A stretch of 64,000 bases of DNA from Paracoccaceae bacterium (GTDB taxonomy: Bacteria > Pseudomonadota > Alphaproteobacteria > Rhodobacterales > Rhodobacteraceae), in NCBI GenBank assembly GCA_018222585.1, contig JAAFAB010000002.1, positions 744,001-808,000 of the forward strand, written 5' to 3'. The notes below the pieces were generated by a model. The model was not told the origin of the DNA, ran no database searches, and saw only the letters and a program-made list of their open reading frames with translations. Position 1 is the first letter of the stretch; the number at the start of each line of letters is the position of its first letter. The position numbers and the translations under genes were made by a program. Below are positions 1 through 64,000 of this stretch, piece by piece.

Positions 1-233
1 AGGCCGCCGTGCTGGAAGCTGCCGCCGCCGCCGAGACCCGCGGCTGGGAGATGTCCGTCGCCGAGGCCGACGCCAAGAAGGCCGAGATGGCCGAGAACGG
101 CATGGCCATCGTCACCCCGACCGATGAGCTGATGACCGGCCTGAAAGACATCGGCGCCACCATGATGGAAGATTGGAAGGCCTCTGCCTCCGAGGCGGGT
201 CAGAAGATCCTGGCGGACTACGAAGCCGAGTGA
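1..233 (+). CDS. dctP: TRAP transporter solute-binding protein DctP, C-terminal end (5' partial)
   Basis: Only the last 77 or so codons are inside the window; the gene starts upstream. The tail is rich in Ala, Glu and Lys and has the helical character of the C-terminal end of periplasmic TRAP solute-binding proteins (DctP family), with 'GMAIVTPTDE' followed by a 'W..A....G..IL..Y' helix. The DctP family captures an organic acid in the periplasm and hands it to the DctQM permease. The two genes directly downstream are a small and a large TRAP permease subunit, which makes the identification firm. The substrate cannot be read from this fragment. Confidence 0.85.
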   Translation, partial: AAVLEAAAAAETRGWEMSVAEADAKKAEMAENGMAIVTPTDELMTGLKDIGATMMEDWKASASEAGQKILADYEAE

Positions 234-241
234 CCCCTCGC

Positions 242-268
242 GGGCCCTGCCATCCGGCGGGGCCCTTT
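242..268 (+). terminator. Hairpin between dctP and dctQ
   Basis: The sequence GGGCCCTGCC-atcc-GGCGGGGCCC forms a 10-bp stem with one G-T wobble, followed by TTTCCTTT. It lies 8 nt after the dctP stop and 28 nt before dctQ. Such a hairpin usually acts as an attenuator or 3'-end stabiliser, giving more binding protein than permease. That role is inference. Confidence 0.6.
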
Positions 269-295
269 CCTTTCAGATCAGACCATGAGGGCGCG

Positions 296-823
296 ATGAT
301 CCGGCGGCTGCTCGATATGCTCTACCTGGCCGGAGGCGCCGTGGCCGCCCTGGCCATCCTGTCCATCTGCCTGCTGGTCGCGGCGCAGGTGGGTCTCAAC
401 ATCCTGGCGCGGGTCGGCGGCCCGGCCTGGTCCTACACCATTCCCTCCTATGCCGATTTCGCCGGGTTCTTCCTGGCCGCCGCCAGTTTCATGGCCCTGG
501 CCCATACCCTGCGCGCCGGCGTGCACATCCGCGTCAACCTTCTGATTTCGCGCCTGAGTCCCCGCGCGACCTGGGTGCTCGAGATGCTCACGCTGGCACT
601 TGCGGCGGCGCTCTCGGCCTATGCCACGCGCTATGCCATCGGCCTGACCTACGAGAGCTGGGACTATGGCGACATGTCCTCGGGGATCGTCGCGGTGCCG
701 TTGTGGATCCCGCAGTTGTTCATGGATGCGGGGCTGGCGCTGCTGACGCTGGCCTTCCTCGACACGCTGATCGAGAGCCTGCGTGCCCGCCGTCCCGTCA
801 TCGCAGATGCAGGAGAAGCCTGA
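296..823 (+). CDS. dctQ: TRAP transporter small permease subunit DctQ
   Basis: This 175-aa integral membrane protein has four predicted hydrophobic segments: the N-terminal 'LAGGAVAALAILSICLLVAA' type helix, one near 'FAGFFLAAASFMALAH', one near 'LTLALAAALSAYA' and one near the C terminus. It ends in a short basic tail. The pattern and length fit the DctQ family, which partners DctM in Na+-driven tripartite transport across the inner membrane. I chose ATG 296 rather than the ORF-track start at 173 because upstream codons overlap dctP and the hairpin, and because the DctQ-like hydrophobic start begins here. Its TGA overlaps the dctM ATG by one base (TGATG), so the two are translationally coupled. 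Confidence 0.9.
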   Translation: MIRRLLDMLYLAGGAVAALAILSICLLVAAQVGLNILARVGGPAWSYTIPSYADFAGFFLAAASFMALAHTLRAGVHIRVNLLISRLSPRATWVLEMLTLALAAALSAYATRYAIGLTYESWDYGDMSSGIVAVPLWIPQLFMDAGLALLTLAFLDTLIESLRARRPVIADAGEA

Positions 824-2127
824 TGTCCGATCCCGTCGTCTTCTCGATCCTGCTGGTGGTGCTGATGGTGCTGCTGGCCGCCGGCACCTGGGTAGCCGTG
901 TCGCTGCTGGCGCTGGCGCTCTTTGCCATGACCTTCTTCGCCGATGCGCCGCAGGGGCTGGTCCTGGCCACGAGCCTCTGGGGCCACTCGCATTCCTGGT
1001 CGCTGGCCTCGCTGCCGCTGTTCATCCTGATGGGGGAAATCCTGCTGCGTTCGCGCCTGTCGCAGGACATGTTTTCGGGCCTCGCGCCCTGGCTGGGCCG
1101 GGTGCCGGGGCGGCTGCTGCACGTCAACGTCCTGGGCTGCGCGATCTTCGCCGCCGTCTCGGGCTCCTCGGCGGCCACGGCGGCCACCATCGGGCGGATG
1201 TCGGTACCTGAACTGACCGAGCGCGGCTATCCGCAAAGCCTGATCCTCGGGACCCTTGCGGGCTCGGCCACGCTGGGCTTCCTGATCCCGCCCTCGATCA
1301 TCCTGATCGTCTACGGCGTGGCGACGGAGCAGAGCATCGCCCGCCTGTTCATGGCCGGCGTGCTGCCGGGGATCATGCTGGTGGCGCTCTTCGGCGGCTA
1401 TGTCAGCCTGCGTGCCATGCTCTCGCCCTCTATCATCCCCGAGGAAAGCCAGAGCTTCACCCTGCGTGAGAAGCTGCATGCCTCGCGGCGGCTGATCCCG
1501 GTGATGCTGCTGATCCTCGGGGTGATCGGGTCGATCTACTCGGGCGTGGCCTCGCCCACCGATGCCGCTGCCGTCGGGGTGATCCTGTCGACCCTGCTGG
1601 CCTTTGCCTCTGGCGGGTTCAACTGGACAAGCTTCCGCGAGGCGCTGATGTCGGCCACGCGCACGTCCTGCATGATCGCCTTCATCCTGATGGGCGCGGC
1701 CTTCCTGGCGATCGCCATGGGCTTCACCGGCATCCCCCGCAACCTGGCCGCCTGGATCGGTGGCATGGAGCTCTCTCCCGGCGCGCTGCTGCTCGCGTTG
1801 ACGGTATTCTTCATCGTGCTGGGCTGCTTCCTCGACGGGATCTCGGTCGTGGTGCTGACCACCTCGATCATCCTGCCGATGGTCGAGGCCGTGGGGATCG
1901 ACCCGATGTGGTTCGGCATCTACCTGGTGCTGGTGGTCGAGATGAGCCAGATCACCCCGCCCGTGGGCTTCAACCTCTTCGTCATCCAGGGGCTGACGGG
2001 GGTGAACATCCTGCGGGTCGCCAAGGCCGCGCTGCCCTTCTTCGGGCTGTTGCTGCTGGCGGTGCTGCTGATCACGCTCTTCCCCGGGCTGGTCACCTGG
2101 CTGCCGCAGGCCATGGCAAACCGCTGA
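823..2127 (+). CDS. dctM: TRAP transporter large permease subunit DctM
   Basis: This 434-aa polytopic inner-membrane protein has the DctM hallmarks: the N-terminal 'SLPLFILMGEILLRS' region, the conserved 'GSSAATAATIG' loop, 'GFLIPPSIILIVYG', and a C-terminal 'EMSQITPPVGFNLFVIQ' motif. These are the paired re-entrant hairpins that bind substrate and Na+ in the family. The start at 823 overlaps the dctQ stop by one base. The length is typical. A structured repeat element follows 50 nt downstream and may end the transcript. Substrate specificity is unknown because the binding protein is cut by the window edge. Confidence 0.95.
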   Translation: MSDPVVFSILLVVLMVLLAAGTWVAVSLLALALFAMTFFADAPQGLVLATSLWGHSHSWSLASLPLFILMGEILLRSRLSQDMFSGLAPWLGRVPGRLLHVNVLGCAIFAAVSGSSAATAATIGRMSVPELTERGYPQSLILGTLAGSATLGFLIPPSIILIVYGVATEQSIARLFMAGVLPGIMLVALFGGYVSLRAMLSPSIIPEESQSFTLREKLHASRRLIPVMLLILGVIGSIYSGVASPTDAAAVGVILSTLLAFASGGFNWTSFREALMSATRTSCMIAFILMGAAFLAIAMGFTGIPRNLAAWIGGMELSPGALLLALTVFFIVLGCFLDGISVVVLTTSIILPMVEAVGIDPMWFGIYLVLVVEMSQITPPVGFNLFVIQGLTGVNILRVAKAALPFFGLLLLAVLLITLFPGLVTWLPQAMANR

Positions 2128-2180
2128 CCTTCGCGGGGCCGTGACAAGCGGCCCCGACCTCCCGCCTCTTGCGCCCGGTA

Positions 2181-2360
2181 TGGGGGGCTCCGCCCCGCCG
2201 CTGACGCGGCTCCCCGGAGTATTTTCAGCCTGGTGATGACGATTGGGAGGGGCGTTTGCTGGCACCCTACTTTTCCGCCGGGAGGGTGCACGCCCTCAAT
2301 GGGAAAGTAGGCCGCCTCTCAGGCCCCGTCCCAGCTCATCACCAGGCCACAAATACTCAC
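2181..2360. repeat. Composite hairpin/palindrome repeat, copy A
   Basis: The left unit reads GGGGGGCTCCGCCCC hairpin, short variable hairpin, then CGGAGTATTTTCAGCCTGGTGATGA. The middle holds a palindromic core (CCTACTTTTCC ... GTGCAC ... GGGAAAGTAGG). A decayed inverted right unit (CTCATCACCAGGC...AAATACTC) closes it at about 2335-2358. The same layout recurs near 7.1, 11.0 and 39.1 kb, and single units occur near 36.2 and 45.0 kb. It lies between dctM and the convergent MarR-like gene. Confidence 0.8.
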
Positions 2361-2387
2361 TTTTCCCGGTTGCTTCCGGGCGGCGCG

Positions 2388-2921
2388 TCAGAGCGATGCG
2401 GCGGCCCGGCTGGCCTGGTCGTAGAGCCCCGACATGCCGCGCAGGGCCGCGGCGATGCGGCGCAGTTCCTCGCCGTCGTAGCCGGTGGTGGGCAGGGTGC
2501 CCAGAAGGCATTGTTCGCGGATCTTCTGGTAGGCCATGCAGAGCGCCAGCCCGGCGGGCGAGGTCTTGTAGAAGACCTCCTTGCCGCGTTTCTCGTTCTC
2601 CAGCAGGCCCAGCTTCAGCAGCTTGCGCAGGGCGTAGTTCACCGTATGGCTGTCCTCGATGTTGAGGATGAAGCAGATGTCGGTCAGACGCTTCTCGCGG
2701 CCGCGGGAATTGGTGTTGTGCAGCACCAGGATTTCCAGCGGCGAGAGTTCGGGCATCCCGGCCGCCGTCATGCAGCGTTGCATCCAGCGGGTGAAGGCGT
2801 TGTAGGCGATGATCAGCCCGTATTCGAACTCCGAGGCTTCCCAGCCCTCGCCTTCGGCCAGGTGGCGGGAAGAGACGATGCGGCGCCTGTCGGTGCGGGA
2901 ATCGGAACGGCTGTCGGACAT
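2388..2921 (-). CDS. MarR-type winged-helix transcriptional regulator
   Basis: This 177-aa cytoplasmic protein carries a winged-helix DNA-binding region. The central part 'LSPLEILVLHN' to 'LLKLGLLENEKRGKEVFYKTS' reads as helix, recognition helix ('DSHTVNYALRKL') and wing. It resembles the conserved Rhodobacterales proteins annotated as winged-helix DNA-binding (COG5631-like). The ATG at 2921 was chosen over the much longer ORF-track start (3527) because it has an upstream GAAGAGAG ribosome-binding site and because the upstream codons lie antisense to the amidase gene. It converges with the TRAP operon and may regulate it, but that link rests on position only. The ligand is unknown. Confidence 0.8.
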   Translation of the reverse strand: MSDSRSDSRTDRRRIVSSRHLAEGEGWEASEFEYGLIIAYNAFTRWMQRCMTAAGMPELSPLEILVLHNTNSRGREKRLTDICFILNIEDSHTVNYALRKLLKLGLLENEKRGKEVFYKTSPAGLALCMAYQKIREQCLLGTLPTTGYDGEELRRIAAALRGMSGLYDQASRAAASL

Positions 2922-3092
2922 GGGGCTCTCTTCTCGGTGATGAATTGTCGGTATTTTATCAGCATGTCGCCTGGATTGGGAAGGGCCGGCTCGGGCAGCC
3001 GGCCCCGGGTGCCGGGGCCGGGCATCTTCGGGGGCTTCGATGCGCCGCGACAATGGGATAGGGTGACGGCGCAACACGGCAGGCGAGGCAGG

Positions 3093-4391
3093 ATGAGGCA
3101 GAAGCACGAAGGGTGCCGACATGAGGTGCCGACGCGTCGGGCGTTCGCGATGGCGGTGAAGGGTCTGCTGGCGATGATGCTGGTGCTGGTGCTGGGGCTC
3201 GCGCAGGGCGCCGGGCAGGCGCGGGCCCAGGGCGATCCCGGTACGGGCTTTTCCGGGCTTGCGACGGTGAACCCGACCCGGAGCCAGTTGAAGGATCGCC
3301 GGGGGGCGCTGGAGCTGACCCTGGCGCTGAGCCAGGGGGTGCCCTATCGTGTCTTTTCGCTGACCGGGCCGGATCGGCTGGTGCTGGATTTCCGGGAAGT
3401 CGACTGGCGCGGTGTCGATCCGAAGGTGCTGCTGAACTCGGACCTCGCGACGGGGGTTGCCATGGGGCCTTACCGGCCGGGCTGGTCGCGCATGGTGATC
3501 GAACTGGCCGAGCCGCTGGCGCTGCAACGCAGCGACATGGCGATCGACCGCGACAGCGGCGCGGCGCTGCTGGAGGCGCGCTTTACCCCCATCACCCCGG
3601 AAGCCTTCGCGGCGCGCGCCGGGGCGCCGGCGCTCAGCGGCTGGGACCTGCCGCAGCCCGGGCAGGCGTTGCCGCCGCGCGCACCGGGCGGGCCGTTACG
3701 CATCCTGCTGGATCCGGGCCATGGCGGCATCGACCCGGGCGCCGAGCGCGAAGGGGTGGTCGAGGCCGAACTGATGCTGACCTTCGCGCGCGAGCTGCGC
3801 GACCTGCTGACCCGCTCGGGGGCCGAGGTCTACCTGACGCGCAACGACGATACCTTCGTCTCCCTGGAGGGACGGGTGGCCATGGCGCACGGGCTGCGCG
3901 CCGATCTCTTCGTCTCGCTTCATGCCGATGCGCTGCCCTCGGGCCGGGCGCTTGGCACCACGGTGCATACCCTGTCGCGCGAGGCCAGCGACGAGGCCAG
4001 CCGCCTGCTGGCCGAGCGCCACGACCGGGCCGACCTGCTGGCGGGGATCGATCTCAGCGAGAGCGACGACGAGATCGCCGGGGTGCTGATGGACATGGCG
4101 CGCACCGAGACCCAACCGCGCAGCGAGCGGCTGGCCGAGGCGATGGTGCTGGCGCTGCGCAGCGAGGGGCTGCCGCTGAACAGCCGGCCACGCCGCTCGG
4201 CGGGTTACTCGGTGCTGAAGGCGCCGGACGTGCCATCGGTGCTGGTCGAGCTGGGGTTCCTGTCGTCCCGGCGGGATCGCGAGAACCTGCTGGATCCGGC
4301 CTTTCGTGCCCGCCTCGCCGCGGCCCTGCGCGACGGCATCCTGGCCTGGAAGATCGCCGATGACACCCTGGCACCGCTGCGTCTGAAGTAG
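3093..4391 (+). CDS. amiC: Periplasmic N-acetylmuramoyl-L-alanine amidase (AMIN + Amidase_3)
   Basis: This protein cleaves the bond between N-acetylmuramic acid and the stem peptide, typically during daughter-cell separation. The 432-aa product has a signal peptide (hydrophobic stretch at about 20-45 ending 'GQARAQ'), an AMIN-like domain at about 55-170 ('RLVLDFREVDW'), and a zinc Amidase_3 domain from about 200. Visible residues are His210 in 'LDPGHGGID', a Glu near 224, His277 in 'SLHAD', and catalytic Glu386 in 'VELGFLS'. The start is uncertain: ATG 3093 leaves an Arg-Arg-containing n-region, and ATG 3150 would give a shorter signal peptide. It sits 126 nt upstream of the PBP1A gene, a sensible cell-wall pairing. 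Confidence 0.9.
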   Translation: MRQKHEGCRHEVPTRRAFAMAVKGLLAMMLVLVLGLAQGAGQARAQGDPGTGFSGLATVNPTRSQLKDRRGALELTLALSQGVPYRVFSLTGPDRLVLDFREVDWRGVDPKVLLNSDLATGVAMGPYRPGWSRMVIELAEPLALQRSDMAIDRDSGAALLEARFTPITPEAFAARAGAPALSGWDLPQPGQALPPRAPGGPLRILLDPGHGGIDPGAEREGVVEAELMLTFARELRDLLTRSGAEVYLTRNDDTFVSLEGRVAMAHGLRADLFVSLHADALPSGRALGTTVHTLSREASDEASRLLAERHDRADLLAGIDLSESDDEIAGVLMDMARTETQPRSERLAEAMVLALRSEGLPLNSRPRRSAGYSVLKAPDVPSVLVELGFLSSRRDRENLLDPAFRARLAAALRDGILAWKIADDTLAPLRLK

Positions 4392-4517
4392 TGGGGTGCG
4401 AGGCGGTCCGGGTCCACGCGGCAAGCCGCCGCTGCCCGGCCTCCTGAAGGGGATGTGTTTTGACCGGGGACAGGGGCCGGGCTATATGATCGTGCTCAAC
4501 CAGCGAGGCCCGGGCGC

Positions 4518-7046
4518 GTGATCAGATTCGTACTTTCCTTCCTTGGCGGCGTGTTCACGCTCGTCACCGCGGCGATCATGATGATCGCCCTCTCCATCGG
4601 CGCGATCTTCTGGGTCTACGGGCGTGATCTGCCCAGCCACGAGGCCCTGGCCCGCTACCAGCCGAAGTCGATCAGCCGGATCTACTCCGGCGAGGGCCAG
4701 CTGATCGACGAGTTCGCCCGCGAGCATCGTCTCTACACCCCGACCGAGGAAATCCCCGACCTGATCAAGTTCGCCTTCATCTCGGCCGAGGACAAGAATT
4801 TCTACACCCATGCTGGCTATGACGTGCGCGGCATCGCTGCCGCCCTGGTGGAGGCCGTGCGCTCGCGCGGTGAAAGCGTGCGCGGTGCCTCGACGATCCC
4901 GCAGCAGGTGGCCAAGAACCTGTTCCTCTCGGGCGACCGCAGGATCGAACGCAAGGTGAAGGAAGTGATTCTCGCCGCGCGCCTGGTCGAGAGCCTGCCC
5001 AAGGACGAGATCCTCGGCATCTACCTGAACGAGATCTTCCTCGGCCAAAACTCCTACGGCGTGACGGCGGCGGCGCGGGTCTATTTCAACAAGTCCCTGA
5101 CCGAACTGGCACCGCACGAGGCCGCCATGCTGGCCGCCATGCCCCAGGCACCGGGCCGCTACCATCCCGTCCGCGCCAAGGAGCGCGTGACGCAGCGCCG
5201 CAACTACGTGCTGCGCGAGATGATGGAGAACGGTTACATCGACCAGGCCACCTACGAGCGCGAGGTGGCGCTGCCGCTGCGCTCGGTCCAGGGGGGCGAT
5301 TTCGAACCCTTCCGCAACCAGCTGCCGCCGCGCGACTATTTCACCGACGAGATCCGCCGCCAGCTGTCCAGCGACTTCGGCGAGGAAGAGTTCTTCTCGG
5401 GTGGCTTCACGGTGCGGGCTACCGTCGATCCGGAGATGCAGCAGGTGGCGGCGCGGGCGCTGCGCCGCGAGCTGGAGGAGTTCGACCGCCGCGCCTCGGT
5501 CTGGCGTGGCACGGGCGAAGTGATCGACGCCGGGGCACTGGGTTCGGAAGAGGCCTGGCGCGAGGCCCTGGCCACGGCCGAAGTTCCGCGCGACATCGAC
5601 CTGGGCGGCCAGTGGCTGCCAGCGGTGGTGCTGGGCGTCGAGGCGCAGCAGCTGCAACTGGGGATCGAGGGCGTGGCCCTTGACGATGCGCGTGGCGGCA
5701 GCGTGCCGCGCAGCGACATCCAGTGGATGCAGGGCGATTTCTTCGACAACTTCGAGGAAGGCGACGTGGTGCTGGTGCGCGAGGCGAAGACCGGCGGCGG
5801 CGACTTCGATCACTGGTCGCTGCGCCAGGTGCCCGAGGTCCAGGGCGGCTTCATGGCGATGGACGTCAACAACGGCCGCGTGATCGCCATGCAGGGCGGT
5901 TTCAGCTACCAGGACTCGGTCTTCAACCGCGCCACCCAGGCCCGGCGTCAGCCCGGTTCCTCGTTCAAGCCCTTCGTCTACGCCTCGGCGCTGGACTCGG
6001 GCTACACGCCCGCCACCATCGTCATCGACGCCCCGGTCGAGATCGAGACCGGCGAAGGTGTCTGGCGGCCGAAGAACTCGTCCAACAAGTACTATGGCCC
6101 GACGCCCCTGCGCACCGGGATCGAGCAGTCGCGGAACCTGATGACCGTCCGCCTGGCGCGCGAGGTCGGCATGGACGTGGTGGCCGCCTACGCCGAACGC
6201 TTCGGGGTCTACGAGGACATGTCGCCCTACCTGGCCAATGCCCTCGGGGCCGAGGAGACGACGCTTTACCGCATGGTCGCGGCCTACGCGATGTTTGCCA
6301 ATGGCGGCGAGCGGGTCGAGCCGACCCTGGTCGACCGGGTGCAGGACCGCTACGGGAAGACCATCTACCGCCACGACCAGCGGGTCTGTGTCGACTGCGC
6401 CGACCCCGCGCTGCCCCCGGCGCGCAGCCCGGTGATCCGCTCCAACCGGCAACGGGTGATGAACGCGATCACCGCCTACCAGCTGACCTCGATGATGCAG
6501 GGGGTGGTGCAGCGCGGCACGGCCTCGGGCGTGGTGCGTCTGCCGGTGCCGACGGCGGGCAAGACCGGGACCACCAACGATGCCCGCGATGCCTGGTTCG
6601 TCGGCTTCACCTCGAACATCGTTGCCGGGTGCTACATCGGCTACGATACCCCCCGGCCGATGCTGGGCGGGCGCGGCTATGGCGGCACGCTCTGTGGTCC
6701 GGTGTTCCAGGAGTTCATGACCGAAGCGGTGCAGAAGTTCGGCGGCGGGCCCTTCACGGTGCCTGAGGGTGGCCACTTCATCAACATCGACCGCTACACC
6801 GGGGCCCGCCTGCCTGACGGCGCCTCCGGCGCCAACGTGGTGGCCGAGTACTTCCGCGACGGCGAAGAACCGATCTTCGGCATCTTCTACGACGGCGGCT
6901 TCGCCATGGGCTCGGACCTGCCGCTGTTCGACGAGGTCGGCCAGGCCCAGGCGCAGCAGCAGCAGGTGATTACCTCGACCGGCGAGACGGCCACCATCGG
7001 GCCCAAGGCCGGTTTCGGCAGCCTCTCCTCAGGCGGGCTCTACTGA
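4518..7046 (+). CDS. mrcA: Penicillin-binding protein 1A (bifunctional transglycosylase/transpeptidase)
   Basis: This enzyme polymerises and crosslinks peptidoglycan at the outer face of the inner membrane. The 842-aa protein has one N-terminal membrane anchor (about 5-35), a GT51 glycosyltransferase domain ('EDKNFYTHAGYD', 'STIPQQVAKN'), an inserted OB-like region typical of PBP1A, and a transpeptidase domain. The catalytic motifs are S-x-x-K in 'QPGSSFKPF', S-x-N in 'SRN', and K-T-G in 'GKTGTTNDARDAW'. It starts with GTG at 4518, followed directly by the hydrophobic anchor. The length is normal. The Gln-rich stretch near the C terminus ('QAQAQQQQ') is probably flexible. Confidence 0.95.
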   Translation: MIRFVLSFLGGVFTLVTAAIMMIALSIGAIFWVYGRDLPSHEALARYQPKSISRIYSGEGQLIDEFAREHRLYTPTEEIPDLIKFAFISAEDKNFYTHAGYDVRGIAAALVEAVRSRGESVRGASTIPQQVAKNLFLSGDRRIERKVKEVILAARLVESLPKDEILGIYLNEIFLGQNSYGVTAAARVYFNKSLTELAPHEAAMLAAMPQAPGRYHPVRAKERVTQRRNYVLREMMENGYIDQATYEREVALPLRSVQGGDFEPFRNQLPPRDYFTDEIRRQLSSDFGEEEFFSGGFTVRATVDPEMQQVAARALRRELEEFDRRASVWRGTGEVIDAGALGSEEAWREALATAEVPRDIDLGGQWLPAVVLGVEAQQLQLGIEGVALDDARGGSVPRSDIQWMQGDFFDNFEEGDVVLVREAKTGGGDFDHWSLRQVPEVQGGFMAMDVNNGRVIAMQGGFSYQDSVFNRATQARRQPGSSFKPFVYASALDSGYTPATIVIDAPVEIETGEGVWRPKNSSNKYYGPTPLRTGIEQSRNLMTVRLAREVGMDVVAAYAERFGVYEDMSPYLANALGAEETTLYRMVAAYAMFANGGERVEPTLVDRVQDRYGKTIYRHDQRVCVDCADPALPPARSPVIRSNRQRVMNAITAYQLTSMMQGVVQRGTASGVVRLPVPTAGKTGTTNDARDAWFVGFTSNIVAGCYIGYDTPRPMLGGRGYGGTLCGPVFQEFMTEAVQKFGGGPFTVPEGGHFINIDRYTGARLPDGASGANVVAEYFRDGEEPIFGIFYDGGFAMGSDLPLFDEVGQAQAQQQQVITSTGETATIGPKAGFGSLSSGGLY

Positions 7047-7061
7047 GCCCGGACCACCGGC

Positions 7062-7300
7062 CGGGGCAGGGGGGCTCTGCCCCCCGCCCGCTGCGCGGAC
7101 TCCCCCCGGAGGTATTTCCAGCCCGGTGATGAGGCAGGAGGGCGCCCGGCACCGCCGCCTCGTTTCCTGGCGGTGCGCGTCCACGCCCCCAGCAGGAAAG
7201 TAGGCCGCCACGGCACGTCGCGTGTTTCAACATCGCCGGGCCGGAAGTCCCTCCGGGGGCAGCGTGGCACAGGCGGAGGGCGGCGCCCCCATCCCCGCCC
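7062..7300. repeat. Composite hairpin/palindrome repeat, copy B (fills the mrcA-prfB gap)
   Basis: The left unit GGGGGGCTCTGCCCCCC, variable hairpin, CCCCCCGGAGGTATTTCCAGCCCGGTGATGA is well preserved. The core GTTTCCTGGCGG...CCACGC...CAGCAGGAAAGTAGGC resembles copy A. The right unit is decayed (CATCGCCGGGCCGGAAGTCCCTCCGGGGG). This accounts for most of the 331-nt gap between mrcA and prfB, apart from the last 80 nt, which should contain the prfB leader. Short ORFs here encode only repeat sequence. Confidence 0.8.
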
Positions 7301-7377
7301 GCCGCACCACGCCCCACCTTGTCCCGCATCCGGCCTTGGGATACACCCCGTGCTCAGACTTCGAGAAGGATCCCGCC

Positions 7378-8499
7378 ATGCGCGCCGAGGCCCAGAACAC
7401 CGTCACCGAGATCGAGAAATCCCTGGAGCTTCTGCGCCAGCGGATGGACTGGGAGACGGCCCAGCACCGGCTGGAGGAGTTCAATGCCCGCGTCGAGGAT
7501 CCGAACCTCTGGGACGATCCCGCCAAGGCCCAGGCGCTGATGCGCGACCGGCAGGCGCTGGTCGATGCCTTCGCCACCCATGACGGTCTGAAGCAGGAGT
7601 TGCAGGACAACATCGACCTGATCGAACTGGGTGAGATGGAAGAGGACGACGAGGTGGTCGCCGAGGCCGAGGAGGCGCTGAAGGCGCTGAAGGCCCGTGC
7701 CGCCGAGAAGGAGCTGGAGGCGCTGCTGAACGGCGAGGCCGACAGCAACGATACCTTCCTGGAAATCAACGCCGGCGCCGGCGGCACCGAGGCCTGCGAC
7801 TGGGCGTCGATGCTGCAGCGGATGTATGTCCGCTGGGCCGAGAAGCGCGGTTACAAGGTGGAACTGCAGTCCGAGGAAGCCGGCGGCGAGGCCGGGATCA
7901 AGTCCTGCGCCTACAAGATCAGCGGCCACAACGCCTATGGTTGGCTGAAGTCGGAATCCGGCGTGCATCGCCTGGTGCGCATCAGCCCCTTCGGCAAGGG
8001 CACCCGCGAGACCTCCTTTGCCTCGGTCTGGGTCTACCCGGTGGTCGACGACAATATCGAGATCGAGGTCAACCCGGCCGATATCCGTATCGACACCTTC
8101 CGCTCGTCCGGGGCCGGGGGCCAGCACGTCAACACCACCGACTCCGCCGTGCGGATCACCCACCACCCGACGGGCATCGTGGTGACCTCCTCCGAGAAGT
8201 CGCAGCACCAGAACCGGGATATCGCCATGAAGGCCCTGAAGTCGCGTCTCTATCAGCTGGAGTTGGACAAACGCACCGCCTCGATCAACGAGGCACACGA
8301 GAACAAGGGATCGGCCGGCTGGGGCAACCAGATCCGCTCCTACGTGCTGCAGCCCTACCAGATGGTGAAGGACCTGCGTACCCAGCACGAGACCTCCGAC
8401 ACTTCGGGCGTCCTGGACGGTGCGCTGGACGGCTTCATGGCGGCGACCCTGGCGATGAACGTGGCCGGAAAGAGCCGCGCGGAAGCCTCCGGCGAGTAA
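7378..8499 (+). CDS. prfB: Peptide chain release factor 2
   Basis: RF2 recognises UGA and UAA stop codons and triggers peptidyl-tRNA hydrolysis on the ribosome. The 373-aa product has the RF2 recognition tripeptide SPF at about 203-205 and the catalytic GGQ at 247-249 ('[17 protein letters not shown]'). Its C-terminal core is collinear with the E. coli protein. I chose ATG 7378, which gives the usual coiled N-terminal domain, over the ORF-track start inside the repeat. Unlike E. coli prfB, the reading frame is continuous and has no in-frame UGA or programmed +1 frameshift near codon 25, so that autoregulation is absent. Confidence 0.97.
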
Positions 8500-8815
8500 T
8501 CCACCGCCTTTCGCCACGAATCTCCCCTGAACGGGGGAGATGGGGGGCTGAGATTACCCAGAGAAGTCTTCCCTGCGCGTAAGCTCGCGCCAGGGTTGCG
8601 AAAATCCGCCACAGGGTGATAACAAATCGTTTACCAAATGCGATGCATGGTGATGGCGCAGGGAATTCCACTTGCCCCGTGAGGCTTCTGCGCGGGATAC
8701 TTTTGGCAGCGCCGGGCCGTGTGCCCCCTGGTCCGGGCAGAGTGTGACGAGTGCATATCGTATCCGGGGAAACGCTCCCCGCCGGAGGCGTGGGTGTAAC
8801 CAGAAAGGCGGAGCC
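8500..8815. other. Intergenic region with a hairpin, prfB to small ORF
   Basis: A perfect hairpin TCTCCCC-tgaac-GGGGGAGA occurs at 8521-8540, 21 nt after the prfB stop, but without a T-run. The remainder (about 270 nt) shows no ORF with convincing codon use. It should contain the promoter of the small gene at 8816, which is preceded by AAAGGCGGAG. I see no RNA gene here. Confidence 0.5.
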
Positions 8816-9049
8816 ATGAGTCAGAAGACCTTGATCAGGGCGGACTTCGGAACGCCCCGCAGCAGCGATGATTGCGAAAAGACCGATTGGACCCGGTCCT
8901 TCCCGGCAGGCAGCGTGGAGGGATCGCGCTGGATGCTGGACGTCCTGGAGGACCTCCATGCCTACGCACGCCATCACGAGATGGGAGAGGCCGAGGACCT
9001 GCTGGCCGATACCCGGCGCAAGCTGGCCCGCTTGATCCGCGCCCACTAG
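8816..9049 (+). CDS. Small protein of unknown function (77 aa)
   Basis: I do not recognise a family. The protein is soluble with no signal peptide. The first 40 residues are polar and probably unstructured. The second half ('SRWMLDVLEDLHAYARHHEMGEAEDLLADTRRKLARLI') is predicted to form one or two amphipathic helices rich in His, Glu and Arg. ATG 8816 was chosen because of the AAAGGCGGAG ribosome-binding site 5-8 nt upstream. The ORF-track start at 8672 has no such site. It stands alone between prfB and a convergent broken transglycosylase gene. Codon use is like that of its neighbours, so it is likely real. Confidence 0.65.
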   Translation: MSQKTLIRADFGTPRSSDDCEKTDWTRSFPAGSVEGSRWMLDVLEDLHAYARHHEMGEAEDLLADTRRKLARLIRAH

Positions 9050-9199
9050 GCGGCGGGACGCGCCCGGGGTATGCCAGCGGGCTGGCTGTCCGCCACGGAT
9101 CGCTCAGGTTGCCTGATGCCGGTCGTTCGATCACGGGACCCTGATCTCCCACCCTTCTCTTCGGCTCCTGATCTCTGCCCAGTGGGGCGGGCGGGGCGC

Positions 9200-10011
9200 T
9201 CAGTCGTCGATGCGCACCCCGGCATAGGCGATGGCCTGCTGGTAGACCGTGGCCGCGTTCCATTCGTTCAGCACGCCGAAGTTATGCGTGCCCTCGCCGT
9301 AGGGCTGCCCGCGCCGCCAGCCCTTCGCCGCCAGGTAATTGGCGGTCGAGGCCATGGCATCGGCCGCGTCGTAGAGGTTGACCCGTCCGTCGCCGTTGCC
9401 GTCCCGTCCGTAGTGCAGCACGTTGCCCGCCAGGAACTGGGTGTGGCCGATCTCGCCATGGGCGGCGCCGATGGCCGCGGGATCCAGCCAGCCGCGATCG
9501 ACCAGCGTAAGCGCGGCAAGGAAGTGACCGGTGAAGAACGCCGAGCGCCGGCAATCGTAGGCCACCGTGGCGCCGGAGCTGAGCACAGGGTACTTGCCGA
9601 AGAACTGGCCGAAACCGCTCTCCATGCCGTGTATCGCCAGCAGCACCCCGGCGGGCACGCCGTGATCCGCTTCCAGCCGGTCGAAGAGGCCGCATCCCGG
9701 GCCCGCCGCTTGCGGCCCTGGGAGACGATGTAGTCGACGCCGCGGATGCGCTTGAAATCCTCGAAACTGTAGCGCACGCCGGTCTGGTTGCGATCGGCAC
9801 TGATGGTGCCATGGGAATACTGCACCCCCGCCAGGGCCTGCAGCCCGCGCGGCCCGATACCCTCGGCCCGGGCTTCCTCGGCGAAGGCGGCTTTCCAGGC
9901 GGCGAAGCCGGCGGAGGTATCGCCGCAGGGGGCGGCGCGGGCAGCAGAGGCAAGGATGGGGAAGAGAAGACAGGCGCCGGCGATCAGCGCGGTAAGGGGG
10001 CGAAAGAACAT
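9200..10011 (-). pseudogene. Lytic murein transglycosylase, interrupted by a frameshift
   Basis: Two minus-strand ORFs join to make one protein of about 270 aa. The N-terminal part (start ATG 10011) has a signal peptide and the MltB-type region 'GLQALAGVQYSHGTISADRN'. The C-terminal part contains 'LLAIHGMESGFGQFFG' with the catalytic Glu, plus 'GEIGHTQFLAGNVL' and 'VNLYDAADAMASTANYL'. These exported enzymes cut peptidoglycan glycan strands. The frames change near 9688-9691, where the coding strand reads GCGGCCTCTTC. Adding one C (GCGGCCCTCTTC) restores the expected 'AALFDRLEADHGVPAGV'. Either the gene is truly broken or the base is a sequencing error. Apart from this lesion, codon use and conservation look intact. 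A TTG at 10035 is an alternative start. Confidence 0.8.
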
Positions 10012-10164
10012 CCGGTATCCACTGGGCTGCAACAACTCCGATCAGGGTAGGGCCTTGGCGGCGCGCGCGGCAAGCCTGCTCTCACTTGATCGGTCCGGGC
10101 AAGCCGGGCCAAGATCGCGTGACGCCGCCCCGGGGGAGGGGCACGGCAACGCGAGGAGGATGCC

Positions 10165-10958
10165 ATGGAGACCATCGCCGCGGAGGCGCCCCGCCCGGGC
10201 GTGCCGGAGCTTAGGCCTGTCACCTGGGCGATGCTGGCACAGGCGCTGCGGCGCGGCTGGGCCGACCTGCTGAGGGCACCGCTCTGGGGGCTGTTCTTCG
10301 CCTCGGTCTACGTGCTGATCGGCTGGGGGCTGGCCTGGGTGACGCTGGCGACGGGCAAGAGCTACTGGCTGATCTTCGCCGCGCTCTCCTTCCCGCTGGC
10401 GGGGCCCTTCGCGGTGGTGGCCTCTACGAGGTGTCGCGGCGGCTGGAGCGAGGTCAACCGCTGGACCGGCGCGCGGTGCTGGGCGTGGTGCTGGGCCAGT
10501 CGCGCCGGCAACTGCCCTCGCTCTGCGCCATCATCATCTTCCTGCTGCTGTTCTGGTTCTTCCTGGGCCACATGATCTTTGCGCTTTTCCTAGGACTCTC
10601 GGTGATGACCCATGTTTCGAGCTCGTTGCAGGTCTTTCTCAGCCCCGAGGGCCTATCCATGCTGGCCTTCGGCTCTCTCGTCGGGGCGGGCTTCGCGCTG
10701 TTGCTCTACATGATCACGGTGATCTCGCTGCCGCTGCTGCTGGACCGCGAGGTGGATTTCGTCACCGCGATGATCACCAGTTTCGGCGTCGTGACCGCGA
10801 GTCCGGGGGCGATGCTGACCTGGGCGGTGATCGTCACGGGGCTGACCTTCCTGGCGCTGCTGCCGGGGTTCCTTGGTCTCTTCCTGGTGCTGCCCTGGCT
10901 GGGCCATGCGACATGGCATCTCTACGACCAGATCGCGGGCGAGGCGCCGCTGCGTTGA
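10165..10958 (+). pseudogene. DUF2189 integral membrane protein, interrupted by a frameshift
   Basis: The N-terminal frame (10165-10424) and the C-terminal frame (10425-10958) together give a membrane protein of about 264 aa with roughly six hydrophobic segments, matching DUF2189 proteins of Rhodobacterales. Recognisable pieces are 'ALRRGWADLLRAPLWGLFFASVY' and 'LPGFLGLFLVLPWLGHATWHLYD' near the C terminus. The function is unknown. The frame breaks at about 10420-10424 in GTGGCCTCTAC. One extra C (GTGGCCCTCTAC) restores 'VVALYEVSRRLERG'. This is the same local context as the lesion in the divergent neighbouring gene. The ATG at 10165 follows a GAGGAGGATGCC ribosome-binding site. Confidence 0.8.
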
Positions 10959-10964
10959 AGGGAC

Positions 10965-11200
10965 CGGGGCAGGGGGCTCCGCCCCCCGCGCGTGCCGCGC
11001 TCCCCCCGGAGTATTTTCAGCCTGGTGATGCACCACGAAGGCGCCTTGATTGGCCTACTTTCCTGTTGAGAGGGTGCACGCTCGCGGCGGAAAAGGAGGG
11101 AGCCTCTCTGGGCACCATCCGGTCTCATCACCAGGCTGAAAATACTCCGGGGGGAGGCCGCGCAGCGGGCGGGGGGCAGAGCCCCCCTCTCCCTTCGGCC
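10965..11200. repeat. Composite hairpin/palindrome repeat, copy C (best-preserved pair)
   Basis: Both outer units are intact and face each other. The left unit is AGGGGGCTCCGCCCCCC, variable hairpin, CCCCCCGGAGTATTTTCAGCCTGGTGATG. The right unit is its inverse, CATCACCAGGCTGAAAATACTCCGGGGGG, then a hairpin and GGGGGGCAGAGCCCCCC. The core contains GGCCTACTTTCCTG...GTGCACGC...GGCGGAAAAGGAGG. The whole 235-bp block could fold as one long palindrome. It separates the DUF2189 gene from the convergent tamB and may serve as a bidirectional terminator. Confidence 0.85.
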
Positions 11201-11210
11201 GGGTATGCGC

Positions 11211-14200
11211 TCAGTAGTCCTTCTCGAAGAACACCCCGATGCCGGTACCGCCGCCGCTGTCGACCGATCCCTTGGCGCGGATGTTGTCGGTCAGGTCGAG
11301 GTTGATCGACAGGTTGGTCTCGCCCTCGCCGGTGATCTCGGTTTCCGTGTAGAGGTTCTCGTTCAGGTACTTGCCTGCGGTGACCGAGGCCTGGCCGTCG
11401 GCATCCGTGGCCACGTCGAGATTGTCGAGCCCGGTCGAGGCGCGCAGCCTCTCCAGCACGCCACCGCCGCCCTGGCCGGTCAGCGTGGCCACCGCCGCCG
11501 CCAGCTGCGCCGCCTGGATGGCCGAGAGCTGCGACAGGGGCTTGTCGAAGAAGAGTTGCGACAGGATCTCGTCCTCGGGAAGTCCCGGGTTCGAGGTGAA
11601 GTCGATCTCGGGTGATGAGGCGGTGCCGTCGATGGCGATCGAGTAGACGTAGCTGCCCGCTTGCGAGGTGGCGACGAAGTGCAGCAGCGGCTCGAAGCTG
11701 CCGGCGAAGCGCAACTGCCCCTCGGAAAGTTCCAGCCGCTTGGTCAGGATCGCCAGCCGTCCGCGCACCAGGTCGAACTGGCCGACAGGACGCGGCGCGG
11801 CCGTGGTGCCGCCGATGTCCAGCGATCCGCGCAACTCCGCGTCCAGGCCGCGGCCCCGGATGAAGACCGAGCTGTCGGTCACCACCTGCACGTCAAGGCC
11901 GAGCCCACCGTCGGAGCCCCCGCTGCCCGTCACGGCACTGCTGCCGCTGTCCTCGCCGGTCAGCCCGGCGCGGGCGCGGGTGGTGCGACTGGCGGCGGGT
12001 TCGGCGATGTGGCGCATCTCGGGGATGGCCTCCTGGCCGCCGAAGCCGCCCGAGGGCACACGGATCTCGGTATCGGTCAGGCCGATGCGGCCCGCGATTT
12101 GCCCATTGCCGGTCAGTGGGCCGGTGATCTGCAGCGCGCCGTCCAGCACCGTCGTCGCCAGCCCCGCCTGGGTGAAGATCACCCGGTCCAGCGCCACGTC
12201 GAGACCGGCGCGGTAGGGCGCTTCCAGGGCCACGGGGCCCGAGACGCGCAGGGCGCCACCCTCGGAGGGGCGGGCCTGCAGGGTCAGCCGGGCGCTGCCG
12301 CCGGCCAGCTGCACGTTGCCGCTGATGCCGTCGATCACCTGGCCGAGGCTGGGCGCCACGAGGCGGCCGTTTTCCAGCGTCACCTGCCCCGAGAGTGCCG
12401 AGAGCGCCGGCTGGCCGGACAGCGAGAGGTCGAAGCGCGCCAGCCCGGCCGCCGAGCGCGGCGCGATGAAGGGATTGGCCAGCCCAAGCGGGGCCGAGCC
12501 GGTCAGAGAGATCGCCATGCCGCCGTCGGGCCGGGCGACCTCGCCGGTCAGGCGTGCGTCCGATCCGCCGGGTCCCGAGGCGGTGGCATCCACCGCAAGG
12601 GCGCCGTTCTGCCCCGGACTGACGCTGCCACTGACGGTCAGCGGCCCCGAGAAGCCATCGGCCAGCCGCGCCAGGTTGTCGAGCCTTGCCGAGAGGTCCA
12701 GCGTCACGTCGCTGCCCGCCACCTGGCCCGAGGCGCTGGCCTCGAGCGCGGTGGACTTAAACGCGGCGCTGTCGATCTGCAGCACGCCGCCCTCGGTCAG
12801 GCGCAGCGCGGCGGTGACGGTGCTGTCCCCGGCAAAGAGCGCATCAAGCTGCGGATTGCCGATGCCGATGGACTGGCCCCGGGCCTCGGCCTCGATCACG
12901 TAGGCGGGGCCGTCGCCGGTCACCGTGGCGGCAAGCGAGAGCGGCCCGGCGGAGGCGCCGAAGGGCTTGCCGCTGTCGGGCAGGCGGGCGTCGATCTGCA
13001 GCGCGGTCTGTGCGCCCACGTCACCGCTGGCGCGGGCGGTGAGGCCCGGCGCGTTGAGATCGAGGCGCGACAGGGTCACCACCTCGCCCTGCAGCCCCGC
13101 GTCGAGGCTGAGCGAGGTCCGTCCGTCGAGCAGCGCATCCAGGGCGGCGATGCCGGTGCGCAGGTCCTCGCCGCCGCCCGACAGGCTGGCGCTCAGCGCA
13201 TCGGGCTGGCCCGAGACACGACCCGTCAGTTCGAGCGGCCCGCCGGTGGCACCGGTGAAGGTGCCCGAGTTCGCCAGCCAGGCGCTGAGGTCCAGCGCCA
13301 TGTCGCTGTCTTCGCCGGGCAGGGGGCCCTGCACCGACAGACGCAGCGCCTCGTTGGCCAGCACGGCGCGGTCGATGCGCGGCGCGCCCTCCCTGGGCAG
13401 GGTCGCCTGGGCGTTCAGCGACAGGCCGGTGGCCAGCAGGTCGTCCAGGGCCTCGATGCCGAGGGACAGGCGTTCGCCGCCGCCTTCGGCGGTGAGGGTC
13501 ATCTCGGTCGGGGTCTGGGTGATCTCGCCCGCCAGGGTGAAGGGCGCCGGATCGCCCTGGGCGCCGGTCAGCAGGTTGGCATCCGCAAGGGCCAGCTCGT
13601 AGCCGATGCTGCCATCCTCGGATCCAAGGCGGCCCGAGCCGGTCAGGCGCATTTCCTCGGTGCCGAGCGCGAGGGTGGTCAGGGTGATGCCGGTCTCGTC
13701 GCGGGTCACGTCCAGGTCCAGCTCGGCGGGCGAGGCCAGCAGGGCGTCGGCCTGGGCGATACCGGTCGAGAGGTTCTCGCCCCGGCCCGAGGCGGTGATC
13801 CGGCCGGTGCCGGCGGGCAGCTGCATCCGGGCCGCCACGTCCAGCGCGGCGGAGCCGGCCAGGTCTAGGCCGGTCAGCGGCGCGAAGGCGGTCAGGTCGG
13901 CGACCTCGGTGCGGGCCTCCAGCGCAAAGCCCGCCTGGTCGCCGGTGCCTTCGTAGCTGGCCGCACCTGACAGCGTCAGGGCAGGGCCTGCAAGTTGCAG
14001 GTTCTCGATGGCGACGGGGCCGTTGCCGAAGGTCATGTCGGCCGAGCCGGTCAGGGTCTGGCCAAGCGCCCGGGCCACCGCCGGATCCTCGGCGGAGAGG
14101 CCACGGGCGGTCAGCCCGAGGGTCAGCTGGCTGGCGCGGGACTTGCGCAGCGGGCCGCTGATGTCCAGCGCCAGCTCCTCTGAGGAGAAGCCGGGCATGG

Positions 14201-15365
14201 CGGCCGAAAGCGCCTCGATCCGGGCGGTCATCTCGGCGTCGCGCTCGCGGTCGAAGCTGGCGTCGATCCGGCCCGAGGCCAGCGAGATCCCCTCGCCCAT
14301 GGGCAGGGTCAGGCGCTCGGATCCATCCGGCGCGGCCATCAGGCCGGAGAGGTCGAAGGACTGCGGCGCGCCATCCTCGTCCAACGCGACACGGCCCTCC
14401 AGGTTCACCGAGGCCGAGCGCAGGCGGAACAGCTGCACGTCCAGCGCGCCGTCGGCTCCGGCGGTACCGGTGGCCGTGATGCCGATGTCGGTGCCCAGGA
14501 AGTCGCGGTAATCTGGGGCCATCAGGGCTGTCAGGTCGCCGCCGAGGTCGGCGGTGAACTCACGCCCGCCGTCCTCGCGCCCGCGCAGGGTGACATCACC
14601 GCTCAGGCGTTCCTCGCCGTCAGTGGCCAGCAGAAGGCTGGCGTCGTAGGCGTCCAGCGGTCCGGTGCCGCGCGCGGTCAGCTCGACCGCCGGCGCGCCG
14701 GGCAGGTCCAGCAGGTTGGCGACCAGCCCGCCCTGGGGCTCGGAGGCCGAGATATCGACCGAGAGGCTCTCGCCCTCGGGGTCGTAGGCGGCGAGGATCG
14801 AGATATGGCCCTCGCGATCCAGCCGGTCGATGTCGAGGTTGGTGTCCAGCCCGCCGTCGGCCAGGCTGGCGCGCCCCTCGAGCGACAGGGTCGCGGCTTC
14901 GCCGACCACCGCCGCGCCCATCTCGAAGCGGCCGATGCGCAATTCGCCGATCTCGACCGCCACCGGCAGGTCGGGGATCGAGAAGCCCGATGCCTCGGGC
15001 GAGGGCGGCTTTGGGTCGCTTTCCGGCAGGCGTTCCAGCGTGATGCTTTCCGCCGACAGGGTCGTCACGTCGAGCCGCCCGCGCAGCAGGGCCGAGCGGT
15101 TCCAGTCCAGTTCGGCATTGCGCAGGTCCAGCCAGATGCCGTTCTCGTCTGCGATGGTCAGCCGTTCCATCCGGGCGGACGAGGACAGCGCGCCCTCGAA
15201 GCCGGTGATATCGACCTCCATGCCGTCCGAGGACAGGGCATTTTGCAGGGTGCGGGTCAGGAAGCCCTCGCCGTCGTCATCGGCAGAGGGGGATTGCTGG
15301 GCCGCGGCGGGGGTCAGGGCCAGCAGGCCGCAGGCGGCGAGGGGAAGGAGGCGGGGGATGTGCAT
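11211..15365 (-). CDS. tamB: Translocation and assembly module subunit TamB
   Basis: TamB is an inner-membrane-anchored periplasmic protein of the AsmA-like family. It works with TamA in the outer membrane and is implicated in autotransporter assembly and phospholipid transfer. The 1384-aa product begins with a hydrophobic signal or anchor ('LLPLAACGLLALTPAAAQ'). It continues as a long run of beta-rich repeats ('LTGSGRLGS', 'LSGDVTLRGRED') typical of TamB, and ends with the conserved DUF490 C-terminal domain ('NPGLPEDEILSQLFFDKPLSQLSAIQAAQLA', 'ITGEGETNLSINLDLTDNIRAKG'). The start ATG at 15365 overlaps the tamA stop by one base (TGATG), so translation is coupled and the start is well supported. 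Confidence 0.95.
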   Translation of the reverse strand: MHIPRLLPLAACGLLALTPAAAQQSPSADDDGEGFLTRTLQNALSSDGMEVDITGFEGALSSSARMERLTIADENGIWLDLRNAELDWNRSALLRGRLDVTTLSAESITLERLPESDPKPPSPEASGFSIPDLPVAVEIGELRIGRFEMGAAVVGEAATLSLEGRASLADGGLDTNLDIDRLDREGHISILAAYDPEGESLSVDISASEPQGGLVANLLDLPGAPAVELTARGTGPLDAYDASLLLATDGEERLSGDVTLRGREDGGREFTADLGGDLTALMAPDYRDFLGTDIGITATGTAGADGALDVQLFRLRSASVNLEGRVALDEDGAPQSFDLSGLMAAPDGSERLTLPMGEGISLASGRIDASFDRERDAEMTARIEALSAAMPGFSSEELALDISGPLRKSRASQLTLGLTARGLSAEDPAVARALGQTLTGSADMTFGNGPVAIENLQLAGPALTLSGAASYEGTGDQAGFALEARTEVADLTAFAPLTGLDLAGSAALDVAARMQLPAGTGRITASGRGENLSTGIAQADALLASPAELDLDVTRDETGITLTTLALGTEEMRLTGSGRLGSEDGSIGYELALADANLLTGAQGDPAPFTLAGEITQTPTEMTLTAEGGGERLSLGIEALDDLLATGLSLNAQATLPREGAPRIDRAVLANEALRLSVQGPLPGEDSDMALDLSAWLANSGTFTGATGGPLELTGRVSGQPDALSASLSGGGEDLRTGIAALDALLDGRTSLSLDAGLQGEVVTLSRLDLNAPGLTARASGDVGAQTALQIDARLPDSGKPFGASAGPLSLAATVTGDGPAYVIEAEARGQSIGIGNPQLDALFAGDSTVTAALRLTEGGVLQIDSAAFKSTALEASASGQVAGSDVTLDLSARLDNLARLADGFSGPLTVSGSVSPGQNGALAVDATASGPGGSDARLTGEVARPDGGMAISLTGSAPLGLANPFIAPRSAAGLARFDLSLSGQPALSALSGQVTLENGRLVAPSLGQVIDGISGNVQLAGGSARLTLQARPSEGGALRVSGPVALEAPYRAGLDVALDRVIFTQAGLATTVLDGALQITGPLTGNGQIAGRIGLTDTEIRVPSGGFGGQEAIPEMRHIAEPAASRTTRARAGLTGEDSGSSAVTGSGGSDGGLGLDVQVVTDSSVFIRGRGLDAELRGSLDIGGTTAAPRPVGQFDLVRGRLAILTKRLELSEGQLRFAGSFEPLLHFVATSQAGSYVYSIAIDGTASSPEIDFTSNPGLPEDEILSQLFFDKPLSQLSAIQAAQLAAAVATLTGQGGGGVLERLRASTGLDNLDVATDADGQASVTAGKYLNENLYTETEITGEGETNLSINLDLTDNIRAKGSVDSGGGTGIGVFFEKDY

Positions 15366-17194
15366 CAGAAGCTCTGTCCAATTCCGACGTAGACCGAGAC
15401 GCTGTCGGTGCTGCCCGTGACCGGCACGGCGATATCCGCGCGGATCGGGCCGATGGAGGTGTAGTAGCGTACGCCGACCCCGGCGCCGCCCTGCCATTCG
15501 CCGCCGGCGAAATCGGGATCGGCGGAGACATAGCCGTAGTCGACGAAGGCCGCCGCGCCCCAGTTGTCGCCGATGCGGGCGCGCAGCTCGGTCGAGATGG
15601 CGGCGAACCCCTGGCCGCCGGTCGCGGTGGCGCCGGAACCGACGCCAAGCGACTGGTAGCCCTGGCCGCGCACGGTGTCGCCGCCGCCGGACCAGAACAG
15701 CCAGTCAGCCGGGGTCTGGGCGATCGAGGGCCCGGCGAGCACGCCAAGCTGCAGACGTCCGGCCAGCACGAAGCGGTCATCGGCGAAACCGCGATAGCCA
15801 CGCAGGTCAGCGGTGGCGCGCACCCCGCTTTCGGTGCCCGAGAGGCCGAGGAAGGGCATCACCGAGACCTCGGCATAGGCGCCGTCCGTGGGGTTGGTGC
15901 CATTGTCGCGATTGTCCCAGGTCAGTCCCGAATTCAGGGTCAGGTGGGTGAAATCGCGGGTGCCCGCGGCGTCCTCGGTGCGGCTGACCCGCAGCCCCAG
16001 ATCCAGGTCGCCCGAAAGCGTCTCGGTGATGTAGCGGTCGACGCCGACGTTCACCTCGGCGATGTCGGAGATGTAGTTGGGTTCGTCCTCGCGGGCCAGG
16101 TTCAGGCCGAAGACCAGGCTGTTGTCGGGATCGCGGAAGGCCGGGTAGGTGTAGCTGGTCGACAGGGCGTAGTCGATGCCGCCGGTGCCGCCGCCGAGGC
16201 CGGCGATCTCGGCGTCGAAACGCAGCCGCTCGGCGCCGCCGCGCAGGTTGCGGTGCATCCAGTAGCCGGTCAGCGTCAGCCCGTCGGTGGTGGAATATTC
16301 CGCCCCTGCGCCAAGGCGGCGGGGCTTGGCATCCTGGACCTCGATCTGGGTCGGCAGGGTGTCGTTTGGGCCGATTTCCTCCGCCTCGCTGACCACCGCC
16401 GAGGCGAAGGCCCCGGCCTGGCGCAACCGGGTCTCGGCGCGGTCGATCTCGGAGGGGGCATAGACCTCGCCCTCGGGGATGCCGGCGATCTGGCGGATCC
16501 GCTCGGGGCGGACGGCGCTTTGGCGCGAGCTTTCCGACAGCGAGACGGTGCCGAATGTCAGCCGCGGGCCGGGGGTGATGGCGAAGGCCGCATCGACGCG
16601 CTGTTCGGCGTGGTTGGCGGTGATCTGCTGGCCCGAGACGCGGGCCTTGGCATGGCCACGCTCGGCCCAGGCGGTGCGGCCCGCCTCGGCGGCCTGGCGC
16701 ATCACCACGGTGCCCGCCGGGGCGCCGGTGGCGAAGCCCTCGGTCGGGGCGACGCCCTCGGGCAGGGGCGCGACGCGGGCCTCGCCGAAGGTGAAGCGGG
16801 GGCCGGGGGTGACCTCGATGTCGATGCGGTTGACCCGGGCGTTGCGGTCCAGCGCCGAAACCGCGCTGGCCTCGCGCCCGTCGATGCGGATCGAGATCGC
16901 GCCACTGAAGTATCCATCCTCGTAGAGTGCGGCCAGCAGGCGGCGGTAATCGGCCTGGGCGGCGGCGATCAGTTCCTGCGCGTCACTGGTGCCCTCGGCC
17001 TCGGCCGAGACCGACAGGGATGCGGCGCGCAGCGAGTCCTCGAGGTCGTCGCCACCGGCGTTCAGCGAGACCTCGGCGGCGGCGAGGCCGAGCGGCCAGG
17101 CCGGCGCCAGCAGCGGCAGGCAGAGCGCGGCGCAGAGAAGGCTGCGGCCGACGTGGGGGGCGGGACGACGGGCGTCGGATCGCGGGGCGGTCAT
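15365..17194 (-). CDS. tamA: Outer-membrane assembly factor TamA (Omp85 family)
   Basis: The 609-aa exported protein has POTRA-like domains (about 50-270) followed by a beta-barrel typical of the bacterial surface antigen D15/BamA/TamA family. The barrel contains 'GLTWDNRDNGTNPTDG', the conserved 'RGQGYQSLGVG' and a final strand 'VSVYVGIGQSF' ending in Phe, as required for outer-membrane insertion. I chose ATG 17194 because it gives a clear signal peptide ('CAALCLPLLAPAWPLGLAAAE'), whereas the longer track ORF runs through low-complexity non-coding sequence. It forms the classic tamA-tamB pair with the next gene. Confidence 0.95.
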   Translation of the reverse strand: MTAPRSDARRPAPHVGRSLLCAALCLPLLAPAWPLGLAAAEVSLNAGGDDLEDSLRAASLSVSAEAEGTSDAQELIAAAQADYRRLLAALYEDGYFSGAISIRIDGREASAVSALDRNARVNRIDIEVTPGPRFTFGEARVAPLPEGVAPTEGFATGAPAGTVVMRQAAEAGRTAWAERGHAKARVSGQQITANHAEQRVDAAFAITPGPRLTFGTVSLSESSRQSAVRPERIRQIAGIPEGEVYAPSEIDRAETRLRQAGAFASAVVSEAEEIGPNDTLPTQIEVQDAKPRRLGAGAEYSTTDGLTLTGYWMHRNLRGGAERLRFDAEIAGLGGGTGGIDYALSTSYTYPAFRDPDNSLVFGLNLAREDEPNYISDIAEVNVGVDRYITETLSGDLDLGLRVSRTEDAAGTRDFTHLTLNSGLTWDNRDNGTNPTDGAYAEVSVMPFLGLSGTESGVRATADLRGYRGFADDRFVLAGRLQLGVLAGPSIAQTPADWLFWSGGGDTVRGQGYQSLGVGSGATATGGQGFAAISTELRARIGDNWGAAAFVDYGYVSADPDFAGGEWQGGAGVGVRYYTSIGPIRADIAVPVTGSTDSVSVYVGIGQSF

Positions 17195-17589
17195 GGGGCG
17201 CGCGGGGCCTCTCGTTTCGGCCGGGCGAGCCCGGCGGCAGCGGTCTTTCCTCGGGGCCGGGCGCGGTGTGCAGATCCGCGCGCGCGGCCTCCGCGTCAAG
17301 CTAGTGCGACGGGGGCGGATTGACCAGCGCGGCGCGGGCCGGGACGACGGGAAAGCGAAATGCCGCAGGCCGGGATCGGCTTGGCTGCACTCCATGCCGA
17401 CCGCCGTGGCCCGGCGTCCCGGAGAATGGGGGCGGCCATGGCGCGCGGACGCGGAGAGGGCAGGAAAAGCTGCGCCATGGGGGTATTCCAGACGTGACAA
17501 GTGCTGTCAGGTCGGAAAAAGTTCTGCCCGGGTCGGCTGGTTTTCGCTTACCCTTTTCGCGACTCGCTGCAATTTGTCCGGTGCCCCTT
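17195..17589. other. Divergent intergenic region tamA / cytochrome gene
   Basis: This 395-nt region lies between genes transcribed away from each other, so it must hold both promoters. ORFs crossing it have atypical codon use and I do not call them. GTGACAAGTGCTGTCAGG near 17495 and the more AT-rich stretch after it are the likeliest area for the rightward promoter, but I cannot assign boxes with confidence. Confidence 0.4.
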
Positions 17590-20500
17590 ATGCCAAGCTC
17601 GATTTTCCCAGCCAGGCCCGCTCTGGCCTTCGTCCTCACCCTCTCTGCCCTCACCGCGCCCCTGGCGCCCGCCGTGGCAGAGCCCTACGAGGCCGGGGCC
17701 TTCGACAGTTACCGGCCCGACATGGCGCGGGGGGAACGGCTCTATGCCCTGGGCGCCTGTGTCTCCTGCCACCAGGATCCGGCGGCGAGCCCCGGCGAGG
17801 AGCCGGCGCTGGCGGGCAGCATGAAGATCGATTCGCCCAATTACGGGGTGATCGCGGTTCCCAACATCACCGGCAGCGCGGCGGGCATCGGCGATTGGAG
17901 CCGGGCGGATTTCCTCAATGCCATGCTCTACGGCCAGTCCCCCGAGGGCGGCGAGTACACACCCCTCTTCCCCTATGAATTCTACGCCGGGATGAAGCCC
18001 GAGCATGTCGTCGACCTGTTCGAGTACATCAAGGCCGAGGCGCCGAAATCCGACCGCCCCTCGGAGGACCACGAGCTGACGCTGCGCTACATGCTGCAGC
18101 GGAAGAACCCCTGGCGCTATTCCTTCGAACCGGCCTCCTACGAGGGGGCCGGCGACAGCGAGAGCGATCCCCGCGCCTGGGGTCAGTACCTGGTCGAGAG
18201 CGTCGCCGCCTGCGGCGCCTGCCACACGCCGCGCAGCTCGGCCTTCATCCTGGAGACCGACAAGGCGCTGACCGGCGGCATCTCGGTGCTGGGCGAGGTC
18301 GCGGGGGATATCACCCGCGCCGCCGTTTCCGGGCTGGAGGTCGATGATTTCACCGCACATGTGCTGGGGCAGGGCATGGGGCTGGACCTGAGCACGCCGA
18401 TGGCCGGCTCGATGCAGCGGGTCGCGGCCTCGGTGGCCGCGGCGCCGGAGGCGGACCGGCAGGCGATCTACCAGTACCTCGCCGATGTCGAGGAACTGCC
18501 CAAGCCGGTGATCCAGATGGAATGCGAAGCCCCGGTGCCGCTGGTCCAGGCCGCCTCGCCGGATCTCTCGGCCAGGGTCGACGCCTACTTCAACAAGGAG
18601 TGCAAGGCCTGCCATGCCCGGGGTGGCTCGGCGGCGGCGCAGGCGACGCTGGTCTCGGCGGCGAAGACCGCGGGCGACAGCGCGCTGGTTGTGCCGGGCG
18701 ATCCCGGCGCCTCGGCGCTCTACAAGTCGCTGAACCGGATGCCGACCAGCCAGGCGGCGTCGGAGGCCGACAAGCAGCTGATCGCCGACTGGATCGCCAG
18801 CCTTGCCGTCAACAAGGAGCTGCTGACCGCCGAGGTCAAGGAGCCGCCGCGCGACGACAGCCGGATGTTCCGGGGCTTCGCCGAGGAATACGCCGAGGTG
18901 CAACGCCACATGATCGCCCAGGACGAGCGCGACCGGCCCTTCCTGCGCTACTTCTCGTTCCGTCACATGGAGGATGGTCAGCTGCCCTGTCAGCCCCTGG
19001 GCGATTTCCGGATGCAGCACCTGGAAGGCTACGTGGCGGCGCTGAACAAGATGGTCAACTCGCTCTCCTGGGAGCCGCGCATCAAGCAGGTGGAACCGAT
19101 CCGCGAGGGCGCGACGATCTTCGCCATCGACCTGCGCGACTACGGCTGGACGCCCTTCATGTGGCAGGTCCTGGTCTCGGGGCAGATCCCGGGGCTGGAG
19201 ACCGCGCGGCCCTATCCCTACGGTCTGAACCCCGAGGGGACGGAAGCCGATGCCAACCTGCGTCAGCTGGCGCAGGTGACGGGCACCGATGTGCCGGTGA
19301 TGCGTGGCGACTGGTTCGTGTCCAACGCCGGGCTGCCCTACAGCTACAAGTTCATGCTGGGCCTGCCCGACAACGTGCACCAGCTGGAGGAAACCCGGCT
19401 GCGCGTCGACCGCGTGCGCGACATCCGCGACCTGGAGGTGATGCGCGCGGGCTTCCTGGAAGGCGCCTCGGCAGTCAGCCAGAACAACCGCCTGATCGAG
19501 CGGCTGGAGCAGCCGACGGGGGGCTACTACTGGACCTCCTACGATTTCGACCGGGGCGTCGAACCGGTCAAGCGGCTGAAGGAGATGCCGCTGGGACCGG
19601 CGGCGGCCTTCCCCGACATGCCCCATTTCGAGGAAGACGGCGGAGAGATGATCTTTTCGCTGCCCAACGGGATGCAGGGCTACTACCTGACCAACCCGAC
19701 CGGCGACTACCTGGACAACGGGCCGACGGCGGTTGTCTTCCTGAAGGACCCGAGTCCGATCTACGGCACCACGATCTCGAACGGCAAAGCCTGCATGGTC
19801 TGCCATACCCGCGGCCCGATCGAAGCCTATGACAACATCCGCGCGGCGGTCGAGGCCACCGGCGCCGAGGGCGAGGTGCTGCGGATGCTGGAGCGTCTGC
19901 ATCCTGCCGACGACGTGCTGGAAGCGGCCTATGGCGAGGATACGGCGATCTATCTCGATGCGCTGGCGCGCTCCGGGGCCGACATGACCATCATGGAGGG
20001 CCCCGGCCGCTTCCACCCCGAGCCGGTGACGCATACGTCCTCGGTCTACGCCGAGAACCTCGACAAGGATCTGCTGGCGGCCGAGTTTGGCCTGACCTGG
20101 GAGCAGTTCCAGGAACGGATGCGCCGCCTGCCGCACCAGGGCGAAGCCTTCGCCCGCGCCTCGGCCTGGCTGGCCGAGATCGAGACCCGCGGCGAGGTCG
20201 AGCGGCTGGATGTCGAACTGGCCTGGCAACAGGTGGCCGCCGGTCTGTGGCGGAGCACGCCGCGCGGTCATCCCGCCGTCGCCGGCGCCGAGCTGCAGGC
20301 CCATCTGGCCAGCTACGTGCCCGGCGGCACCGACTTCGTGCCGCTGACCCGGCCCGCCGCCGGCAGTGGCCAGGGCGGCCAGATCAGCGCCACCGTCCCG
20401 GCCCCGGCGCCCAAGCCCGTGGCGCAGGATCGGCAGACCGTCTCGGCGCCGCCGGGCGCGGTGCAGAACGGCCGCCCCGGCCTGACGATCAACGTCGAGA

Positions 20501-20985
20501 CCCGGCACCTGAAGGTCTGCGAGGGCGTCCGCTTCACCGTGCAGAGCGACCAGACCTGCCTGCTGGACGTGATCTATCCCGACAGCTCGGTCGGCACCTT
20601 CTTCCGCCTGTCGGAAGCGGCGATCGGCAACAGGGTGCTGCAGGCCGGCGAGATCCGCCAGATCCCGCAGCCGGGGCGCGAACTGCAGTCGCATACGCCC
20701 TCGACCGGGGTCGACATCGCGGTGAACTGCTATCCCGGCCTGACCAGCTACGACCAGCTGGGCACCGACCTGATGAAGACGCTGGAGCAATACCAGCAGG
20801 GGGCGCAGACCAAGAACTTCTCCGAGGTGGTCAGCACTGTCACCGCGCAGACCCTGGCCCCGGCCACGGCCAGCGGCCATGCCGACCCGGTGGCGCAGTC
20901 GAAGGTGCCGATCACCTCGGTGCTGCGCTTCACCATCGACGAGAACCGCGCCGCGCTGGATGCCAACGGGCTGTGCCTGCAGTAG
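17590..20985 (+). CDS. Exported tetraheme c-type cytochrome with C-terminal DUF4384-like domain
   Basis: This 1131-aa protein has a signal peptide (1-30, ending 'APAVA') and four CXXCH heme c sites: CVSCH 57-61, CGACH 208-212, CKACH 338-342 and CMVCH 735-739. The first two lie in tandem cytochrome c domains like those of dehydrogenase cytochrome subunits. The third lies in a separate cytochrome c fold. The fourth is inside a large middle region (about 410-900) that I do not recognise. The end (about 960-1055) reads like DUF4384 ('KVCEGVRFTVQS', 'RVLQAGEIRQIPQ'), a domain usually seen with bacterial caspases. A caspase-fold gene follows 254 nt downstream. It should be periplasmic and redox-active. 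The role is unknown. ATG 17590 was chosen to give the signal peptide; GTG 17581 is possible. Confidence 0.8.
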   Translation: MPSSIFPARPALAFVLTLSALTAPLAPAVAEPYEAGAFDSYRPDMARGERLYALGACVSCHQDPAASPGEEPALAGSMKIDSPNYGVIAVPNITGSAAGIGDWSRADFLNAMLYGQSPEGGEYTPLFPYEFYAGMKPEHVVDLFEYIKAEAPKSDRPSEDHELTLRYMLQRKNPWRYSFEPASYEGAGDSESDPRAWGQYLVESVAACGACHTPRSSAFILETDKALTGGISVLGEVAGDITRAAVSGLEVDDFTAHVLGQGMGLDLSTPMAGSMQRVAASVAAAPEADRQAIYQYLADVEELPKPVIQMECEAPVPLVQAASPDLSARVDAYFNKECKACHARGGSAAAQATLVSAAKTAGDSALVVPGDPGASALYKSLNRMPTSQAASEADKQLIADWIASLAVNKELLTAEVKEPPRDDSRMFRGFAEEYAEVQRHMIAQDERDRPFLRYFSFRHMEDGQLPCQPLGDFRMQHLEGYVAALNKMVNSLSWEPRIKQVEPIREGATIFAIDLRDYGWTPFMWQVLVSGQIPGLETARPYPYGLNPEGTEADANLRQLAQVTGTDVPVMRGDWFVSNAGLPYSYKFMLGLPDNVHQLEETRLRVDRVRDIRDLEVMRAGFLEGASAVSQNNRLIERLEQPTGGYYWTSYDFDRGVEPVKRLKEMPLGPAAAFPDMPHFEEDGGEMIFSLPNGMQGYYLTNPTGDYLDNGPTAVVFLKDPSPIYGTTISNGKACMVCHTRGPIEAYDNIRAAVEATGAEGEVLRMLERLHPADDVLEAAYGEDTAIYLDALARSGADMTIMEGPGRFHPEPVTHTSSVYAENLDKDLLAAEFGLTWEQFQERMRRLPHQGEAFARASAWLAEIETRGEVERLDVELAWQQVAAGLWRSTPRGHPAVAGAELQAHLASYVPGGTDFVPLTRPAAGSGQGGQISATVPAPAPKPVAQDRQTVSAPPGAVQNGRPGLTINVETRHLKVCEGVRFTVQSDQTCLLDVIYPDSSVGTFFRLSEAAIGNRVLQAGEIRQIPQPGRELQSHTPSTGVDIAVNCYPGLTSYDQLGTDLMKTLEQYQQGAQTKNFSEVVSTVTAQTLAPATASGHADPVAQSKVPITSVLRFTIDENRAALDANGLCLQ

Positions 20986-21239
20986 CAGGCCGCCGGAAAG
21001 ATGAGACTTTCCCGCCGCAGCTTCCGGGCTTCGGCGGGATGTGACCAAAAGGTGACTCTGCGGAAACCCGTGGCTGCTATAGGCTCTGTGCGCCGGCGTA
21101 TCTGCACCGCCGGCGTCGGGCCGCGCCCGCCACGGCGTCCCGGCCCGGGAGGCCGGGCCAGGGGACACCGGGACGGCCTGACCAGACGACCCGGCCACCG
21201 CATCCCGGACCTGCGGGGCCGACCTTGGGGAGAATGACG

Positions 21240-23828
21240 ATGACGACCATGATCCGGCGCCTTGCCCGCTACGCCACATGCCAGCTGTCCGGGGCCGCTG
21301 CCGCGATGCTCCTGCTGCTTGCTGCCGCGCTTCCGCCCGCCCCGGCCGGGGCGCAGGACGTGGCCTTCAAGAACTTCTCGGAAGTGCGGGTGACCGGTCC
21401 TGTCAACCGCCAGAGCAGCGCCGACAACTACGCCCTCATCATCTACAACTCGACGTACCAGGACGACGCGATCAGCGACCTGGCGGTGACCGAACTGGAC
21501 GCCCGCGCCATGGAGAAGCTGTTCCAGGACATGGGCTATCCGGCCGAGAACATCATGGTGGTCGGCGATGGCACCAAGCGCGACATCGAGGATCAGATCT
21601 TCTTCTTCACCGAGAAGCTGGATGCCGACAGTTCGGTGGTCATCTACTACTCGGGGCATGGCATCACCTTCGAGGGCGATCCGTCGAACTACATCGTGCC
21701 GGTGGACATGTCGGCCCAGTCCCAGGGCTCCAGCCAGGCGACGCGGGAAGCCTTCTTCAAGCGCCGCGCGGTGAATTTCAATCGCGACGTGCTGGGGGTG
21801 ATCAAGGCCGCCGGACCGAAGGGCGTGGTGGTCTTCTACGACGCCTGCCGCAACTCTCCGCTGGCCAGCTCGGACCCGACCAAGGCCGTCGGACAGGAAC
21901 AGGGATTCGTGCCCGCCAAGGTCGAGGGCACCGCGATCTTCTACTCGGCCCGCAATGGCGAGACCTCTCTGGCGGCGCTGTCCAGCGACGATGACGTCAA
22001 GCTGTCGGTCTACACCCGCGTGCTGATCACCCAGCTCTCGCGCAATCCCTCGATCCGCCTCTCGGACCTGCACCGAGAGCTGCAATCCTCCGTCGCCCGC
22101 ATGGCGCGCAACAAGCCCGGCGGCTCGCACAGCCAGAACCCGGTGATGGAGAACGGCCTCGACTACTCGCGCTCGGAACGCAACGAGTTCTGCCTGGCCC
22201 TGGCCGACGTGAACGGGGTGCAGGGCTGTACCGGCCCCGACGGAGTGCCCGAGCCGATCGCCCCCGATGACCTCTCGAAGGTCTGCACCGAGGCGCCGAT
22301 CCGGGGCCGTGTCGGCCTGATCCCCACCATCGCCCAGGCCCGCGAAGAGCGTGACCGCTACATCCAGTGCGACGACCTGCGCGAGGAGATCACCGCCCGC
22401 ATCGCGGATCTCTCCTGGGAGGAGACCAAGGCCGAGAACACCTGCGCCTCCTACCGCGCCTACCTGCAGTTCCATCCCGACAGCAGCCATGCCGATACCG
22501 CCCGCCAGAAGGAGGCCGAAGCCTGCCGCCAGATGACCCAGGCCGAGATCCGCGCCCATGTGGTCGGCTGCGAGACCACCGCCGCACGGCTTGGCTTCGC
22601 CAGCTTCGGGATGCAGCAGCCCGAGCTGGAGGCGGCGGCGCAGAGCTGCGCCATCGCCGCCACCGACCCCTCGGTCGACAGCCGCCAGATCAGCTTTCAC
22701 CACGCGGTGATCATGCTGGCGCTCGGCCAGAGCGAGCGGGCGCTGGACGCGCTGAAGTTCGCCGCCGGCACGGTGCCCGAGGCGGCGCTGAAACTGGGCG
22801 ACACCCTGTCCTCGGAAGAGATCCCGCTGCCGCAGCGCGACCTCTCCGAGGCGCTGTTCTGGTATGAACGTGCCGCCTCTTCCTCCTCGGTCTCGGCCGA
22901 GGACCAGCGCCGGGCGCTGTTCCGGGTCGTCGAGCTGCAGAACGAGCTGGGCAATCCCTCGGCGGCGATGGACGCCTATGCGCTGCTGATCCAGCGCGCC
23001 ACCCAGGCGCGGCCGATCCTGGCCCACCTGCGCCAGTTCCCGGAAGGGGTGGCGGGGCGGCTCTCGCCCTCGGATGCCTACGAGCTGCTGTTCTTCCGCT
23101 TCCCGGACGGCGCGCTGGCCTACCAGATCGGCGAGGCCTGGGAAAGCGGCGTGCACGGCGGCGCCAACATGGAGCAGGCTCGCGTCTGGTACACCCGCGC
23201 CCAGGAACGCGGCTACGCCCGCGCCCAGTCCAAGCTGGACGGCATGGCCGGGGGCGGCGCGCCGGACAGCGCCCAGCTCTGGGACGAGCTGATCGCCTGC
23301 CTGGAACAGTCCGAACGCGCGTTGAACGAGGAAAGCCGCCTGGAGCGCGGCATCGACTGCACCGACGGCTATCTAGACCGTGCCGCGCGCGACAACCCCG
23401 ACCGCCCCCAGGTCGAGGAGCACCGCGAGGCCCTCGTGGCCGAGCTGGCCAGCTACCAGCAGCCCAAGGGCAACGGGCTGACCCGCTTCCTGCCGCCCCA
23501 GCCCCAGCCCCCCGCCGATCCCTGGCAGGCCCGCAACGGCAGCTACCAGGGCCTGCGCGGCTACACCGACAGCGGCCGGCGCAGCCCCAATGCGGAATGC
23601 CTCTCGCAGTACAGTTTCACCGCCGAGGTGCGCGACGGCACGGTGACCTTCTGGTCCGACGGGCGCACCTTCACCGGCCAGCTGGATCTTGAGGGCAATA
23701 TCGGCATCGACCGTACCGGCCTGTCGCCGGGCTCGAAGACCGAGTTCTGGATCCAGGGCCAGGCCGGCAATGCGCGGATGTACTCCGGTTATTGCGGCAA
23801 TGGCTATTTCCGGCTTACCGGCTATTAA
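21240..23828 (+). CDS. Exported caspase-family (peptidase C14-like) protein with TPR/Sel1-like repeats
   Basis: The 862-aa protein has a signal peptide ending 'APAGAQ' at about 39, then a caspase p20-like domain (about 55-290). The catalytic dyad appears to be His140 in 'YYSGHGITF' and Cys203 in 'VFYDACRNSP'. Both motifs are canonical for the family, so it is probably an active cysteine protease in the periplasm. Next come a Cys-rich helical stretch, TPR/Sel1-like repeats (about 480-690, e.g. 'ARVWYTRAQERGYARAQSKL'), and a separate C-terminal domain (about 760-862) ending 'YCGNGYFRLTGY'. ATG 21240 was preferred because GGGGAG lies 7 nt upstream; ATG 21234 would be too close. It sits between the tetraheme cytochrome and an M14-like gene, all on one strand. 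Confidence 0.85.
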   Translation: MTTMIRRLARYATCQLSGAAAAMLLLLAAALPPAPAGAQDVAFKNFSEVRVTGPVNRQSSADNYALIIYNSTYQDDAISDLAVTELDARAMEKLFQDMGYPAENIMVVGDGTKRDIEDQIFFFTEKLDADSSVVIYYSGHGITFEGDPSNYIVPVDMSAQSQGSSQATREAFFKRRAVNFNRDVLGVIKAAGPKGVVVFYDACRNSPLASSDPTKAVGQEQGFVPAKVEGTAIFYSARNGETSLAALSSDDDVKLSVYTRVLITQLSRNPSIRLSDLHRELQSSVARMARNKPGGSHSQNPVMENGLDYSRSERNEFCLALADVNGVQGCTGPDGVPEPIAPDDLSKVCTEAPIRGRVGLIPTIAQAREERDRYIQCDDLREEITARIADLSWEETKAENTCASYRAYLQFHPDSSHADTARQKEAEACRQMTQAEIRAHVVGCETTAARLGFASFGMQQPELEAAAQSCAIAATDPSVDSRQISFHHAVIMLALGQSERALDALKFAAGTVPEAALKLGDTLSSEEIPLPQRDLSEALFWYERAASSSSVSAEDQRRALFRVVELQNELGNPSAAMDAYALLIQRATQARPILAHLRQFPEGVAGRLSPSDAYELLFFRFPDGALAYQIGEAWESGVHGGANMEQARVWYTRAQERGYARAQSKLDGMAGGGAPDSAQLWDELIACLEQSERALNEESRLERGIDCTDGYLDRAARDNPDRPQVEEHREALVAELASYQQPKGNGLTRFLPPQPQPPADPWQARNGSYQGLRGYTDSGRRSPNAECLSQYSFTAEVRDGTVTFWSDGRTFTGQLDLEGNIGIDRTGLSPGSKTEFWIQGQAGNARMYSGYCGNGYFRLTGY

Positions 23829-23848
23829 CCGGGCCTGTAGTCTCTGGA

Positions 23849-23870
23849 GGCCGGGCCCCTGGGTCCGGCC
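23849..23870 (+). terminator. Hairpin after the caspase gene
   Basis: GGCCGGGCC-cctg-GGTCCGGCC forms a 9-bp stem with one wobble pair, 20 nt after the caspase stop codon. There is no T-run, so it may stabilise the 3' end or partly attenuate rather than terminate transcription into the next gene. Confidence 0.4.
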
Positions 23871-23978
23871 CGGCAAGAGGATCCGCACGGGGCCTCCTCT
23901 CTGGCGGCGATGCCATGGCAGGCCCGCCCCGGACCGGGGTCCGAAGCGGCCCGAGACGAGCAGAAAGCGAGACACGCG

Positions 23979-25469
23979 ATGACCATGCGCAATGCCCCCG
24001 CCCTGATGGCGCTGACCCTTGCCGCCCGCTGCCTGCTGCTGCCCGGTCCCGGCTGGGCGCAGGCCGCCCCCGCGGTCTCGGTCCAGCCGCTGCCGGCGGC
24101 AGAGGCCGACAGCGGGGCCTTGCCCGACGCGGGCGGGACCATCGACCAATCCGGGCCTGGTCAATTCAGCACGGGCCAATTCAGCATGGACCAATCCGTC
24201 ACGGGCCAATCCGTCGCGGGCGTTCCTGTTCCGGGCATGTCGCTGCTGGCGCCGCCGCTCAGCCTGCGACCCAAGGATCGCCCCGAGGCGCTGGCCGTGG
24301 CCGAGCCTCTCACCCGCCCCGCGCTGCCGCCCGCCGGCGACGCGGCGTCGCCCCTGGCCGGCGAGGGCGCGGCGACCGCGCCCTCGGTGTCCCCGGATGC
24401 GGAAAGCCGGATGATCGCCCGGGCCACCATCGGGATGCTCTCCACCACCGATGGCGCCCGCTCCGACGTGATCCAGACGGCGGTGCAATCGGCGCTGGCC
24501 TCGACCGTTCCCGTCGCCACGTCGTCGCCCTCATCCGGCACGCTGGACCGTTTCCTGCCGGGCGCGTCGCCCGATGCCCCCTCGGAGAACGTCGGGGAGT
24601 CCCTGCGTCCGCGTGCCCGGCCCGCCGGGCTGACCCCCGTCGCCTGGTACGACAAGCCCGCCCAACCTTGCGAGGCGGCGGCGGGCTTTCCCGACCCCGA
24701 CGTGCGTCGCAACGCCGCGACCTTCCAGGCCGAGGGCGATCTCTGTCTCTCGCGGCAGGGCTTCAGCGAGCATGGCCGCGACTGGCAGCTGACGGTCGTG
24801 CGCAACCTCTCGACCCGGCGCGGTCCGGTCTGGGCGGTGCTGCATGACAACGAGAACGCGGCCTTCGATGCCGCCCTCTACGCGGTCCACCGCTACGGCG
24901 GCGCGCTGGTGGCGGTCGAGGCGGGCGAGAACCGTGTGTTTATGGGGCAGGACCCGAACCGCAACTTCTCTCTGACCGCCTCGTCGGCGGCGACCTGTCG
25001 CGACATCTCGCAGAAGCCGACACCGGGGTTCACCACGGCGATCACCGACTTCTTCTCGCAGCACTACCCTGTGCTGACCCTTCACAACAACGACGACGGC
25101 TATTCCGGCGCCGGCGGGGCGGGGACGATCTCGGCCCGGCGCAGCTCGGCCTCGATGACCGGGATGATGACGCCCACGCCGCGCGGCACGCTCTCGGACG
25201 AGGACAACGCGATCCTGCTGGCTGGCGAGGCCCCCTTCGAACAGAACAGCCGCGCCCGGAAGGCGACGGCGGCCTTCCATGCCGCGGGCATCAACGTGAT
25301 CTACGAACACGTTCGGCCCGAGCGCAACGACTGCTCCTTCTCGTTCTTCACCACGATGAACGGGCTGGGGGACTACTACAACATCGAGGCCCAGCATGGC
25401 GCCCTGGCCGAGCAGAGGCAGATGGTCGACGTGCTGATGCGCCAGCTGGGAATCGCGCCGCTCTGGTAG
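23979..25469 (+). CDS. Exported M14-type zinc carboxypeptidase-like protein
   Basis: The 496-aa protein has a signal peptide ('MTMRNAPALMALTLAARCLLLPGPGWAQ'-type) and a long disordered region to about 240 with a short Gln/Ser/Gly repeat. Its C-terminal catalytic region shows the M14 metallopeptidase pattern in order: H-x-x-E at His289/Glu292 ('VLHDNENAAF'), an Asn-Arg pair at 327-328 in 'DPNRNF', a third zinc His at 369 ('LTLHNNDD'), and Glu470 ('YYNIEAQHG') in the place of the catalytic base. These enzymes or relatives hydrolyse C-terminal peptide or amide bonds. The substrate is unknown. ATG 23979 follows GAAAGCGAG. The gene is 150 nt downstream of the caspase gene. The motif match is mine and no profile search was run. 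Confidence 0.65.
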   Translation: MTMRNAPALMALTLAARCLLLPGPGWAQAAPAVSVQPLPAAEADSGALPDAGGTIDQSGPGQFSTGQFSMDQSVTGQSVAGVPVPGMSLLAPPLSLRPKDRPEALAVAEPLTRPALPPAGDAASPLAGEGAATAPSVSPDAESRMIARATIGMLSTTDGARSDVIQTAVQSALASTVPVATSSPSSGTLDRFLPGASPDAPSENVGESLRPRARPAGLTPVAWYDKPAQPCEAAAGFPDPDVRRNAATFQAEGDLCLSRQGFSEHGRDWQLTVVRNLSTRRGPVWAVLHDNENAAFDAALYAVHRYGGALVAVEAGENRVFMGQDPNRNFSLTASSAATCRDISQKPTPGFTTAITDFFSQHYPVLTLHNNDDGYSGAGGAGTISARRSSASMTGMMTPTPRGTLSDEDNAILLAGEAPFEQNSRARKATAAFHAAGINVIYEHVRPERNDCSFSFFTTMNGLGDYYNIEAQHGALAEQRQMVDVLMRQLGIAPLW

Positions 25470-25601
25470 GGGCGCACCGGGGGGCGGCCGCAGGGCAGGG
25501 CGCGACCCGCGCCGCCGCCCCCGCTCGATGCGGGGAAGGGGGCGACCCACCAGCTTGCGGGATCGCCGCCGCCCCCGGGGGCAGCGGCCCTCATGCGGGG
25601 A

Positions 25602-26834
25602 TCAGAACTCGAAGTACTCGAAATGCAGCTTGCGCCCGAAACGGGCCTTCAGCATGTCGCGCACCACCGGCGGGCCGCAGAAGAGCACCGCGTTCAGGTC
25701 GCCCGCCTCGGCCTCGGGGCCCTTCCAGCGGCCCTTTTCCTTCGACGGATGCAGGGTGAAGCTGAAATTCTCCACCCGCTCCGCCGCCGCCTCGAATTCC
25801 TCCAGCGCCACGGCCTCCTCCGGGGTGCGGACGAGGTAGATCATCTCGACTTCGCAGGGCAGGTCATCGGGCAGCGAGCGCACGAAGGACAGGAAGGGCG
25901 TCACCCCGATCCCCGCCGCGACCCACAGCTGGCGGCCTGATCGCGGGTAGCGGAATCTGCCATAGGGCCCTTCCACCATCAGCCGGTCGCCGACCTGCAG
26001 CCCGGGCAGGCGGCGGGTGAAATCGCCAAGCGCCTTGATGTTGAAACGGATTTCGCCGTCCTCGCGCTCTCCGCCCGAGATCGAGAAGGGATGGCGTTCG
26101 CGCAGCCCGGCGCGATTGGCGCGGATGAAGGCGAATTGCCCGGCGCGGTGGCGCAGCCTGCGCGGCCCGAGGGGGCGGGCGGTGATGCCGGTGATGTCGC
26201 CCTGCGGGTCGACCGCGACGACCTCGTAGCGCCGGGCGCCGAAGCTGCGCCACAGGAAGCTGACGATCCACAGCAGCCCGCAGAGGAAGCCGAGCGCGGC
26301 GACGATCTCGGCCAGCATCTGGTAGTCGGCGGGCATCTTCTTGTTGAAGGCCAGGTGGAAGGTCGCCGCCGCCCAGGGCCAGATCATGATGTAGTGGGTC
26401 AGCTTCCACCAGTGGTAGGGCAGGGTCCAGCCCATGATCGACTTGCGCCGCAGGTAGCTGAGGATCCCCAGCACCATCAGGAAGTTGAAAGCGATCTCGC
26501 CGCCCTCGATCGCCGCCTTGCAGCTGTCGTCGCAGGGGTAGAGCTTGCCCGAAAACTCGGGCGGGCCGATCCAGTGCGCCACCGCCGCCGCCATGGCCAG
26601 GTAGCCGAAGGCACGGTGTTGCAGGAACATCTTGTCCATGCCGCCGAAGGCCCGTTCGACCAGCCGCAGCCGGGCCCCCAGCAGGATGTTGAGCGACATC
26701 GCCGCATAGGCCACCAGCCCCGCGTAGACCGCCCCGATGGCGGCCAGGTCTCCGGTCGGATTGATGGCAAGCAGCACCACGCCGACAAGCACCACCAGCC
26801 CGACCTGGGGCAGGAAGCGGGTCACTCTGTCCAT
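25602..26834 (-). CDS. Ferric reductase-like transmembrane flavocytochrome
   Basis: The 410-aa protein begins with about six membrane helices of the ferric-reductase-like b-heme domain, with paired His in 'FLQHRAFGYLAMAAAVAHWI' and 'PYHWWKLTHY'/'TFHLAF'. A cytoplasmic ferredoxin-reductase-type module follows: FAD site 'RHPFSISGG', 'GPYGRFRYP', NAD(P)H site 'AAGIGVTPFLSF' and 'LFCGPPVV' near the end. It should pass electrons from NAD(P)H through FAD and heme across the inner membrane. The acceptor (ferric iron, oxygen or other) is not evident. ATG 26834 has AAGGA 8-9 nt upstream. It converges with the M14-like gene and could exchange electrons with the nearby periplasmic cytochrome, but that is speculation. 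Confidence 0.85.
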   Translation of the reverse strand: MDRVTRFLPQVGLVVLVGVVLLAINPTGDLAAIGAVYAGLVAYAAMSLNILLGARLRLVERAFGGMDKMFLQHRAFGYLAMAAAVAHWIGPPEFSGKLYPCDDSCKAAIEGGEIAFNFLMVLGILSYLRRKSIMGWTLPYHWWKLTHYIMIWPWAAATFHLAFNKKMPADYQMLAEIVAALGFLCGLLWIVSFLWRSFGARRYEVVAVDPQGDITGITARPLGPRRLRHRAGQFAFIRANRAGLRERHPFSISGGEREDGEIRFNIKALGDFTRRLPGLQVGDRLMVEGPYGRFRYPRSGRQLWVAAGIGVTPFLSFVRSLPDDLPCEVEMIYLVRTPEEAVALEEFEAAAERVENFSFTLHPSKEKGRWKGPEAEAGDLNAVLFCGPPVVRDMLKARFGRKLHFEYFEF

Positions 26835-26972
26835 GGCTTGAAATCCTTCTGGCTCTGAAATCACTGTCCCCGGGGAAATCCCGTGGCCCGCCCGGGCGGA
26901 CCCGGCTCAGGATAGGCGCAGCGCGCGCGCCCGGGCAAAGGTTTTCAGCCCCGAAGCCCCCGGAAAAACGTG

Positions 26973-27797
26973 TCAAAAGCTGTCATAAAGCGGGGTGATC
27001 CCGGCCGGGTCGAAGCGCAGCGGCGCCGCGCCGGAGAGGCGCCAGGCCAGGGCCTCTTCGCCCGCCAGCAGGGCGCAGGCGCGCGCCGTGTCGCAGACCG
27101 CTCCGCCGTAAAGCCGGTTGGCCAGGGTGATCACCGCCACCTCGTGCATCGCGGCGCTGCCCGAACCGCAGGCGTCACGTACCAGCAGCACCCGGTAGCC
27201 CGCCGCCACCGCGTCCCGCACCGTGGCCGAGACGCAGGCCTCGCTCCAGACGCCACAGATCACCAGCCACTCGGGCGCCAGCGCCGCGACGTGGGCGCGG
27301 AACGCCGGTTCCGAGAAGCAGGAGAGGTCGTTCTTCAGCACCACCGCCTCGTCCTCCAGCGGCGCGACCTCGGGGCAGAAGGCGGTCAGCGCCGAGCCGG
27401 GGGCCGAGAAGGCGGGTGTGCCGTCGGCTTCGACCGGCTCGAAGGGGCGCGGCGGGACGCGGGTGAAATCGCGCAGGTATCCAGCGTGCAGGCAGGGCAC
27501 CCCCGCCGCCCTCGCCGCCGCCAGCAGGCGTGCGGCATTGCCGAGCACCCGGTCGTATCCGGCCACCAGGTAGCGCGGATCGGCGCGATGTTCCTCCTGC
27601 ATGTCGATTGGCACCAGCAGGCAGCGGGCCGGGTCGAGGCGCAGGAGTTCGTGGAACGGGGTCGCGGTGGCAACGGGGCGGGCGGGCAGGGCCATCGTGA
27701 TGGCAAGTGCATCCGCGACCGGCGCATCGGTGGCGCGTGCCTCGGGGGCCTCTGTCTCTGGGGCCTCTGTCTTGGGGGCGGGGGGCGGCGGGGGCAT
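26973..27797 (-). CDS. Isochorismatase-family cysteine hydrolase
   Basis: The 274-aa product has an N-terminal low-complexity Pro/Glu/Ala tail ('PPPPPAPKTEAPETEAPEA') of about 45 residues and then a cysteine-hydrolase domain. The likely catalytic triad is Asp in 'VPIDMQEEHR', Lys in 'VVLKNDLSCF' and Cys in 'GVWSEACVSATVRDA'. Members hydrolyse amides or vinyl ethers (nicotinamide, isochorismate, ureido compounds). The substrate here is not clear. ATG 27797 is preceded by CCCGGAGACCCC; ATG 27812 or the internal Met near codon 35 are alternatives. It is divergent from the ATP-grasp gene, and the very long track ORF upstream of it is a shadow. Confidence 0.85.
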   Translation of the reverse strand: MPPPPPAPKTEAPETEAPEARATDAPVADALAITMALPARPVATATPFHELLRLDPARCLLVPIDMQEEHRADPRYLVAGYDRVLGNAARLLAAARAAGVPCLHAGYLRDFTRVPPRPFEPVEADGTPAFSAPGSALTAFCPEVAPLEDEAVVLKNDLSCFSEPAFRAHVAALAPEWLVICGVWSEACVSATVRDAVAAGYRVLLVRDACGSGSAAMHEVAVITLANRLYGGAVCDTARACALLAGEEALAWRLSGAAPLRFDPAGITPLYDSF

Positions 27798-28229
27798 GGG
27801 GTCTCCGGGCATCTGCACCAGGGCAGCTTGCCCCCGCCGCAGTCGCTGGGCGCGCCGGAATGCGTCAGGGCAGGGGGCGGAAACGGCCTCCCCCGCCGAC
27901 GGCGCGGCGGCACGGGCCGATGGTCCGGCGCCAAACCCTTGACCTTTGACGCCAAAACGCGCCTCCTTGGGAAAAGGGCCTGCCGGGCGCGGCGGGGAGG
28001 ACGCGGGCAACGCCTCAGATTTGGGCAGATGCCTTTGATTTGCCCTCGCCTGCCCGGCGTCCCGTCGCGGCGCCTCTCGCATCCCCGCCAGGGCTCTGCG
28101 AGGATCGGGGCAAGGACGGGGCCGGGTGTCGAAGGATCCGGGCGCCAGACCAGGGACAAGGGTGCCGGCAGGTGACGGGCCTGCCGGGCCGCGCAAGAAG
28201 AGAAGGGCCGACAGAGCCCGAGGGAGACC
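27798..28229. other. Divergent intergenic region, isochorismatase / ATP-grasp operon
   Basis: This 432-nt region separates divergent genes and should contain two promoters. All ORFs in it have poor codon use and match nothing I know. GGGAGACC immediately before ATG 28230 is the ribosome-binding site of the Anbu operon. I see no repeat unit, palindrome or RNA gene here. Confidence 0.4.
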
Positions 28230-29657
28230 ATGACCGAGAATCGGTTCTTCAACGAGATGGAAGCCGGCGGAGGTGCCGCCAGGGCGCCCTATGCCGGCTA
28301 TGCGCAATGGTTCTCGGGCGAGGATCCCCGCGACCTGCTGAGAAAGTCCGCCGAGGCCGAGACCTTCTTTCGCCGCATCGGGATCACCTTCAACGTCTAC
28401 GGCCAGAAGGAGGCGCAGGAGCGCCTGATCCCCTTCGACATCGTGCCCCGTATCATCTCGGGCTCGGAATGGCGGTTGCTTGAGAAGGGGATCGAACAGC
28501 GGGTCCGCGCGCTGAACGCCTTCCTGGCCGATATCTACGGCACGCAGGAGATCCTGCGCTCGCGGCGCCTGCCCGAGGAACTGATCGCCCGCAACGAGGC
28601 CTTCCTGCCGCAGATGGTGGGCATGGTGCCGCCGGGCGGCGTCTATACACATATCGTCGGCACCGACCTGGTGCGCACCGGCGAGAATGAATTCTACGTG
28701 TTGGAAGACAACGCCCGCACGCCCTCCGGTGTCAGCTACATGCTGGAGAACCGCGAGACGATGCTGCAGATGTTCCCCGAGCTGTTCACCAAGATGAAGG
28801 TGCGCCCGGTGTCCTCCTACCCGGCCGAACTGCGCCGCTCGCTGTCGGAATGCGCGCCGCCGAACTTTGACGGCAGCAAGCCCTGCGTGGCGATCCTGAC
28901 CCCGGGTATCCATAACTCGGCCTATTTCGAACACAGCTTCCTGGCCGACCAGATGGGCGCCGAACTGGTGGAAAGCAGCGATCTGAAGGTCGTGGACGGC
29001 AAGGTGCAGATGCGCACCACCAAGGGCTACAAGCCCATCGACGTGGTCTATCGCCGCGTCGACGACGACTACCTCGATCCGCTGACCTTCAACCCCGAGA
29101 GCATGTTGGGCGTGCCGGGGATCATGGATGTCTACCGCGCCGGCAACATCACCATCGCCAATGCGCCGGGCACCGGCATCGCCGACGACAAGGCGCTTTA
29201 CAGCTACATGCCCGACATCGTCGAGTTTTACACCGGCGAGAAGGCGATCCTGAAGAACGTGCCGACCTGGCGCTGCTCGGAAGAGGACAGCCTGAAATAC
29301 GTGCTCGACAACCTCAAGGACCTCGTCGTCAAGGAGGTCCACGGCTCGGGCGGCTACGGGATGCTGGTCGGCCCCGCCGCTTCGAAGAAAGAGCTTTCCG
29401 ACTTCGAGGCCAAGCTGCGCGCCAAGCCGGGCAACTACGTGGCGCAGCCGACGCTGGCGCTGTCGACGGTGCCGATCATGACCAAGAAGGGCCTTGCGCC
29501 CCGCCATGTCGACCTGCGCCCCTATGTGCTGGTCTCACCGGGGCGGGTGCATATCACCCCGGGCGGGCTGACGCGGGTGGCGCTGAAGGAAGGCTCGCTT
29601 GTGGTGAACTCGTCGCAGGGCGGCGGCACCAAGGATACCTGGGTTCTGGGGGACTGA
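28230..29657 (+). CDS. Circularly permuted type 2 ATP-grasp protein (Anbu operon)
   Basis: This 475-aa cytoplasmic protein belongs to the circularly permuted ATP-grasp family. Conserved stretches include 'GTDLVRTGENEFYVLEDNARTPSGVSYMLENR', 'AILTPGIHNSAYFEH', 'VVKEVHGSGGYGMLVGP' and 'DLRPYVLVSPG'. ATP-grasp enzymes ligate carboxylates to amines, and this subfamily is thought to make a peptide or peptide-like tag. It is the first gene of a four-gene set with alpha-E, transglutaminase-like and Anbu peptidase genes, a combination known across proteobacteria and other phyla. The next gene starts 7 nt after its stop, so they are co-transcribed. The exact product of the enzyme is not established. 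Confidence 0.92.
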   Translation: MTENRFFNEMEAGGGAARAPYAGYAQWFSGEDPRDLLRKSAEAETFFRRIGITFNVYGQKEAQERLIPFDIVPRIISGSEWRLLEKGIEQRVRALNAFLADIYGTQEILRSRRLPEELIARNEAFLPQMVGMVPPGGVYTHIVGTDLVRTGENEFYVLEDNARTPSGVSYMLENRETMLQMFPELFTKMKVRPVSSYPAELRRSLSECAPPNFDGSKPCVAILTPGIHNSAYFEHSFLADQMGAELVESSDLKVVDGKVQMRTTKGYKPIDVVYRRVDDDYLDPLTFNPESMLGVPGIMDVYRAGNITIANAPGTGIADDKALYSYMPDIVEFYTGEKAILKNVPTWRCSEEDSLKYVLDNLKDLVVKEVHGSGGYGMLVGPAASKKELSDFEAKLRAKPGNYVAQPTLALSTVPIMTKKGLAPRHVDLRPYVLVSPGRVHITPGGLTRVALKEGSLVVNSSQGGGTKDTWVLGD

Positions 29658-29663
29658 GTTAAC

Positions 29664-30605
29664 ATGCTGGGACGGACTGCAGGCGGACTCTTCTGGATGT
29701 TCCGCTACCTCGAACGCAGCGAGAATACCGCGCGTCTTCTGGAAACCGGCTTCCGCATCGCGCTGACCGCCGGAGACAACAGCGAAAGCGAATGGGAAAG
29801 CATCGTCACCACGGCCGGTGCGCGTGAAGCCTTCGTCGAGAAATACGACGAATTCGACCAGGCCAACGTGACCAACTTCCTGCTGCGCGACCGCGACAAC
29901 CCCTCTTCGGTGCTGAGCTGCATCGAGGCGGCACGCTCCAATGGCCGCATGGTGCGCACCGCGCTGTCGACCGAAGTCTGGGAGGCGGTCAACGAAGCCT
30001 GGATGACGCTGAAGGAACAGCTGCGCCGCCCGGTCTCGGTGAAGAACCTGGCCGAGGTTCTGGCCTCGGTGCGCCAGCATTCCAGCCTGGTGCGCGGGGC
30101 GCTGCACGGCACCATGCTGCGCAACGACATCTTCGATTTCTGCCGCCTTGGCACCTTCGTCGAGCGGGCCGACAACACGGCGCGCATCCTCGATGTGAAG
30201 TATTACGTCCTGCTGCCCTCGGCGGCCCATGTGGGCAGCTCGATGGACAATATCCAGTGGGAGACCATCCTGCGCTCGGTTTCGGCCTTCCGCAGCTTCC
30301 GCTGGCTGCACGAGGGGGATATCGGCCCGAAGACCATTGCCGATTTCCTCATCCTCGACCGCCGGATGCCGCGCAGCCTGGCATTCTGCTATGCCAAGCT
30401 GGTCGGCAACCTGAATTATCTCAACGGCCCGGACGAGTCCGAGTTGCCCTGCCTGCGGATGGCCAGCCAGACCCATGCGCGGCTTTCGGGGCGGACCATC
30501 GACTCGGTCTTCGACGAGGGGCTGCACGAATTCCTGAAGACCGCCATTTCCGATACCGGCCGTCTGGCCAGCCAGGTCCAGGAAGATTTTCGTTTTTACG
30601 GGTAG
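29664..30605 (+). CDS. Alpha-E domain protein (Anbu operon)
   Basis: This 313-aa all-helical protein has the typical opening 'MLGRTAGGLFWMFRYLERSENTARLLE' and the internal repeat of that pattern 'FCRLGTFVERADNTARILDVKYYVLL' about 160 residues on, which marks the alpha-E family. It almost always accompanies the circularly permuted ATP-grasp ligase and a transglutaminase-like protein, and may act with them in making or handling a peptide modification. No catalytic residues can be assigned. The start ATG 29664 follows a GGGGACTGAGTTAAC sequence, close to the ATP-grasp stop. Confidence 0.92.
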   Translation: MLGRTAGGLFWMFRYLERSENTARLLETGFRIALTAGDNSESEWESIVTTAGAREAFVEKYDEFDQANVTNFLLRDRDNPSSVLSCIEAARSNGRMVRTALSTEVWEAVNEAWMTLKEQLRRPVSVKNLAEVLASVRQHSSLVRGALHGTMLRNDIFDFCRLGTFVERADNTARILDVKYYVLLPSAAHVGSSMDNIQWETILRSVSAFRSFRWLHEGDIGPKTIADFLILDRRMPRSLAFCYAKLVGNLNYLNGPDESELPCLRMASQTHARLSGRTIDSVFDEGLHEFLKTAISDTGRLASQVQEDFRFYG

Positions 30606-30614
30606 AGGGTGCCG

Positions 30615-31415
30615 ATGCGTTTGATGATTTCCCATACCACCACCTATTCCTATGACCGGCCGGTGGATTACGCGCTGCTGCAACTGCGTCTCAGCCCGCG
30701 CAACGGGCCCGGGCAGAGCGTGATCTCCTGGCAGTCCCTGGTCTCGGGCGCGACGCCGCAGGTCGCCTACCAGGATCACTTCCGCAACGCGGTCGAATTG
30801 GTGCAGATGGACGAGGGTGGCCAGACCGTCACCATCACTTCCCAGGGCGAGGTCGAGACCGAGAACCTGAACGGCGTCATCGGCACCGGTGGCAAGGTGC
30901 CGCTGTGGATCTACCGGGGTGCCACCCCGGTGACCACCGCCGGCCCGACCGTGCGCAGGATCGCCGCCGGCGCGAAGGAGGCCCTGGCCGAGAACACCCT
31001 GGCCGGCATCCACCAGCTTTCCTCGCTGGTCGGCGAGGCGGTGCGCTACGAGAAGGGCACCACCCATGTCGCCACCACCGCCGAAGAGGCGGCCCAGGCG
31101 GGGCAGGGGGTCTGCCAGGACCAGGCCCATGTGCTGATCGCCGCCGCCCGTCACCTCGGGCTGCCGGCGCGCTATGTCTCGGGCTACCTGCTGCTGGAGG
31201 GCCAGACCCAGCAGGAGGCCGGGCACGGCTGGGCAGAGGTCTGGATCGACGGCCTCGGCTGGGTCGGCTTCGATGTCTCCAACGAGATCTGCCCGGACGA
31301 TCGCTATGTCCGTGTCGCCCTCGGGCGCGACTATTCCGAAGCCGCCCCGGTGCGCGGATTGCGCCAGGGCGACGCCACGGAAGAGCTTTGCGTTTCCTTG
31401 CAGGTTCAGCAATAG
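30615..31415 (+). CDS. Transglutaminase-like cysteine peptidase (Anbu operon)
   Basis: The 266-aa protein has an N-terminal beta-rich domain ('MISHTTTYSYDRPVDYALLQLRLSPR') and a transglutaminase core. The triad can be read as Cys in 'GVCQDQAHVLIAAAR', His in 'EAGHGWAEVWIDG' and Asp in 'GFDVSNEI'. Proteins of this kind are thought to be peptidases or amidases acting on the tag made by the neighbouring ATP-grasp enzyme. I chose ATG 30615 because AGAGGG lies 5-6 nt upstream; GTG 30609 is the track start. It is 9 nt from the alpha-E stop and 52 nt from the Anbu start. Confidence 0.92.
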   Translation: MRLMISHTTTYSYDRPVDYALLQLRLSPRNGPGQSVISWQSLVSGATPQVAYQDHFRNAVELVQMDEGGQTVTITSQGEVETENLNGVIGTGGKVPLWIYRGATPVTTAGPTVRRIAAGAKEALAENTLAGIHQLSSLVGEAVRYEKGTTHVATTAEEAAQAGQGVCQDQAHVLIAAARHLGLPARYVSGYLLLEGQTQQEAGHGWAEVWIDGLGWVGFDVSNEICPDDRYVRVALGRDYSEAAPVRGLRQGDATEELCVSLQVQQ

Positions 31416-31467
31416 ACTGTCGCGGTCCGACTCGTTTGCGGACATCTGACCTGGAGCCACTCGACAC

Positions 31468-32205
31468 ATGACCTACTGCGTTGCGATGCAGCTTGAACGG
31501 GGGCTTCTGTTCATGTCCGACACCCGCACAAACTCGGGCGTCGACAATATCTCGACCTTCCGCAAGATGTTCCACTTCGACGTCGAGGGGGAGCGCTCGA
31601 TCACCCTGATGACGGCGGGCAACCTGGCCACCACCCAGGCGGTGATCAGCCTGTTGCAGGAACGTTCGAAAAGTGCGGATGAGCGCAACCCGGACATCCT
31701 GGCCCTGCCGACCATGTTCCAGGTCGCCGGCCTGATCGGCCAGACCCTGCGCGAGGTCATTGCCCAGCATGACGACAACGGCCAGAAGGCCAGCGCCGCC
31801 TTCTCGGCCACCATCCTCGTCGGCGGCCAGATCGCCGGCGGCGAGCCGCGCCTCTACCTGATCTACCCCGAGGGCAATTTCATCGAGGCCTCGGCGGATA
31901 CGCCCTATTTCCAGATCGGGGAAACCAAGTACGGCCGTCCGATCCTGGTCCGCGCCTACGATCCGAAAATGTCCTTCGAAGAGGCGATGAAGCTGATGCT
32001 GGTCAGCTTCGACAGCACCATCAAGGCCAATCTCTCGGTCGCCCTGCCGCTGGATTACCAGATCTACGAGACCGGCAGCCTGAAACCGGGCCGTCGCGGG
32101 CGGATCGAGCCCGAAGATCCCTACTACCAGGAGATCTCCTCGGGCTGGGGCGTCGCCCTCCGCGAGGCGTTCAGCGCCCTGCCGGACTTCAGCTTCGACG
32201 GCTGA
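31468..32205 (+). CDS. anbu: Anbu, proteasome-related Ntn-hydrolase
   Basis: This 245-aa protein is of the ancestral beta-subunit (Anbu) family, related to HslV and 20S proteasome beta subunits. After removal of Met the N-terminal Thr of 'MTYCVAMQL' would be the nucleophile. Other conserved features are 'FMSDTRTNSGVDNISTFRKM' with the family Asp and Lys positions, and 'VSFDSTIKANLSVALPLD'. Anbu assembles into large open rings in the cytoplasm, and a physiological substrate is not known. Its place as last gene after ATP-grasp, alpha-E and transglutaminase-like genes is the standard arrangement. Confidence 0.95.
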   Translation: MTYCVAMQLERGLLFMSDTRTNSGVDNISTFRKMFHFDVEGERSITLMTAGNLATTQAVISLLQERSKSADERNPDILALPTMFQVAGLIGQTLREVIAQHDDNGQKASAAFSATILVGGQIAGGEPRLYLIYPEGNFIEASADTPYFQIGETKYGRPILVRAYDPKMSFEEAMKLMLVSFDSTIKANLSVALPLDYQIYETGSLKPGRRGRIEPEDPYYQEISSGWGVALREAFSALPDFSFDG

Positions 32206-32670
32206 GCGCCGCCGCTCCTGCCCTTTCCAGACCTGTCGCGCCAGCCTCCGGGCAGGCCGTCCCGACCTCGCGGTCCTGCCGAAAAGCAGGCCGTGGCTTC
32301 GGTCGCGCCTCTGCCAGATGCGACTCGTTACGTCATGAAAACGTCGCCTTCCCACGCGTAATCTGCCTGTTTCGAGAGCAGTTCCGGGCAAAACTGCCGC
32401 CGGGATGGGCATTTGCCTGCATGGAAAGCAGATTTCTCCGGGGTGAACGCGGCGGGCTTGGCAAAGCTGTCGGGGATGGGCGTTGATGACGCTGCGCCGC
32501 AGAAGACGGCGTAGAACAAGAATGTGCGGTGGCAATCCAATCTGGCGGTTCGGTCACCACCGCACGAGAAGCAACTGTACAGCTGCTTGGGGAGATATAG
32601 GGGGTTTTTGCGATGGTTTCCACCATGGCCCCTTTGTGCCCCGGCAGCGCCAATAGGGGATGAACCATCC
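32206..32670. other. Intergenic region upstream of urtA
   Basis: This 465-nt region between anbu and urtA is noticeably less GC-rich in its second half and contains no convincing ORF. It should hold the urt promoter. In related bacteria urt genes are under nitrogen control, but I cannot identify NtrC sites with confidence. TAGGGGATGAACC precedes the urtA ATG. Confidence 0.4.
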
Positions 32671-33951
32671 ATGTCGCATTTTCTCAAGTCGATGGTCGGT
32701 GCCGCCGCGGGCGCGCTGATGATCACCGGCGCGGCCCAGGCGCAGGACACCATCAAGGTCGGCGTGCTGCATTCGCTGTCCGGCACCATGGCAATTTCCG
32801 AAACCACCCTCAAAGACACCATGCTGATGCTGATCGAAGAGCAGAACGCCAAGGGCGGCCTGCTGGGCAAGCAGCTTGAGGCCGTGGTCGTCGACCCTGC
32901 CTCGGACTGGCCGCTGTTCGCCGAGAAGGCGCGCGAGTTGCTGACCGTCTCCGAGGTCGACGTCATGTTCGGCTGCTGGACCTCGGTGTCCCGCAAGTCC
33001 GTCCTGCCGGTCATCGAGGAACTGAACGGCCTGCTGTTCTACCCGGTGCAGTACGAGGGCGAAGAGTCCTCCTACAACGTCTTCTACACCGGCGCGGCGC
33101 CGAACCAGCAGGCGATCCCGGCCACCGACTACTTCCTGGACGAACTGGGCGTCGAGAAGTTCGCCCTGCTGGGGACCGACTACGTCTACCCCCGCACCAC
33201 CAACAACATCCTGGAAAGCTACCTGCAGTCGAAGGGCGTCGCCGAAGAGGACATCTTCGTCAACTACACCCCCTTCGGTCACTCCGACTGGTCCAAGATC
33301 GTTTCGGATGTCGTGGCGCTTGGCGCGGACGGCAAGAAGGTCGGCGTGATCTCGACCATCAACGGCGACGCCAACATCGGCTTCTACAAGGAACTGGCCG
33401 CCGCCGGAATCTCGGCCGACGACATCCCCGTCGTGGCCTTCTCGGTGGGTGAGGAAGAGCTGTCCGGCCTCGACACCTCGAACCTCGTCGGCCACCTGGC
33501 TGCCTGGAACTATTTCCAGTCCGCCGACACCGAAGCCAACGAGGAATTCGTCGCCAAGTGGAAGGAATTCGCCGGCGAAGAGCGCGTGACCAACGACCCG
33601 ATGGAAGCCCATTACATCGGCTTCAACATGTGGGTGAACGCCGTCGAAGAGGCCGGCACCACCGACGTGGATACCGTCATCGGCGCCATGGTCGGCCAGA
33701 CCTTCCCGAACCTGACCGGCGGCACCGCCGAGATGCTCCCGAACCACCACCTGTCCAAGCCGGTTCTGATCGGTGAGATCCAGGAAGATGGCCAGTTCGA
33801 CATCATCTCGGAAACCGACCCGGTGCCGGGCGACGCCTGGACCGACTTCCTGCCGGAATCGGCTGTCCTGACGTCCGACTGGCCGGGCCTCGACTGCGGC
33901 ATGTACAACACCGAGACCGAGACCTGCGTCCAGCGCGGCTCGAACTACTGA
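32671..33951 (+). CDS. urtA: Urea ABC transporter substrate-binding protein UrtA
   Basis: The 426-aa periplasmic binding protein carries a signal peptide ('MVGAAAGALMITGAAQAQ') and the UrtA-type core. This includes 'IKVGVLHSLSGTMAISE', 'DVMFGCWTSVSRKSVLPV', 'LLFYPVQYEGEE' and 'GTDYVYPRTTN', all diagnostic for urea binders rather than branched-chain amino acid binders. It captures urea for the UrtBC permease and UrtDE ATPases encoded downstream. ATG 32671 gives the signal peptide directly. The gene is followed by a hairpin and then urtB 134 nt later, which would allow higher expression of the binding protein. Confidence 0.96.
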   Translation: MSHFLKSMVGAAAGALMITGAAQAQDTIKVGVLHSLSGTMAISETTLKDTMLMLIEEQNAKGGLLGKQLEAVVVDPASDWPLFAEKARELLTVSEVDVMFGCWTSVSRKSVLPVIEELNGLLFYPVQYEGEESSYNVFYTGAAPNQQAIPATDYFLDELGVEKFALLGTDYVYPRTTNNILESYLQSKGVAEEDIFVNYTPFGHSDWSKIVSDVVALGADGKKVGVISTINGDANIGFYKELAAAGISADDIPVVAFSVGEEELSGLDTSNLVGHLAAWNYFQSADTEANEEFVAKWKEFAGEERVTNDPMEAHYIGFNMWVNAVEEAGTTDVDTVIGAMVGQTFPNLTGGTAEMLPNHHLSKPVLIGEIQEDGQFDIISETDPVPGDAWTDFLPESAVLTSDWPGLDCGMYNTETETCVQRGSNY

Positions 33952-33967
33952 TCCGGTGACACCTCGT

Positions 33968-33989
33968 CCGGGCGCCCCAGGGTGCCCGG
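33968..33989 (+). terminator. Hairpin between urtA and urtB
   Basis: CCGGGCGCC-ccag-GGTGCCCGG gives a 9-bp stem with one wobble pair, 16 nt after the urtA stop. No T-run follows, so it is more likely an RNA-stabilising or attenuating hairpin than a full terminator. Confidence 0.5.
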
Positions 33990-34085
33990 GCCCTGACGGG
34001 CGGGATGGTCTTCTCCTCCCATTTCCCCATTCCGCCCGTTCCCGTATCCGCCCGACCTTCCCCGCAGCCCTGCCGCAGGACCGAA

Positions 34086-36047
34086 ATGCTCAATCGCCTT
34101 CTTCCGGCTGTCGCCATGGCGCTCTGCCTGCTTGCCCCCGCCAATCGCGGCGCGGCGCAGGAGACCATCCAGCCGCTCCTCCAGGAGCAATCCGAGCTGC
34201 TGCTGGAAAGCTCGCGCCGCACCATCCAGCCGGCCATCGACGCCATCGCCGCCTCGGGCCTGCCCCAGGTCCCTGCGGTTCTGGAAACCTGGGCCGCCCG
34301 CGACATGTGGCAGCGCGTCGAGGATGGCGCCTTCTTCCGCGCCGAGCGCAACGAGGACCGCAGCTACACGCTGCATGACTTCGACACCGGCGAAAGCTTC
34401 GGCCCCTACGACAAGGACGCGCTGGAGCAACTGAAGCCCAATTCGGGCATCCAGGCGCTGATCGGCGCGGCGCTGGTGCGCTTCCAGCTTTCCGATCCCG
34501 ATCCGGCAACCCGCGCCGGGGCGCTCGACAATATCGACCGAAACGGCGAAGCCAGCCACCTCGAACCGCTCGCCGCCTCGATCGAGGGAGAGGACGATCC
34601 GGTCCTCAGGGCGCGCAAGGAACGGCTGCTGACCCTGCTGACCATCCGCTTCTCGACCGACAAGGCAGAGCGCGTCGCCGCCATCGAAAGCGTCGCGGGC
34701 AGCCTCGACGTGGCGGTACGCGCCACGCTGAACCCGCTGGTCGCCACCACGCTTGCCGCCGGTACCGAACTGCCCGAGGGTCGCAACATCGCCCGTGAAC
34801 TGCGCCCCGGCAGCGAGGCGCTGCCCCGCCTGCAGGCCTACGAGCTGCTGGTGAGCGAAGGGTTGGCGCCGAAGCTGGTCACCTCGGCCGCCCTGCGCGC
34901 CATGCTGGCGGAGCATATCGAGGGCGGCGCCGTCGCCGGCGTGCCCCTGGAGCGTCTCTCCGCTCCCGCCGCGAGGCGCGAGGCGTTCGCCGGTCTGGTC
35001 GAGGCGGGTCTCGTCGAACCCGCGGCCACTGAAGAGGACATCGATGCCTCACTCGCTGCCCATGTCTTCTACCAGACCTATGCCGAACCCGACGCCGGGG
35101 TGACCGCCGCCGCCGAGGAGGCGCTCTCCTCCATCGACCTCAAGGTCGGGGTGAACCAGTTCCTCGACCTCGGCCTGGATGCGCTCTCGCTCGGCTCGAT
35201 CTACTTCCTTGCGGCCATCGGCCTGGCCATCACCTTCGGGGTGATGGGGGTGATCAACATGGCCCATGGCGAGTTCATCATGATGGGCGCCTACACCGGC
35301 TACGTGCTGCAACAGGTGATCCCCGACTACACGGTGTCGATCCTGCTGGCGATCCCGCTGGCCTTCGCGGTGACCTTCGCCGCCGGGGTGGCGATGGAGC
35401 GGCTGGTGATCCGCTGGCTCTATTCGCGCCCGCTGGAAACGCTGCTGGCCACTTTCGGCGTCTCGATCGCGCTGCAGCAGCTGGCCAAGAACATCTTCGG
35501 CACCCAGGCCCGGCCGCTGACCGCGCCGGACTGGCTGAACGGCTCCTGGGTGGTGAACGACATCGTCGGCATCAGCTACATCCGGATCGCCATCTTCGTG
35601 CTGGCGCTGATCTTCCTCGGGCTGTTCCTGTTCATGATGAAGAAGACCCGGCTGGGGCTGGAAACCCGCGCGGTGACCCAGAATCCGAAGATGGCCGCCT
35701 CGATGGGCATCAACCCCGACCGGGTCAACATGCTGACCTTCGGCCTCGGCTCCGGCATCGCCGGGATCGCGGGCGTGGCCATCGGCCTTTATGCGCAGGT
35801 GACCTCGGAAATCGGCCAGCAATATATCGTGCAGAGCTTCATGACCGTGGTCGTGGGCGGTGTCGGCAATATCTGGGGCACCCTGCTGGGGGCCACGATG
35901 ATCGGCTTCCTGCAGAAGGGGATCGAGTGGTTCAACCCCTCCAACACCCTCGCCGCCCAGACCTACATGATCGTCTTCATCATCATCTTCATCCAGTTCC
36001 GTCCCCGGGGAATCATCGCCCTGAAGGGCCGCGCCGCAGGAGACTGA
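34086..36047 (+). CDS. urtB: Urea ABC transporter permease UrtB
   Basis: The 653-aa protein has a signal peptide ('LLPAVAMALCLLAPANRGAAQ'), a periplasmic helical N-terminal region of about 330 residues, then a LivH-like membrane domain. The membrane part contains 'SLGSIYFLAAIGLAITFGVMGVINMAHGEFIMMGAY' and ends 'FIQFRPRGIIALKGRAAGD'. The long N-terminal region is usual for UrtB, as opposed to plain LivH proteins. ATG 34086 was chosen because it begins a proper signal peptide. It works with UrtC as the urea channel in the inner membrane. Confidence 0.95.
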   Translation: MLNRLLPAVAMALCLLAPANRGAAQETIQPLLQEQSELLLESSRRTIQPAIDAIAASGLPQVPAVLETWAARDMWQRVEDGAFFRAERNEDRSYTLHDFDTGESFGPYDKDALEQLKPNSGIQALIGAALVRFQLSDPDPATRAGALDNIDRNGEASHLEPLAASIEGEDDPVLRARKERLLTLLTIRFSTDKAERVAAIESVAGSLDVAVRATLNPLVATTLAAGTELPEGRNIARELRPGSEALPRLQAYELLVSEGLAPKLVTSAALRAMLAEHIEGGAVAGVPLERLSAPAARREAFAGLVEAGLVEPAATEEDIDASLAAHVFYQTYAEPDAGVTAAAEEALSSIDLKVGVNQFLDLGLDALSLGSIYFLAAIGLAITFGVMGVINMAHGEFIMMGAYTGYVLQQVIPDYTVSILLAIPLAFAVTFAAGVAMERLVIRWLYSRPLETLLATFGVSIALQQLAKNIFGTQARPLTAPDWLNGSWVVNDIVGISYIRIAIFVLALIFLGLFLFMMKKTRLGLETRAVTQNPKMAASMGINPDRVNMLTFGLGSGIAGIAGVAIGLYAQVTSEIGQQYIVQSFMTVVVGGVGNIWGTLLGATMIGFLQKGIEWFNPSNTLAAQTYMIVFIIIFIQFRPRGIIALKGRAAGD

Positions 36048-36050
36048 GCC

Positions 36051-36158
36051 ATGATTCCGAAAGGCCGCCCCGCCAATCTCGACCGCCCGCCGCTGCCCGT
36101 GATCACCGGCGGAAAGCCGGACTGTGCCGCAACCGGATCCGAGGAGCAGGACCAATGA
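36051..36158 (+). CDS. Possible 35-aa leader ORF between urtB and urtC
   Basis: This ORF is too short for the ORF track. It begins 3 nt after the urtB stop, with AGGAG 8 nt upstream of its ATG. It encodes a polar peptide starting 'MIPKGRPANLDRPPLPVITG' with one Cys. Its TGA overlaps the ATG of the next small ORF (ATGA). I do not recognise a family. The placement and ribosome-binding site argue that it is translated, but a conserved function is unproven. Confidence 0.4.
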   Translation: MIPKGRPANLDRPPLPVITGGKPDCAATGSEEQDQ

Positions 36159-36343
36159 TCCCCTGTCCCGCCGCCTTCGCGCTGTCCCTGATGCCCGGCG
36201 CGCCCCTCGTGCATCACCAGGCTGAAAATACTCCGGGGGGGACGTGTCCGGCCCCCATCGAGGGGGCCGGACACGTGGGGGGCAGAGCCCCCCTGCGCCC
36301 CGACCCGCAGACCGCGCGCCCTGCCAGCGGAGAGACCGCATGA
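36155..36343 (+). CDS. 62-aa ORF running through the inserted repeat, coupled to urtC
   Basis: The ORF starts with an ATG overlapping the previous stop, with GAGGAG about 10 nt upstream, and begins like a signal peptide ('MIPCPAAFALSLMPGAPL'). From residue 19 on it reads through the repeat unit ('HHQAENTPGGT') and the strong hairpin, and it ends in TGA overlapping the urtC ATG by four bases. So translation could pass from urtB to urtC by coupling. The C-terminal two thirds are repeat-derived and unlikely to be functional as protein. It may be the remains of a small membrane protein gene interrupted by the repeat. Confidence 0.4.
   Translation: MIPCPAAFALSLMPGAPLVHHQAENTPGGTCPAPIEGAGHVGGRAPLRPDPQTARPASGETA
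36211..36292. repeat. Single repeat unit inside the urt operon, copy D
   Basis: An inverted-orientation unit: GCATCACCAGGCTGAAAATACTCCGGGGGG, then a perfect 15-bp stem ACGTGTCCGGCCCCC / GGGGGCCGGACACGT around ATCGA (36242-36276), then the GGGGGGCAGAGCCCCCC hairpin. The variable hairpin is much longer than in the other copies. It lies between urtB and urtC. Confidence 0.85.
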
Positions 36344-37569
36344 GACAGAGCTTCATCGCCCGCAACCCCTCGATCCTGGTCTTCCTGCTTTGCCTCGCGG
36401 TCTTCACGCTTGCAGTCACGCTGATGTCGCACGCCATGGGGGCGGGCCTCATCTCGACCTCCTTCGTCAAGACCCTGGGCAAGACGCTGTGCCTCTGCCT
36501 CGTCGCCATCGCCATGGACCTGGTCTGGGGCTACTGCGGCATTCTCTCGCTCGGCCATTTCGCCTTCTTCGGCCTCGGCGGCTACATGATCGGCATGTGG
36601 CTGATGTATGCCCGCACCGAGATCATCGTCGCCGAGAGCCTGGCCAATGCCGCCATTCCGCCGACCCCGCAGGAGGTCGTCGACGCCATCGGCTCGCAGA
36701 TCTTCGGGGTGGTGGGCAGTTCCGACTTCCCACCGATCTGGCACTTCGCTCATAGCCTGCCGGCGCAGCTTGCGCTGGTGGTGCTGGTGCCGGGCCTGCT
36801 GGCGCTGGTCTTCGGCTGGCTGGCCTTCCGCTCGCGCGTGACCGGTGTCTACCTGTCGATCCTCACCCAGGCGATGACCCTGGCGCTGTCGCTCTACCTG
36901 TTCCAGAACGAGAGCGGCCTTCGCGGCAACAACGGCCTCTCGGGCCTGCAGAACCTGCCCGGCGTCAGCGCATCGCAGGACTGGGTGTCGCTGTGGTTCC
37001 TCTGGGGCTCGGCGCTGGCGCTTGGCCTGGGCTACGTGCTCTGTGCCTGGGTGGTCTCGGGCAAGTTCGGCTCGGTCATCCGCGGCATCCGCGACGACGA
37101 GGCACGGGTGCGCTTCCTCGGCTATTCGGTCGAGGGCTACAAGCTGTTCATCTTCACTTTCACCGCGATCATCGCCGCCGTGGCGGGCGCGCTCTATTAC
37201 CCGCAGGCGGGCATCATCAACCCCGGAGAGATCGCGCCCATTGCCTCGATCTACCTGGCGGTCTGGGTCGCCATCGGCGGGCGCGGGCGCCTCTACGGCG
37301 CGGTGATCGGCGCTGCGCTGGTCTCGCTGGTCTCGACATGGTTCACCGGTGGCATGGTGCCTTCGCTGCCGCTCGGCTTCTATACCGTGGACTGGGTGGA
37401 CTGGTGGCTGGTGCTGCTCGGCCTCAGCTTCGTGCTGGTGACGCTGTTCGCGCCCAAGGGCATCGGCGGTCTGGTCGACCTGGTCGGCGCCCGCGTGATC
37501 CCGGATCGTCACGGCGCCGACTACGGGCCCGACAAGGGATCGCTGCGTGAAGAGGAGGGCCGCAAATGA
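36340..37569 (+). CDS. urtC: Urea ABC transporter permease UrtC
   Basis: The 409-aa polytopic membrane protein is of the LivM type, with UrtC-specific stretches 'AMDLVWGYCGILSLGHFAFFGLGGYMIGMWL', 'NNGLSGLQNLPG', 'GIRDDEARVRFLGYSVEGYKLF' and 'WVAIGGRGRLYGAVIGA'. It forms the inner-membrane urea channel with UrtB. ATG 36340 has CGGAGAGACC upstream. Its TGA overlaps the urtD ATG by four bases (ATGA). The 292-nt gap from urtB contains the repeat unit and two small coupled ORFs. Confidence 0.96.
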   Translation: MRQSFIARNPSILVFLLCLAVFTLAVTLMSHAMGAGLISTSFVKTLGKTLCLCLVAIAMDLVWGYCGILSLGHFAFFGLGGYMIGMWLMYARTEIIVAESLANAAIPPTPQEVVDAIGSQIFGVVGSSDFPPIWHFAHSLPAQLALVVLVPGLLALVFGWLAFRSRVTGVYLSILTQAMTLALSLYLFQNESGLRGNNGLSGLQNLPGVSASQDWVSLWFLWGSALALGLGYVLCAWVVSGKFGSVIRGIRDDEARVRFLGYSVEGYKLFIFTFTAIIAAVAGALYYPQAGIINPGEIAPIASIYLAVWVAIGGRGRLYGAVIGAALVSLVSTWFTGGMVPSLPLGFYTVDWVDWWLVLLGLSFVLVTLFAPKGIGGLVDLVGARVIPDRHGADYGPDKGSLREEEGRK

Positions 37570-38306
37570 GCGCGCTTCTGGAAGTCTCGGGCATCTCGGT
37601 CACCTTCGACGGCTACAAGGCCATCCGCAACCTCAGCTTCGAGATCGGCGAGCGCGAGTTGCGCGCCATCATCGGGCCGAACGGGGCCGGCAAGACCACG
37701 TTCATGGATATCGTCACCGGCAAGACAAAGCCGGACGAGGGCAAGGTGCTCTGGGGCGAGATGTCGCGCAACCTGCTGAAGATGCGGGAATCCAAGATCG
37801 CCCAGGCGGGGCTGGGCCGCAAGTTCCAGCGCCCCACGGTCTTCGAGGACCAGTCGGTCTTCGACAACCTGCTGATGGCGCTGAAGAACCCCCGTGGCGC
37901 ATTCGCCTGCCTGTTCTACCGCCCCTCCCGTGCCGACCGCGCCCGGGTCGGGGAACTGGCCGAGGAGGTCGGGCTGCAGGAGCATCTCGGGCGCACTTCG
38001 GGTGAGCTCTCGCACGGGCAGAAGCAATGGCTGGAGATCGGCATGTTGCTGGCCCAGGAACCGCGCCTGATGCTGGTCGACGAACCGGCTGCGGGCATGA
38101 CCCTGGCCGAGCGCGAACATACCACCGACCTTCTGGTCAACCTGGCGAAGACCCGCGCCGTGGTGGTGGTGGAACACGACATGGAATTCGTCCGTCGCCT
38201 GAATTGCCGGGTGACGGTGCTGCACGAGGGCTCGGTGCTGGCCGAGGGCTCTCTTGACCATGTCACCCGCGACCCGCGGGTCATCGAAGTCTACCTGGGG
38301 CGCTGA
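37566..38306 (+). CDS. urtD: Urea ABC transporter ATP-binding protein UrtD
   Basis: The 246-aa cytoplasmic ATPase has a Walker A 'GPNGAGKTT', a signature-type 'ELSHGQKQWLEIG' (the UrtD/LivG form), a Walker B 'PRLMLVDEPAAGM' and a switch His in 'VVVVEHDMEF'. It energises urea import through UrtBC together with UrtE. The ATG overlaps the urtC stop by four bases and urtE begins 2 nt after its stop, so all are in one operon. Order and spacing are those of a standard urt operon. Confidence 0.96.
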   Translation: MSALLEVSGISVTFDGYKAIRNLSFEIGERELRAIIGPNGAGKTTFMDIVTGKTKPDEGKVLWGEMSRNLLKMRESKIAQAGLGRKFQRPTVFEDQSVFDNLLMALKNPRGAFACLFYRPSRADRARVGELAEEVGLQEHLGRTSGELSHGQKQWLEIGMLLAQEPRLMLVDEPAAGMTLAEREHTTDLLVNLAKTRAVVVVEHDMEFVRRLNCRVTVLHEGSVLAEGSLDHVTRDPRVIEVYLGR

Positions 38307-38308
38307 AC

Positions 38309-39004
38309 ATGCTGGATGTGAAAGACCTTACCCTGCACTACGGGCAGAGCCAGATCCTGAACGGGATCGACCTGCAGGCAGCCCAGGGGCAGGTGACCTG
38401 CATCATGGGCACCAACGGGGTCGGCAAGACCTCGCTGCTGAAGGCGATCTCGGGGACGCACATGCGCTCGGGCGGGAGCGTGGCGCTGGATGGCGAGGAC
38501 CTGGGCCGGATGCCGGCGCATATGCTGGCCCGCAAGGGGATCGGCTACGTGCCGCAGGGGCGGATGATCTTTCCGCTGCTGACGGTGGAAGAGAACATGG
38601 AGACCGCCTTTGCCTGCCTGCCGCGCTCGGAACATGTCATCCCGGACGAGATCTACGAGCTCTTCCCGATCCTGAAGGACTTCCTGCACCGGCGTGGCGG
38701 GGATCTCTCGGGTGGACAGCAGCAGCAGTTGGCCATCGCCCGGGCGATGATCACCAAGCCGAAGCTGCTGCTGTTGGACGAGCCGACCGAGGGCATCCAG
38801 CCCAACATCATCCAGCAGATCGGGCGGGTGATCGAATACCTGCGCGATCGGGGCGACATGGCCATCGTGCTGGTCGAGCAGTATTTCGAATTCGCCTATG
38901 CGCTGGCGGACAGCTTCTATGTCATGCGGCGCGGGGCGGTGACCGCCTCGGGCAGCAAGGCCGATCTGAGCAAGGCCGAGCTGATGGCCGAAGTCTCGGT
39001 CTAG
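38309..39004 (+). CDS. urtE: Urea ABC transporter ATP-binding protein UrtE
   Basis: The 231-aa ATPase has a Walker A 'GTNGVGKTS' (UrtE-type GTNG start), a signature 'DLSGGQQQQLAIARA', a Walker B 'KLLLLDEPTEGIQPNI' and a switch His replaced by Gln in 'VLVEQYFEFA', as in UrtE and LivF proteins. It pairs with UrtD. It is the last gene of the urea uptake operon. The composite repeat begins 40 nt downstream and probably marks the transcript end. No urease genes are present in this window. Confidence 0.96.
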   Translation: MLDVKDLTLHYGQSQILNGIDLQAAQGQVTCIMGTNGVGKTSLLKAISGTHMRSGGSVALDGEDLGRMPAHMLARKGIGYVPQGRMIFPLLTVEENMETAFACLPRSEHVIPDEIYELFPILKDFLHRRGGDLSGGQQQQLAIARAMITKPKLLLLDEPTEGIQPNIIQQIGRVIEYLRDRGDMAIVLVEQYFEFAYALADSFYVMRRGAVTASGSKADLSKAELMAEVSV

Positions 39005-39043
39005 GCGCTGTGCCTTCGCCTGTTGGCGATACGGAGGCCGGGC

Positions 39044-39245
39044 AGGGGGGCGCCGCCCCCCATCCGCTGCGCGGACTCCCCCCGGAGGTATTTTTCGCCC
39101 GGTGATGAGAGGAAGGGCGCGCCGGTCTGACGCCCGCGTTCTGCGTCAGGGGCGTTGCACGCTCTTCATCGCAGAAGGAGGCCGCTGTCCCGGCGCCGTC
39201 CCGTATCATCACCAGGCTGGAAATACTCCCGCCGGAGGCGGTCCG
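39044..39245. repeat. Composite hairpin/palindrome repeat, copy E
   Basis: The left unit is GGGGGGCGCCGCCCCCC, CGCTGCGCGGA, CCCCCCGGAGGTATTTTTCGCCCGGTGATGAGA. The core is GCGTTCTGCGTC...GTTGCACGC...GCAGAAGGAGGCC. The right unit is TATCATCACCAGGCTGGAAATACTCCCGCCGGAGG. The block sits exactly between the convergent urtE and dtd genes, so it is well placed as a bidirectional terminator. Confidence 0.85.
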
Positions 39246-39259
39246 CGCTCTCGGCCGGC

Positions 39260-39697
39260 TCAGGCTTCGAGCCAGATGGTGATCGGGCCGTCATTGGTCA
39301 GGCTGACCTGCATGTCGGCGGCGAAACGGCCGGTTTCGACCGGCACGCCCTCGGCGGTGAGGGCCCGGGCGAAGTGTTCATAGAGGCGGCGGCCCTCCTC
39401 GGGCGGGGCCGCGGCGGAAAACCCGGGCCGGTTGCCGCGCGAGGTATCGGCGGCCAGGGTGAACTGGCTGACCACCAGTGCCGAGCCCTCCACGTCGCGG
39501 ATCGAACGGTTCATCTTGCCGGCCTCGTCCTCGAAGATGCGCAGCCTGGCGGTACGGGCCGCAAGCTTCTCGGCATTGGCCTCGCTGTCGCCCTGCATGG
39601 CGCAGACCAGGATCATCAGGCCCCGTCCGCACTGGCCGACCTGCTCTCCCGCTACCTCGACCTTTGCCGATGTCACCCGTTGCAGCACTGCACGCAT
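39260..39697 (-). CDS. dtd: D-aminoacyl-tRNA deacylase
   Basis: This 145-aa enzyme hydrolyses D-amino acids (and Gly) mischarged on tRNA, recycling the tRNA and protecting translation. Start '[15 protein letters not shown]', the active-site motif '[18 protein letters not shown]', and the C-terminal '[11 protein letters not shown]' (family N-x-GP-x-T) are all present. The length is normal. It is monocistronic here and converges with the urt operon across repeat copy E. The start ATG 39697 matches the universal N-terminus of the family. Confidence 0.96.
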
Positions 39698-39889
39698 TCC
39701 GCTCTCCCCTTTGTCTGCCCCGGCATAGCCGATCCCTCGGCGCGGTGCGAGACCGACCGGCGTTCAAGAACGCGGTAATCTCTGCCGCCAAGACTGGGGG
39801 CCGGACCTGAACAGAGACGGAAACCGCGATCGAGAGCATCCCCTTCATGCAGCCGGGCGTTTCGCCCCATCATCCGAGGAGACGTGACG

Positions 39890-40288
39890 ATGACCCATTG
39901 CACCCCCCCTGGCACCTGGAGCCTGCTGGACGAGCTGGAGGCGGCGCGGGATGCGCTGGACCGCTGGCGTGGCCTTTACCTGGAAATGGCCCTGAGGCTG
40001 CGGCGCGGACGGCGCAGCGGGCTGGTGATGCGCCAGGGGCACGACGAGAGCGCCTGCCGCATGGGCCGCTGCCTGGCGCAGCTGCGCGCGCTGCACCCCG
40101 ATGATCCCTATGTCGAGGAGCTGGACATGCTGCACGAGGATTTCCACGCCTATGCCGAGGCCACAAAGAGGATGATCGCCGAGGGCCGCGCGGAGGAGGC
40201 CATCGCTGCCCTGACCGGGCTGGAGTTCGAAGCCCGGCGCGGCGCCCTGACCGAGCGTATCACCAGGTTGATCGCCAAGGCCGCCTGA
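39890..40288 (+). CDS. Small helical protein resembling a stand-alone CZB domain
   Basis: The 132-aa soluble protein is all-helical. The segments 'ESACRMGRCLAQL' and 'LDMLHEDFHAYAEA' resemble the Cys-x-x-Gly and His-x3-His parts of the chemoreceptor zinc-binding (CZB) domain. The first helix 'ALDRWRGLYLEMAL' aligns with the CZB H-x-x-W helix but has Asp/Leu where the first zinc His is expected, so metal binding may be altered. CZB domains sense zinc or oxidants. A role here is not shown. ATG 39890 lies 8 nt after GAGGAG. It stands alone between dtd (divergent) and the convergent DUF2927 gene. The assignment is tentative. Confidence 0.5.
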   Translation: MTHCTPPGTWSLLDELEAARDALDRWRGLYLEMALRLRRGRRSGLVMRQGHDESACRMGRCLAQLRALHPDDPYVEELDMLHEDFHAYAEATKRMIAEGRAEEAIAALTGLEFEARRGALTERITRLIAKAA

Positions 40289-40301
40289 GCGGAGGAGCCG
40301 C

Positions 40302-41375
40302 CTAGTGCGTCGCCTCCGCGGTCGCGGTGGCGCCCGCCGGGGACGGCAGCACGGTCGCTGCCGCTGCGTCCGGGCGCAGTTCGGCAGCGATCCGGGTGAT
40401 CACCGGGCGGGCTTCGGCCAGTGACATCCCAGGGCTCAGGCGCGGATCGTAGAGCATCTGAAGCATCAGTTCGTCCTGTTCGGTCAGCAGGGCGAATTCC
40501 GCGTCGTCGTTGAAGATCGAGGGCCGCGCCTCGGGGCTGTCGTTGCGCAGTCCGAGACCCTGGGCGATCTCCTCGTGGAAACAGGCTTCGCGCATCAGGG
40601 GCGGCAGTTCGGCGCGTACCAGGGCGATGGCCGAGCCGTAGCGCATCGGCGCCTGGGGATCGGCAAAGCCCATCACCAGGCAGGGGATGTCCCGGGGCAG
40701 GTGGCGCAGCGTGCCCAGCGTTCCGGCCGAGAGCCCGGGCACCAGGTCGCGGATCCGGGCCAGGGCTTCCTCGCGGTCGGTCTCGCCCATGATCAGGACG
40801 TGAAAGTTCGCCGCCCCTCCCGCCAGCATGACCGGGTGGCCGGTGTGGCGGGCCAGGCGGCGCGCCAGCGGGCGCAGGGTGGCGCGATCCTCGGCGCGGG
40901 TCGCTTCGGGGACGCTGGCACCGAAGACGGCGCGCAGCCGCACCGGCGCCTGCCAGCGCAGCAGCTTGCCCGGCGCTTCGGCGCCCGGGGCCAGCGCGCT
41001 GCCACGGCGGTATTCGTCGTAGAAGGCGATCTGTTCGAAGTTGCGCGCCAGGTCGGCGGCATCGAAGGCGGCATCGGGCCCGCCGCCGTCCTGGCGCATC
41101 AGTCCGCGCGCAAGATCGGAGGAAAGTTCGGCAGCGTAGCGGGCCGAGAGGGCGCGACTGGCCGCGCTGGCTTCGGGCGGGGCCGGGGCCTCGCTGCGCG
41201 GTACCGGGCGCAGGCTTTCGCGCGGCGGCCCGGAGGGGGCGAAGGCCCCTCCGCAACCGCTGAGCGCCAGCGGGGTCAGGAGGGCCAGCAGGGCCCGGCG
41301 CAGCGCAGGACGCCGGCCTTCGCCCGCCGCCTGTCGCGCCGTGCGAAGCTGCCTCGTCGCCGCGAGGCGGGTCAT
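40302..41375 (-). CDS. DUF2927 lipoprotein
   Basis: The 357-aa product has a lipoprotein signal peptide with lipobox-like 'ALSGC', a short Pro/Ala-rich linker, then the DUF2927 domain. The domain's most distinctive part is 'REACFHEEIAQGLGLRNDSPEARPSIFNDD', which contains an H-E-E-I zincin-like sequence. Members are conserved in Rhodobacterales and of unknown function; a metalloprotease-like fold is possible. The end is Ala/Thr-rich. ATG 41375 has GAGGTG 8 nt upstream. ATG 41393 would add six residues and lacks a good site. It is expected to be anchored in the outer or inner membrane facing the periplasm. Confidence 0.8.
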   Translation of the reverse strand: MTRLAATRQLRTARQAAGEGRRPALRRALLALLTPLALSGCGGAFAPSGPPRESLRPVPRSEAPAPPEASAASRALSARYAAELSSDLARGLMRQDGGGPDAAFDAADLARNFEQIAFYDEYRRGSALAPGAEAPGKLLRWQAPVRLRAVFGASVPEATRAEDRATLRPLARRLARHTGHPVMLAGGAANFHVLIMGETDREEALARIRDLVPGLSAGTLGTLRHLPRDIPCLVMGFADPQAPMRYGSAIALVRAELPPLMREACFHEEIAQGLGLRNDSPEARPSIFNDDAEFALLTEQDELMLQMLYDPRLSPGMSLAEARPVITRIAAELRPDAAAATVLPSPAGATATAEATH

Positions 41376-41574
41376 GCCGCTGCACCTCGTCATCGCGTCG
41401 GTCCCCACCGTTCCGCCAGTCCAGGCTCTCCCTTACGACAGGATCGCCCTGTGGAAAAGCGTGCGCAGCCCCTGTCAGGTGCCCGATTGAGCGGTCTCCC
41501 GCCGGTTTCGGTCTCGGTCGTGACTGCCTCGGGGGCGGGGCGTGCGGGTCGGGTGGCGGGACGCTGCGCGCACA

Positions 41575-42453
41575 TCAGGCTCTCGCCGGCGACAGCGACC
41601 CCGCCGCCCGGCGCCGCGCCTGGCTGGTGCGCACGAGGGCGATGGCGGACTCGATCGCCTCGGTCGGGGCGGGAAGGGGGCCGGCGTCCCAGCCCGGCAA
41701 GCTGTCGATCAGCAGGGTCGAGAGGGCCATCACCAGCCGCTTGTCTGTCTCCTGCACCTGGCGGATCGCGGGCAGGCTGCGCATCACCTCGCGCTGCACC
41801 GCGCGCAACTCGGCCAGCCGGGCCGCCAGGGCGAGGGCCTGCTGGTCCGCCTGGAGCGGGGCATCGGGGCTCTCGCCCCCGGCCGGAGACAGGTGCAGTT
41901 CGCGCAGCCGCTCCGAAGCGGCGGCGATGCAGAGTGCCAGGGCATCGTAATGTTCCAGCGCCGCCTCGTAGAGCTGGTCCATGGCGCGCAGCTCTGCCAG
42001 CATCCTGTGCTTCTGTGCCAGAAGTTTCGCCGCCAGATCCTCGCGTTGCTGCCCGGGTCCGGTAGCAGGCCCGCGCCGGGCATTGAAGAGCCGCCGCCAA
42101 AGGGCGCCAATCCGTGACCGCAGGGGCCCGCGCGCCGGGGCGGCCAGGGCCTGCAACAACGCGGTGAGCGTCACGGCCACCGGGGCGGGATCCGCGACGT
42201 CGAGGGCGACCTGCATCTGCCGGCCGATCCTGCGCAGCGCCGCCTCCGGGCCGGCGCCGAAACGGGCCAACGCCGCCTGGCTGCCCACGTCGATCTCCGT
42301 CATGCAGGCGCGGATCGCGGCGCCATGATCCTCGGCCAGGTCTTCCAGCGCCAGCAGGGTCTCGGCGGGCGAGGGTTCGGGCAACTCCAGCCCGGCGATC
42401 TCTTCGACCAGCGGGCGGGCCTCGGCGGCTTCGGCTCGGATCTTCTGGGACAT
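41575..42453 (-). CDS. TelA/KlaA-like (toxic anion resistance family) protein
   Basis: This 292-aa cytoplasmic protein is almost entirely helical. The middle part 'LLAQKHRMLAELRAMDQLYEAALEHYDALALCIAAASERLRELH' and the following helices resemble the TelA family, in which a long coiled-coil core follows a helix pair. It is shorter than typical TelA proteins (about 380 aa), so it may be a divergent or trimmed member. In other bacteria the family is linked to tellurite and colicin resistance and envelope stress, but its biochemistry is poorly known. ATG 42453 is preceded by GAGGAG. No neighbouring ter genes are present. Confidence 0.5.
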   Translation of the reverse strand: MSQKIRAEAAEARPLVEEIAGLELPEPSPAETLLALEDLAEDHGAAIRACMTEIDVGSQAALARFGAGPEAALRRIGRQMQVALDVADPAPVAVTLTALLQALAAPARGPLRSRIGALWRRLFNARRGPATGPGQQREDLAAKLLAQKHRMLAELRAMDQLYEAALEHYDALALCIAAASERLRELHLSPAGGESPDAPLQADQQALALAARLAELRAVQREVMRSLPAIRQVQETDKRLVMALSTLLIDSLPGWDAGPLPAPTEAIESAIALVRTSQARRRAAGSLSPARA

Positions 42454-42997
42454 CGGCGCTCTCCTCAGCCTTTGCGTCCGGCCTGCGGTGGCAACGAACC
42501 GGGGCCATCCTGGCGGTCATGCATGACAGTCCTTGCGGCCTTTGCGGCGCAGCCCTGCAAACGGCGCCTGTCCGCCGGTCGGGCCGGAACGCCGGGCAGA
42601 GGATGGAACAGGCTGCGGGTCCAAGCGGTCCCCCTTTCGCGACTGGGATCCGGCTGGCCCACCCGGGCCCACCTCCCGGCCCGGTCAGGGCCTGGGGGCA
42701 TCGAGGGCAGAAGAAGCCGGGCAGGATGCGGAGGACGGTGGCAGGTGGGCTGCGCCGCTCCGACGGTACGGGCGTTCCCTGATGCTAGGGCGCGACAGGG
42801 CCGGGGCAAAGTCCAACCGGGCCAATCACCCAAATTTTCGGAAAAGTGTCACAAAGCCGGCGCCCGAGATGTCCCGGCGACAGGTTGAGACGGCTCGGCT
42901 TGCGGCCATGGGGGGCGGGCGACGCCAACAGGGGCGGCGCCAGGCGCGGAGGCCAGGACGCGCGAGCCGAAGGGACGAAGGGCGGCCTGCGGGCCGT
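42454..42997. other. 544-nt gap without a convincing gene
   Basis: The gap lies between the end of the RluB-type gene and the start of the TelA-like gene, both on the minus strand. ORFs crossing it (e.g. 42465-42833 minus, 42519-42782 plus) are Arg/Pro-rich and lack good ribosome-binding sites, so I reject them. It should contain the TelA-like promoter. An AT-rich patch (CAAATTTTCGGAAAAGTGTCACAAAG) lies at about 42832-42857. No repeat unit is present. Confidence 0.4.
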
Positions 42998-44440
42998 TCA
43001 GCCGCGGCGGGGGCCGCCGCGGGGTGGCTTGCCGCCGCTTCGGGAGCCGCCGGAGGAAACGCCAGTCCGGGCGCCCCCGGAAGCCCCACGAGGCTTGCCA
43101 CCCGTCGAAGCCCTCTCGGGCTTGCCGCTACCCGGGCGCCCTTCCGGCTTGCCGCCGCTGCGTTCCTGTCCGCGTGACCCGGTCTTGCCCGCAGTCTTGC
43201 CACCGCTCGTGCCGGCGGAGAATCGTTTGCCGCCGGGGCTGCCCGCGCCGAAGCCGCTGTCCCCGGCTGCGCCCTTCGCGGGTCCCCGTCCCGAATTCCT
43301 GCCCGACCCCATGCCTGAATCCCTGGCAGAATCCTTGCCCGTGCCGGCGCCGAAGCGCGTCCGGGAACCAGGGCCCTGGCGGGGACCGCCGCGCTGCCCC
43401 GTCCGGTCGTCCCCGGTCTCCTTGTCGCCGGCCCGGCCCCTGGCCGGGGCCTTGCGACGCACGCCCATGTCCTCGGCATCGACCAGGCGCGCGCCGCGCG
43501 GGATCGCCCTGTCTGCCTTGCTGTCTGGCCTGCTGTTTCCCTTGCCGCGTCCTTCCGCGGCGGGCGCACCGGGACGGCCCGCGCCGCCCAGCACCTTGCG
43601 CGGCGGGCGGCCCTTGCGGATGACGCGCTTCGCCGGCGCTTCTTCCTCAGGCGGTTCGATACCCAGCTGGTCGCGCAGGACCTTGGGGCGGATCTCCTCC
43701 ACCGCGCCGCTTGCCAGCTTGCCCAGCAGGAAGGGGCCGTAGCTGACCCGGATCAGCCGGTTCACGCTCAGCCCGATGCTTTCCATGGCGCGGCGGATCT
43801 CGCGGTTCTTGCCCTCGCGCAGGCCCACGGTCAGCCAGGCGTTCGCCCCCTGCTGGCGGTCGAGGCTGACGGCCATCGGCTGAAAATGCTCGCCGTCCAG
43901 CACCACGCCCTCGCGCAGCGGCGCCAGGCTGGCCTCCGAGGGGGTGCCCTTGACCCGCACCCGGTACTTGCGCACCCAGCCGGTCTCCGGCAGTTCCAGC
44001 CGACGCTTCAGCTCACCGTCGTTGGTCAGCAGCAGCAGCCCCTCGGAAGTGAGGTCGAGCCGCCCGACGCTCATCACCCGGGGCAGATCCTCCGGCAGGG
44101 CGTCGAAGATGGTTTCGCGGCCCTGCTCGTCGCGGGCGGTGGTCACCAGCCCGGTCGGCTTGTGATAGAGCCAGAGCCGCGTGCGTTCCGGCGGTCCGAT
44201 CGGGCGCTCATCGACCAGGATGCGGTCGGCCGCGGTGACGTTCAGCGCCGGGCTGTCGATCTTCTGCCCGTTCACCGTCACCCGGCCTTCGGTGATCATC
44301 CGCTCGGCTTCGCGGCGGCTGGCGACACCGGCGCGGGCCAGCACCTTGGCGATGCGGTCGCCCTCGGGGGTGCCGCCTGCGGCGGGCGCGGCGGTCTGGG
44401 GCTTCTGCTGGGCGGGGCGCTTGGGATGTTTCGGGCTCAT
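42998..44440 (-). CDS. rluB: RluB/RsuA-family pseudouridine synthase with long disordered tail
   Basis: The 480-aa protein has an S4 RNA-binding domain ('DRIAKVLARAGVASRREAERMITEGRVTVNG') and a pseudouridine synthase domain with catalytic Asp in 'VGRLDLTSEGLLLLTNDGEL' and 'LREGKNREIRRAMESIG'. This fits the RluB/RluE/RluF group that modifies 23S rRNA. From about residue 265 to the end, over 200 residues are low-complexity Gly, Arg, Lys, Ser and Pro ('GRNSGRGPAKGAAGDSG'), roughly doubling the usual size. Such RGG-like tails may bind RNA. tadA is divergent from it with 62 nt between starts. Confidence 0.9.
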   Translation of the reverse strand: MSPKHPKRPAQQKPQTAAPAAGGTPEGDRIAKVLARAGVASRREAERMITEGRVTVNGQKIDSPALNVTAADRILVDERPIGPPERTRLWLYHKPTGLVTTARDEQGRETIFDALPEDLPRVMSVGRLDLTSEGLLLLTNDGELKRRLELPETGWVRKYRVRVKGTPSEASLAPLREGVVLDGEHFQPMAVSLDRQQGANAWLTVGLREGKNREIRRAMESIGLSVNRLIRVSYGPFLLGKLASGAVEEIRPKVLRDQLGIEPPEEEAPAKRVIRKGRPPRKVLGGAGRPGAPAAEGRGKGNSRPDSKADRAIPRGARLVDAEDMGVRRKAPARGRAGDKETGDDRTGQRGGPRQGPGSRTRFGAGTGKDSARDSGMGSGRNSGRGPAKGAAGDSGFGAGSPGGKRFSAGTSGGKTAGKTGSRGQERSGGKPEGRPGSGKPERASTGGKPRGASGGARTGVSSGGSRSGGKPPRGGPRRG

Positions 44441-44502
44441 GCCCCGGCTCTAGCGCAGGTTGCGCGCTTGCGAAAGCCGTTCCGTGCGGGCACAGAAGGG
44501 CG

Positions 44503-44991
44503 ATGCAGGGATCGCGACCGCAATTCAGCCCCCACATGGACAGCGCGCTGGCCGAGGCGCGCGCCGCCGCCCTGCGCGGCGAGGTGCCCGTGGGCGCGGT
44601 GCTGGTGGCCCCCGATGGCCGCGTCGTGGCCCGGGCCGGCAACCGGACCCGCGAGCTCAGCGATCCCACGGCCCATGCCGAGGTGCTGGCGATCCGCGAC
44701 GCCTGCGCCGCCGCCGGGTCCGAGCGCCTGCCGGGCCATGTGCTCTATGTCACGCTCGAACCCTGTCCCTTCTGCGCCGCCGTCATCTCGGCCGCGCGCA
44801 TCGCCCGGCTGGTCTATGGCGCGGCGGATCCGAAATCGGGTGGCGTCGGGCAGGGGCCGAGGATCTTTTCCCATGCCCAGGCACATCACGTGCCCGAGGT
44901 CATCGACGGCATCGCCGCGCGCGAGGCGGAAGACCTGTTGAAGGCGTTCTTCGCGGCGAGGAGGGGAGGAGGGGGCGCTGCCCCCTCTTGA
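44503..44991 (+). CDS. tadA: tRNA adenosine(34) deaminase TadA
   Basis: TadA converts A34 to inosine in tRNA-Arg(ACG), widening codon reading. The 162-aa product has the zinc deaminase motifs H-A-E in 'DPTAHAEVLAIRDA' and P-C-x-x-C in 'LEPCPFCAAVISAARI', plus 'LVYGAADPKSGGV' typical of TadA. ATG 44503 with AGAAGGG upstream is accepted; the inner ATG before 'DSALAEARAAA' would also preserve the domain. The last codons ('GGGGAAPS') are encoded by the left hairpin of a repeat unit, so the C-terminal tail is probably not under selection as protein. Confidence 0.95.
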   Translation: MQGSRPQFSPHMDSALAEARAAALRGEVPVGAVLVAPDGRVVARAGNRTRELSDPTAHAEVLAIRDACAAAGSERLPGHVLYVTLEPCPFCAAVISAARIARLVYGAADPKSGGVGQGPRIFSHAQAHHVPEVIDGIAAREAEDLLKAFFAARRGGGGAAPS

Positions 44992-45041
44992 GCTCTTGCG
45001 GGCTCAATTCACCCCCGGAGTATTTTCAGCCTGGTGATGGA
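44963..45041. repeat. Single repeat unit overlapping the tadA 3' end, copy F
   Basis: GGGGGCGCTGCCCCC hairpin, then a short variable stretch (TTGAGCTCTTGCGGGCTCAA, itself a hairpin), then CCCCCGGAGTATTTTCAGCCTGGTGATGG. The first hairpin is within the coding sequence of tadA and supplies its stop region. No right-hand unit is visible before prs. Confidence 0.8.
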
Positions 45042-45242
45042 ACAAGAGGTCTGCGGCGAGGGGCGCCTCGGTGAGGCAGCGACGTGGGCTGTGTCGACCG
45101 GGAGGTTGCGGTCTCTCGCGGCGAGGGGATACCGGTAGGGCGTTCGCTGAGGCGTTGGCACTGTCGAAAAGGGCGATCCGGCTGCATTTCGGGGGCGCCT
45201 CGGATGCGCGCGCCCCCGGCGGGCGGGTGACCCCGCCCTGGT
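45042..45242. other. Gap between repeat copy F and prs, with hairpin
   Basis: Apart from the perfect 8-bp stem GGGGGCGC / GCGCCCCC at 45191-45217, which lies downstream of prs on the minus strand and lacks a T-run, I see no gene or signal here. Confidence 0.35.
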
Positions 45243-46259
45243 TCAGCCGCGGAAGAAGCCTTCGTAGATCGGCTCCAGCGTGCCCTGCTCGAAGAGCGAG
45301 CTGACCGAGGTACCGTTCCAGATGTTGAGGATCGCCTGGGCGAACATCGGGGCGGTCGGCAGGACGCGGATCTTGGCGCAATTGGCGACCGCCTCGGTGG
45401 CGGCGATGGAATCGGTGATCACCAGGTTTTCCATCACCGAGTTGGTGATCCGCTGCACCGCCGGGCCCGAGAGGACGCCGTGCGAGATATAGGCGTGCAC
45501 TTCCTTGGCGCCAAAATCCAGCAGCAGCTCGGCCGCCTTGCACAGCGTGCCGGCGGTATCGCACATGTCGTCGACGATCACGCAGATCTTGTCCTTGACC
45601 TCGCCGATGACCGTCATCTCGGCCACTTCGCCCGGCTTCTCACGGCGCTTGTCGACGATCGACAGCGGTGCATTGATCCGCTTGGCCAGTTCGCGCGCCC
45701 GGGCGACGCCGCCGACGTCGGGAGAGACCACCATGATCTCGTCCAGCCGGTCGTGGAACTTTTCCTTGATGTCGAGGGCGAAGATCGGGCTGGCGTAGAG
45801 GTTGTCGACGGGGATGTCGAAGAAGCCCTGGATCTGGGCGGCGTGCAGATCCATGGTCAGGACGCGCTCGACACCGGCCTCGACCAGCATGTTGGCGACC
45901 AGCTTGGCGCTGATCGGGGTGCGGGCCTTGGTGCGGCGGTCCTGGCGGGCGTAACCGAAGTAGGGGATCACGGCGGTGATGCGGCTGGCCGAGGAACGGC
46001 GCAGCGCATCCGTCATGATCAGCAGTTCCATCAGGTTGTCGTTGGCGGGGTTCGAGGTCGACTGGATCACGAACATGTCCTCGCCGCGGACGTTCTCGAA
46101 GACCTCGACGAAGATTTCGCCGTCGTTGAACCGCTCGACGCGGGCATCGACCAGACCGACGTTCATGCCGCGGTGCATCGACATGCGGCGGGCAATCGCC
46201 GTCGCCAGCGGCGTGTTTGAATTGCCCGTAATCAGCTTGGGTTCGATGATGTTCGGCAT
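45243..46259 (-). CDS. prs: Ribose-phosphate pyrophosphokinase (PRPP synthase)
   Basis: This enzyme makes 5-phosphoribosyl-1-pyrophosphate from ribose 5-phosphate and ATP for nucleotide, His and Trp synthesis and for salvage. The 338-aa class I protein shows '[23 protein letters not shown]', the flexible-loop region '[25 protein letters not shown]', '[21 protein letters not shown]' and the PRPP-binding loop '[12 protein letters not shown]'. ATG 46259 was chosen over the track start at 47165, which lies antisense to other genes. PRPP from this enzyme is the co-substrate of Upp encoded at 62.2 kb. Confidence 0.96.
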
Positions 46260-46376
46260 GGGATGTCTCCGGGAGGCAGCGGCCCGCGACGGGCTCGGAA
46301 TGACAGATTCGTGACGTTGATCACCGCTTAGCACCCCGGTAACGTCTTGCCAAACGACACGCCGCGGGAGGGACCC

Positions 46377-46979
46377 ATGAGCCGCAGGATCGACTACTAC
46401 TTCACGACCATTTCGCCCTGGACCTACCTGGCCGGCGACGGGCTGGAACAGATCGCCGCCCGCACCGGCGCCGAGATCCGCTACAAGCCCGTCGACCTGA
46501 TGAAGGTCTTCGCCCAGACCGGTGGGCAGCCCCTGGGAGAGCGGCCCCTGGCCCGGCGCGAGTATCGGATGCAGGAACTGCGCCGTGCCAAGGTCAAGAC
46601 CGGCATGGACCTGGTGCTGGAACCGGCCTTCTTCCCCACCAATCCCGCGCCGTCCTGCTACGCGATCATCGCCGCCGACAAGGCCGGCGGGGGCGACACC
46701 GGCCTGCTGGTGCGCAGCCTGCTGCGCGCCTGCTGGGCGGAAGAGAAGAACATCGCCGAGGACGAGGTGATCCGCGAGGCGCTCTCGGAGGCAGGGTTTG
46801 ACCCCGCCATCGCCGACAGCGGCCTGCTGACCGGCGCCGAGGTCTTCGCCCGCAACACCGAGGACGCGGTGGCCGAGGGGGTCTTCGGCTCTCCCTTCTA
46901 CGTCGTCGACGGGGTCGAGAGGTTCTGGGGCCAGGACCGGCTCGCCGATCTCGAAGCCCATCTGACCGGCCGTCTGTGA
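46377..46979 (+). CDS. 2-hydroxychromene-2-carboxylate isomerase / DsbA-fold oxidoreductase family
   Basis: The 200-aa cytoplasmic protein has a thioredoxin-like fold of the DsbA/HCCA-isomerase family. It opens '[18 protein letters not shown]', where Ser replaces the first Cys of thioredoxins as in HCCA isomerases and kappa-class GSTs. It contains the cis-Pro segment '[21 protein letters not shown]' near the end. These enzymes use glutathione for isomerisation in aromatic degradation, but the substrate in this organism is unknown. ATG 46377 follows GGGAGGG. It is translationally coupled (TGATG) with the alpha/beta hydrolase gene downstream. Confidence 0.85.
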
Positions 46980-47815
46980 TGCGGGGAATCGGGCTGCGCA
47001 GCTGGGGGGAGAGCGGGCGCAAGGTGCTAATGCTGCACTGCTCCCTGGCCCATGGCGGGGCTTGGACCGGGGTGGCGCGGGCGCTGGCGGCGCAGGGGAT
47101 GGATCTGCAGGCCCGCGCCATGGACCTGCCCGGCCATGGCCGGAGCGCCGACTGGGATCCGGCACGCAGCTTCCAGCAGCAGGCCCGGGAGATGGCCGAG
47201 GCCGTGATCGCCGACTGGGGCGGCCCGGTCGATGTGCTGGGCCATTCCTTCGGCGCCACCGTAGCCCTGCGGCTGGCGGTGGACCGCCCCGGGCTGGTGC
47301 GGTCGCTCGCGCTCTACGAGCCGGTCTTCTTCACCCCCGCCTTCCGGATGTTCGCCGGGCTGGAAGCCCGTCACGACGCCGAGCTCGCCCCCTACCAGAG
47401 CGCCTGGAAGGCCGGTGACCGCGAGAGCGCGGCGCGGGCCTTCATGGCGACCTGGGGCGACGGCCGCCCCTGGGAGGCCCTGCCGGAGGGCCAGCGGGCG
47501 GCCTTCACCAGCCGCATCCACCTGATCGACGCGATACGGGACACGAATTACGGCGATCCGGCGGGGATGCTGTCGGAGGGCAAGCTGGCGGCGCTGTCCT
47601 GTCCGGTGCTGCTGATGGACGGTGCGGAAAGCCCGGTCTACGTCGCCCGCATCAATGACGTGCTGCAGGCCGAGATGCCCTTTGCCCGGCGCGAGGTCCT
47701 GCCCGGCGCCGCACATATGGGGGTGCTGACCCACCCCGATCAGGTGGCGGCGCGGATCGCGGCCTTCCTCTCGGATGTCGAGGAAACGCCAAGGGAATTT
47801 TCAACCATGGAGTGA
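46979..47815 (+). CDS. Alpha/beta-fold hydrolase
   Basis: The 278-aa protein has the alpha/beta hydrolase pattern: oxyanion region '[11 protein letters not shown]', nucleophile Ser in '[12 protein letters not shown]', a possible acid Asp in '[11 protein letters not shown]' and catalytic His in '[10 protein letters not shown]'. Substrate and pathway are unknown. ATG 46979 overlaps the preceding TGA by one base, which fixes the start. It probably acts with the DsbA-fold isomerase. After its stop lies an unusual AT-rich region with four palindromes before the convergent ltaE. Confidence 0.88.
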
Positions 47816-47856
47816 TCTTGCGGGTGACCTTGCCGCTTTGCATGCGAAAGCGCCCT

Positions 47857-48035
47857 GCAAGTCATTTGACTTTCTGCCACTTCCGCAAGCGATATCACTT
47901 GCGAGGAGTTCCTCATTTGTAACATTCACAACGTTGCGCAAGTGATTTCGGTTTCACTAAAAACCTGCGCCAGGCTCTCCGGCGCAAGAAAAACGGGGCG
48001 ACATGAAGATCGCCCCGCAAGTGATTTTACTTTCA
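47857..48035. promoter_or_regulatory. Cluster of four operator-like palindromes
   Basis: Four related sites occur in 180 nt: AAGTCATTTGACTT (47859-47872, perfect 6-bp arms), CGCAAGCGATATCACTTGCG (47884-47903, 18 of 20 symmetric), GCGCAAGTGATTTCGGTTTCACTA (47936-47959) and CGCAAGTGATTTTACTTTC (48016-48034). They share a GCAAGT(C/G)AT half-site in both orientations. This looks like a binding array for a dimeric regulator or DNA-organising protein, yet it lies between two convergent genes, where no promoter is expected. The regulator is not identifiable. Confidence 0.55.
47989..48016 (-). terminator. Rho-independent terminator of the ltaE operon
   Basis: Read on the minus strand: GGGGCGA-tcttcatg-TCGCCCC, then GTTTTTCTT. 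A 7-bp perfect stem followed by a T-run lies 30 nt after the ltaE stop. A second hairpin with T-run (GCGCC...GGCGC, AGGTTTTT) lies just beyond at about 47959-47985. Confidence 0.75.
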
Positions 48036-48045
48036 GGGAAACTCT

Positions 48046-49083
48046 CTATCCGCGGGCGATTTCCAGGAAGCGGTCGATTTCCTCGGTGGGCAGGGACCAG
48101 TCGCAGACGAAACGGGCCTGCAGCATCTCCTCGTCGGGTCCCTCCAGATCGCCGTCCAGGTAATAGAGGGCCCCGGCCTCCTTCAGGCGGCGGTGCATCG
48201 CCCGGGGCAGCGCGGCGAAGACGAGGTTGGCCTGGGGCGTTTGCAGGAAGCTGGCACCCAGTTCGGTCAGTCCGGCCGAGAGACGCGCCATGTTGGCATT
48301 GGCGCTGCGCGCCATTTCCAGCCAGAGATCCCCGTCGAGATAGGCCAGCATCTGCGCCGAGAGATAGCGGTGCTTGGAGAACAGATGCGCCCCGCGCTTG
48401 CGCCGCAGCTCGAATTCCCAGGCGTGCCGGGGGTTGAAGAAGATCACCGCCTCGACGCCGAGACAGCCGTTCTTGGTGCCGCCGAAGCTGACCGCATCGA
48501 CGCCCGCGCGCCAGGTCATCTCGGCCGGGGTGCAGCCGAGCGAGACCAGCGCATTGGCGAAACGGGCCCCGTCCAGGTGGGTCGGCTGGCCGGCCCGGGC
48601 GGCAACGGCACTCAGCGCGGCGATCTCCTCGCAGGTGTATATACGTCCCTTTTCAGTGACTTGCGTGATCGACAGCGGACCGGGCTGGGCGGCGTGCACG
48701 GCGATCTTCGCCTCGCTGCCCATGGCGGCGGCCAGAGCGTCCGGGTCCAGCTTGTCGCTGTCGCCGACCGGGGTCAGCTTGCCGGCACCCATGTAGAACT
48801 CGGGCGCATTACACTCGTCTTCATTGATATGGGCGACCGGCGTGCAGAACACCGTCTGCCAGGGCTCGGCCAGGGTCGCCAGCGCGAGCGCGTTCGCGGC
48901 GGTGCCGGTGGCGACCAGGTAGACCGCTGCCTCGGGCGCCTCGAAGATCCCTCGCAGCTTCGCGCGGACCTCCTCCATGATCGGATCGTTGCCATAGGGC
49001 ATGGCATAGCCCTGGTTGGCGTCTGTCACGGCCTCGATCACCTTCGGGTGGGCGGGGCCGGCATTGTCGGATGCAAAGTACAT
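48046..49083 (-). CDS. ltaE: Low-specificity L-threonine aldolase
   Basis: This PLP enzyme cleaves L-threonine or allo-threonine to glycine and acetaldehyde. The 345-aa product has 'MYFASDNAGPAHPKVIEAV', 'ATGTAANALALATL', the Asp in 'THLDGARFANAL' that contacts PLP, and the Schiff-base Lys in 'VSFGGTKNGCLG'. Its ATG overlaps the stop of the upstream ycgN-like gene by one base. The order glyA, ribF, ycgN, ltaE on one strand places two glycine-forming enzymes close together. A clear terminator follows it. Confidence 0.93.
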   Translation of the reverse strand: MYFASDNAGPAHPKVIEAVTDANQGYAMPYGNDPIMEEVRAKLRGIFEAPEAAVYLVATGTAANALALATLAEPWQTVFCTPVAHINEDECNAPEFYMGAGKLTPVGDSDKLDPDALAAAMGSEAKIAVHAAQPGPLSITQVTEKGRIYTCEEIAALSAVAARAGQPTHLDGARFANALVSLGCTPAEMTWRAGVDAVSFGGTKNGCLGVEAVIFFNPRHAWEFELRRKRGAHLFSKHRYLSAQMLAYLDGDLWLEMARSANANMARLSAGLTELGASFLQTPQANLVFAALPRAMHRRLKEAGALYYLDGDLEGPDEEMLQARFVCDWSLPTEEIDRFLEIARG

Positions 49084-49556
49084 CAGAGTGGTTCCTCTAT
49101 GATGTGGTCCTCCCAGTCGTCGTCATCCACCTCGAACTCGGGCACCGTCATCCCGCGCACCGAGATCCCGGCCTCGTGGACCGAGTTCGGATCGCCGGAA
49201 ATCAGGGGATGCCAGTCGTATAGCGGACGACCTTCATGCATCAGCCGGTAGGCGCAGGTCTGGGGCATCCAGTACATGTGGCTGTCCAGGGTCTTCAGCT
49301 GCAGGGTGATGCATTCCGGCACGAACTGATGCCGGATCGGATATTGCGAACAGAGGCAGGTGGCGTCATCGAGCAGGCGACAGGCGACACGGGTCAGGGC
49401 GACCTCGCCCGTCTCCTCGTCCTCCAGCTTGTTCAGGCAGCATTTGCCGCAACCGTCACAGAGCGCCTCCCACTCCTTGCGGGTCATGCGCGACAGGGGC
49501 ACGGTTTCCCAGAAGCGGTCACGCAGGCCGTCGCGGGGGATCGCGTCGTTGCTCAC
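49083..49556 (-). CDS. ycgN: YcgN/UPF0260 cysteine-cluster protein
   Basis: The 157-aa cytoplasmic protein has the conserved Cys pattern 'CDGCGKCCLNKLEDEETGEVALTRVACRLLDD' followed by 'CLCSQYPIRHQFVPECI' and 'WMPQTCAYR', likely binding zinc or an iron-sulfur cluster. The family is widespread in proteobacteria and its function is unknown. It overlaps ribF at its start (ATGA) and ltaE at its end (TGATG), so it is translationally linked to both. The acidic C terminus ('FEVDDDDWEDH') is typical. Confidence 0.9.
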   Translation of the reverse strand: MSNDAIPRDGLRDRFWETVPLSRMTRKEWEALCDGCGKCCLNKLEDEETGEVALTRVACRLLDDATCLCSQYPIRHQFVPECITLQLKTLDSHMYWMPQTCAYRLMHEGRPLYDWHPLISGDPNSVHEAGISVRGMTVPEFEVDDDDWEDHIIEEPL

Positions 49557-50491
49557 AGTGCCTCCAGAATGGTCCGGGCCTGCACGCAGTCCTGGTCCAT
49601 CTGCGCGATCAGGGCATTGATATCAGAGAATTTTTCTTCGGGCCGCAGGAAGTCGACCAGCCCGACCGAGACCTCGGCGCCGTAAAGGTCGCCGCGGAAA
49701 TCGAAGAGGTATGTCTCGATATTGGGGACCTCGCCGCCGAAGGTCGGGCGCAGGCCAAGCGAGGCGGCGCCGTGGTAGCGTCCGGCATGGGGGCCGGTCA
49801 GCACATCGACCAGCACCGCGTAGACGCCGAAGCGCGGGTGGTGCAGATCGGTCAGCGCCATGTTCGCGGTCGGGAAGCCGAGGTCGCGGCCGCGCTGGTC
49901 GCCGCGGATCACCGTGCCCTCGATGCGATGCCAGTGTCCAAGCATGGCCGCGGCGGCGCGGGGCTGGCCCTCGGACAGCGCCTGCCGGATCGCGGTCGAG
50001 GAAATTTCCTGATCACCTTTTTCCAAAAGCTGCGCTACGGAGACGCCGAAATCGAATGACTTGCCGAATTCTTGCAGATCTTCAACATTTCCGGCCCGCT
50101 TCGCGCCAAAGTGGAAATCCGCGCCCACGACCACATGCCGTGCGCCCAGACCCTGCGAGAGGACCCCCCGGGCGAAGCCCTCGGGTGTCAGTGCGGCGAG
50201 GGCGGAAGTGAAGCTGAGTTCATAGAGGATGTCCACGCCCAGCTTTTCCAGCCGATGCGCGCGCGCGGCGGCATTGGTCAGGCGGAAAGGCGGGGAGTCG
50301 GGGGCGAAGAACTGACGCGGATGCGGTTCGAAGGTCATCACGCCGAGGGGCGCCGAGAGCCGCTGCGCCTCGCCGCGGGCGATGTCCAGCACCGCCTGGT
50401 GTCCCAGGTGGATGCCATCGAAATTGCCGATCGCCACGACGGCGCCGCGCTCGGCTTCGGAAACGAACTGGTAGTCCCGGACGGTCTTCAT
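49553..50491 (-). CDS. ribF: Bifunctional riboflavin kinase / FAD synthetase
   Basis: RibF phosphorylates riboflavin to FMN and adenylylates FMN to FAD. The 312-aa product has the N-terminal FAD synthetase nucleotidyltransferase domain ('AIGNFDGIHLGHQAVL' with the HxGH-type motif, and 'ISSTAIRQAL') and the C-terminal riboflavin kinase domain ('RGDQRGRDLGFPTANM', 'YHGAASLGLRPTFGG', 'IETYLFDFRGDLYG'). Length and order are standard. The start ATG 50491 matches the family N-terminus. It is 67 nt downstream of glyA and overlaps ycgN. Confidence 0.96.
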   Translation of the reverse strand: MKTVRDYQFVSEAERGAVVAIGNFDGIHLGHQAVLDIARGEAQRLSAPLGVMTFEPHPRQFFAPDSPPFRLTNAAARAHRLEKLGVDILYELSFTSALAALTPEGFARGVLSQGLGARHVVVGADFHFGAKRAGNVEDLQEFGKSFDFGVSVAQLLEKGDQEISSTAIRQALSEGQPRAAAAMLGHWHRIEGTVIRGDQRGRDLGFPTANMALTDLHHPRFGVYAVLVDVLTGPHAGRYHGAASLGLRPTFGGEVPNIETYLFDFRGDLYGAEVSVGLVDFLRPEEKFSDINALIAQMDQDCVQARTILEAL

Positions 50492-50558
50492 GGGCTTGGC
50501 CTACTCCCACCGGCAGGGCGTGGCAAGGGGCGCCGCCATGGACGCCCCCGCCGCAGGA

Positions 50559-51842
50559 TCACATCCCGGCGTAAAGCGGGAACTTCTCGCACAGCGCCTC
50601 GACCTCGGCCTTCACCTTGGCCTCGACCTCACCGTTGCCTTCCTCGCCGTTGGCGGCCAGGCCATCGACCACTTCGACGATCCAGTCGGCGATCTGGCGG
50701 AATTCGGCCTCGCCGAAACCGCGCGTGGTGCCGGCTGGGGCACCAAGGCGGATGCCGCTGGTGACAAAGGGTTTTTCCGGGTCAAACGGCACGCCGTTCT
50801 TGTTGCAGGTGATGTGCGCGCGGCCCAGGGCGGCCTCGGCGGCCTTGCCGGTCACGCCCTTGGGGCGCAGGTCTGCAAGGCAGAGGTGGTTGTCGGTGCC
50901 GCCCGAAACCACGTTGATGCCGCCCTTCATCAGCTGGTCGGCCATGGCCTGCGCGTTCTTTACCACGTTGGCGGCGTAGTCCTTGAACTCGGGGCGCAGC
51001 GCCTCGCCGAAGGCCACGGCCTTGGCGGCGATGACATGCATCAGCGGGCCCCCCTGCAGACCGGGGAAGACGGCCGAATTGATCTTCTTGGCGATATCCG
51101 CGTCGTTGGTCAGGATCATGCCGCCACGGGGGCCGCGCAGCGACTTGTGGGTGGTGGTGGTGACCACATGGGCATGGGGCAGGGGCGAGGGGTGCTGACC
51201 GCCGGCGACCAGGCCCGCGATATGGGCCATGTCGACCATCAGGTAGGCGCCGACCTCATCCGCGATCTCGCGGAACTTGGCCCAGTCCCAGACGCGGGAA
51301 TAGGCGGTGCCGCCGGCGACGATCAGCTTGGGCTTGTTCTCCAGGGCGCTCTCGCGGATGGCGTCCATGTCAAGCAATTCATCTTGCTTTCGAACGCCGT
51401 AGGAGACGACGTTGAACCACTTGCCGGACATGTTGACCGGGCTGCCGTGGGTCAGGTGACCGCCGGAGTTCAGGTCGAGACCCATGAAGGTGTCGCCCGG
51501 CTGCAGGAGCGCCAGGAAGACCGCCTGGTTCATCTGGCTGCCCGAGTTGGGCTGCACGTTGGCGAAACCGCAGCTGAACAGCTCTTTCGCTCGCTCGATC
51601 GCCAGCTCTTCGGCGATGTCGACGTACTGGCAGCCACCGTAATAGCGCTTGCCCGGGTAGCCCTCGGCGTACTTGTTGGTCATGACCGAGCCCTGCGCCT
51701 GAAGCACGGCCAGGCTGACGATGTTCTCCGAGGCGATCAGCTCGATCTCGTTGCGCTGGCGACCCAGCTCCTTGGTGATCGCGCCGAAGATCTCGGGGTC
51801 GCGGGACGTGAGTGCTTCGGTGAAAAAGCCGGTGTCGGTCAT
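50559..51842 (-). CDS. glyA: Serine hydroxymethyltransferase
   Basis: GlyA converts serine and tetrahydrofolate to glycine and methylene-THF, the main source of one-carbon units. The 427-aa PLP protein includes '[38 protein letters not shown]', '[13 protein letters not shown]' and the PLP Lys in '[19 protein letters not shown]'. Length is typical. AGGAGTG (minus strand) precedes the start. The region upstream is shared with the divergent nadK, and I see no glycine riboswitch there. It is the first gene of the run glyA-ribF-ycgN-ltaE. Confidence 0.97.
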
Positions 51843-52063
51843 GAGACATCACTCCTTGGGCTGCATTTGGCCGCTAGTTAGCGCGTTGGCCGCAGGGTCG
51901 GAAGGCCCCAAATCGTCATGATGATCATGAAAAGCGGCGTTGCGGGCGGTTTGCCGGGCGGGGCTGGTGCCCTGCGGGGATTTGTGCTTGTTTCGGAACC
52001 GGATGGGAGCTTTCGGAAACCGGCGGGTCGGGCCGGGCCGGGGCGCGGCGGAGACGAGGGCAG

Positions 52064-52828
52064 ATGAGCATCAAGATCGCGTTTACTGCCAGCCGGGGTC
52101 AGAGCGCCCAGGCGGCCCGCAAGGCCCTGTCACAACGCTACGGTTCGGTGCCCGAAGCCGAGGCCGACGTGATCGTGGCGCTTGGTGGGGACGGCTTCAT
52201 GCTGGCGACGTTGCACCGCACCCAGGCGCTCGCGGTGCCGGTCTATGGCATGAACCGCGGCACCGTCGGCTTCCTGATGAATGAATTCACCGAAGATGAT
52301 TTGGTTCAACGCCTCGAAGGCGCCGAGGAAGAGGTCATCAGCCCGCTGCACATGCGCGCCACGCGCGCCGACGGGAAGGTGCAGGAAGCCCTTGCAATCA
52401 ATGAGGTTTCCCTGCTGCGCGCCGGCCCGCAGGCGGCCAAGCTGCGGATCTCTGTCGACGGGCGGGTGCGGATGGACGAACTGGTCTGCGACGGGGCATT
52501 GATCTCGACCCCGGCCGGCTCGACCGCTTACAACTACTCGGCCCATGGACCGATCCTGCCGATCGGCTCGGATGTGCTGGCGCTGACCGCCATCGCCCCC
52601 TTCCGCCCCCGCCGCTGGCGCGGGGCACTTCTGCCGAAGGAAGCGGTGATCCGTTTCGACGTGCTGGAGCCCGAGAAGCGGCCGATCATGGCCGATGCGG
52701 ACAGCCGCCGCTCGGTCTCCAACGTGCTGTCGGTCGAGGTCGCCTCAAACCCCGCGATGGCGCATCGCATCCTCTTCGATCCGGGGCACGGGCTGGAGGA
52801 GCGCCTGATCCGCGAGCAATTCGTGTGA
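52064..52828 (+). CDS. nadK: NAD kinase
   Basis: NadK phosphorylates NAD to NADP. The 254-aa protein has '[16 protein letters not shown]' (the GGDG motif), '[13 protein letters not shown]', 'ALAINEVSL' (conserved N-E) and '[19 protein letters not shown]', all diagnostic. ATG 52064 is preceded by GGAGACGAGGGCAG. Its TGA overlaps the GTG start of the next gene by four bases. It is divergent from glyA with 221 nt between starts. Confidence 0.96.
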
Positions 52829-53298
52829 TCCGGCTCCGTTCCCTGCAGCCTGGTGACCTGGGCTGGATCGTCGAGGCGCAGACCCGCCTCTATGTGACCG
52901 AACTGGGCTGGTCCGGGGGGATGGAGGCGACATTGCTGCAGGTTGCGCAGGAATTCGCCGCCCGCGACGACGCGGGGCAGGCGGGCTGGGTGGCCGAGGG
53001 GCCAGAGGGGCGCCTGGGCGCCGTTCTGGCCATGCGCGGCCCCGGCGAGGCGGCGCAGCTCCGCCTGCTGCACGTCGAGAAAGCCGCGCGCGGCCAAGGG
53101 GTTGGCGGATTGCTCGTTGACGAGGTCCTGCAATTCTGTCGCGCCGCGGGCTACCCTTCGATCATGCTGGAAACCAAGGATGTCCTGGCTCCGGCCCATG
53201 CGCTCTACCGCTCGCGGGGCTTCGCGCTGACCGAGCAGCGCCCGCAATCCGCCTATGGACGGCAGATGCACGAGCAGATCTGGTCCCGCGCGCTCTGA
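52825..53298 (+). CDS. GNAT-family N-acetyltransferase
   Basis: The 157-aa protein has the GNAT acetyl-CoA binding pattern: beta-strand '[34 protein letters not shown]' with the R-G-x-G-x-G loop, then '[26 protein letters not shown]' near the end. The acceptor cannot be predicted; some relatives are fused or linked to MarR regulators. It begins with GTG overlapping the nadK stop (GTGA), so it is coupled to nadK. Confidence 0.88.
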
Positions 53299-53303
53299 GC
53301 CCG

Positions 53304-53328
53304 GGAACTTCCGCGCTTCCGGGGTGTT
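53304..53328 (+). promoter_or_regulatory. Candidate EcfG-type general stress promoter for csbD
   Basis: GGAAC at 53304-53308 is separated by 17 nt from GTT at 53326-53328, matching the -35 and -10 core of alphaproteobacterial EcfG promoters. It lies 54 nt before the csbD ATG. CsbD proteins are often in general stress regulons. Not all Rhodobacterales have EcfG, so this needs the sigma factor to be present. Confidence 0.4.
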
Positions 53329-53381
53329 TTCAGGGTGCCGGATGCGCGACGTATCCGGATCATGCCCGAAAGGAGGACCCG

Positions 53382-53579
53382 ATGAACTGGGATCGTATCG
53401 AAGGCAACTGGAAGCAGGTCAAAGGCGAAGCGATTGCCCAATGGGGCAAGCTGACCGATGACGACGTGGATGTGATCGACGGCCGCCGTGAGCAGCTGGT
53501 CGGCAAGATCCAGGAACGCTACGGCATCGCCAAGGACGAAGCCGAAGCACAGGTGCGGGACTTCGAACAGAAGTACTGA
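53382..53579 (+). CDS. csbD: CsbD family stress protein
   Basis: This 65-aa soluble protein has the CsbD signature 'MNWDRIEGNWKQVKGEAIAQWGKLTDDDVDVI' and the C-terminal 'GKIQERYGIAKDEAEAQVRDFEQ'. CsbD proteins are induced by general stress in many bacteria; the molecular function is unknown. ATG 53382 has a strong GAAAGGAGG site. The gene is a single unit with a candidate stress promoter upstream and a good terminator downstream. Confidence 0.93.
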   Translation: MNWDRIEGNWKQVKGEAIAQWGKLTDDDVDVIDGRREQLVGKIQERYGIAKDEAEAQVRDFEQKY

Positions 53580-53599
53580 CACCCCGTGGGAATGAGAGA

Positions 53600-53625
53600 A
53601 AGGGCGGCTGTGGGGCCGCCCTTTT
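53600..53625 (+). terminator. Rho-independent terminator after csbD
   Basis: AAGGGCGGC-tgtggg-GCCGCCCTT followed by TTCCTTT. A perfect 9-bp stem lies 20 nt after the csbD stop, and it may also serve the convergent prpE transcript. Confidence 0.85.
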
Positions 53626-53647
53626 CCTTTGTGCACAAGAGGGTGTT

Positions 53648-55552
53648 TCAACCTTGCTGGGGTTCGGGCGCCAGTCCCAGCGACTTCAGCGCCAGCCGGA
53701 TCTCGTCCAGGACCGCCGGGTCGTCGATGGTGGCGGGCAGCTTGTAACTTTCGCCGTCGGCGATCTTGACCATGGTCGCCCGCAGGATCTTGCCCGAGCG
53801 CGTCTTGGGCAGGCGGTCCACCACCATGGCCTGCTTGAAGGCGGCGACCGGCCCGATCTGGTCGCGCACCAGCTTCACGCATTCCTTCACGATTTCTGCA
53901 TGTTCGCGGTTTACACCCTTGGACAGGCAGAGGAAGCCCAGTGGAACCTGCCCCTTCAGCGTGTCCGAGGCGCCGATCACCGCGCATTCGGCGACATCGG
54001 GGTGGCTCGCCAGCACCTCCTCCATCGCCCCGGTCGACAGGCGGTGCCCGGCGACGTTGATCACGTCATCGGTGCGCGCCATGATGTAGAGGTATCCGTC
54101 CTCGTCCAACATGCCCGCGTCGCCGGTCTCGTAGTAGCCGGGGAAGGTGGTCAGGTAGGATTTGCGGAAGCGGTCTTCGGCGTTCCACAGCGTCGGCAGG
54201 GTGCCCGGCGGCAGCGGCAGCCTGATCGCGATGGCGCCCAGCTCTCCGGGTGGCAGGGGGTGACCATCTTCGCCCAGCACCTGCACCTCATAGCCCGGCA
54301 TCGGCACCGAGGGGCTGCCCAACTTCACCGGAAGTTCCTCTATGCCCAGGGGGTTGGCGGCGATGGCCCAGCCCGTTTCGGTCTGCCACCAGTGGTCGAT
54401 CACCGGCACGCCGAAATGTTTCTGCGCCCATTGGATCGTGTCCGGGTCGGCGCGCTCGCCGGCGAGGAAGATCGCCTGCAGCTCATGCGCCTTGTAGCGG
54501 CGGATCCATTCGCCGTCCGGGTCTTCACGCCGGATGGCGCGCAGGGCGGTCGGCGCGGTAAAGAAGCTCTTGATCCGCTGGTTCTGGATGATCCGCCAGA
54601 AGACGCCGGGGTGCGGCGTGCCGACCGGCTTGCCCTCGAAGACCACGGTGGTCGCGCCCGCCAGCAGGGGGCCGTAGCAAATGTAGCTGTGCCCGACGAC
54701 CCAGCCGACATCCGAGGCGGCCCAGAAGCGGTCACCGGCGCCGATGTTGTAGATGTTGGTCATCGACCACTGCAGCGCAACGAGATGCCCCGCGGTGTGC
54801 CGCACGACTCCCTTCGGCTGGCCGGTGGTGCCCGAGGTATAGAGGATATAGGCCGGATGATTGCCCTCGACGGGGACACATTCGGCGGGCCTGACACCGT
54901 ACTGGAAACCGTGCCAGGAAAAGTCGCGCCCCTCGACCAGCTTTGCAACCTCTTGTTCGCGCTGGAAGATCACGCAGAACTCGGGTTTGTGCGCGGCGAT
55001 CTCGATGGCCTCGTCGAGCAGCGGCTTGTAGTGCACCACCCGGTTCGGCTCCAGCCCGCAGGAGGCGGCGATGATCGCCTTGGGGGTGCAGTCGTCGATC
55101 CGCACGGCAAGCTCATGGGCCGCGAAGCCACCGAAGACCACCGAATGCACAGCGCCGATCCGGGCGCAGGCCAGCATCGCCTCCAGCGCCTCGGGGATCA
55201 TCGGCATGTAGATGATGACCCGGTCCCCTTTTTCCACCCCCCGCATCCGCAGCGCACCGGCCAGCGAGGCCACGCGTTTTTGCAGCTCCGCGTAGGTGAT
55301 GCCCTTGGTGGCATGGGTGATCGGGCTTTCATGCTGGATCGCGATCTGGTCCCCGCGCCCCGCTTCGACATGGCGGTCGACGGCGTTCCAGCAGGTGTTG
55401 ACCATGCCGTCTGAAAACCACTCGTAGATCGGCGCCTTCTCGTCAAAGAGCGCCCGCCCCGGTTTGCGGGTCCAGTCGATTGCCCCGGCAGCCTCCATCC
55501 AGAAAGCCTCGGGGTCCGCCTGCCAGGCGGCATAAACCTCCCTGTAGGTCAT
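53648..55552 (-). CDS. prpE: Propionyl-CoA synthetase (acetyl-CoA synthetase family)
   Basis: The enzyme activates propionate (or another short acid) to its CoA thioester using ATP. The 634-aa product has the adenylate-forming core 'YILYTSGTTGQPKGVVRHTAGH', 'WAASDVGWVVGHSYICYGPL' and 'WWQTETGWAIA' as in PrpE, 'YYETGDAGMLDEDGYLYIMARTDDVINVAGHRLSTG', and the acetylatable Lys in 'LPKTRSGKILRATM'. The 'IDWTRKPGRALFD' N-terminal region is PrpE-like rather than Acs. ATG 55552 has AGGAGGAGG upstream. Three TTTGCAAA sites lie 100-185 nt upstream and suggest control by an ScfR-type regulator of short-chain acyl-CoA metabolism. Confidence 0.93.
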   Translation of the reverse strand: MTYREVYAAWQADPEAFWMEAAGAIDWTRKPGRALFDEKAPIYEWFSDGMVNTCWNAVDRHVEAGRGDQIAIQHESPITHATKGITYAELQKRVASLAGALRMRGVEKGDRVIIYMPMIPEALEAMLACARIGAVHSVVFGGFAAHELAVRIDDCTPKAIIAASCGLEPNRVVHYKPLLDEAIEIAAHKPEFCVIFQREQEVAKLVEGRDFSWHGFQYGVRPAECVPVEGNHPAYILYTSGTTGQPKGVVRHTAGHLVALQWSMTNIYNIGAGDRFWAASDVGWVVGHSYICYGPLLAGATTVVFEGKPVGTPHPGVFWRIIQNQRIKSFFTAPTALRAIRREDPDGEWIRRYKAHELQAIFLAGERADPDTIQWAQKHFGVPVIDHWWQTETGWAIAANPLGIEELPVKLGSPSVPMPGYEVQVLGEDGHPLPPGELGAIAIRLPLPPGTLPTLWNAEDRFRKSYLTTFPGYYETGDAGMLDEDGYLYIMARTDDVINVAGHRLSTGAMEEVLASHPDVAECAVIGASDTLKGQVPLGFLCLSKGVNREHAEIVKECVKLVRDQIGPVAAFKQAMVVDRLPKTRSGKILRATMVKIADGESYKLPATIDDPAVLDEIRLALKSLGLAPEPQQG

Positions 55553-55648
55553 CAGCCTCCTCCTTTTCTCCTCTGGTGAAAGGGTAGGGGAGGGTCTCTG
55601 CCCGCGGCAAGCGGCGAAATGGCGCGGCGAGGGTCTTTGAGAGGGGGA

Positions 55649-55747
55649 TTTGCAAAAGCGGCCACGAGCGGCCTGCAAATTTTTGCAAACCCGCTGTAAC
55701 TATGCAGCTTAACGCAAATCAACGCGGGTTTTGCAAAGTCTGCAAAG
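55649..55747 (-). promoter_or_regulatory. Three TTTGCAAA octamers upstream of prpE (ScfR-type sites)
   Basis: Exact palindromic octamers occur at 55649-55656, 55682-55689 and 55730-55737, with further GCAAA half-sites at about 55674-55680, 55713-55718 and 55741-55747. TTTGCAAA is the known core recognised by the RamB/PccR short-chain fatty acyl-CoA regulators in alphaproteobacteria and actinobacteria. Placement upstream of prpE fits propionyl-CoA control. The regulator gene is not in this window. Confidence 0.65.
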
Positions 55748-55763
55748 CCCCGGCTGCTAATTC

Positions 55764-55791
55764 GCGCGGCGAAAAGATATATCCGCCGCGC
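55764..55791 (-). terminator. Hairpin downstream of maeB
   Basis: A perfect 8-bp stem GCGCGGCG / CGCCGCGC with a 12-nt loop lies 14 nt beyond the maeB stop on the minus strand. Only a weak T-rich tail (AATTAG) follows, so termination strength is uncertain. Confidence 0.5.
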
Positions 55792-55804
55792 AGGGATTCG
55801 GCGA

Positions 55805-58096
55805 TCAGCTGTAGTGCGCGACAGGGGTGCCGGCGATGGCGGCCATGTTCAGCAGTCCGCGCGCCGTGATCGAGGGGCTGACGATATGGGCGCAGTTGCC
55901 CATGCCCATCAGGATCGGCCCGACCTCCAGTGCATTGCCCTTCATCTTCAGGATGTTGCGCACGCCCGAGGCGGCATCGGCCTGGCCGAAGACCAGCACG
56001 TTGGCCGGGCCCTGCAGGCGCCCGCCGGGGAAGACACGCTCGCGCAGCTCGGGGTCCAGGGCGCTGTCGACGTTCATCTCGCCCTCATAGAGGAAGTCAC
56101 GCGGCTTCTGGTCGAGGATCTCCATCGCGCCACGCAGGCGGCGGGCGGTTTCGGTCTCCTGGTTGCCGAACTGCGACCGGCCGCACAGCGCGATCTTCGG
56201 CGTCAGGCCGAAACGCTTCACGTGACGTGCCGCGCCGATCACCGCCTGGGCGATCTCTTCGGCGGACGGATCGGACCAGACGTGGGTGTCGGCCAGGAAC
56301 AGCGGCCCGTCTTCGAGGATCATCAGCGAAAGCGCACCATGGGGGCGACGTTCGGGGCGGCCGAGGATTTCCTCGATGTATTTCAGGTGCCAGCGGTATT
56401 CACCGAAGGTGCCGCAGATCAGCGAATCCGCCTCTCCGCGATGCACCATCACGGCTGCGATCGCCGTGGTATTGGTGCGCATGATGGCACGGGCGAGATC
56501 GGGGGTGACCCCCTTGCGGCACATGATCTTGTGGTAGGTCGTCCAGTAGTCGCGATACCGGGGGTCGCTTTCCGGGTTCACGACGTGGAAACTTTCGCCG
56601 GGGCGGATCGACAGGCCGGCGCGTTCGCAGCGCGCGGCGATCACGTCGGGGCGACCGATGAGGATCGGCTGCTCCGGCGTTTCCTCAAGGATGGCCTGGG
56701 CGGCACGCAACACGCGCTCGTCCTCGCCGTCGGCAAAGACGATGCGGCGGGCGGCTGTTCCGGCGGCCTCGAAGACCGGGCGCATCAGCAGCGCCGACTT
56801 GAAGACCGAGGAGTTGAGCCGCGCCTTGTAGGCCGCGATGTCTTCCAGCGGGCGGGTCGCCACGCCGGAGGCCATGGCGGCCTTGGCAACGGCGGTCGAG
56901 ACAACCCCCGAGAGCCGCGGATCGAAGGGCTTGGGGATCAGGTAGTCGACGCCGAAGGTCAGCTTCTCGCCCTGGTAGGCGGCAGCGGCTTCGGCCGAGG
57001 TCGTGGCGCGGGCCAGCGCCGCGATCCCCTCGATGCAGGCGATCTGCATCTCGTCGTTGATCTCGGTCGCGCCGACGTCCAGCGCCCCGCGGAAGATGAA
57101 GGGGAAGCAGAGGACGTTGTTGACCTGATTGGGAAAATCGCTGCGTCCGGTGGCGATGATCGCATCGGGGGCGACCTTGCGGGCCTCATCCGGCATGATC
57201 TCGGGCGTGGGGTTCGCCAGCGCGAAGATGATCGGCCGCGTGGTCATCTGGCTGACCAGTTCGGCCTTCAGCACGCCGGGGCCGGAGAGGCCCAGGAACA
57301 TGTCCGCGCCCTCGATCACCTCGGCCAGGGTCCGCTTGTCCGATGGCTGCGCGAAGGCGGCTTTCTGCGGGTTCATGTCCTCTTCGCGGCCCTCGTAGAC
57401 CAGGCCATGAATGTCGCAGAGCCAGACGTTTTCACGCTTCACGCCGAGTTTCAGCAGCATGTTGAGGCAGGCGATCCCCGCCGCGCCGCCACCGGTGGAG
57501 ACGATCTTGATGTCCTCGAAGTTCTTGCCCGCGACACGCAGGGCGTTGGTCGCGGCGGCGCCGACGACGATCGCCGTGCCGTGCTGGTCGTCATGGAAGA
57601 CGGGGATGTTCATCCGCTCGCGGCACAGCTTTTCGACGATGAAGCAGTCGGGGGCCTTGATGTCTTCCAAGTTGATGGCACCGAATGTCGGCTCCAGGGC
57701 GCAGACGATGTCGGCCAGCTTCTCGGGGTCGCTCTCGTTAACCTCGATGTCGAAGCAGTCGATCTCGGCGAACTTCTTGAAAAGGACGGCTTTTCCTTCC
57801 ATCACCGGCTTCGAGGCCAGCGCGCCGATATTGCCCAGCCCCAGCACGGCAGAGCCGTTCGAGACTACGGCCACAAGGTTGCCGCGCGCGGTGTAGCGCG
57901 AGGCGTTGACGGGGTCGTCCTTGATCTCGAGGCAGGCTTCGGCAACGCCGGGGGAATAGGCCAGCGACAGGTCGCGGCCATTGGCCAGCGGCTTGGTGGC
58001 GCGTACTTCCAGTTTCCCGGGCTTGGGGGTCTCGTGGTAGGCCAGCGCGGCGTTGCGGAAGCTGGTCTTGTCGGTGTTGGAACCGCTCTCTGACAT
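55805..58096 (-). CDS. maeB: NADP-dependent malic enzyme with C-terminal phosphotransacetylase-like domain
   Basis: MaeB decarboxylates malate to pyruvate, making NADPH. The 763-aa product has the malic enzyme domain ('AALAYHETPKPGKLEV', 'RDLSLAYSPGVAEACLEI', 'DCFIVEKLCRERMNIPVFHDDQHGTAIV') and a Rossmann NADP region ('IVSTGGGAAGIACLN'). A C-terminal domain resembling phosphate acetyltransferase starts near 435 ('RIVFADGEDERVLRAAQAIL', 'LVFGQADAASGVRNILKMKG') and is regulatory in this family. The start ATG 58096 has GGAGAGGCC upstream. Its neighbour prpE makes propionyl-CoA, which feeds into the TCA cycle through succinyl-CoA and malate, so the pairing is sensible. Confidence 0.95.
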   Translation of the reverse strand: MSESGSNTDKTSFRNAALAYHETPKPGKLEVRATKPLANGRDLSLAYSPGVAEACLEIKDDPVNASRYTARGNLVAVVSNGSAVLGLGNIGALASKPVMEGKAVLFKKFAEIDCFDIEVNESDPEKLADIVCALEPTFGAINLEDIKAPDCFIVEKLCRERMNIPVFHDDQHGTAIVVGAAATNALRVAGKNFEDIKIVSTGGGAAGIACLNMLLKLGVKRENVWLCDIHGLVYEGREEDMNPQKAAFAQPSDKRTLAEVIEGADMFLGLSGPGVLKAELVSQMTTRPIIFALANPTPEIMPDEARKVAPDAIIATGRSDFPNQVNNVLCFPFIFRGALDVGATEINDEMQIACIEGIAALARATTSAEAAAAYQGEKLTFGVDYLIPKPFDPRLSGVVSTAVAKAAMASGVATRPLEDIAAYKARLNSSVFKSALLMRPVFEAAGTAARRIVFADGEDERVLRAAQAILEETPEQPILIGRPDVIAARCERAGLSIRPGESFHVVNPESDPRYRDYWTTYHKIMCRKGVTPDLARAIMRTNTTAIAAVMVHRGEADSLICGTFGEYRWHLKYIEEILGRPERRPHGALSLMILEDGPLFLADTHVWSDPSAEEIAQAVIGAARHVKRFGLTPKIALCGRSQFGNQETETARRLRGAMEILDQKPRDFLYEGEMNVDSALDPELRERVFPGGRLQGPANVLVFGQADAASGVRNILKMKGNALEVGPILMGMGNCAHIVSPSITARGLLNMAAIAGTPVAHYS

Positions 58097-58295
58097 CTTT
58101 GGCCTCTCCTTCCAGAAAGTAGTTTGGCGTTAAACTATCTTCTCGCCCGGCGCCAGCCCTGCCTTTGGGCAGGGCCCTTGCCCGGCTGATTTCCCCGTGT
58201 CATTCGCCCCTCTCAGGGGGCGGTCGCCGCGTTAGCCCTTGCCATTCGCCCGGGGCATCGGAAGACTGCCCGCAATCTATATCACGGAGATGACG

Positions 58296-58685
58296 ATGGA
58301 TCTGCTGCAAGCTGCCAGCGAGGCCTACGAAAAGGCCTATGCCCCTTACTCGCGGTTCAAGGTGGGCGCCGCGATCCGCACGCCCTCGGGCGCGGTCTAC
58401 CAGGGGGTCAACGTCGAGAACGTCGCCTATCCCGAAGGCACCTGCGCCGAGGCCGGGGCCATCGCGGCCATGGCCCTGGCGGGCGACAGAGAGATTTCCG
58501 AGGTTGCGGTGATCGCCGATGCCACCGCGCCCGTGCCCCCCTGTGGCGGCTGCCGGCAAAAGCTGGCAGAGTTCGGCAAGGGCGATGTGAAAGTCACCAT
58601 GTACACGCTTTCGGGCGAGAAACTGGTGATGACCCTAGCCGAGCTGCTGCCGGGCAAGTTCACCGCCGAGCACATGAAGGACTGA
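58296..58685 (+). CDS. cdd: Cytidine deaminase
   Basis: Cdd deaminates cytidine and deoxycytidine to the uracil nucleosides. The 129-aa tetrameric-type enzyme has 'YSRFKVGAAIRT', the Cys-Ala-Glu active site in 'YPEGTCAEAGAIAAMALAG' and the zinc pair in 'PPCGGCRQKLAEF'. I chose ATG 58296 because CGGAG lies 6-8 nt upstream; ATG 58290 is too close to that site. It is the first gene of the salvage operon and is followed by deoA after 1 nt. Confidence 0.94.
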   Translation: MDLLQAASEAYEKAYAPYSRFKVGAAIRTPSGAVYQGVNVENVAYPEGTCAEAGAIAAMALAGDREISEVAVIADATAPVPPCGGCRQKLAEFGKGDVKVTMYTLSGEKLVMTLAELLPGKFTAEHMKD

Positions 58686-58686
58686 C

Positions 58687-59994
58687 ATGGACGCCCGCCG
58701 GATCATCGCTGCCCTGCGCGATGGCGGTCTGCCGTCGCGAGAGGAAATCTCGTGGTTCGCCAGGGGCTTGTCCGAGGGCTACGTCTCGGACGCCCAGGCG
58801 GCGGCCTTTGCCATGGCGGTGCTGCTGAAGGGGCTGGGCGAGGAGGGGCGCGTGGCCCTGACCCGTGCGATGCGCGATTCGGGACGGGTACTGCACTGGG
58901 ATCTGCCGGGGCCGGCGATCGACAAGCATTCGACCGGCGGCGTCGGCGATTGCGTCAGCCTGGTGCTGGCGCCGATGCTGGCGGCCTGTGGTGGGTTCGT
59001 CCCGATGATCTCGGGGCGGGGGCTGGGCCATACCGGCGGCACGCTGGACAAGATGGAGGCAATTCCGGGACTTAGCACAGAGGTGTCAGAGGCTGCCTTC
59101 CGCAGGATCACCGCCGAGGCGGGCTGTGCCATCGTCGCCGCCTCCCAGGACATCGCCCCGGCGGACCGGCGGCTTTATGCAATCCGCGACGTGACGGCGA
59201 CGGTGGAAAGCCTCGACCTGATCACCGCCTCGATCCTGTCGAAGAAATTGGCCGCCGGGCTGGATGCGCTGGTGCTGGATGTCAAATGCGGCTCGGGCGC
59301 CTTCATGAAGACGGTCGCGGACGCACAGGCGCTGGCGCAGGCGCTGGTCTCGACCGCCAATGCGGCGGGCTGCGCCACCGAGGCGCTGCTGACCGACATG
59401 TCCCAGCCGCTGGCGCCCTCGCTGGGCAATGCGCTGGAAGTGGCTGAGGCGATGAAGGTTCTGACCGGTCAGACCCGTGGGCGGCTGGCCGAGCTGTCAA
59501 TCGCCCTGGGGGCCGGGCTGCTGGTTCAGGCGGGGCTGGCGGTCAGCACGGAGGAAGGCGCGCAGAAGCTGGAAGAGGCGCTGACCTCGGGCGCCGCCGC
59601 CGAACGTTTCGGACGCATGGTCGCGCTCATGGGTGGGCCGGTGCAATTCGTCGAAAACTGGCAGCGTTTCCTGCCCGAGGCCAATGTGATCCTCGAAGTC
59701 ACCGCCGAGAACGCGGGCGTGGTTGCTGCCATGGCGGGCGAGGAGCTGGGCCTCGCCGTGGTCGAGCTCGGCGGAGGGCGCAAGGTCGAGGGTGACAGGA
59801 TCGAGCCCTCGGTCGGGCTGTCGGACATGGTGCGGGTCGGGCAGAAAGTCGAGACGGGGCAGGTGCTTGCTCGTGTCCATGCGGCACGGGTAGAGACGGC
59901 CGAGGCCGCCGTGTCACAGGTGCGCGCGGCGATCACCCTGGGCGACACGGCGCCGGATCCCGTGCCCCTCGTGCTGGAAAGGATCACCGGATGA
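58687..59994 (+). CDS. deoA: Thymidine phosphorylase
   Basis: DeoA splits thymidine (and deoxyuridine) with phosphate to base and deoxyribose 1-phosphate. The 435-aa product has the signature 'DKHSTGGVGDCVSLVLAPMLAACGGFVPMISGRGLGHTGGTLDKMEAIPG' region, then 'VLDVKCGSGAFMKT' and 'MSQPLAPSLGNALEVAEAM'. Length and layout match the E. coli type. It starts 1 nt after the cdd stop and its TGA overlaps the deoB ATG by four bases. Confidence 0.96.
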   Translation: MDARRIIAALRDGGLPSREEISWFARGLSEGYVSDAQAAAFAMAVLLKGLGEEGRVALTRAMRDSGRVLHWDLPGPAIDKHSTGGVGDCVSLVLAPMLAACGGFVPMISGRGLGHTGGTLDKMEAIPGLSTEVSEAAFRRITAEAGCAIVAASQDIAPADRRLYAIRDVTATVESLDLITASILSKKLAAGLDALVLDVKCGSGAFMKTVADAQALAQALVSTANAAGCATEALLTDMSQPLAPSLGNALEVAEAMKVLTGQTRGRLAELSIALGAGLLVQAGLAVSTEEGAQKLEEALTSGAAAERFGRMVALMGGPVQFVENWQRFLPEANVILEVTAENAGVVAAMAGEELGLAVVELGGGRKVEGDRIEPSVGLSDMVRVGQKVETGQVLARVHAARVETAEAAVSQVRAAITLGDTAPDPVPLVLERITG

Positions 59995-61211
59995 GCCGCG
60001 CATTTCTGATCGTCATGGACTCTGTCGGGATCGGCGGCGCGCCGGATGCGGATCGCTTCTTCAACGGCGCGACCCCTGACAGCGGTGCCAACACCCTGGC
60101 CCATATCGCCGAAGCCTGCGCCGCGGGGCGCGCGGACGAGGGCCGCGAGGGGCCGCTGCATCTGCCCAACCTCGCCGCCCTCGGGCTGGGTGAGGCGGTC
60201 ACCCTGGCCTCCGGCGCCACCGCACCGGGTATCGATGCGCCGGTGACGGGGCTCTATGCCGCAGCCTCGGAAAAATCGCCCGGCAAGGATACACCTTCGG
60301 GGCACTGGGAACTGGCCGGCGTGCCGGTGCCCTGGGACTGGCACTACTTCCCCGACACCACCCCCGCCTTCCCGGACGACCTGGTGGCCGAAGTCTGCAG
60401 GCTGGCAGGCACCGAGGGCATCCTTGGCAATTGCCACGCCTCGGGCACCTCGATCATCGCCGAGCTGGGCGAAGAGCACATGCGCAGCGGCAAACCCATC
60501 TGCTACACCTCCGCCGACTCGGTCTTCCAGATCGCGGCGCACGAGGAAAGCTTTGGAAATCAGCGCCTTCAGGAGCTTTGCAAAGCGCTCGCCCCGAGTT
60601 TGCACAAGAAGAAGGTGGGGCGGGTGATCTCGCGTCCCTTCGTCGGGACGCCCGGCAACTTCACCCGCACCGCCAACCGCCGCGACTATGCCGTGGCGCT
60701 GCCCGCGCCGGGCTTGTGTGACTGGGTGCAGGCGGCAGGCGGCAAGGTTCACGGGGTCGGAAAGATCGGCGACATCTTCTCGATGCAGGGGATCGACGAC
60801 GTGGTGAAGGGGCCGGACGCGGATCTGATGGACCAGCTCGACCGGCTGGTGGAGGAGGCCGAAGAGGGCTCTCTGACCTTTGCCAATTTCGTGGAATTCG
60901 ACAGCCTCTATGGACATCGGCGCGATATTGCCGGATATGCCCGCGCGCTGGAATGGTTCGATGCACGGATCGGGCGGGTGCTGGCGCGGCTGCGCCCGGG
61001 CGACATGGCCCTGATCACCGCCGACCATGGCAACGACCCCAGCTGGACCGGCTCGGATCACACCCGCGAACGGGTGCCGGTGCTGATCGCCGGTTTGCCG
61101 GAACGGGGCGGGGGGGGAAACCTCGGCCTCTGCCAATTCACCGATGTGGCCGCCACCGTGGCGTCGCATCTCGACGTTCCGGCCCAGGGGCCGGGCAGGA
61201 GCCTGACATGA
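59991..61211 (+). CDS. deoB: Phosphopentomutase
   Basis: DeoB interconverts (deoxy)ribose 1-phosphate and 5-phosphate, linking nucleoside breakdown to central metabolism. The 406-aa metalloenzyme of the alkaline phosphatase superfamily has 'FLIVMDSVGIGGAPDADRF', 'GKDTPSGHWELAGVPV', 'PFVGTPGNFTRTANRRDYA' and 'LITADHGNDPSWTGSDHTRERVPVLI'. Start and stop overlap neighbours by ATGA junctions. A deoC aldolase is not in the window. Confidence 0.96.
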   Translation: MSRAFLIVMDSVGIGGAPDADRFFNGATPDSGANTLAHIAEACAAGRADEGREGPLHLPNLAALGLGEAVTLASGATAPGIDAPVTGLYAAASEKSPGKDTPSGHWELAGVPVPWDWHYFPDTTPAFPDDLVAEVCRLAGTEGILGNCHASGTSIIAELGEEHMRSGKPICYTSADSVFQIAAHEESFGNQRLQELCKALAPSLHKKKVGRVISRPFVGTPGNFTRTANRRDYAVALPAPGLCDWVQAAGGKVHGVGKIGDIFSMQGIDDVVKGPDADLMDQLDRLVEEAEEGSLTFANFVEFDSLYGHRRDIAGYARALEWFDARIGRVLARLRPGDMALITADHGNDPSWTGSDHTRERVPVLIAGLPERGGGGNLGLCQFTDVAATVASHLDVPAQGPGRSLT

Positions 61212-62209
61212 GCGACGGTGCCGATTTCGCCGCCATTCCGAAGCTGGAACTACACCTGCATCACGAAGGGGCCGCCCCGCCCGAGTTCATTCGCCGCCTC
61301 GCCGGCGAGAAGAAGGTCGACCTGGGGGGCATCTTCGACGAACGTGGCCACTTTGCCTACGAAGATTTCTGGCATTTCCTCAAGGTCTACGAGGCCGCGA
61401 CCGAGGTGCTGAAGACGCCCGAGGACTTTGCCCGCCTGACCACCGCCGTGCTGGAGGAAAGCGCCGCCTCTGGCGTGATCTATACCGAGACCTTCCTGTC
61501 CCCGGACTTCTGCGGCGGTCGCGACCTGGGCGCCTGGAAGGAATACCTGCATGCGATCCGTGAAGCCGCCGACCGTGCCGAGCGGGACATGGGCATCGTG
61601 ATGCGCGGTGTCGTCACCTGCATCCGTCATTTCGGCCCCGACAAGGCCAGGGAAACCGCGCGCTGCGCCGCCGAGACGGCGGGGGACTGGATCACCGGCT
61701 TCGGCATCGCGGGCGACGAAAAGGCCGGCAAGCCCAAGGACTTCGCCTGGTCTTTCGACATGTGCCGCGAGGCCGGGCTGGCCCTGACCGCCCATGCCGG
61801 CGAATGGGGCGGGCCGCAGTCGATCAAGGATGCACTGGATGATCTGAAGGTCACCCGTATCGGCCATGGCGTGCGCGCCATCGAGGACCTGGAACTGGTC
61901 GACCGGCTGGCCGAGGAAGAGATCGTGCTGGAGGTCTGCCCGGGCTCCAACGTGGCGCTCGGTCTCTATCCCAACACCCAGTGCCATCCCATCGAGATGC
62001 TGCGCGAACGCGGCGTGAAGCTGACCGTCTCCACCGACGACCCGCCCTTCTTCCATTCCACCATGGCGAAGGAATACGAGGCGCTGCACCGCGCCTTCGG
62101 CTGGGACGAGGGGATCTTCGGCCAGCTTGCGCAGACCGCGCTGGACGCCGCCTTCTGCGATGCCGCCACCAAAGAGAAACTCGCCAAACGTCTGGAGATC
62201 CGCGCATGA
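61208..62209 (+). CDS. add: Adenosine deaminase
   Basis: Add converts adenosine and deoxyadenosine to inosine forms. The 333-aa amidohydrolase has the zinc motif in slightly unusual form, '[16 protein letters not shown]' (His-x-His kept, 'HHEG' instead of 'HLDG'), then '[15 protein letters not shown]', '[11 protein letters not shown]' and '[13 protein letters not shown]'. All metal and catalytic residues appear present (His, Glu in 'HAGE', His, Asp-Asp). The start ATG 61208 overlaps the deoB stop by four bases and the stop overlaps upp. Confidence 0.93.
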
Positions 62210-62838
62210 CCGAGCACCTGACCGTCGTCACTCACCCGCTGGTGCAGCACAAGCTGACCCTGATGCGCGAGGAAGAGACCTCGACCGCGAAATTCCGCCA
62301 GCTGCTGCGCGAGATTTCCCAGCTTCTGGCCTATGAGATCACCCGCAATCTGGAGATGACCACCAAGACGATCAACACGCCGCTTCAGGAAATGGAGGCC
62401 CCGGTGCTGGACGGCAAGAAGCTGGCGCTGATCTCGATCCTGCGGGCCGGCAACGGGTTGCTGGACGGGATCCTTGAACTGGTGCCCGCCGCCCGTGTCG
62501 GCTTCGTGGGTCTCTATCGGGACGAGGAGACGCTGCAGCCGGTGCAATACTACTTCAAGGTGCCCGAGAACATGGACGATCGCCTGGTGATTGCTGTCGA
62601 TCCGATGCTGGCGACGGGCAATTCCTCGGTTGCGGCCATCGACCTGCTGAAGCAGGCCGGGGCGACCAATATCCGCTTCCTGTGCCTGCTGGCGGCGCCC
62701 GAGGGCGTGGCCCGGATGAAGGAGGCACACCCGGATGTGCCGATCGTCACCGCCTCGCTGGATAGCCATCTGAACGAGTTGGGCTATATCGTACCCGGGC
62801 TAGGGGATGCGGGCGACCGCATGTTCGGCACAAAATAA
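62206..62838 (+). CDS. upp: Uracil phosphoribosyltransferase
   Basis: Upp makes UMP from uracil and PRPP, completing pyrimidine salvage after Cdd and nucleoside phosphorylase steps. The 210-aa product shows '[31 protein letters not shown]', '[14 protein letters not shown]', the PRPP loop '[16 protein letters not shown]' and the C-terminal uracil-binding '[17 protein letters not shown]'. The ATG overlaps the add stop (ATGA). It is the last recognised gene of cdd-deoA-deoB-add-upp. Confidence 0.97.
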
Positions 62839-62898
62839 GCCATGGCCGCTTTACTCAGCGGCACATCTGCGGCAGAATCCGGTGATATGCTGGGGGGC

Positions 62899-64000
62899 AT
62901 GATGACGCTGTGTAAAAGACTTCTTCCGGTTGCCTGTCTGATCCTCGGCTTGGGGGCATTTCCCCATGTGGCCGGGGCCCAGAGCCTGCGGCGCGATACC
63001 GGCCCGGCGGAGACCCCGCCGGCCTCCTTCACCGGCTCGCAATATGTCGACAGCAAGGGCTGCGTCTATATCCGCGCCGGTGTCGACGGCAATGTCACCT
63101 GGGTGCCCCGCGTCTCGCGCGAACGGAAGGTGGTCTGTGGCTTCCAGCCCAGCCAGGTGGCCGCCGCGCCCGCACCTGCCGCACCGGCGAGCGGCAGCGC
63201 GGTGACGATCACCGCCGCCCGGCCCGAGAACACGGCCCCGGCGACCCCTGCGCCTGCCGCCACGGCTGCCCCGGCGCCCGTCGCCACGGCCCGGGCCAGC
63301 GCGCCGAAACCCGCCCCGCGCCCGACCCGGGTGATCCGCCCGGCCGCGGTGGCCGTGGCCGAGCCGGCGCCGCGCACCCCGGTGCCCGCCGTTCGGCCTC
63401 AGGTCATTGCCCCGGTCCGGCCCACGGGCGCCACCGCCTGCCCGAACCTCTCTCCGATCGCCCAGCAATACGTGCGGCCCGGCCCCTACGAGATCAGCTG
63501 CGGCCCCGGCGCCTATGCGGCGCCCTCGGTACAGACGCAGAGCTACCGCCCGGGCCAGGGGCTTGTCGTCTCCGCGCCGGTGGTCAGGCCCGGCCAGGTG
63601 GCGCCCGGTACCCGGGTCGTGCCGCGCCACGTCTATGAGAACAACCACCTCGCCACCACCGGCATCGCGGTGCCCAAGGGCTATGCGCCCGCCTTCGACG
63701 ATGGCCGCCTGAACCCGCATCGCGGGGTGCAGACCTTCGAGGGCAAGGCGGCGATGGATCGCACCTGGACGCAGACCGTGCCGCGCCGCCTTCAGCCGGT
63801 GACGGCGCAGCCCGGCGCTCCGGTGATCTCGACCCAGACCCGGGTGCCCGCCACGGCGCCGCGCCGTGCCGCGCCCTATCGCTACGTGCAGGTCGGCAGC
63901 TTCGCCCAGGCGGGGAATGCGCAGAACACGGCAGCGCGGATGCAGGCCTCGGGGATCCCGGTGCGGATCTCGGCCAGCGGGCGCTACCAGGTGGTGCTGC
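62899..64000 (+). CDS. Exported SPOR-domain protein (3' partial)
   Basis: This gene is open at the window edge and so is missing from the ORF track. It encodes a signal peptide ('[21 protein letters not shown]'), a small domain with two Cys ('[24 protein letters not shown] ... VVCGF'), a long Pro/Ala-rich linker, and near the edge the start of a SPOR domain ('[29 protein letters not shown]'), which binds denuded peptidoglycan. A Cys pair also occurs in '[26 protein letters not shown]'. The start is uncertain: in-frame ATGs exist at 62842, 62887, 62899 and 62902. It is likely a periplasmic cell-wall protein. Confidence 0.8.

Follow-up and report, generated by a model that had tools for sequence, protein, structure and literature searches.

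What are four closely packed palindromes doing in a gap between two convergent genes? The question is raised by a 230-bp gap in the window, by which we mean the whole 64,000-nucleotide stretch of DNA that was analyzed. The window belongs to a 5.15-Mb genome (G000) of the Rhodobacteraceae, assigned to the GTDB genus of Pseudooceanicola. On one side of the gap, an alpha/beta hydrolase gene (Abhydrolase_6; 46976 to 47815, + strand; PF12697, E = 1.5e-18) ends at position 47815. On the other, an ltaE-like gene of the beta-eliminating lyase/threonine aldolase family (48046 to 49083, - strand; PF01212, E = 3.2e-45) has its stop codon at position 48046. The gap has a G+C content of 47-52%, compared to ~65-75% in the flanks.

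A sequence-only reading had described this AT-rich gap between convergent genes and four sites within it, AAGTCATTTGACTT (47859-47872), CGCAAGCGATATCACTTGCG (47884-47903), GCGCAAGTGATTTCGGTTTCACTA (47936-47959), and CGCAAGTGATTTTACTTTC (48016-48034), all of which were found as written. The proposal that they look like protein operators stood. Of its three candidate explanations, a hidden small-RNA promoter and a chromosome-organizing protein found no support, and a decoy or titration array is kept as a candidate alongside a transcription roadblock. Taken as a whole, the explanation that we consider probable is that the gap carries an ectopic cluster of operators for a SatD-like protein, most likely serving as a roadblock or titration patch.

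Four palindromic sites in the gap

The sites are better described in the register of an 18-mer palindrome, GMAAGY-N6-RCTTKC, with starts at positions 47857, 47885, 47938, and 48017 and spacings of 28, 53, and 79 bp. They were scored with a matrix of 42 sites taken from SatD-like promoters outside the window's clade, the weakest of these training sites reaching 16-17 bits. On the + strand, operator 1 (GCAAGTCATTTGACTTTC, 47857-47874) scores 26.2 bits; operator 2 (GCAAGCGATATCACTTGC, 47885-47902), an almost perfect palindrome that starts 28 bp after operator 1, scores 27.7 bits; operator 3 (GCAAGTGATTTCGGTTTC, 47938-47955) scores 22.2 bits; and operator 4 (GCAAGTGATTTTACTTTC, 48017-48034) scores 26.2 bits. 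Random sequence of equal composition, 20 Mb in all, gave no site of at least 22 bits.

Such sequences are rare and concentrated in the gap. The word GCAAGTGAT occurs three times in the window (0.18 expected), always in the gap, and GCAAGTGATNTNACTT occurs in the window 11 times at up to three mismatches (1.2 expected), with seven of these matches in the gap. At no more than one mismatch, the latter has five matches in the entire genome, four of them in the gap. Pattern and model searches found no second comparable site cluster in the 5.15-Mb genome, and isolated single matrix matches lie at C20:314816 (21.6 bits), C35:304182 (22.7 bits), and C35:677565 (20.4 bits). A search of plasmid and phage DNA for similar sequence gave chance matches of ~30 bp and nothing more. 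A 24-bp match in another genome (G030) lies inside an apparent coding region and was taken as chance.

Palindromes can also fold, and between operators 3 and 4 the - strand carries two hairpins (47993-48018, not conserved by eye in the relative G003, and 47964-47988) that resemble terminators of the ltaE-like gene. These features would suit a reading in which the sites are not DNA operators but RNA hairpins, of the REP-like or terminator type. However, the GAAAG...CTTGC and GCAAG...CTTTC variants break the stem through A-G and C-T mismatches while retaining the half-site GMAAGY, and the sites of relatives overlap promoters upstream of start codons. Because the variants break the stem but keep the DNA half-site, we rejected the RNA-hairpin reading, which we regard as scarcely credible.

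A SatD-like regulator and its putative paired operators

To learn where the motif occurs elsewhere, 397 family genomes were searched for two motif sites 8-38 bp apart, with no gene used as a reference. Twelve other genomes carry such pairs, all with a total length of 47 bp (equal to a 29-bp spacing) and all beside one type of gene, which encodes a SatD-like protein. A 21-bp tandem repeat (GCAAGCGGGTTCGGTTTCGTC) at G159:C5:157590-157754 was set aside as a chance match to the two-site pattern. A model of the 47-bp pair matches in 48 of the 397 genomes, and 47 of these 48 carry the SatD-like gene, which is present in 85 of the 397 overall. In the sole exception, G258, the matrix finds no site. 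Among the arrays listed, all adjoin the SatD-like gene, as judged from coordinates by eye, with one exception: of the 47 genomes, that of the window alone has its array on a different contig from that gene (array on C35, gene on C20). The cluster is beside neither the SatD-like gene nor a DUF3307 partner of the kind described below. Operators 1 and 2 together match the pair model with E = 0.007 in their own genome.

The converse search, starting from protein similarity alone, gave the same association. One or more sites scoring at least 13 bits are present in 28 of the best 30 SatD-like loci, mostly as 29-bp pairs; 11 of the genomes also contributed sites to the matrix and the others are new. 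The pairs are located upstream of the SatD-like gene and often again at its junction with the DUF3307 gene. Thus, when we asked whether the motif also precedes a regulator gene, as the sequence-only reading had suggested checking, the answer in relatives was yes: the sites are paired at the promoter of the gene for the SatD-like HTH protein. Outside these chromosomes, an operator pair spaced by exactly 29 bp (25.3 and 27.4 bits) is present in a viral contig (IMG/VR 3300035698_003255; L180:606-652), together with a ribonucleotide-reductase-like gene. Searches of the phage collection and of viral contigs gave no SatD-like protein.

The regulator has ~200 residues, begins with a sequence like MxxxVLTGDIVGS, carries RGDGWQ further on, and has an HTH near its C-terminus. 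Its gene in the window's genome (G000:C20:17441-18019) is behind a sufT-like gene, and the usual neighbors are a PF01883 (FeS_assembly_P, SufT-like) gene upstream and a DUF3307 gene downstream. In profile comparison, the first half of the protein weakly matches the class III nucleotidyl cyclase Ma1120 (PDB 4wp8/4wp9; E = 0.001, profile positions 3-92), and the end matches HTH regulators, not significantly. The motifs GDIV..S and RGDGWQ are shared with these cyclases, a likeness of sequence alone; unlike them, the regulator has a fused HTH. The Rhodobacteraceae regulator proteins that were searched have no Pfam match at E ≤ 0.001, PF16264 (the SatD family) included, and no meaningful NCBIfam match. 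Although the regulator is below the Pfam cut-off, so that its relatedness to the SatD family is by profile comparison alone, it can be aligned, along its length, to a PF16264 protein of G003 (E = 3e-6 in hhalign, probability 88). A second likeness to the SatD family is the adjoining DUF3307 (PF11750) gene of the relatives, which the window's clade lacks.

A full-text literature search on the SatD family protein and DUF3307 returned nothing on such a circuit by title and abstract, and one on cyclase-HTH proteins with SatD returned nothing relevant by title, both in a collection that leaves most subscription journals outside its coverage. Operator arrays as such are already known, but this regulator family, with its paired operator of 29-bp spacing, appears to be undescribed.

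The arrangement of the pairs suggests how they might work. When 29 promoter pairs are aligned on both sites, they share GCAAGC-N6-RCTTGC TTTTC...AA GCAAGCGATATNACTTGC, and many of them have the start codon only a few bases further on. A -35 element (TTGCNN) coincides with the end of site 1 and, after 17 nt, a -10 element (TATNNN) just before the ATG coincides with the center of site 2. This forms an apparent sigma-70-like promoter whose two elements each lie inside an operator, and binding of the regulator should therefore shut its own promoter, in negative autoregulation by occlusion. Transcription factors that repress themselves through several operators are familiar from lambda-repressor-like and TetR/MarR-like circuits. 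Paired palindromes that cover the promoter of the SatD-like regulator itself and precede its partner gene resemble these circuits, whereas the window's cluster is far from the regulator and from any recognizable promoter.

An additional 29-bp pair was observed in another genome (G015:C34:115049-115095; L258:1501-1547), 3.4 kb from the SatD-like gene and between convergent DeoR-like and tgt-like genes (names read from sequence, with no profile search) whose stop codons are ~55 bp apart. Since this pair keeps the 29-bp spacing and lacks the TATA-like center, the spacing probably also reflects two bound dimers touching each other. For the regulator family, this yields a DNA motif and also predicts a mechanism, in which two dimers 29 bp apart occlude the promoter.

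Could another regulator, or a nucleoid protein with the same GCAAGY half-site, be the true partner of the motif? The link between the motif and the SatD-like gene is one of position only, which leaves room for this alternative. However, motif pairs are found almost exclusively next to SatD-like genes, and in one case site variation parallels a changed recognition helix: G422 (C20, L246) has GGAAG...CTTCC sites and, in place of RQAVxQAL, the helix TREAVNQRL, which may be a switch in specificity. The earlier suggestion of a chromosome-organizing protein fits poorly with a cluster that is specific to one clade and with sites that elsewhere are close to genes. We consider a different protein quite improbable. 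The recognition helix TRQAVRQAL is identical in the window's genome and in G007, which has GCAAG sites; because the helix is unchanged between these two and different in G422, the protein of the window's clade should still read GCAAG. On this comparative evidence, the four sites very likely serve the SatD-like protein as operators. An orphan site cluster would thereby be tied to a specific uncharacterized regulator family found in about one-fifth of the sampled Rhodobacteraceae.

Apparent operator turnover in the window's clade

Only one of 60 relatives, G003, matches the window at the DNA level over most of the gap (67%). It has four syntenic sites, at spacings of 29, 53, and 79 bp, with GCAAGTGATTTGACTTTC, GCAAGCGATTTTGCTTGC, and GCAAGCTATTTCGGTTGC as the counterparts of operators 1, 3, and 4, respectively. 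The second spacing of 53 bp and the third of 79 bp are thus the same in both species, and both are outside the 29-bp rule of the promoter pairs. Three good sites are present at ltaE in G017, and G018 and G022 have weak ones (10-20 bits); the ltaE loci of the remaining members of the genus lack the cluster. In a tree built from the ltaE-like protein, with 17 of 23 rows recovered, the five cluster genomes can be one clade, compatible with a single origin (support only 69/65).

The window and G003 are 76% identical inside the sites, 50% identical in the rest of the gap, and 74% identical at fourfold sites of the ltaE-like gene. Their sites differ by 17 substitutions, and the summed scores are 102 bits for the window and 97 for G003. 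When equal numbers of random changes were simulated, the summed scores fell to ~20-22 ± 11-12, and none of 50,000 simulations was as good as the observed sites, in both directions. The motif has stayed intact through 17 changes, which argues for selection on binding in these two species and indicates that the sites are kept for binding in both.

The five cluster genomes (G000, G003, G017, G018, and G022) have kept the SatD-like gene, which in G000 is still behind sufT. The adjoining DUF3307 gene is absent in all five and present in all 11 of the other genomes of the genus with a SatD-like gene; the same five genomes without this neighbor are those that carry the ltaE cluster. Weak DUF3307 matches of G000 and G003 belong to a separate PF16264 locus. 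In this clade, the SatD-like promoter has no GCAAG site and instead has a strongly conserved GGAAGC-N6-GCTTCC and a GGTTAACC region. It looks as if another regulator has taken over this promoter, judging from its sequence. Across the promoter of the clade (L215:1270-1486 and orthologues), GGAAGCWTTCGCGCTTCCCAGATC and GGTTAACCTTTCC are strongly conserved. The cyclase-like signature is altered as well, with LGDTSWQ replacing RGDGWQ and, in G018 and G022, GTIE replacing GDIV.

PF16264 matches in G000 and G003 (2 of 23 genomes) were also tried as a partner gene and rejected, being a separate second system without the motif nearby. At these loci (G000:C55, L205; G003:C129, L204), a short gene similar to the end of a DUF3307 protein lies behind a true PF16264 SatD gene, and the two form a parallel pair without the motif that within the genus is confined to G000 and G003.

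Because the clade in which the cluster arose has also lost its DUF3307 gene and, at the SatD-like gene, its GCAAG sites, the cluster might be a functionless remnant of an operator region that was moved with DNA from the SatD-like locus. The degraded sites of G018 and G022 would suit such an origin. Yet the 17 changes between the window and G003 preserve the motif, where chance would bring a steep loss, and we consider a remnant very unlikely. For G018 and G022, the weak sites may mean either that the cluster is decaying or that specificity is shifting there. Operators thus appear to have turned over, lost at the regulator's own gene and gained at a distant convergent junction, where they would be under selection in at least two species.

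Candidate roles of the cluster

What could operators do at this junction? One proposal, also that of the sequence-only reading, is a hidden small-RNA or antisense promoter under dense regulation by the SatD-like protein. Paired sites cover promoters in relatives, site 2 of the window has GATATC where the -10 element would sit, and a 16-bp block between operators 2 and 3 (GTAACATTCACAACGT, 47919-47934, unstranded) is common to G003. In the pairwise alignment, this is the longest common block outside the sites (G003 form GTCACATTCGCAACGT, 14 of 16 positions identical), with diverged surroundings. However, a consensus scan found no sigma-70-like promoter in 47700-48150, site 2 of G003 (GTGGAAAGG) is without a TATA-like core, and a scan of the region with Rfam gave no match. 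Moreover, a small-RNA gene sits badly with identity to G003 that outside the sites is lower than at ltaE-like fourfold sites (50% versus 74%). We therefore judge a small-RNA promoter unlikely. With no promoter, no Rfam match, and little conservation outside the sites, binding itself is the remaining conserved trait.

The explanation that we prefer, an ectopic operator cluster, can be set out as follows. A regulator with a cyclase-like N-terminal domain and a C-terminal HTH is the putative reader of the four palindromes. Elsewhere in the Rhodobacteraceae, a 29-bp pair over its own promoter would shut the regulator off, and a second pair is often found before the DUF3307 partner. The window's clade would have lost the partner gene, the GCAAG sites of the regulator promoter, and part of the cyclase-like signature and would have gained the four-site cluster between two convergent genes. 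Having no recognizable promoter, the cluster most likely forms a patch of bound protein that halts read-through between the hydrolase and ltaE-like genes or that ties up the regulator. The additional pair of G015 likewise lies between convergent genes and leaves no room for a small-RNA gene. Comparative evidence supports the identity of the motif, selection on the sites in the window and G003, the link to the regulator gene, and the absence of a recognizable promoter. From these, we infer that the SatD-like protein binds the window's sites and that they act as a transcription roadblock or in titration; for these two local roles taken together, we lean only slightly toward acceptance.

Some observations count against this explanation. 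The ltaE sites of G018 and G022 are weak, the first two sites of the window are 28 bp apart rather than 29, sites 3 and 4 depart from the 29-bp rule, the SatD-like promoter of the clade has GGAAGC-N6-GCTTCC, and three members of the genus (G009, G005, and G004) lack an ltaE cluster although their SatD-like gene has diverged and is without GCAAG sites.

As a more tentative and doubtful extension, there may be an undescribed family-wide circuit in which a protein with a cyclase-like domain fused to an HTH acts, through 29-bp operator pairs, on its own gene and on that of a DUF3307 membrane protein; one clade would have lost the partner and rebuilt the operators as a promoterless four-site roadblock or insulator between convergent genes. 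The window's clade offers a natural test of operator function without a promoter.
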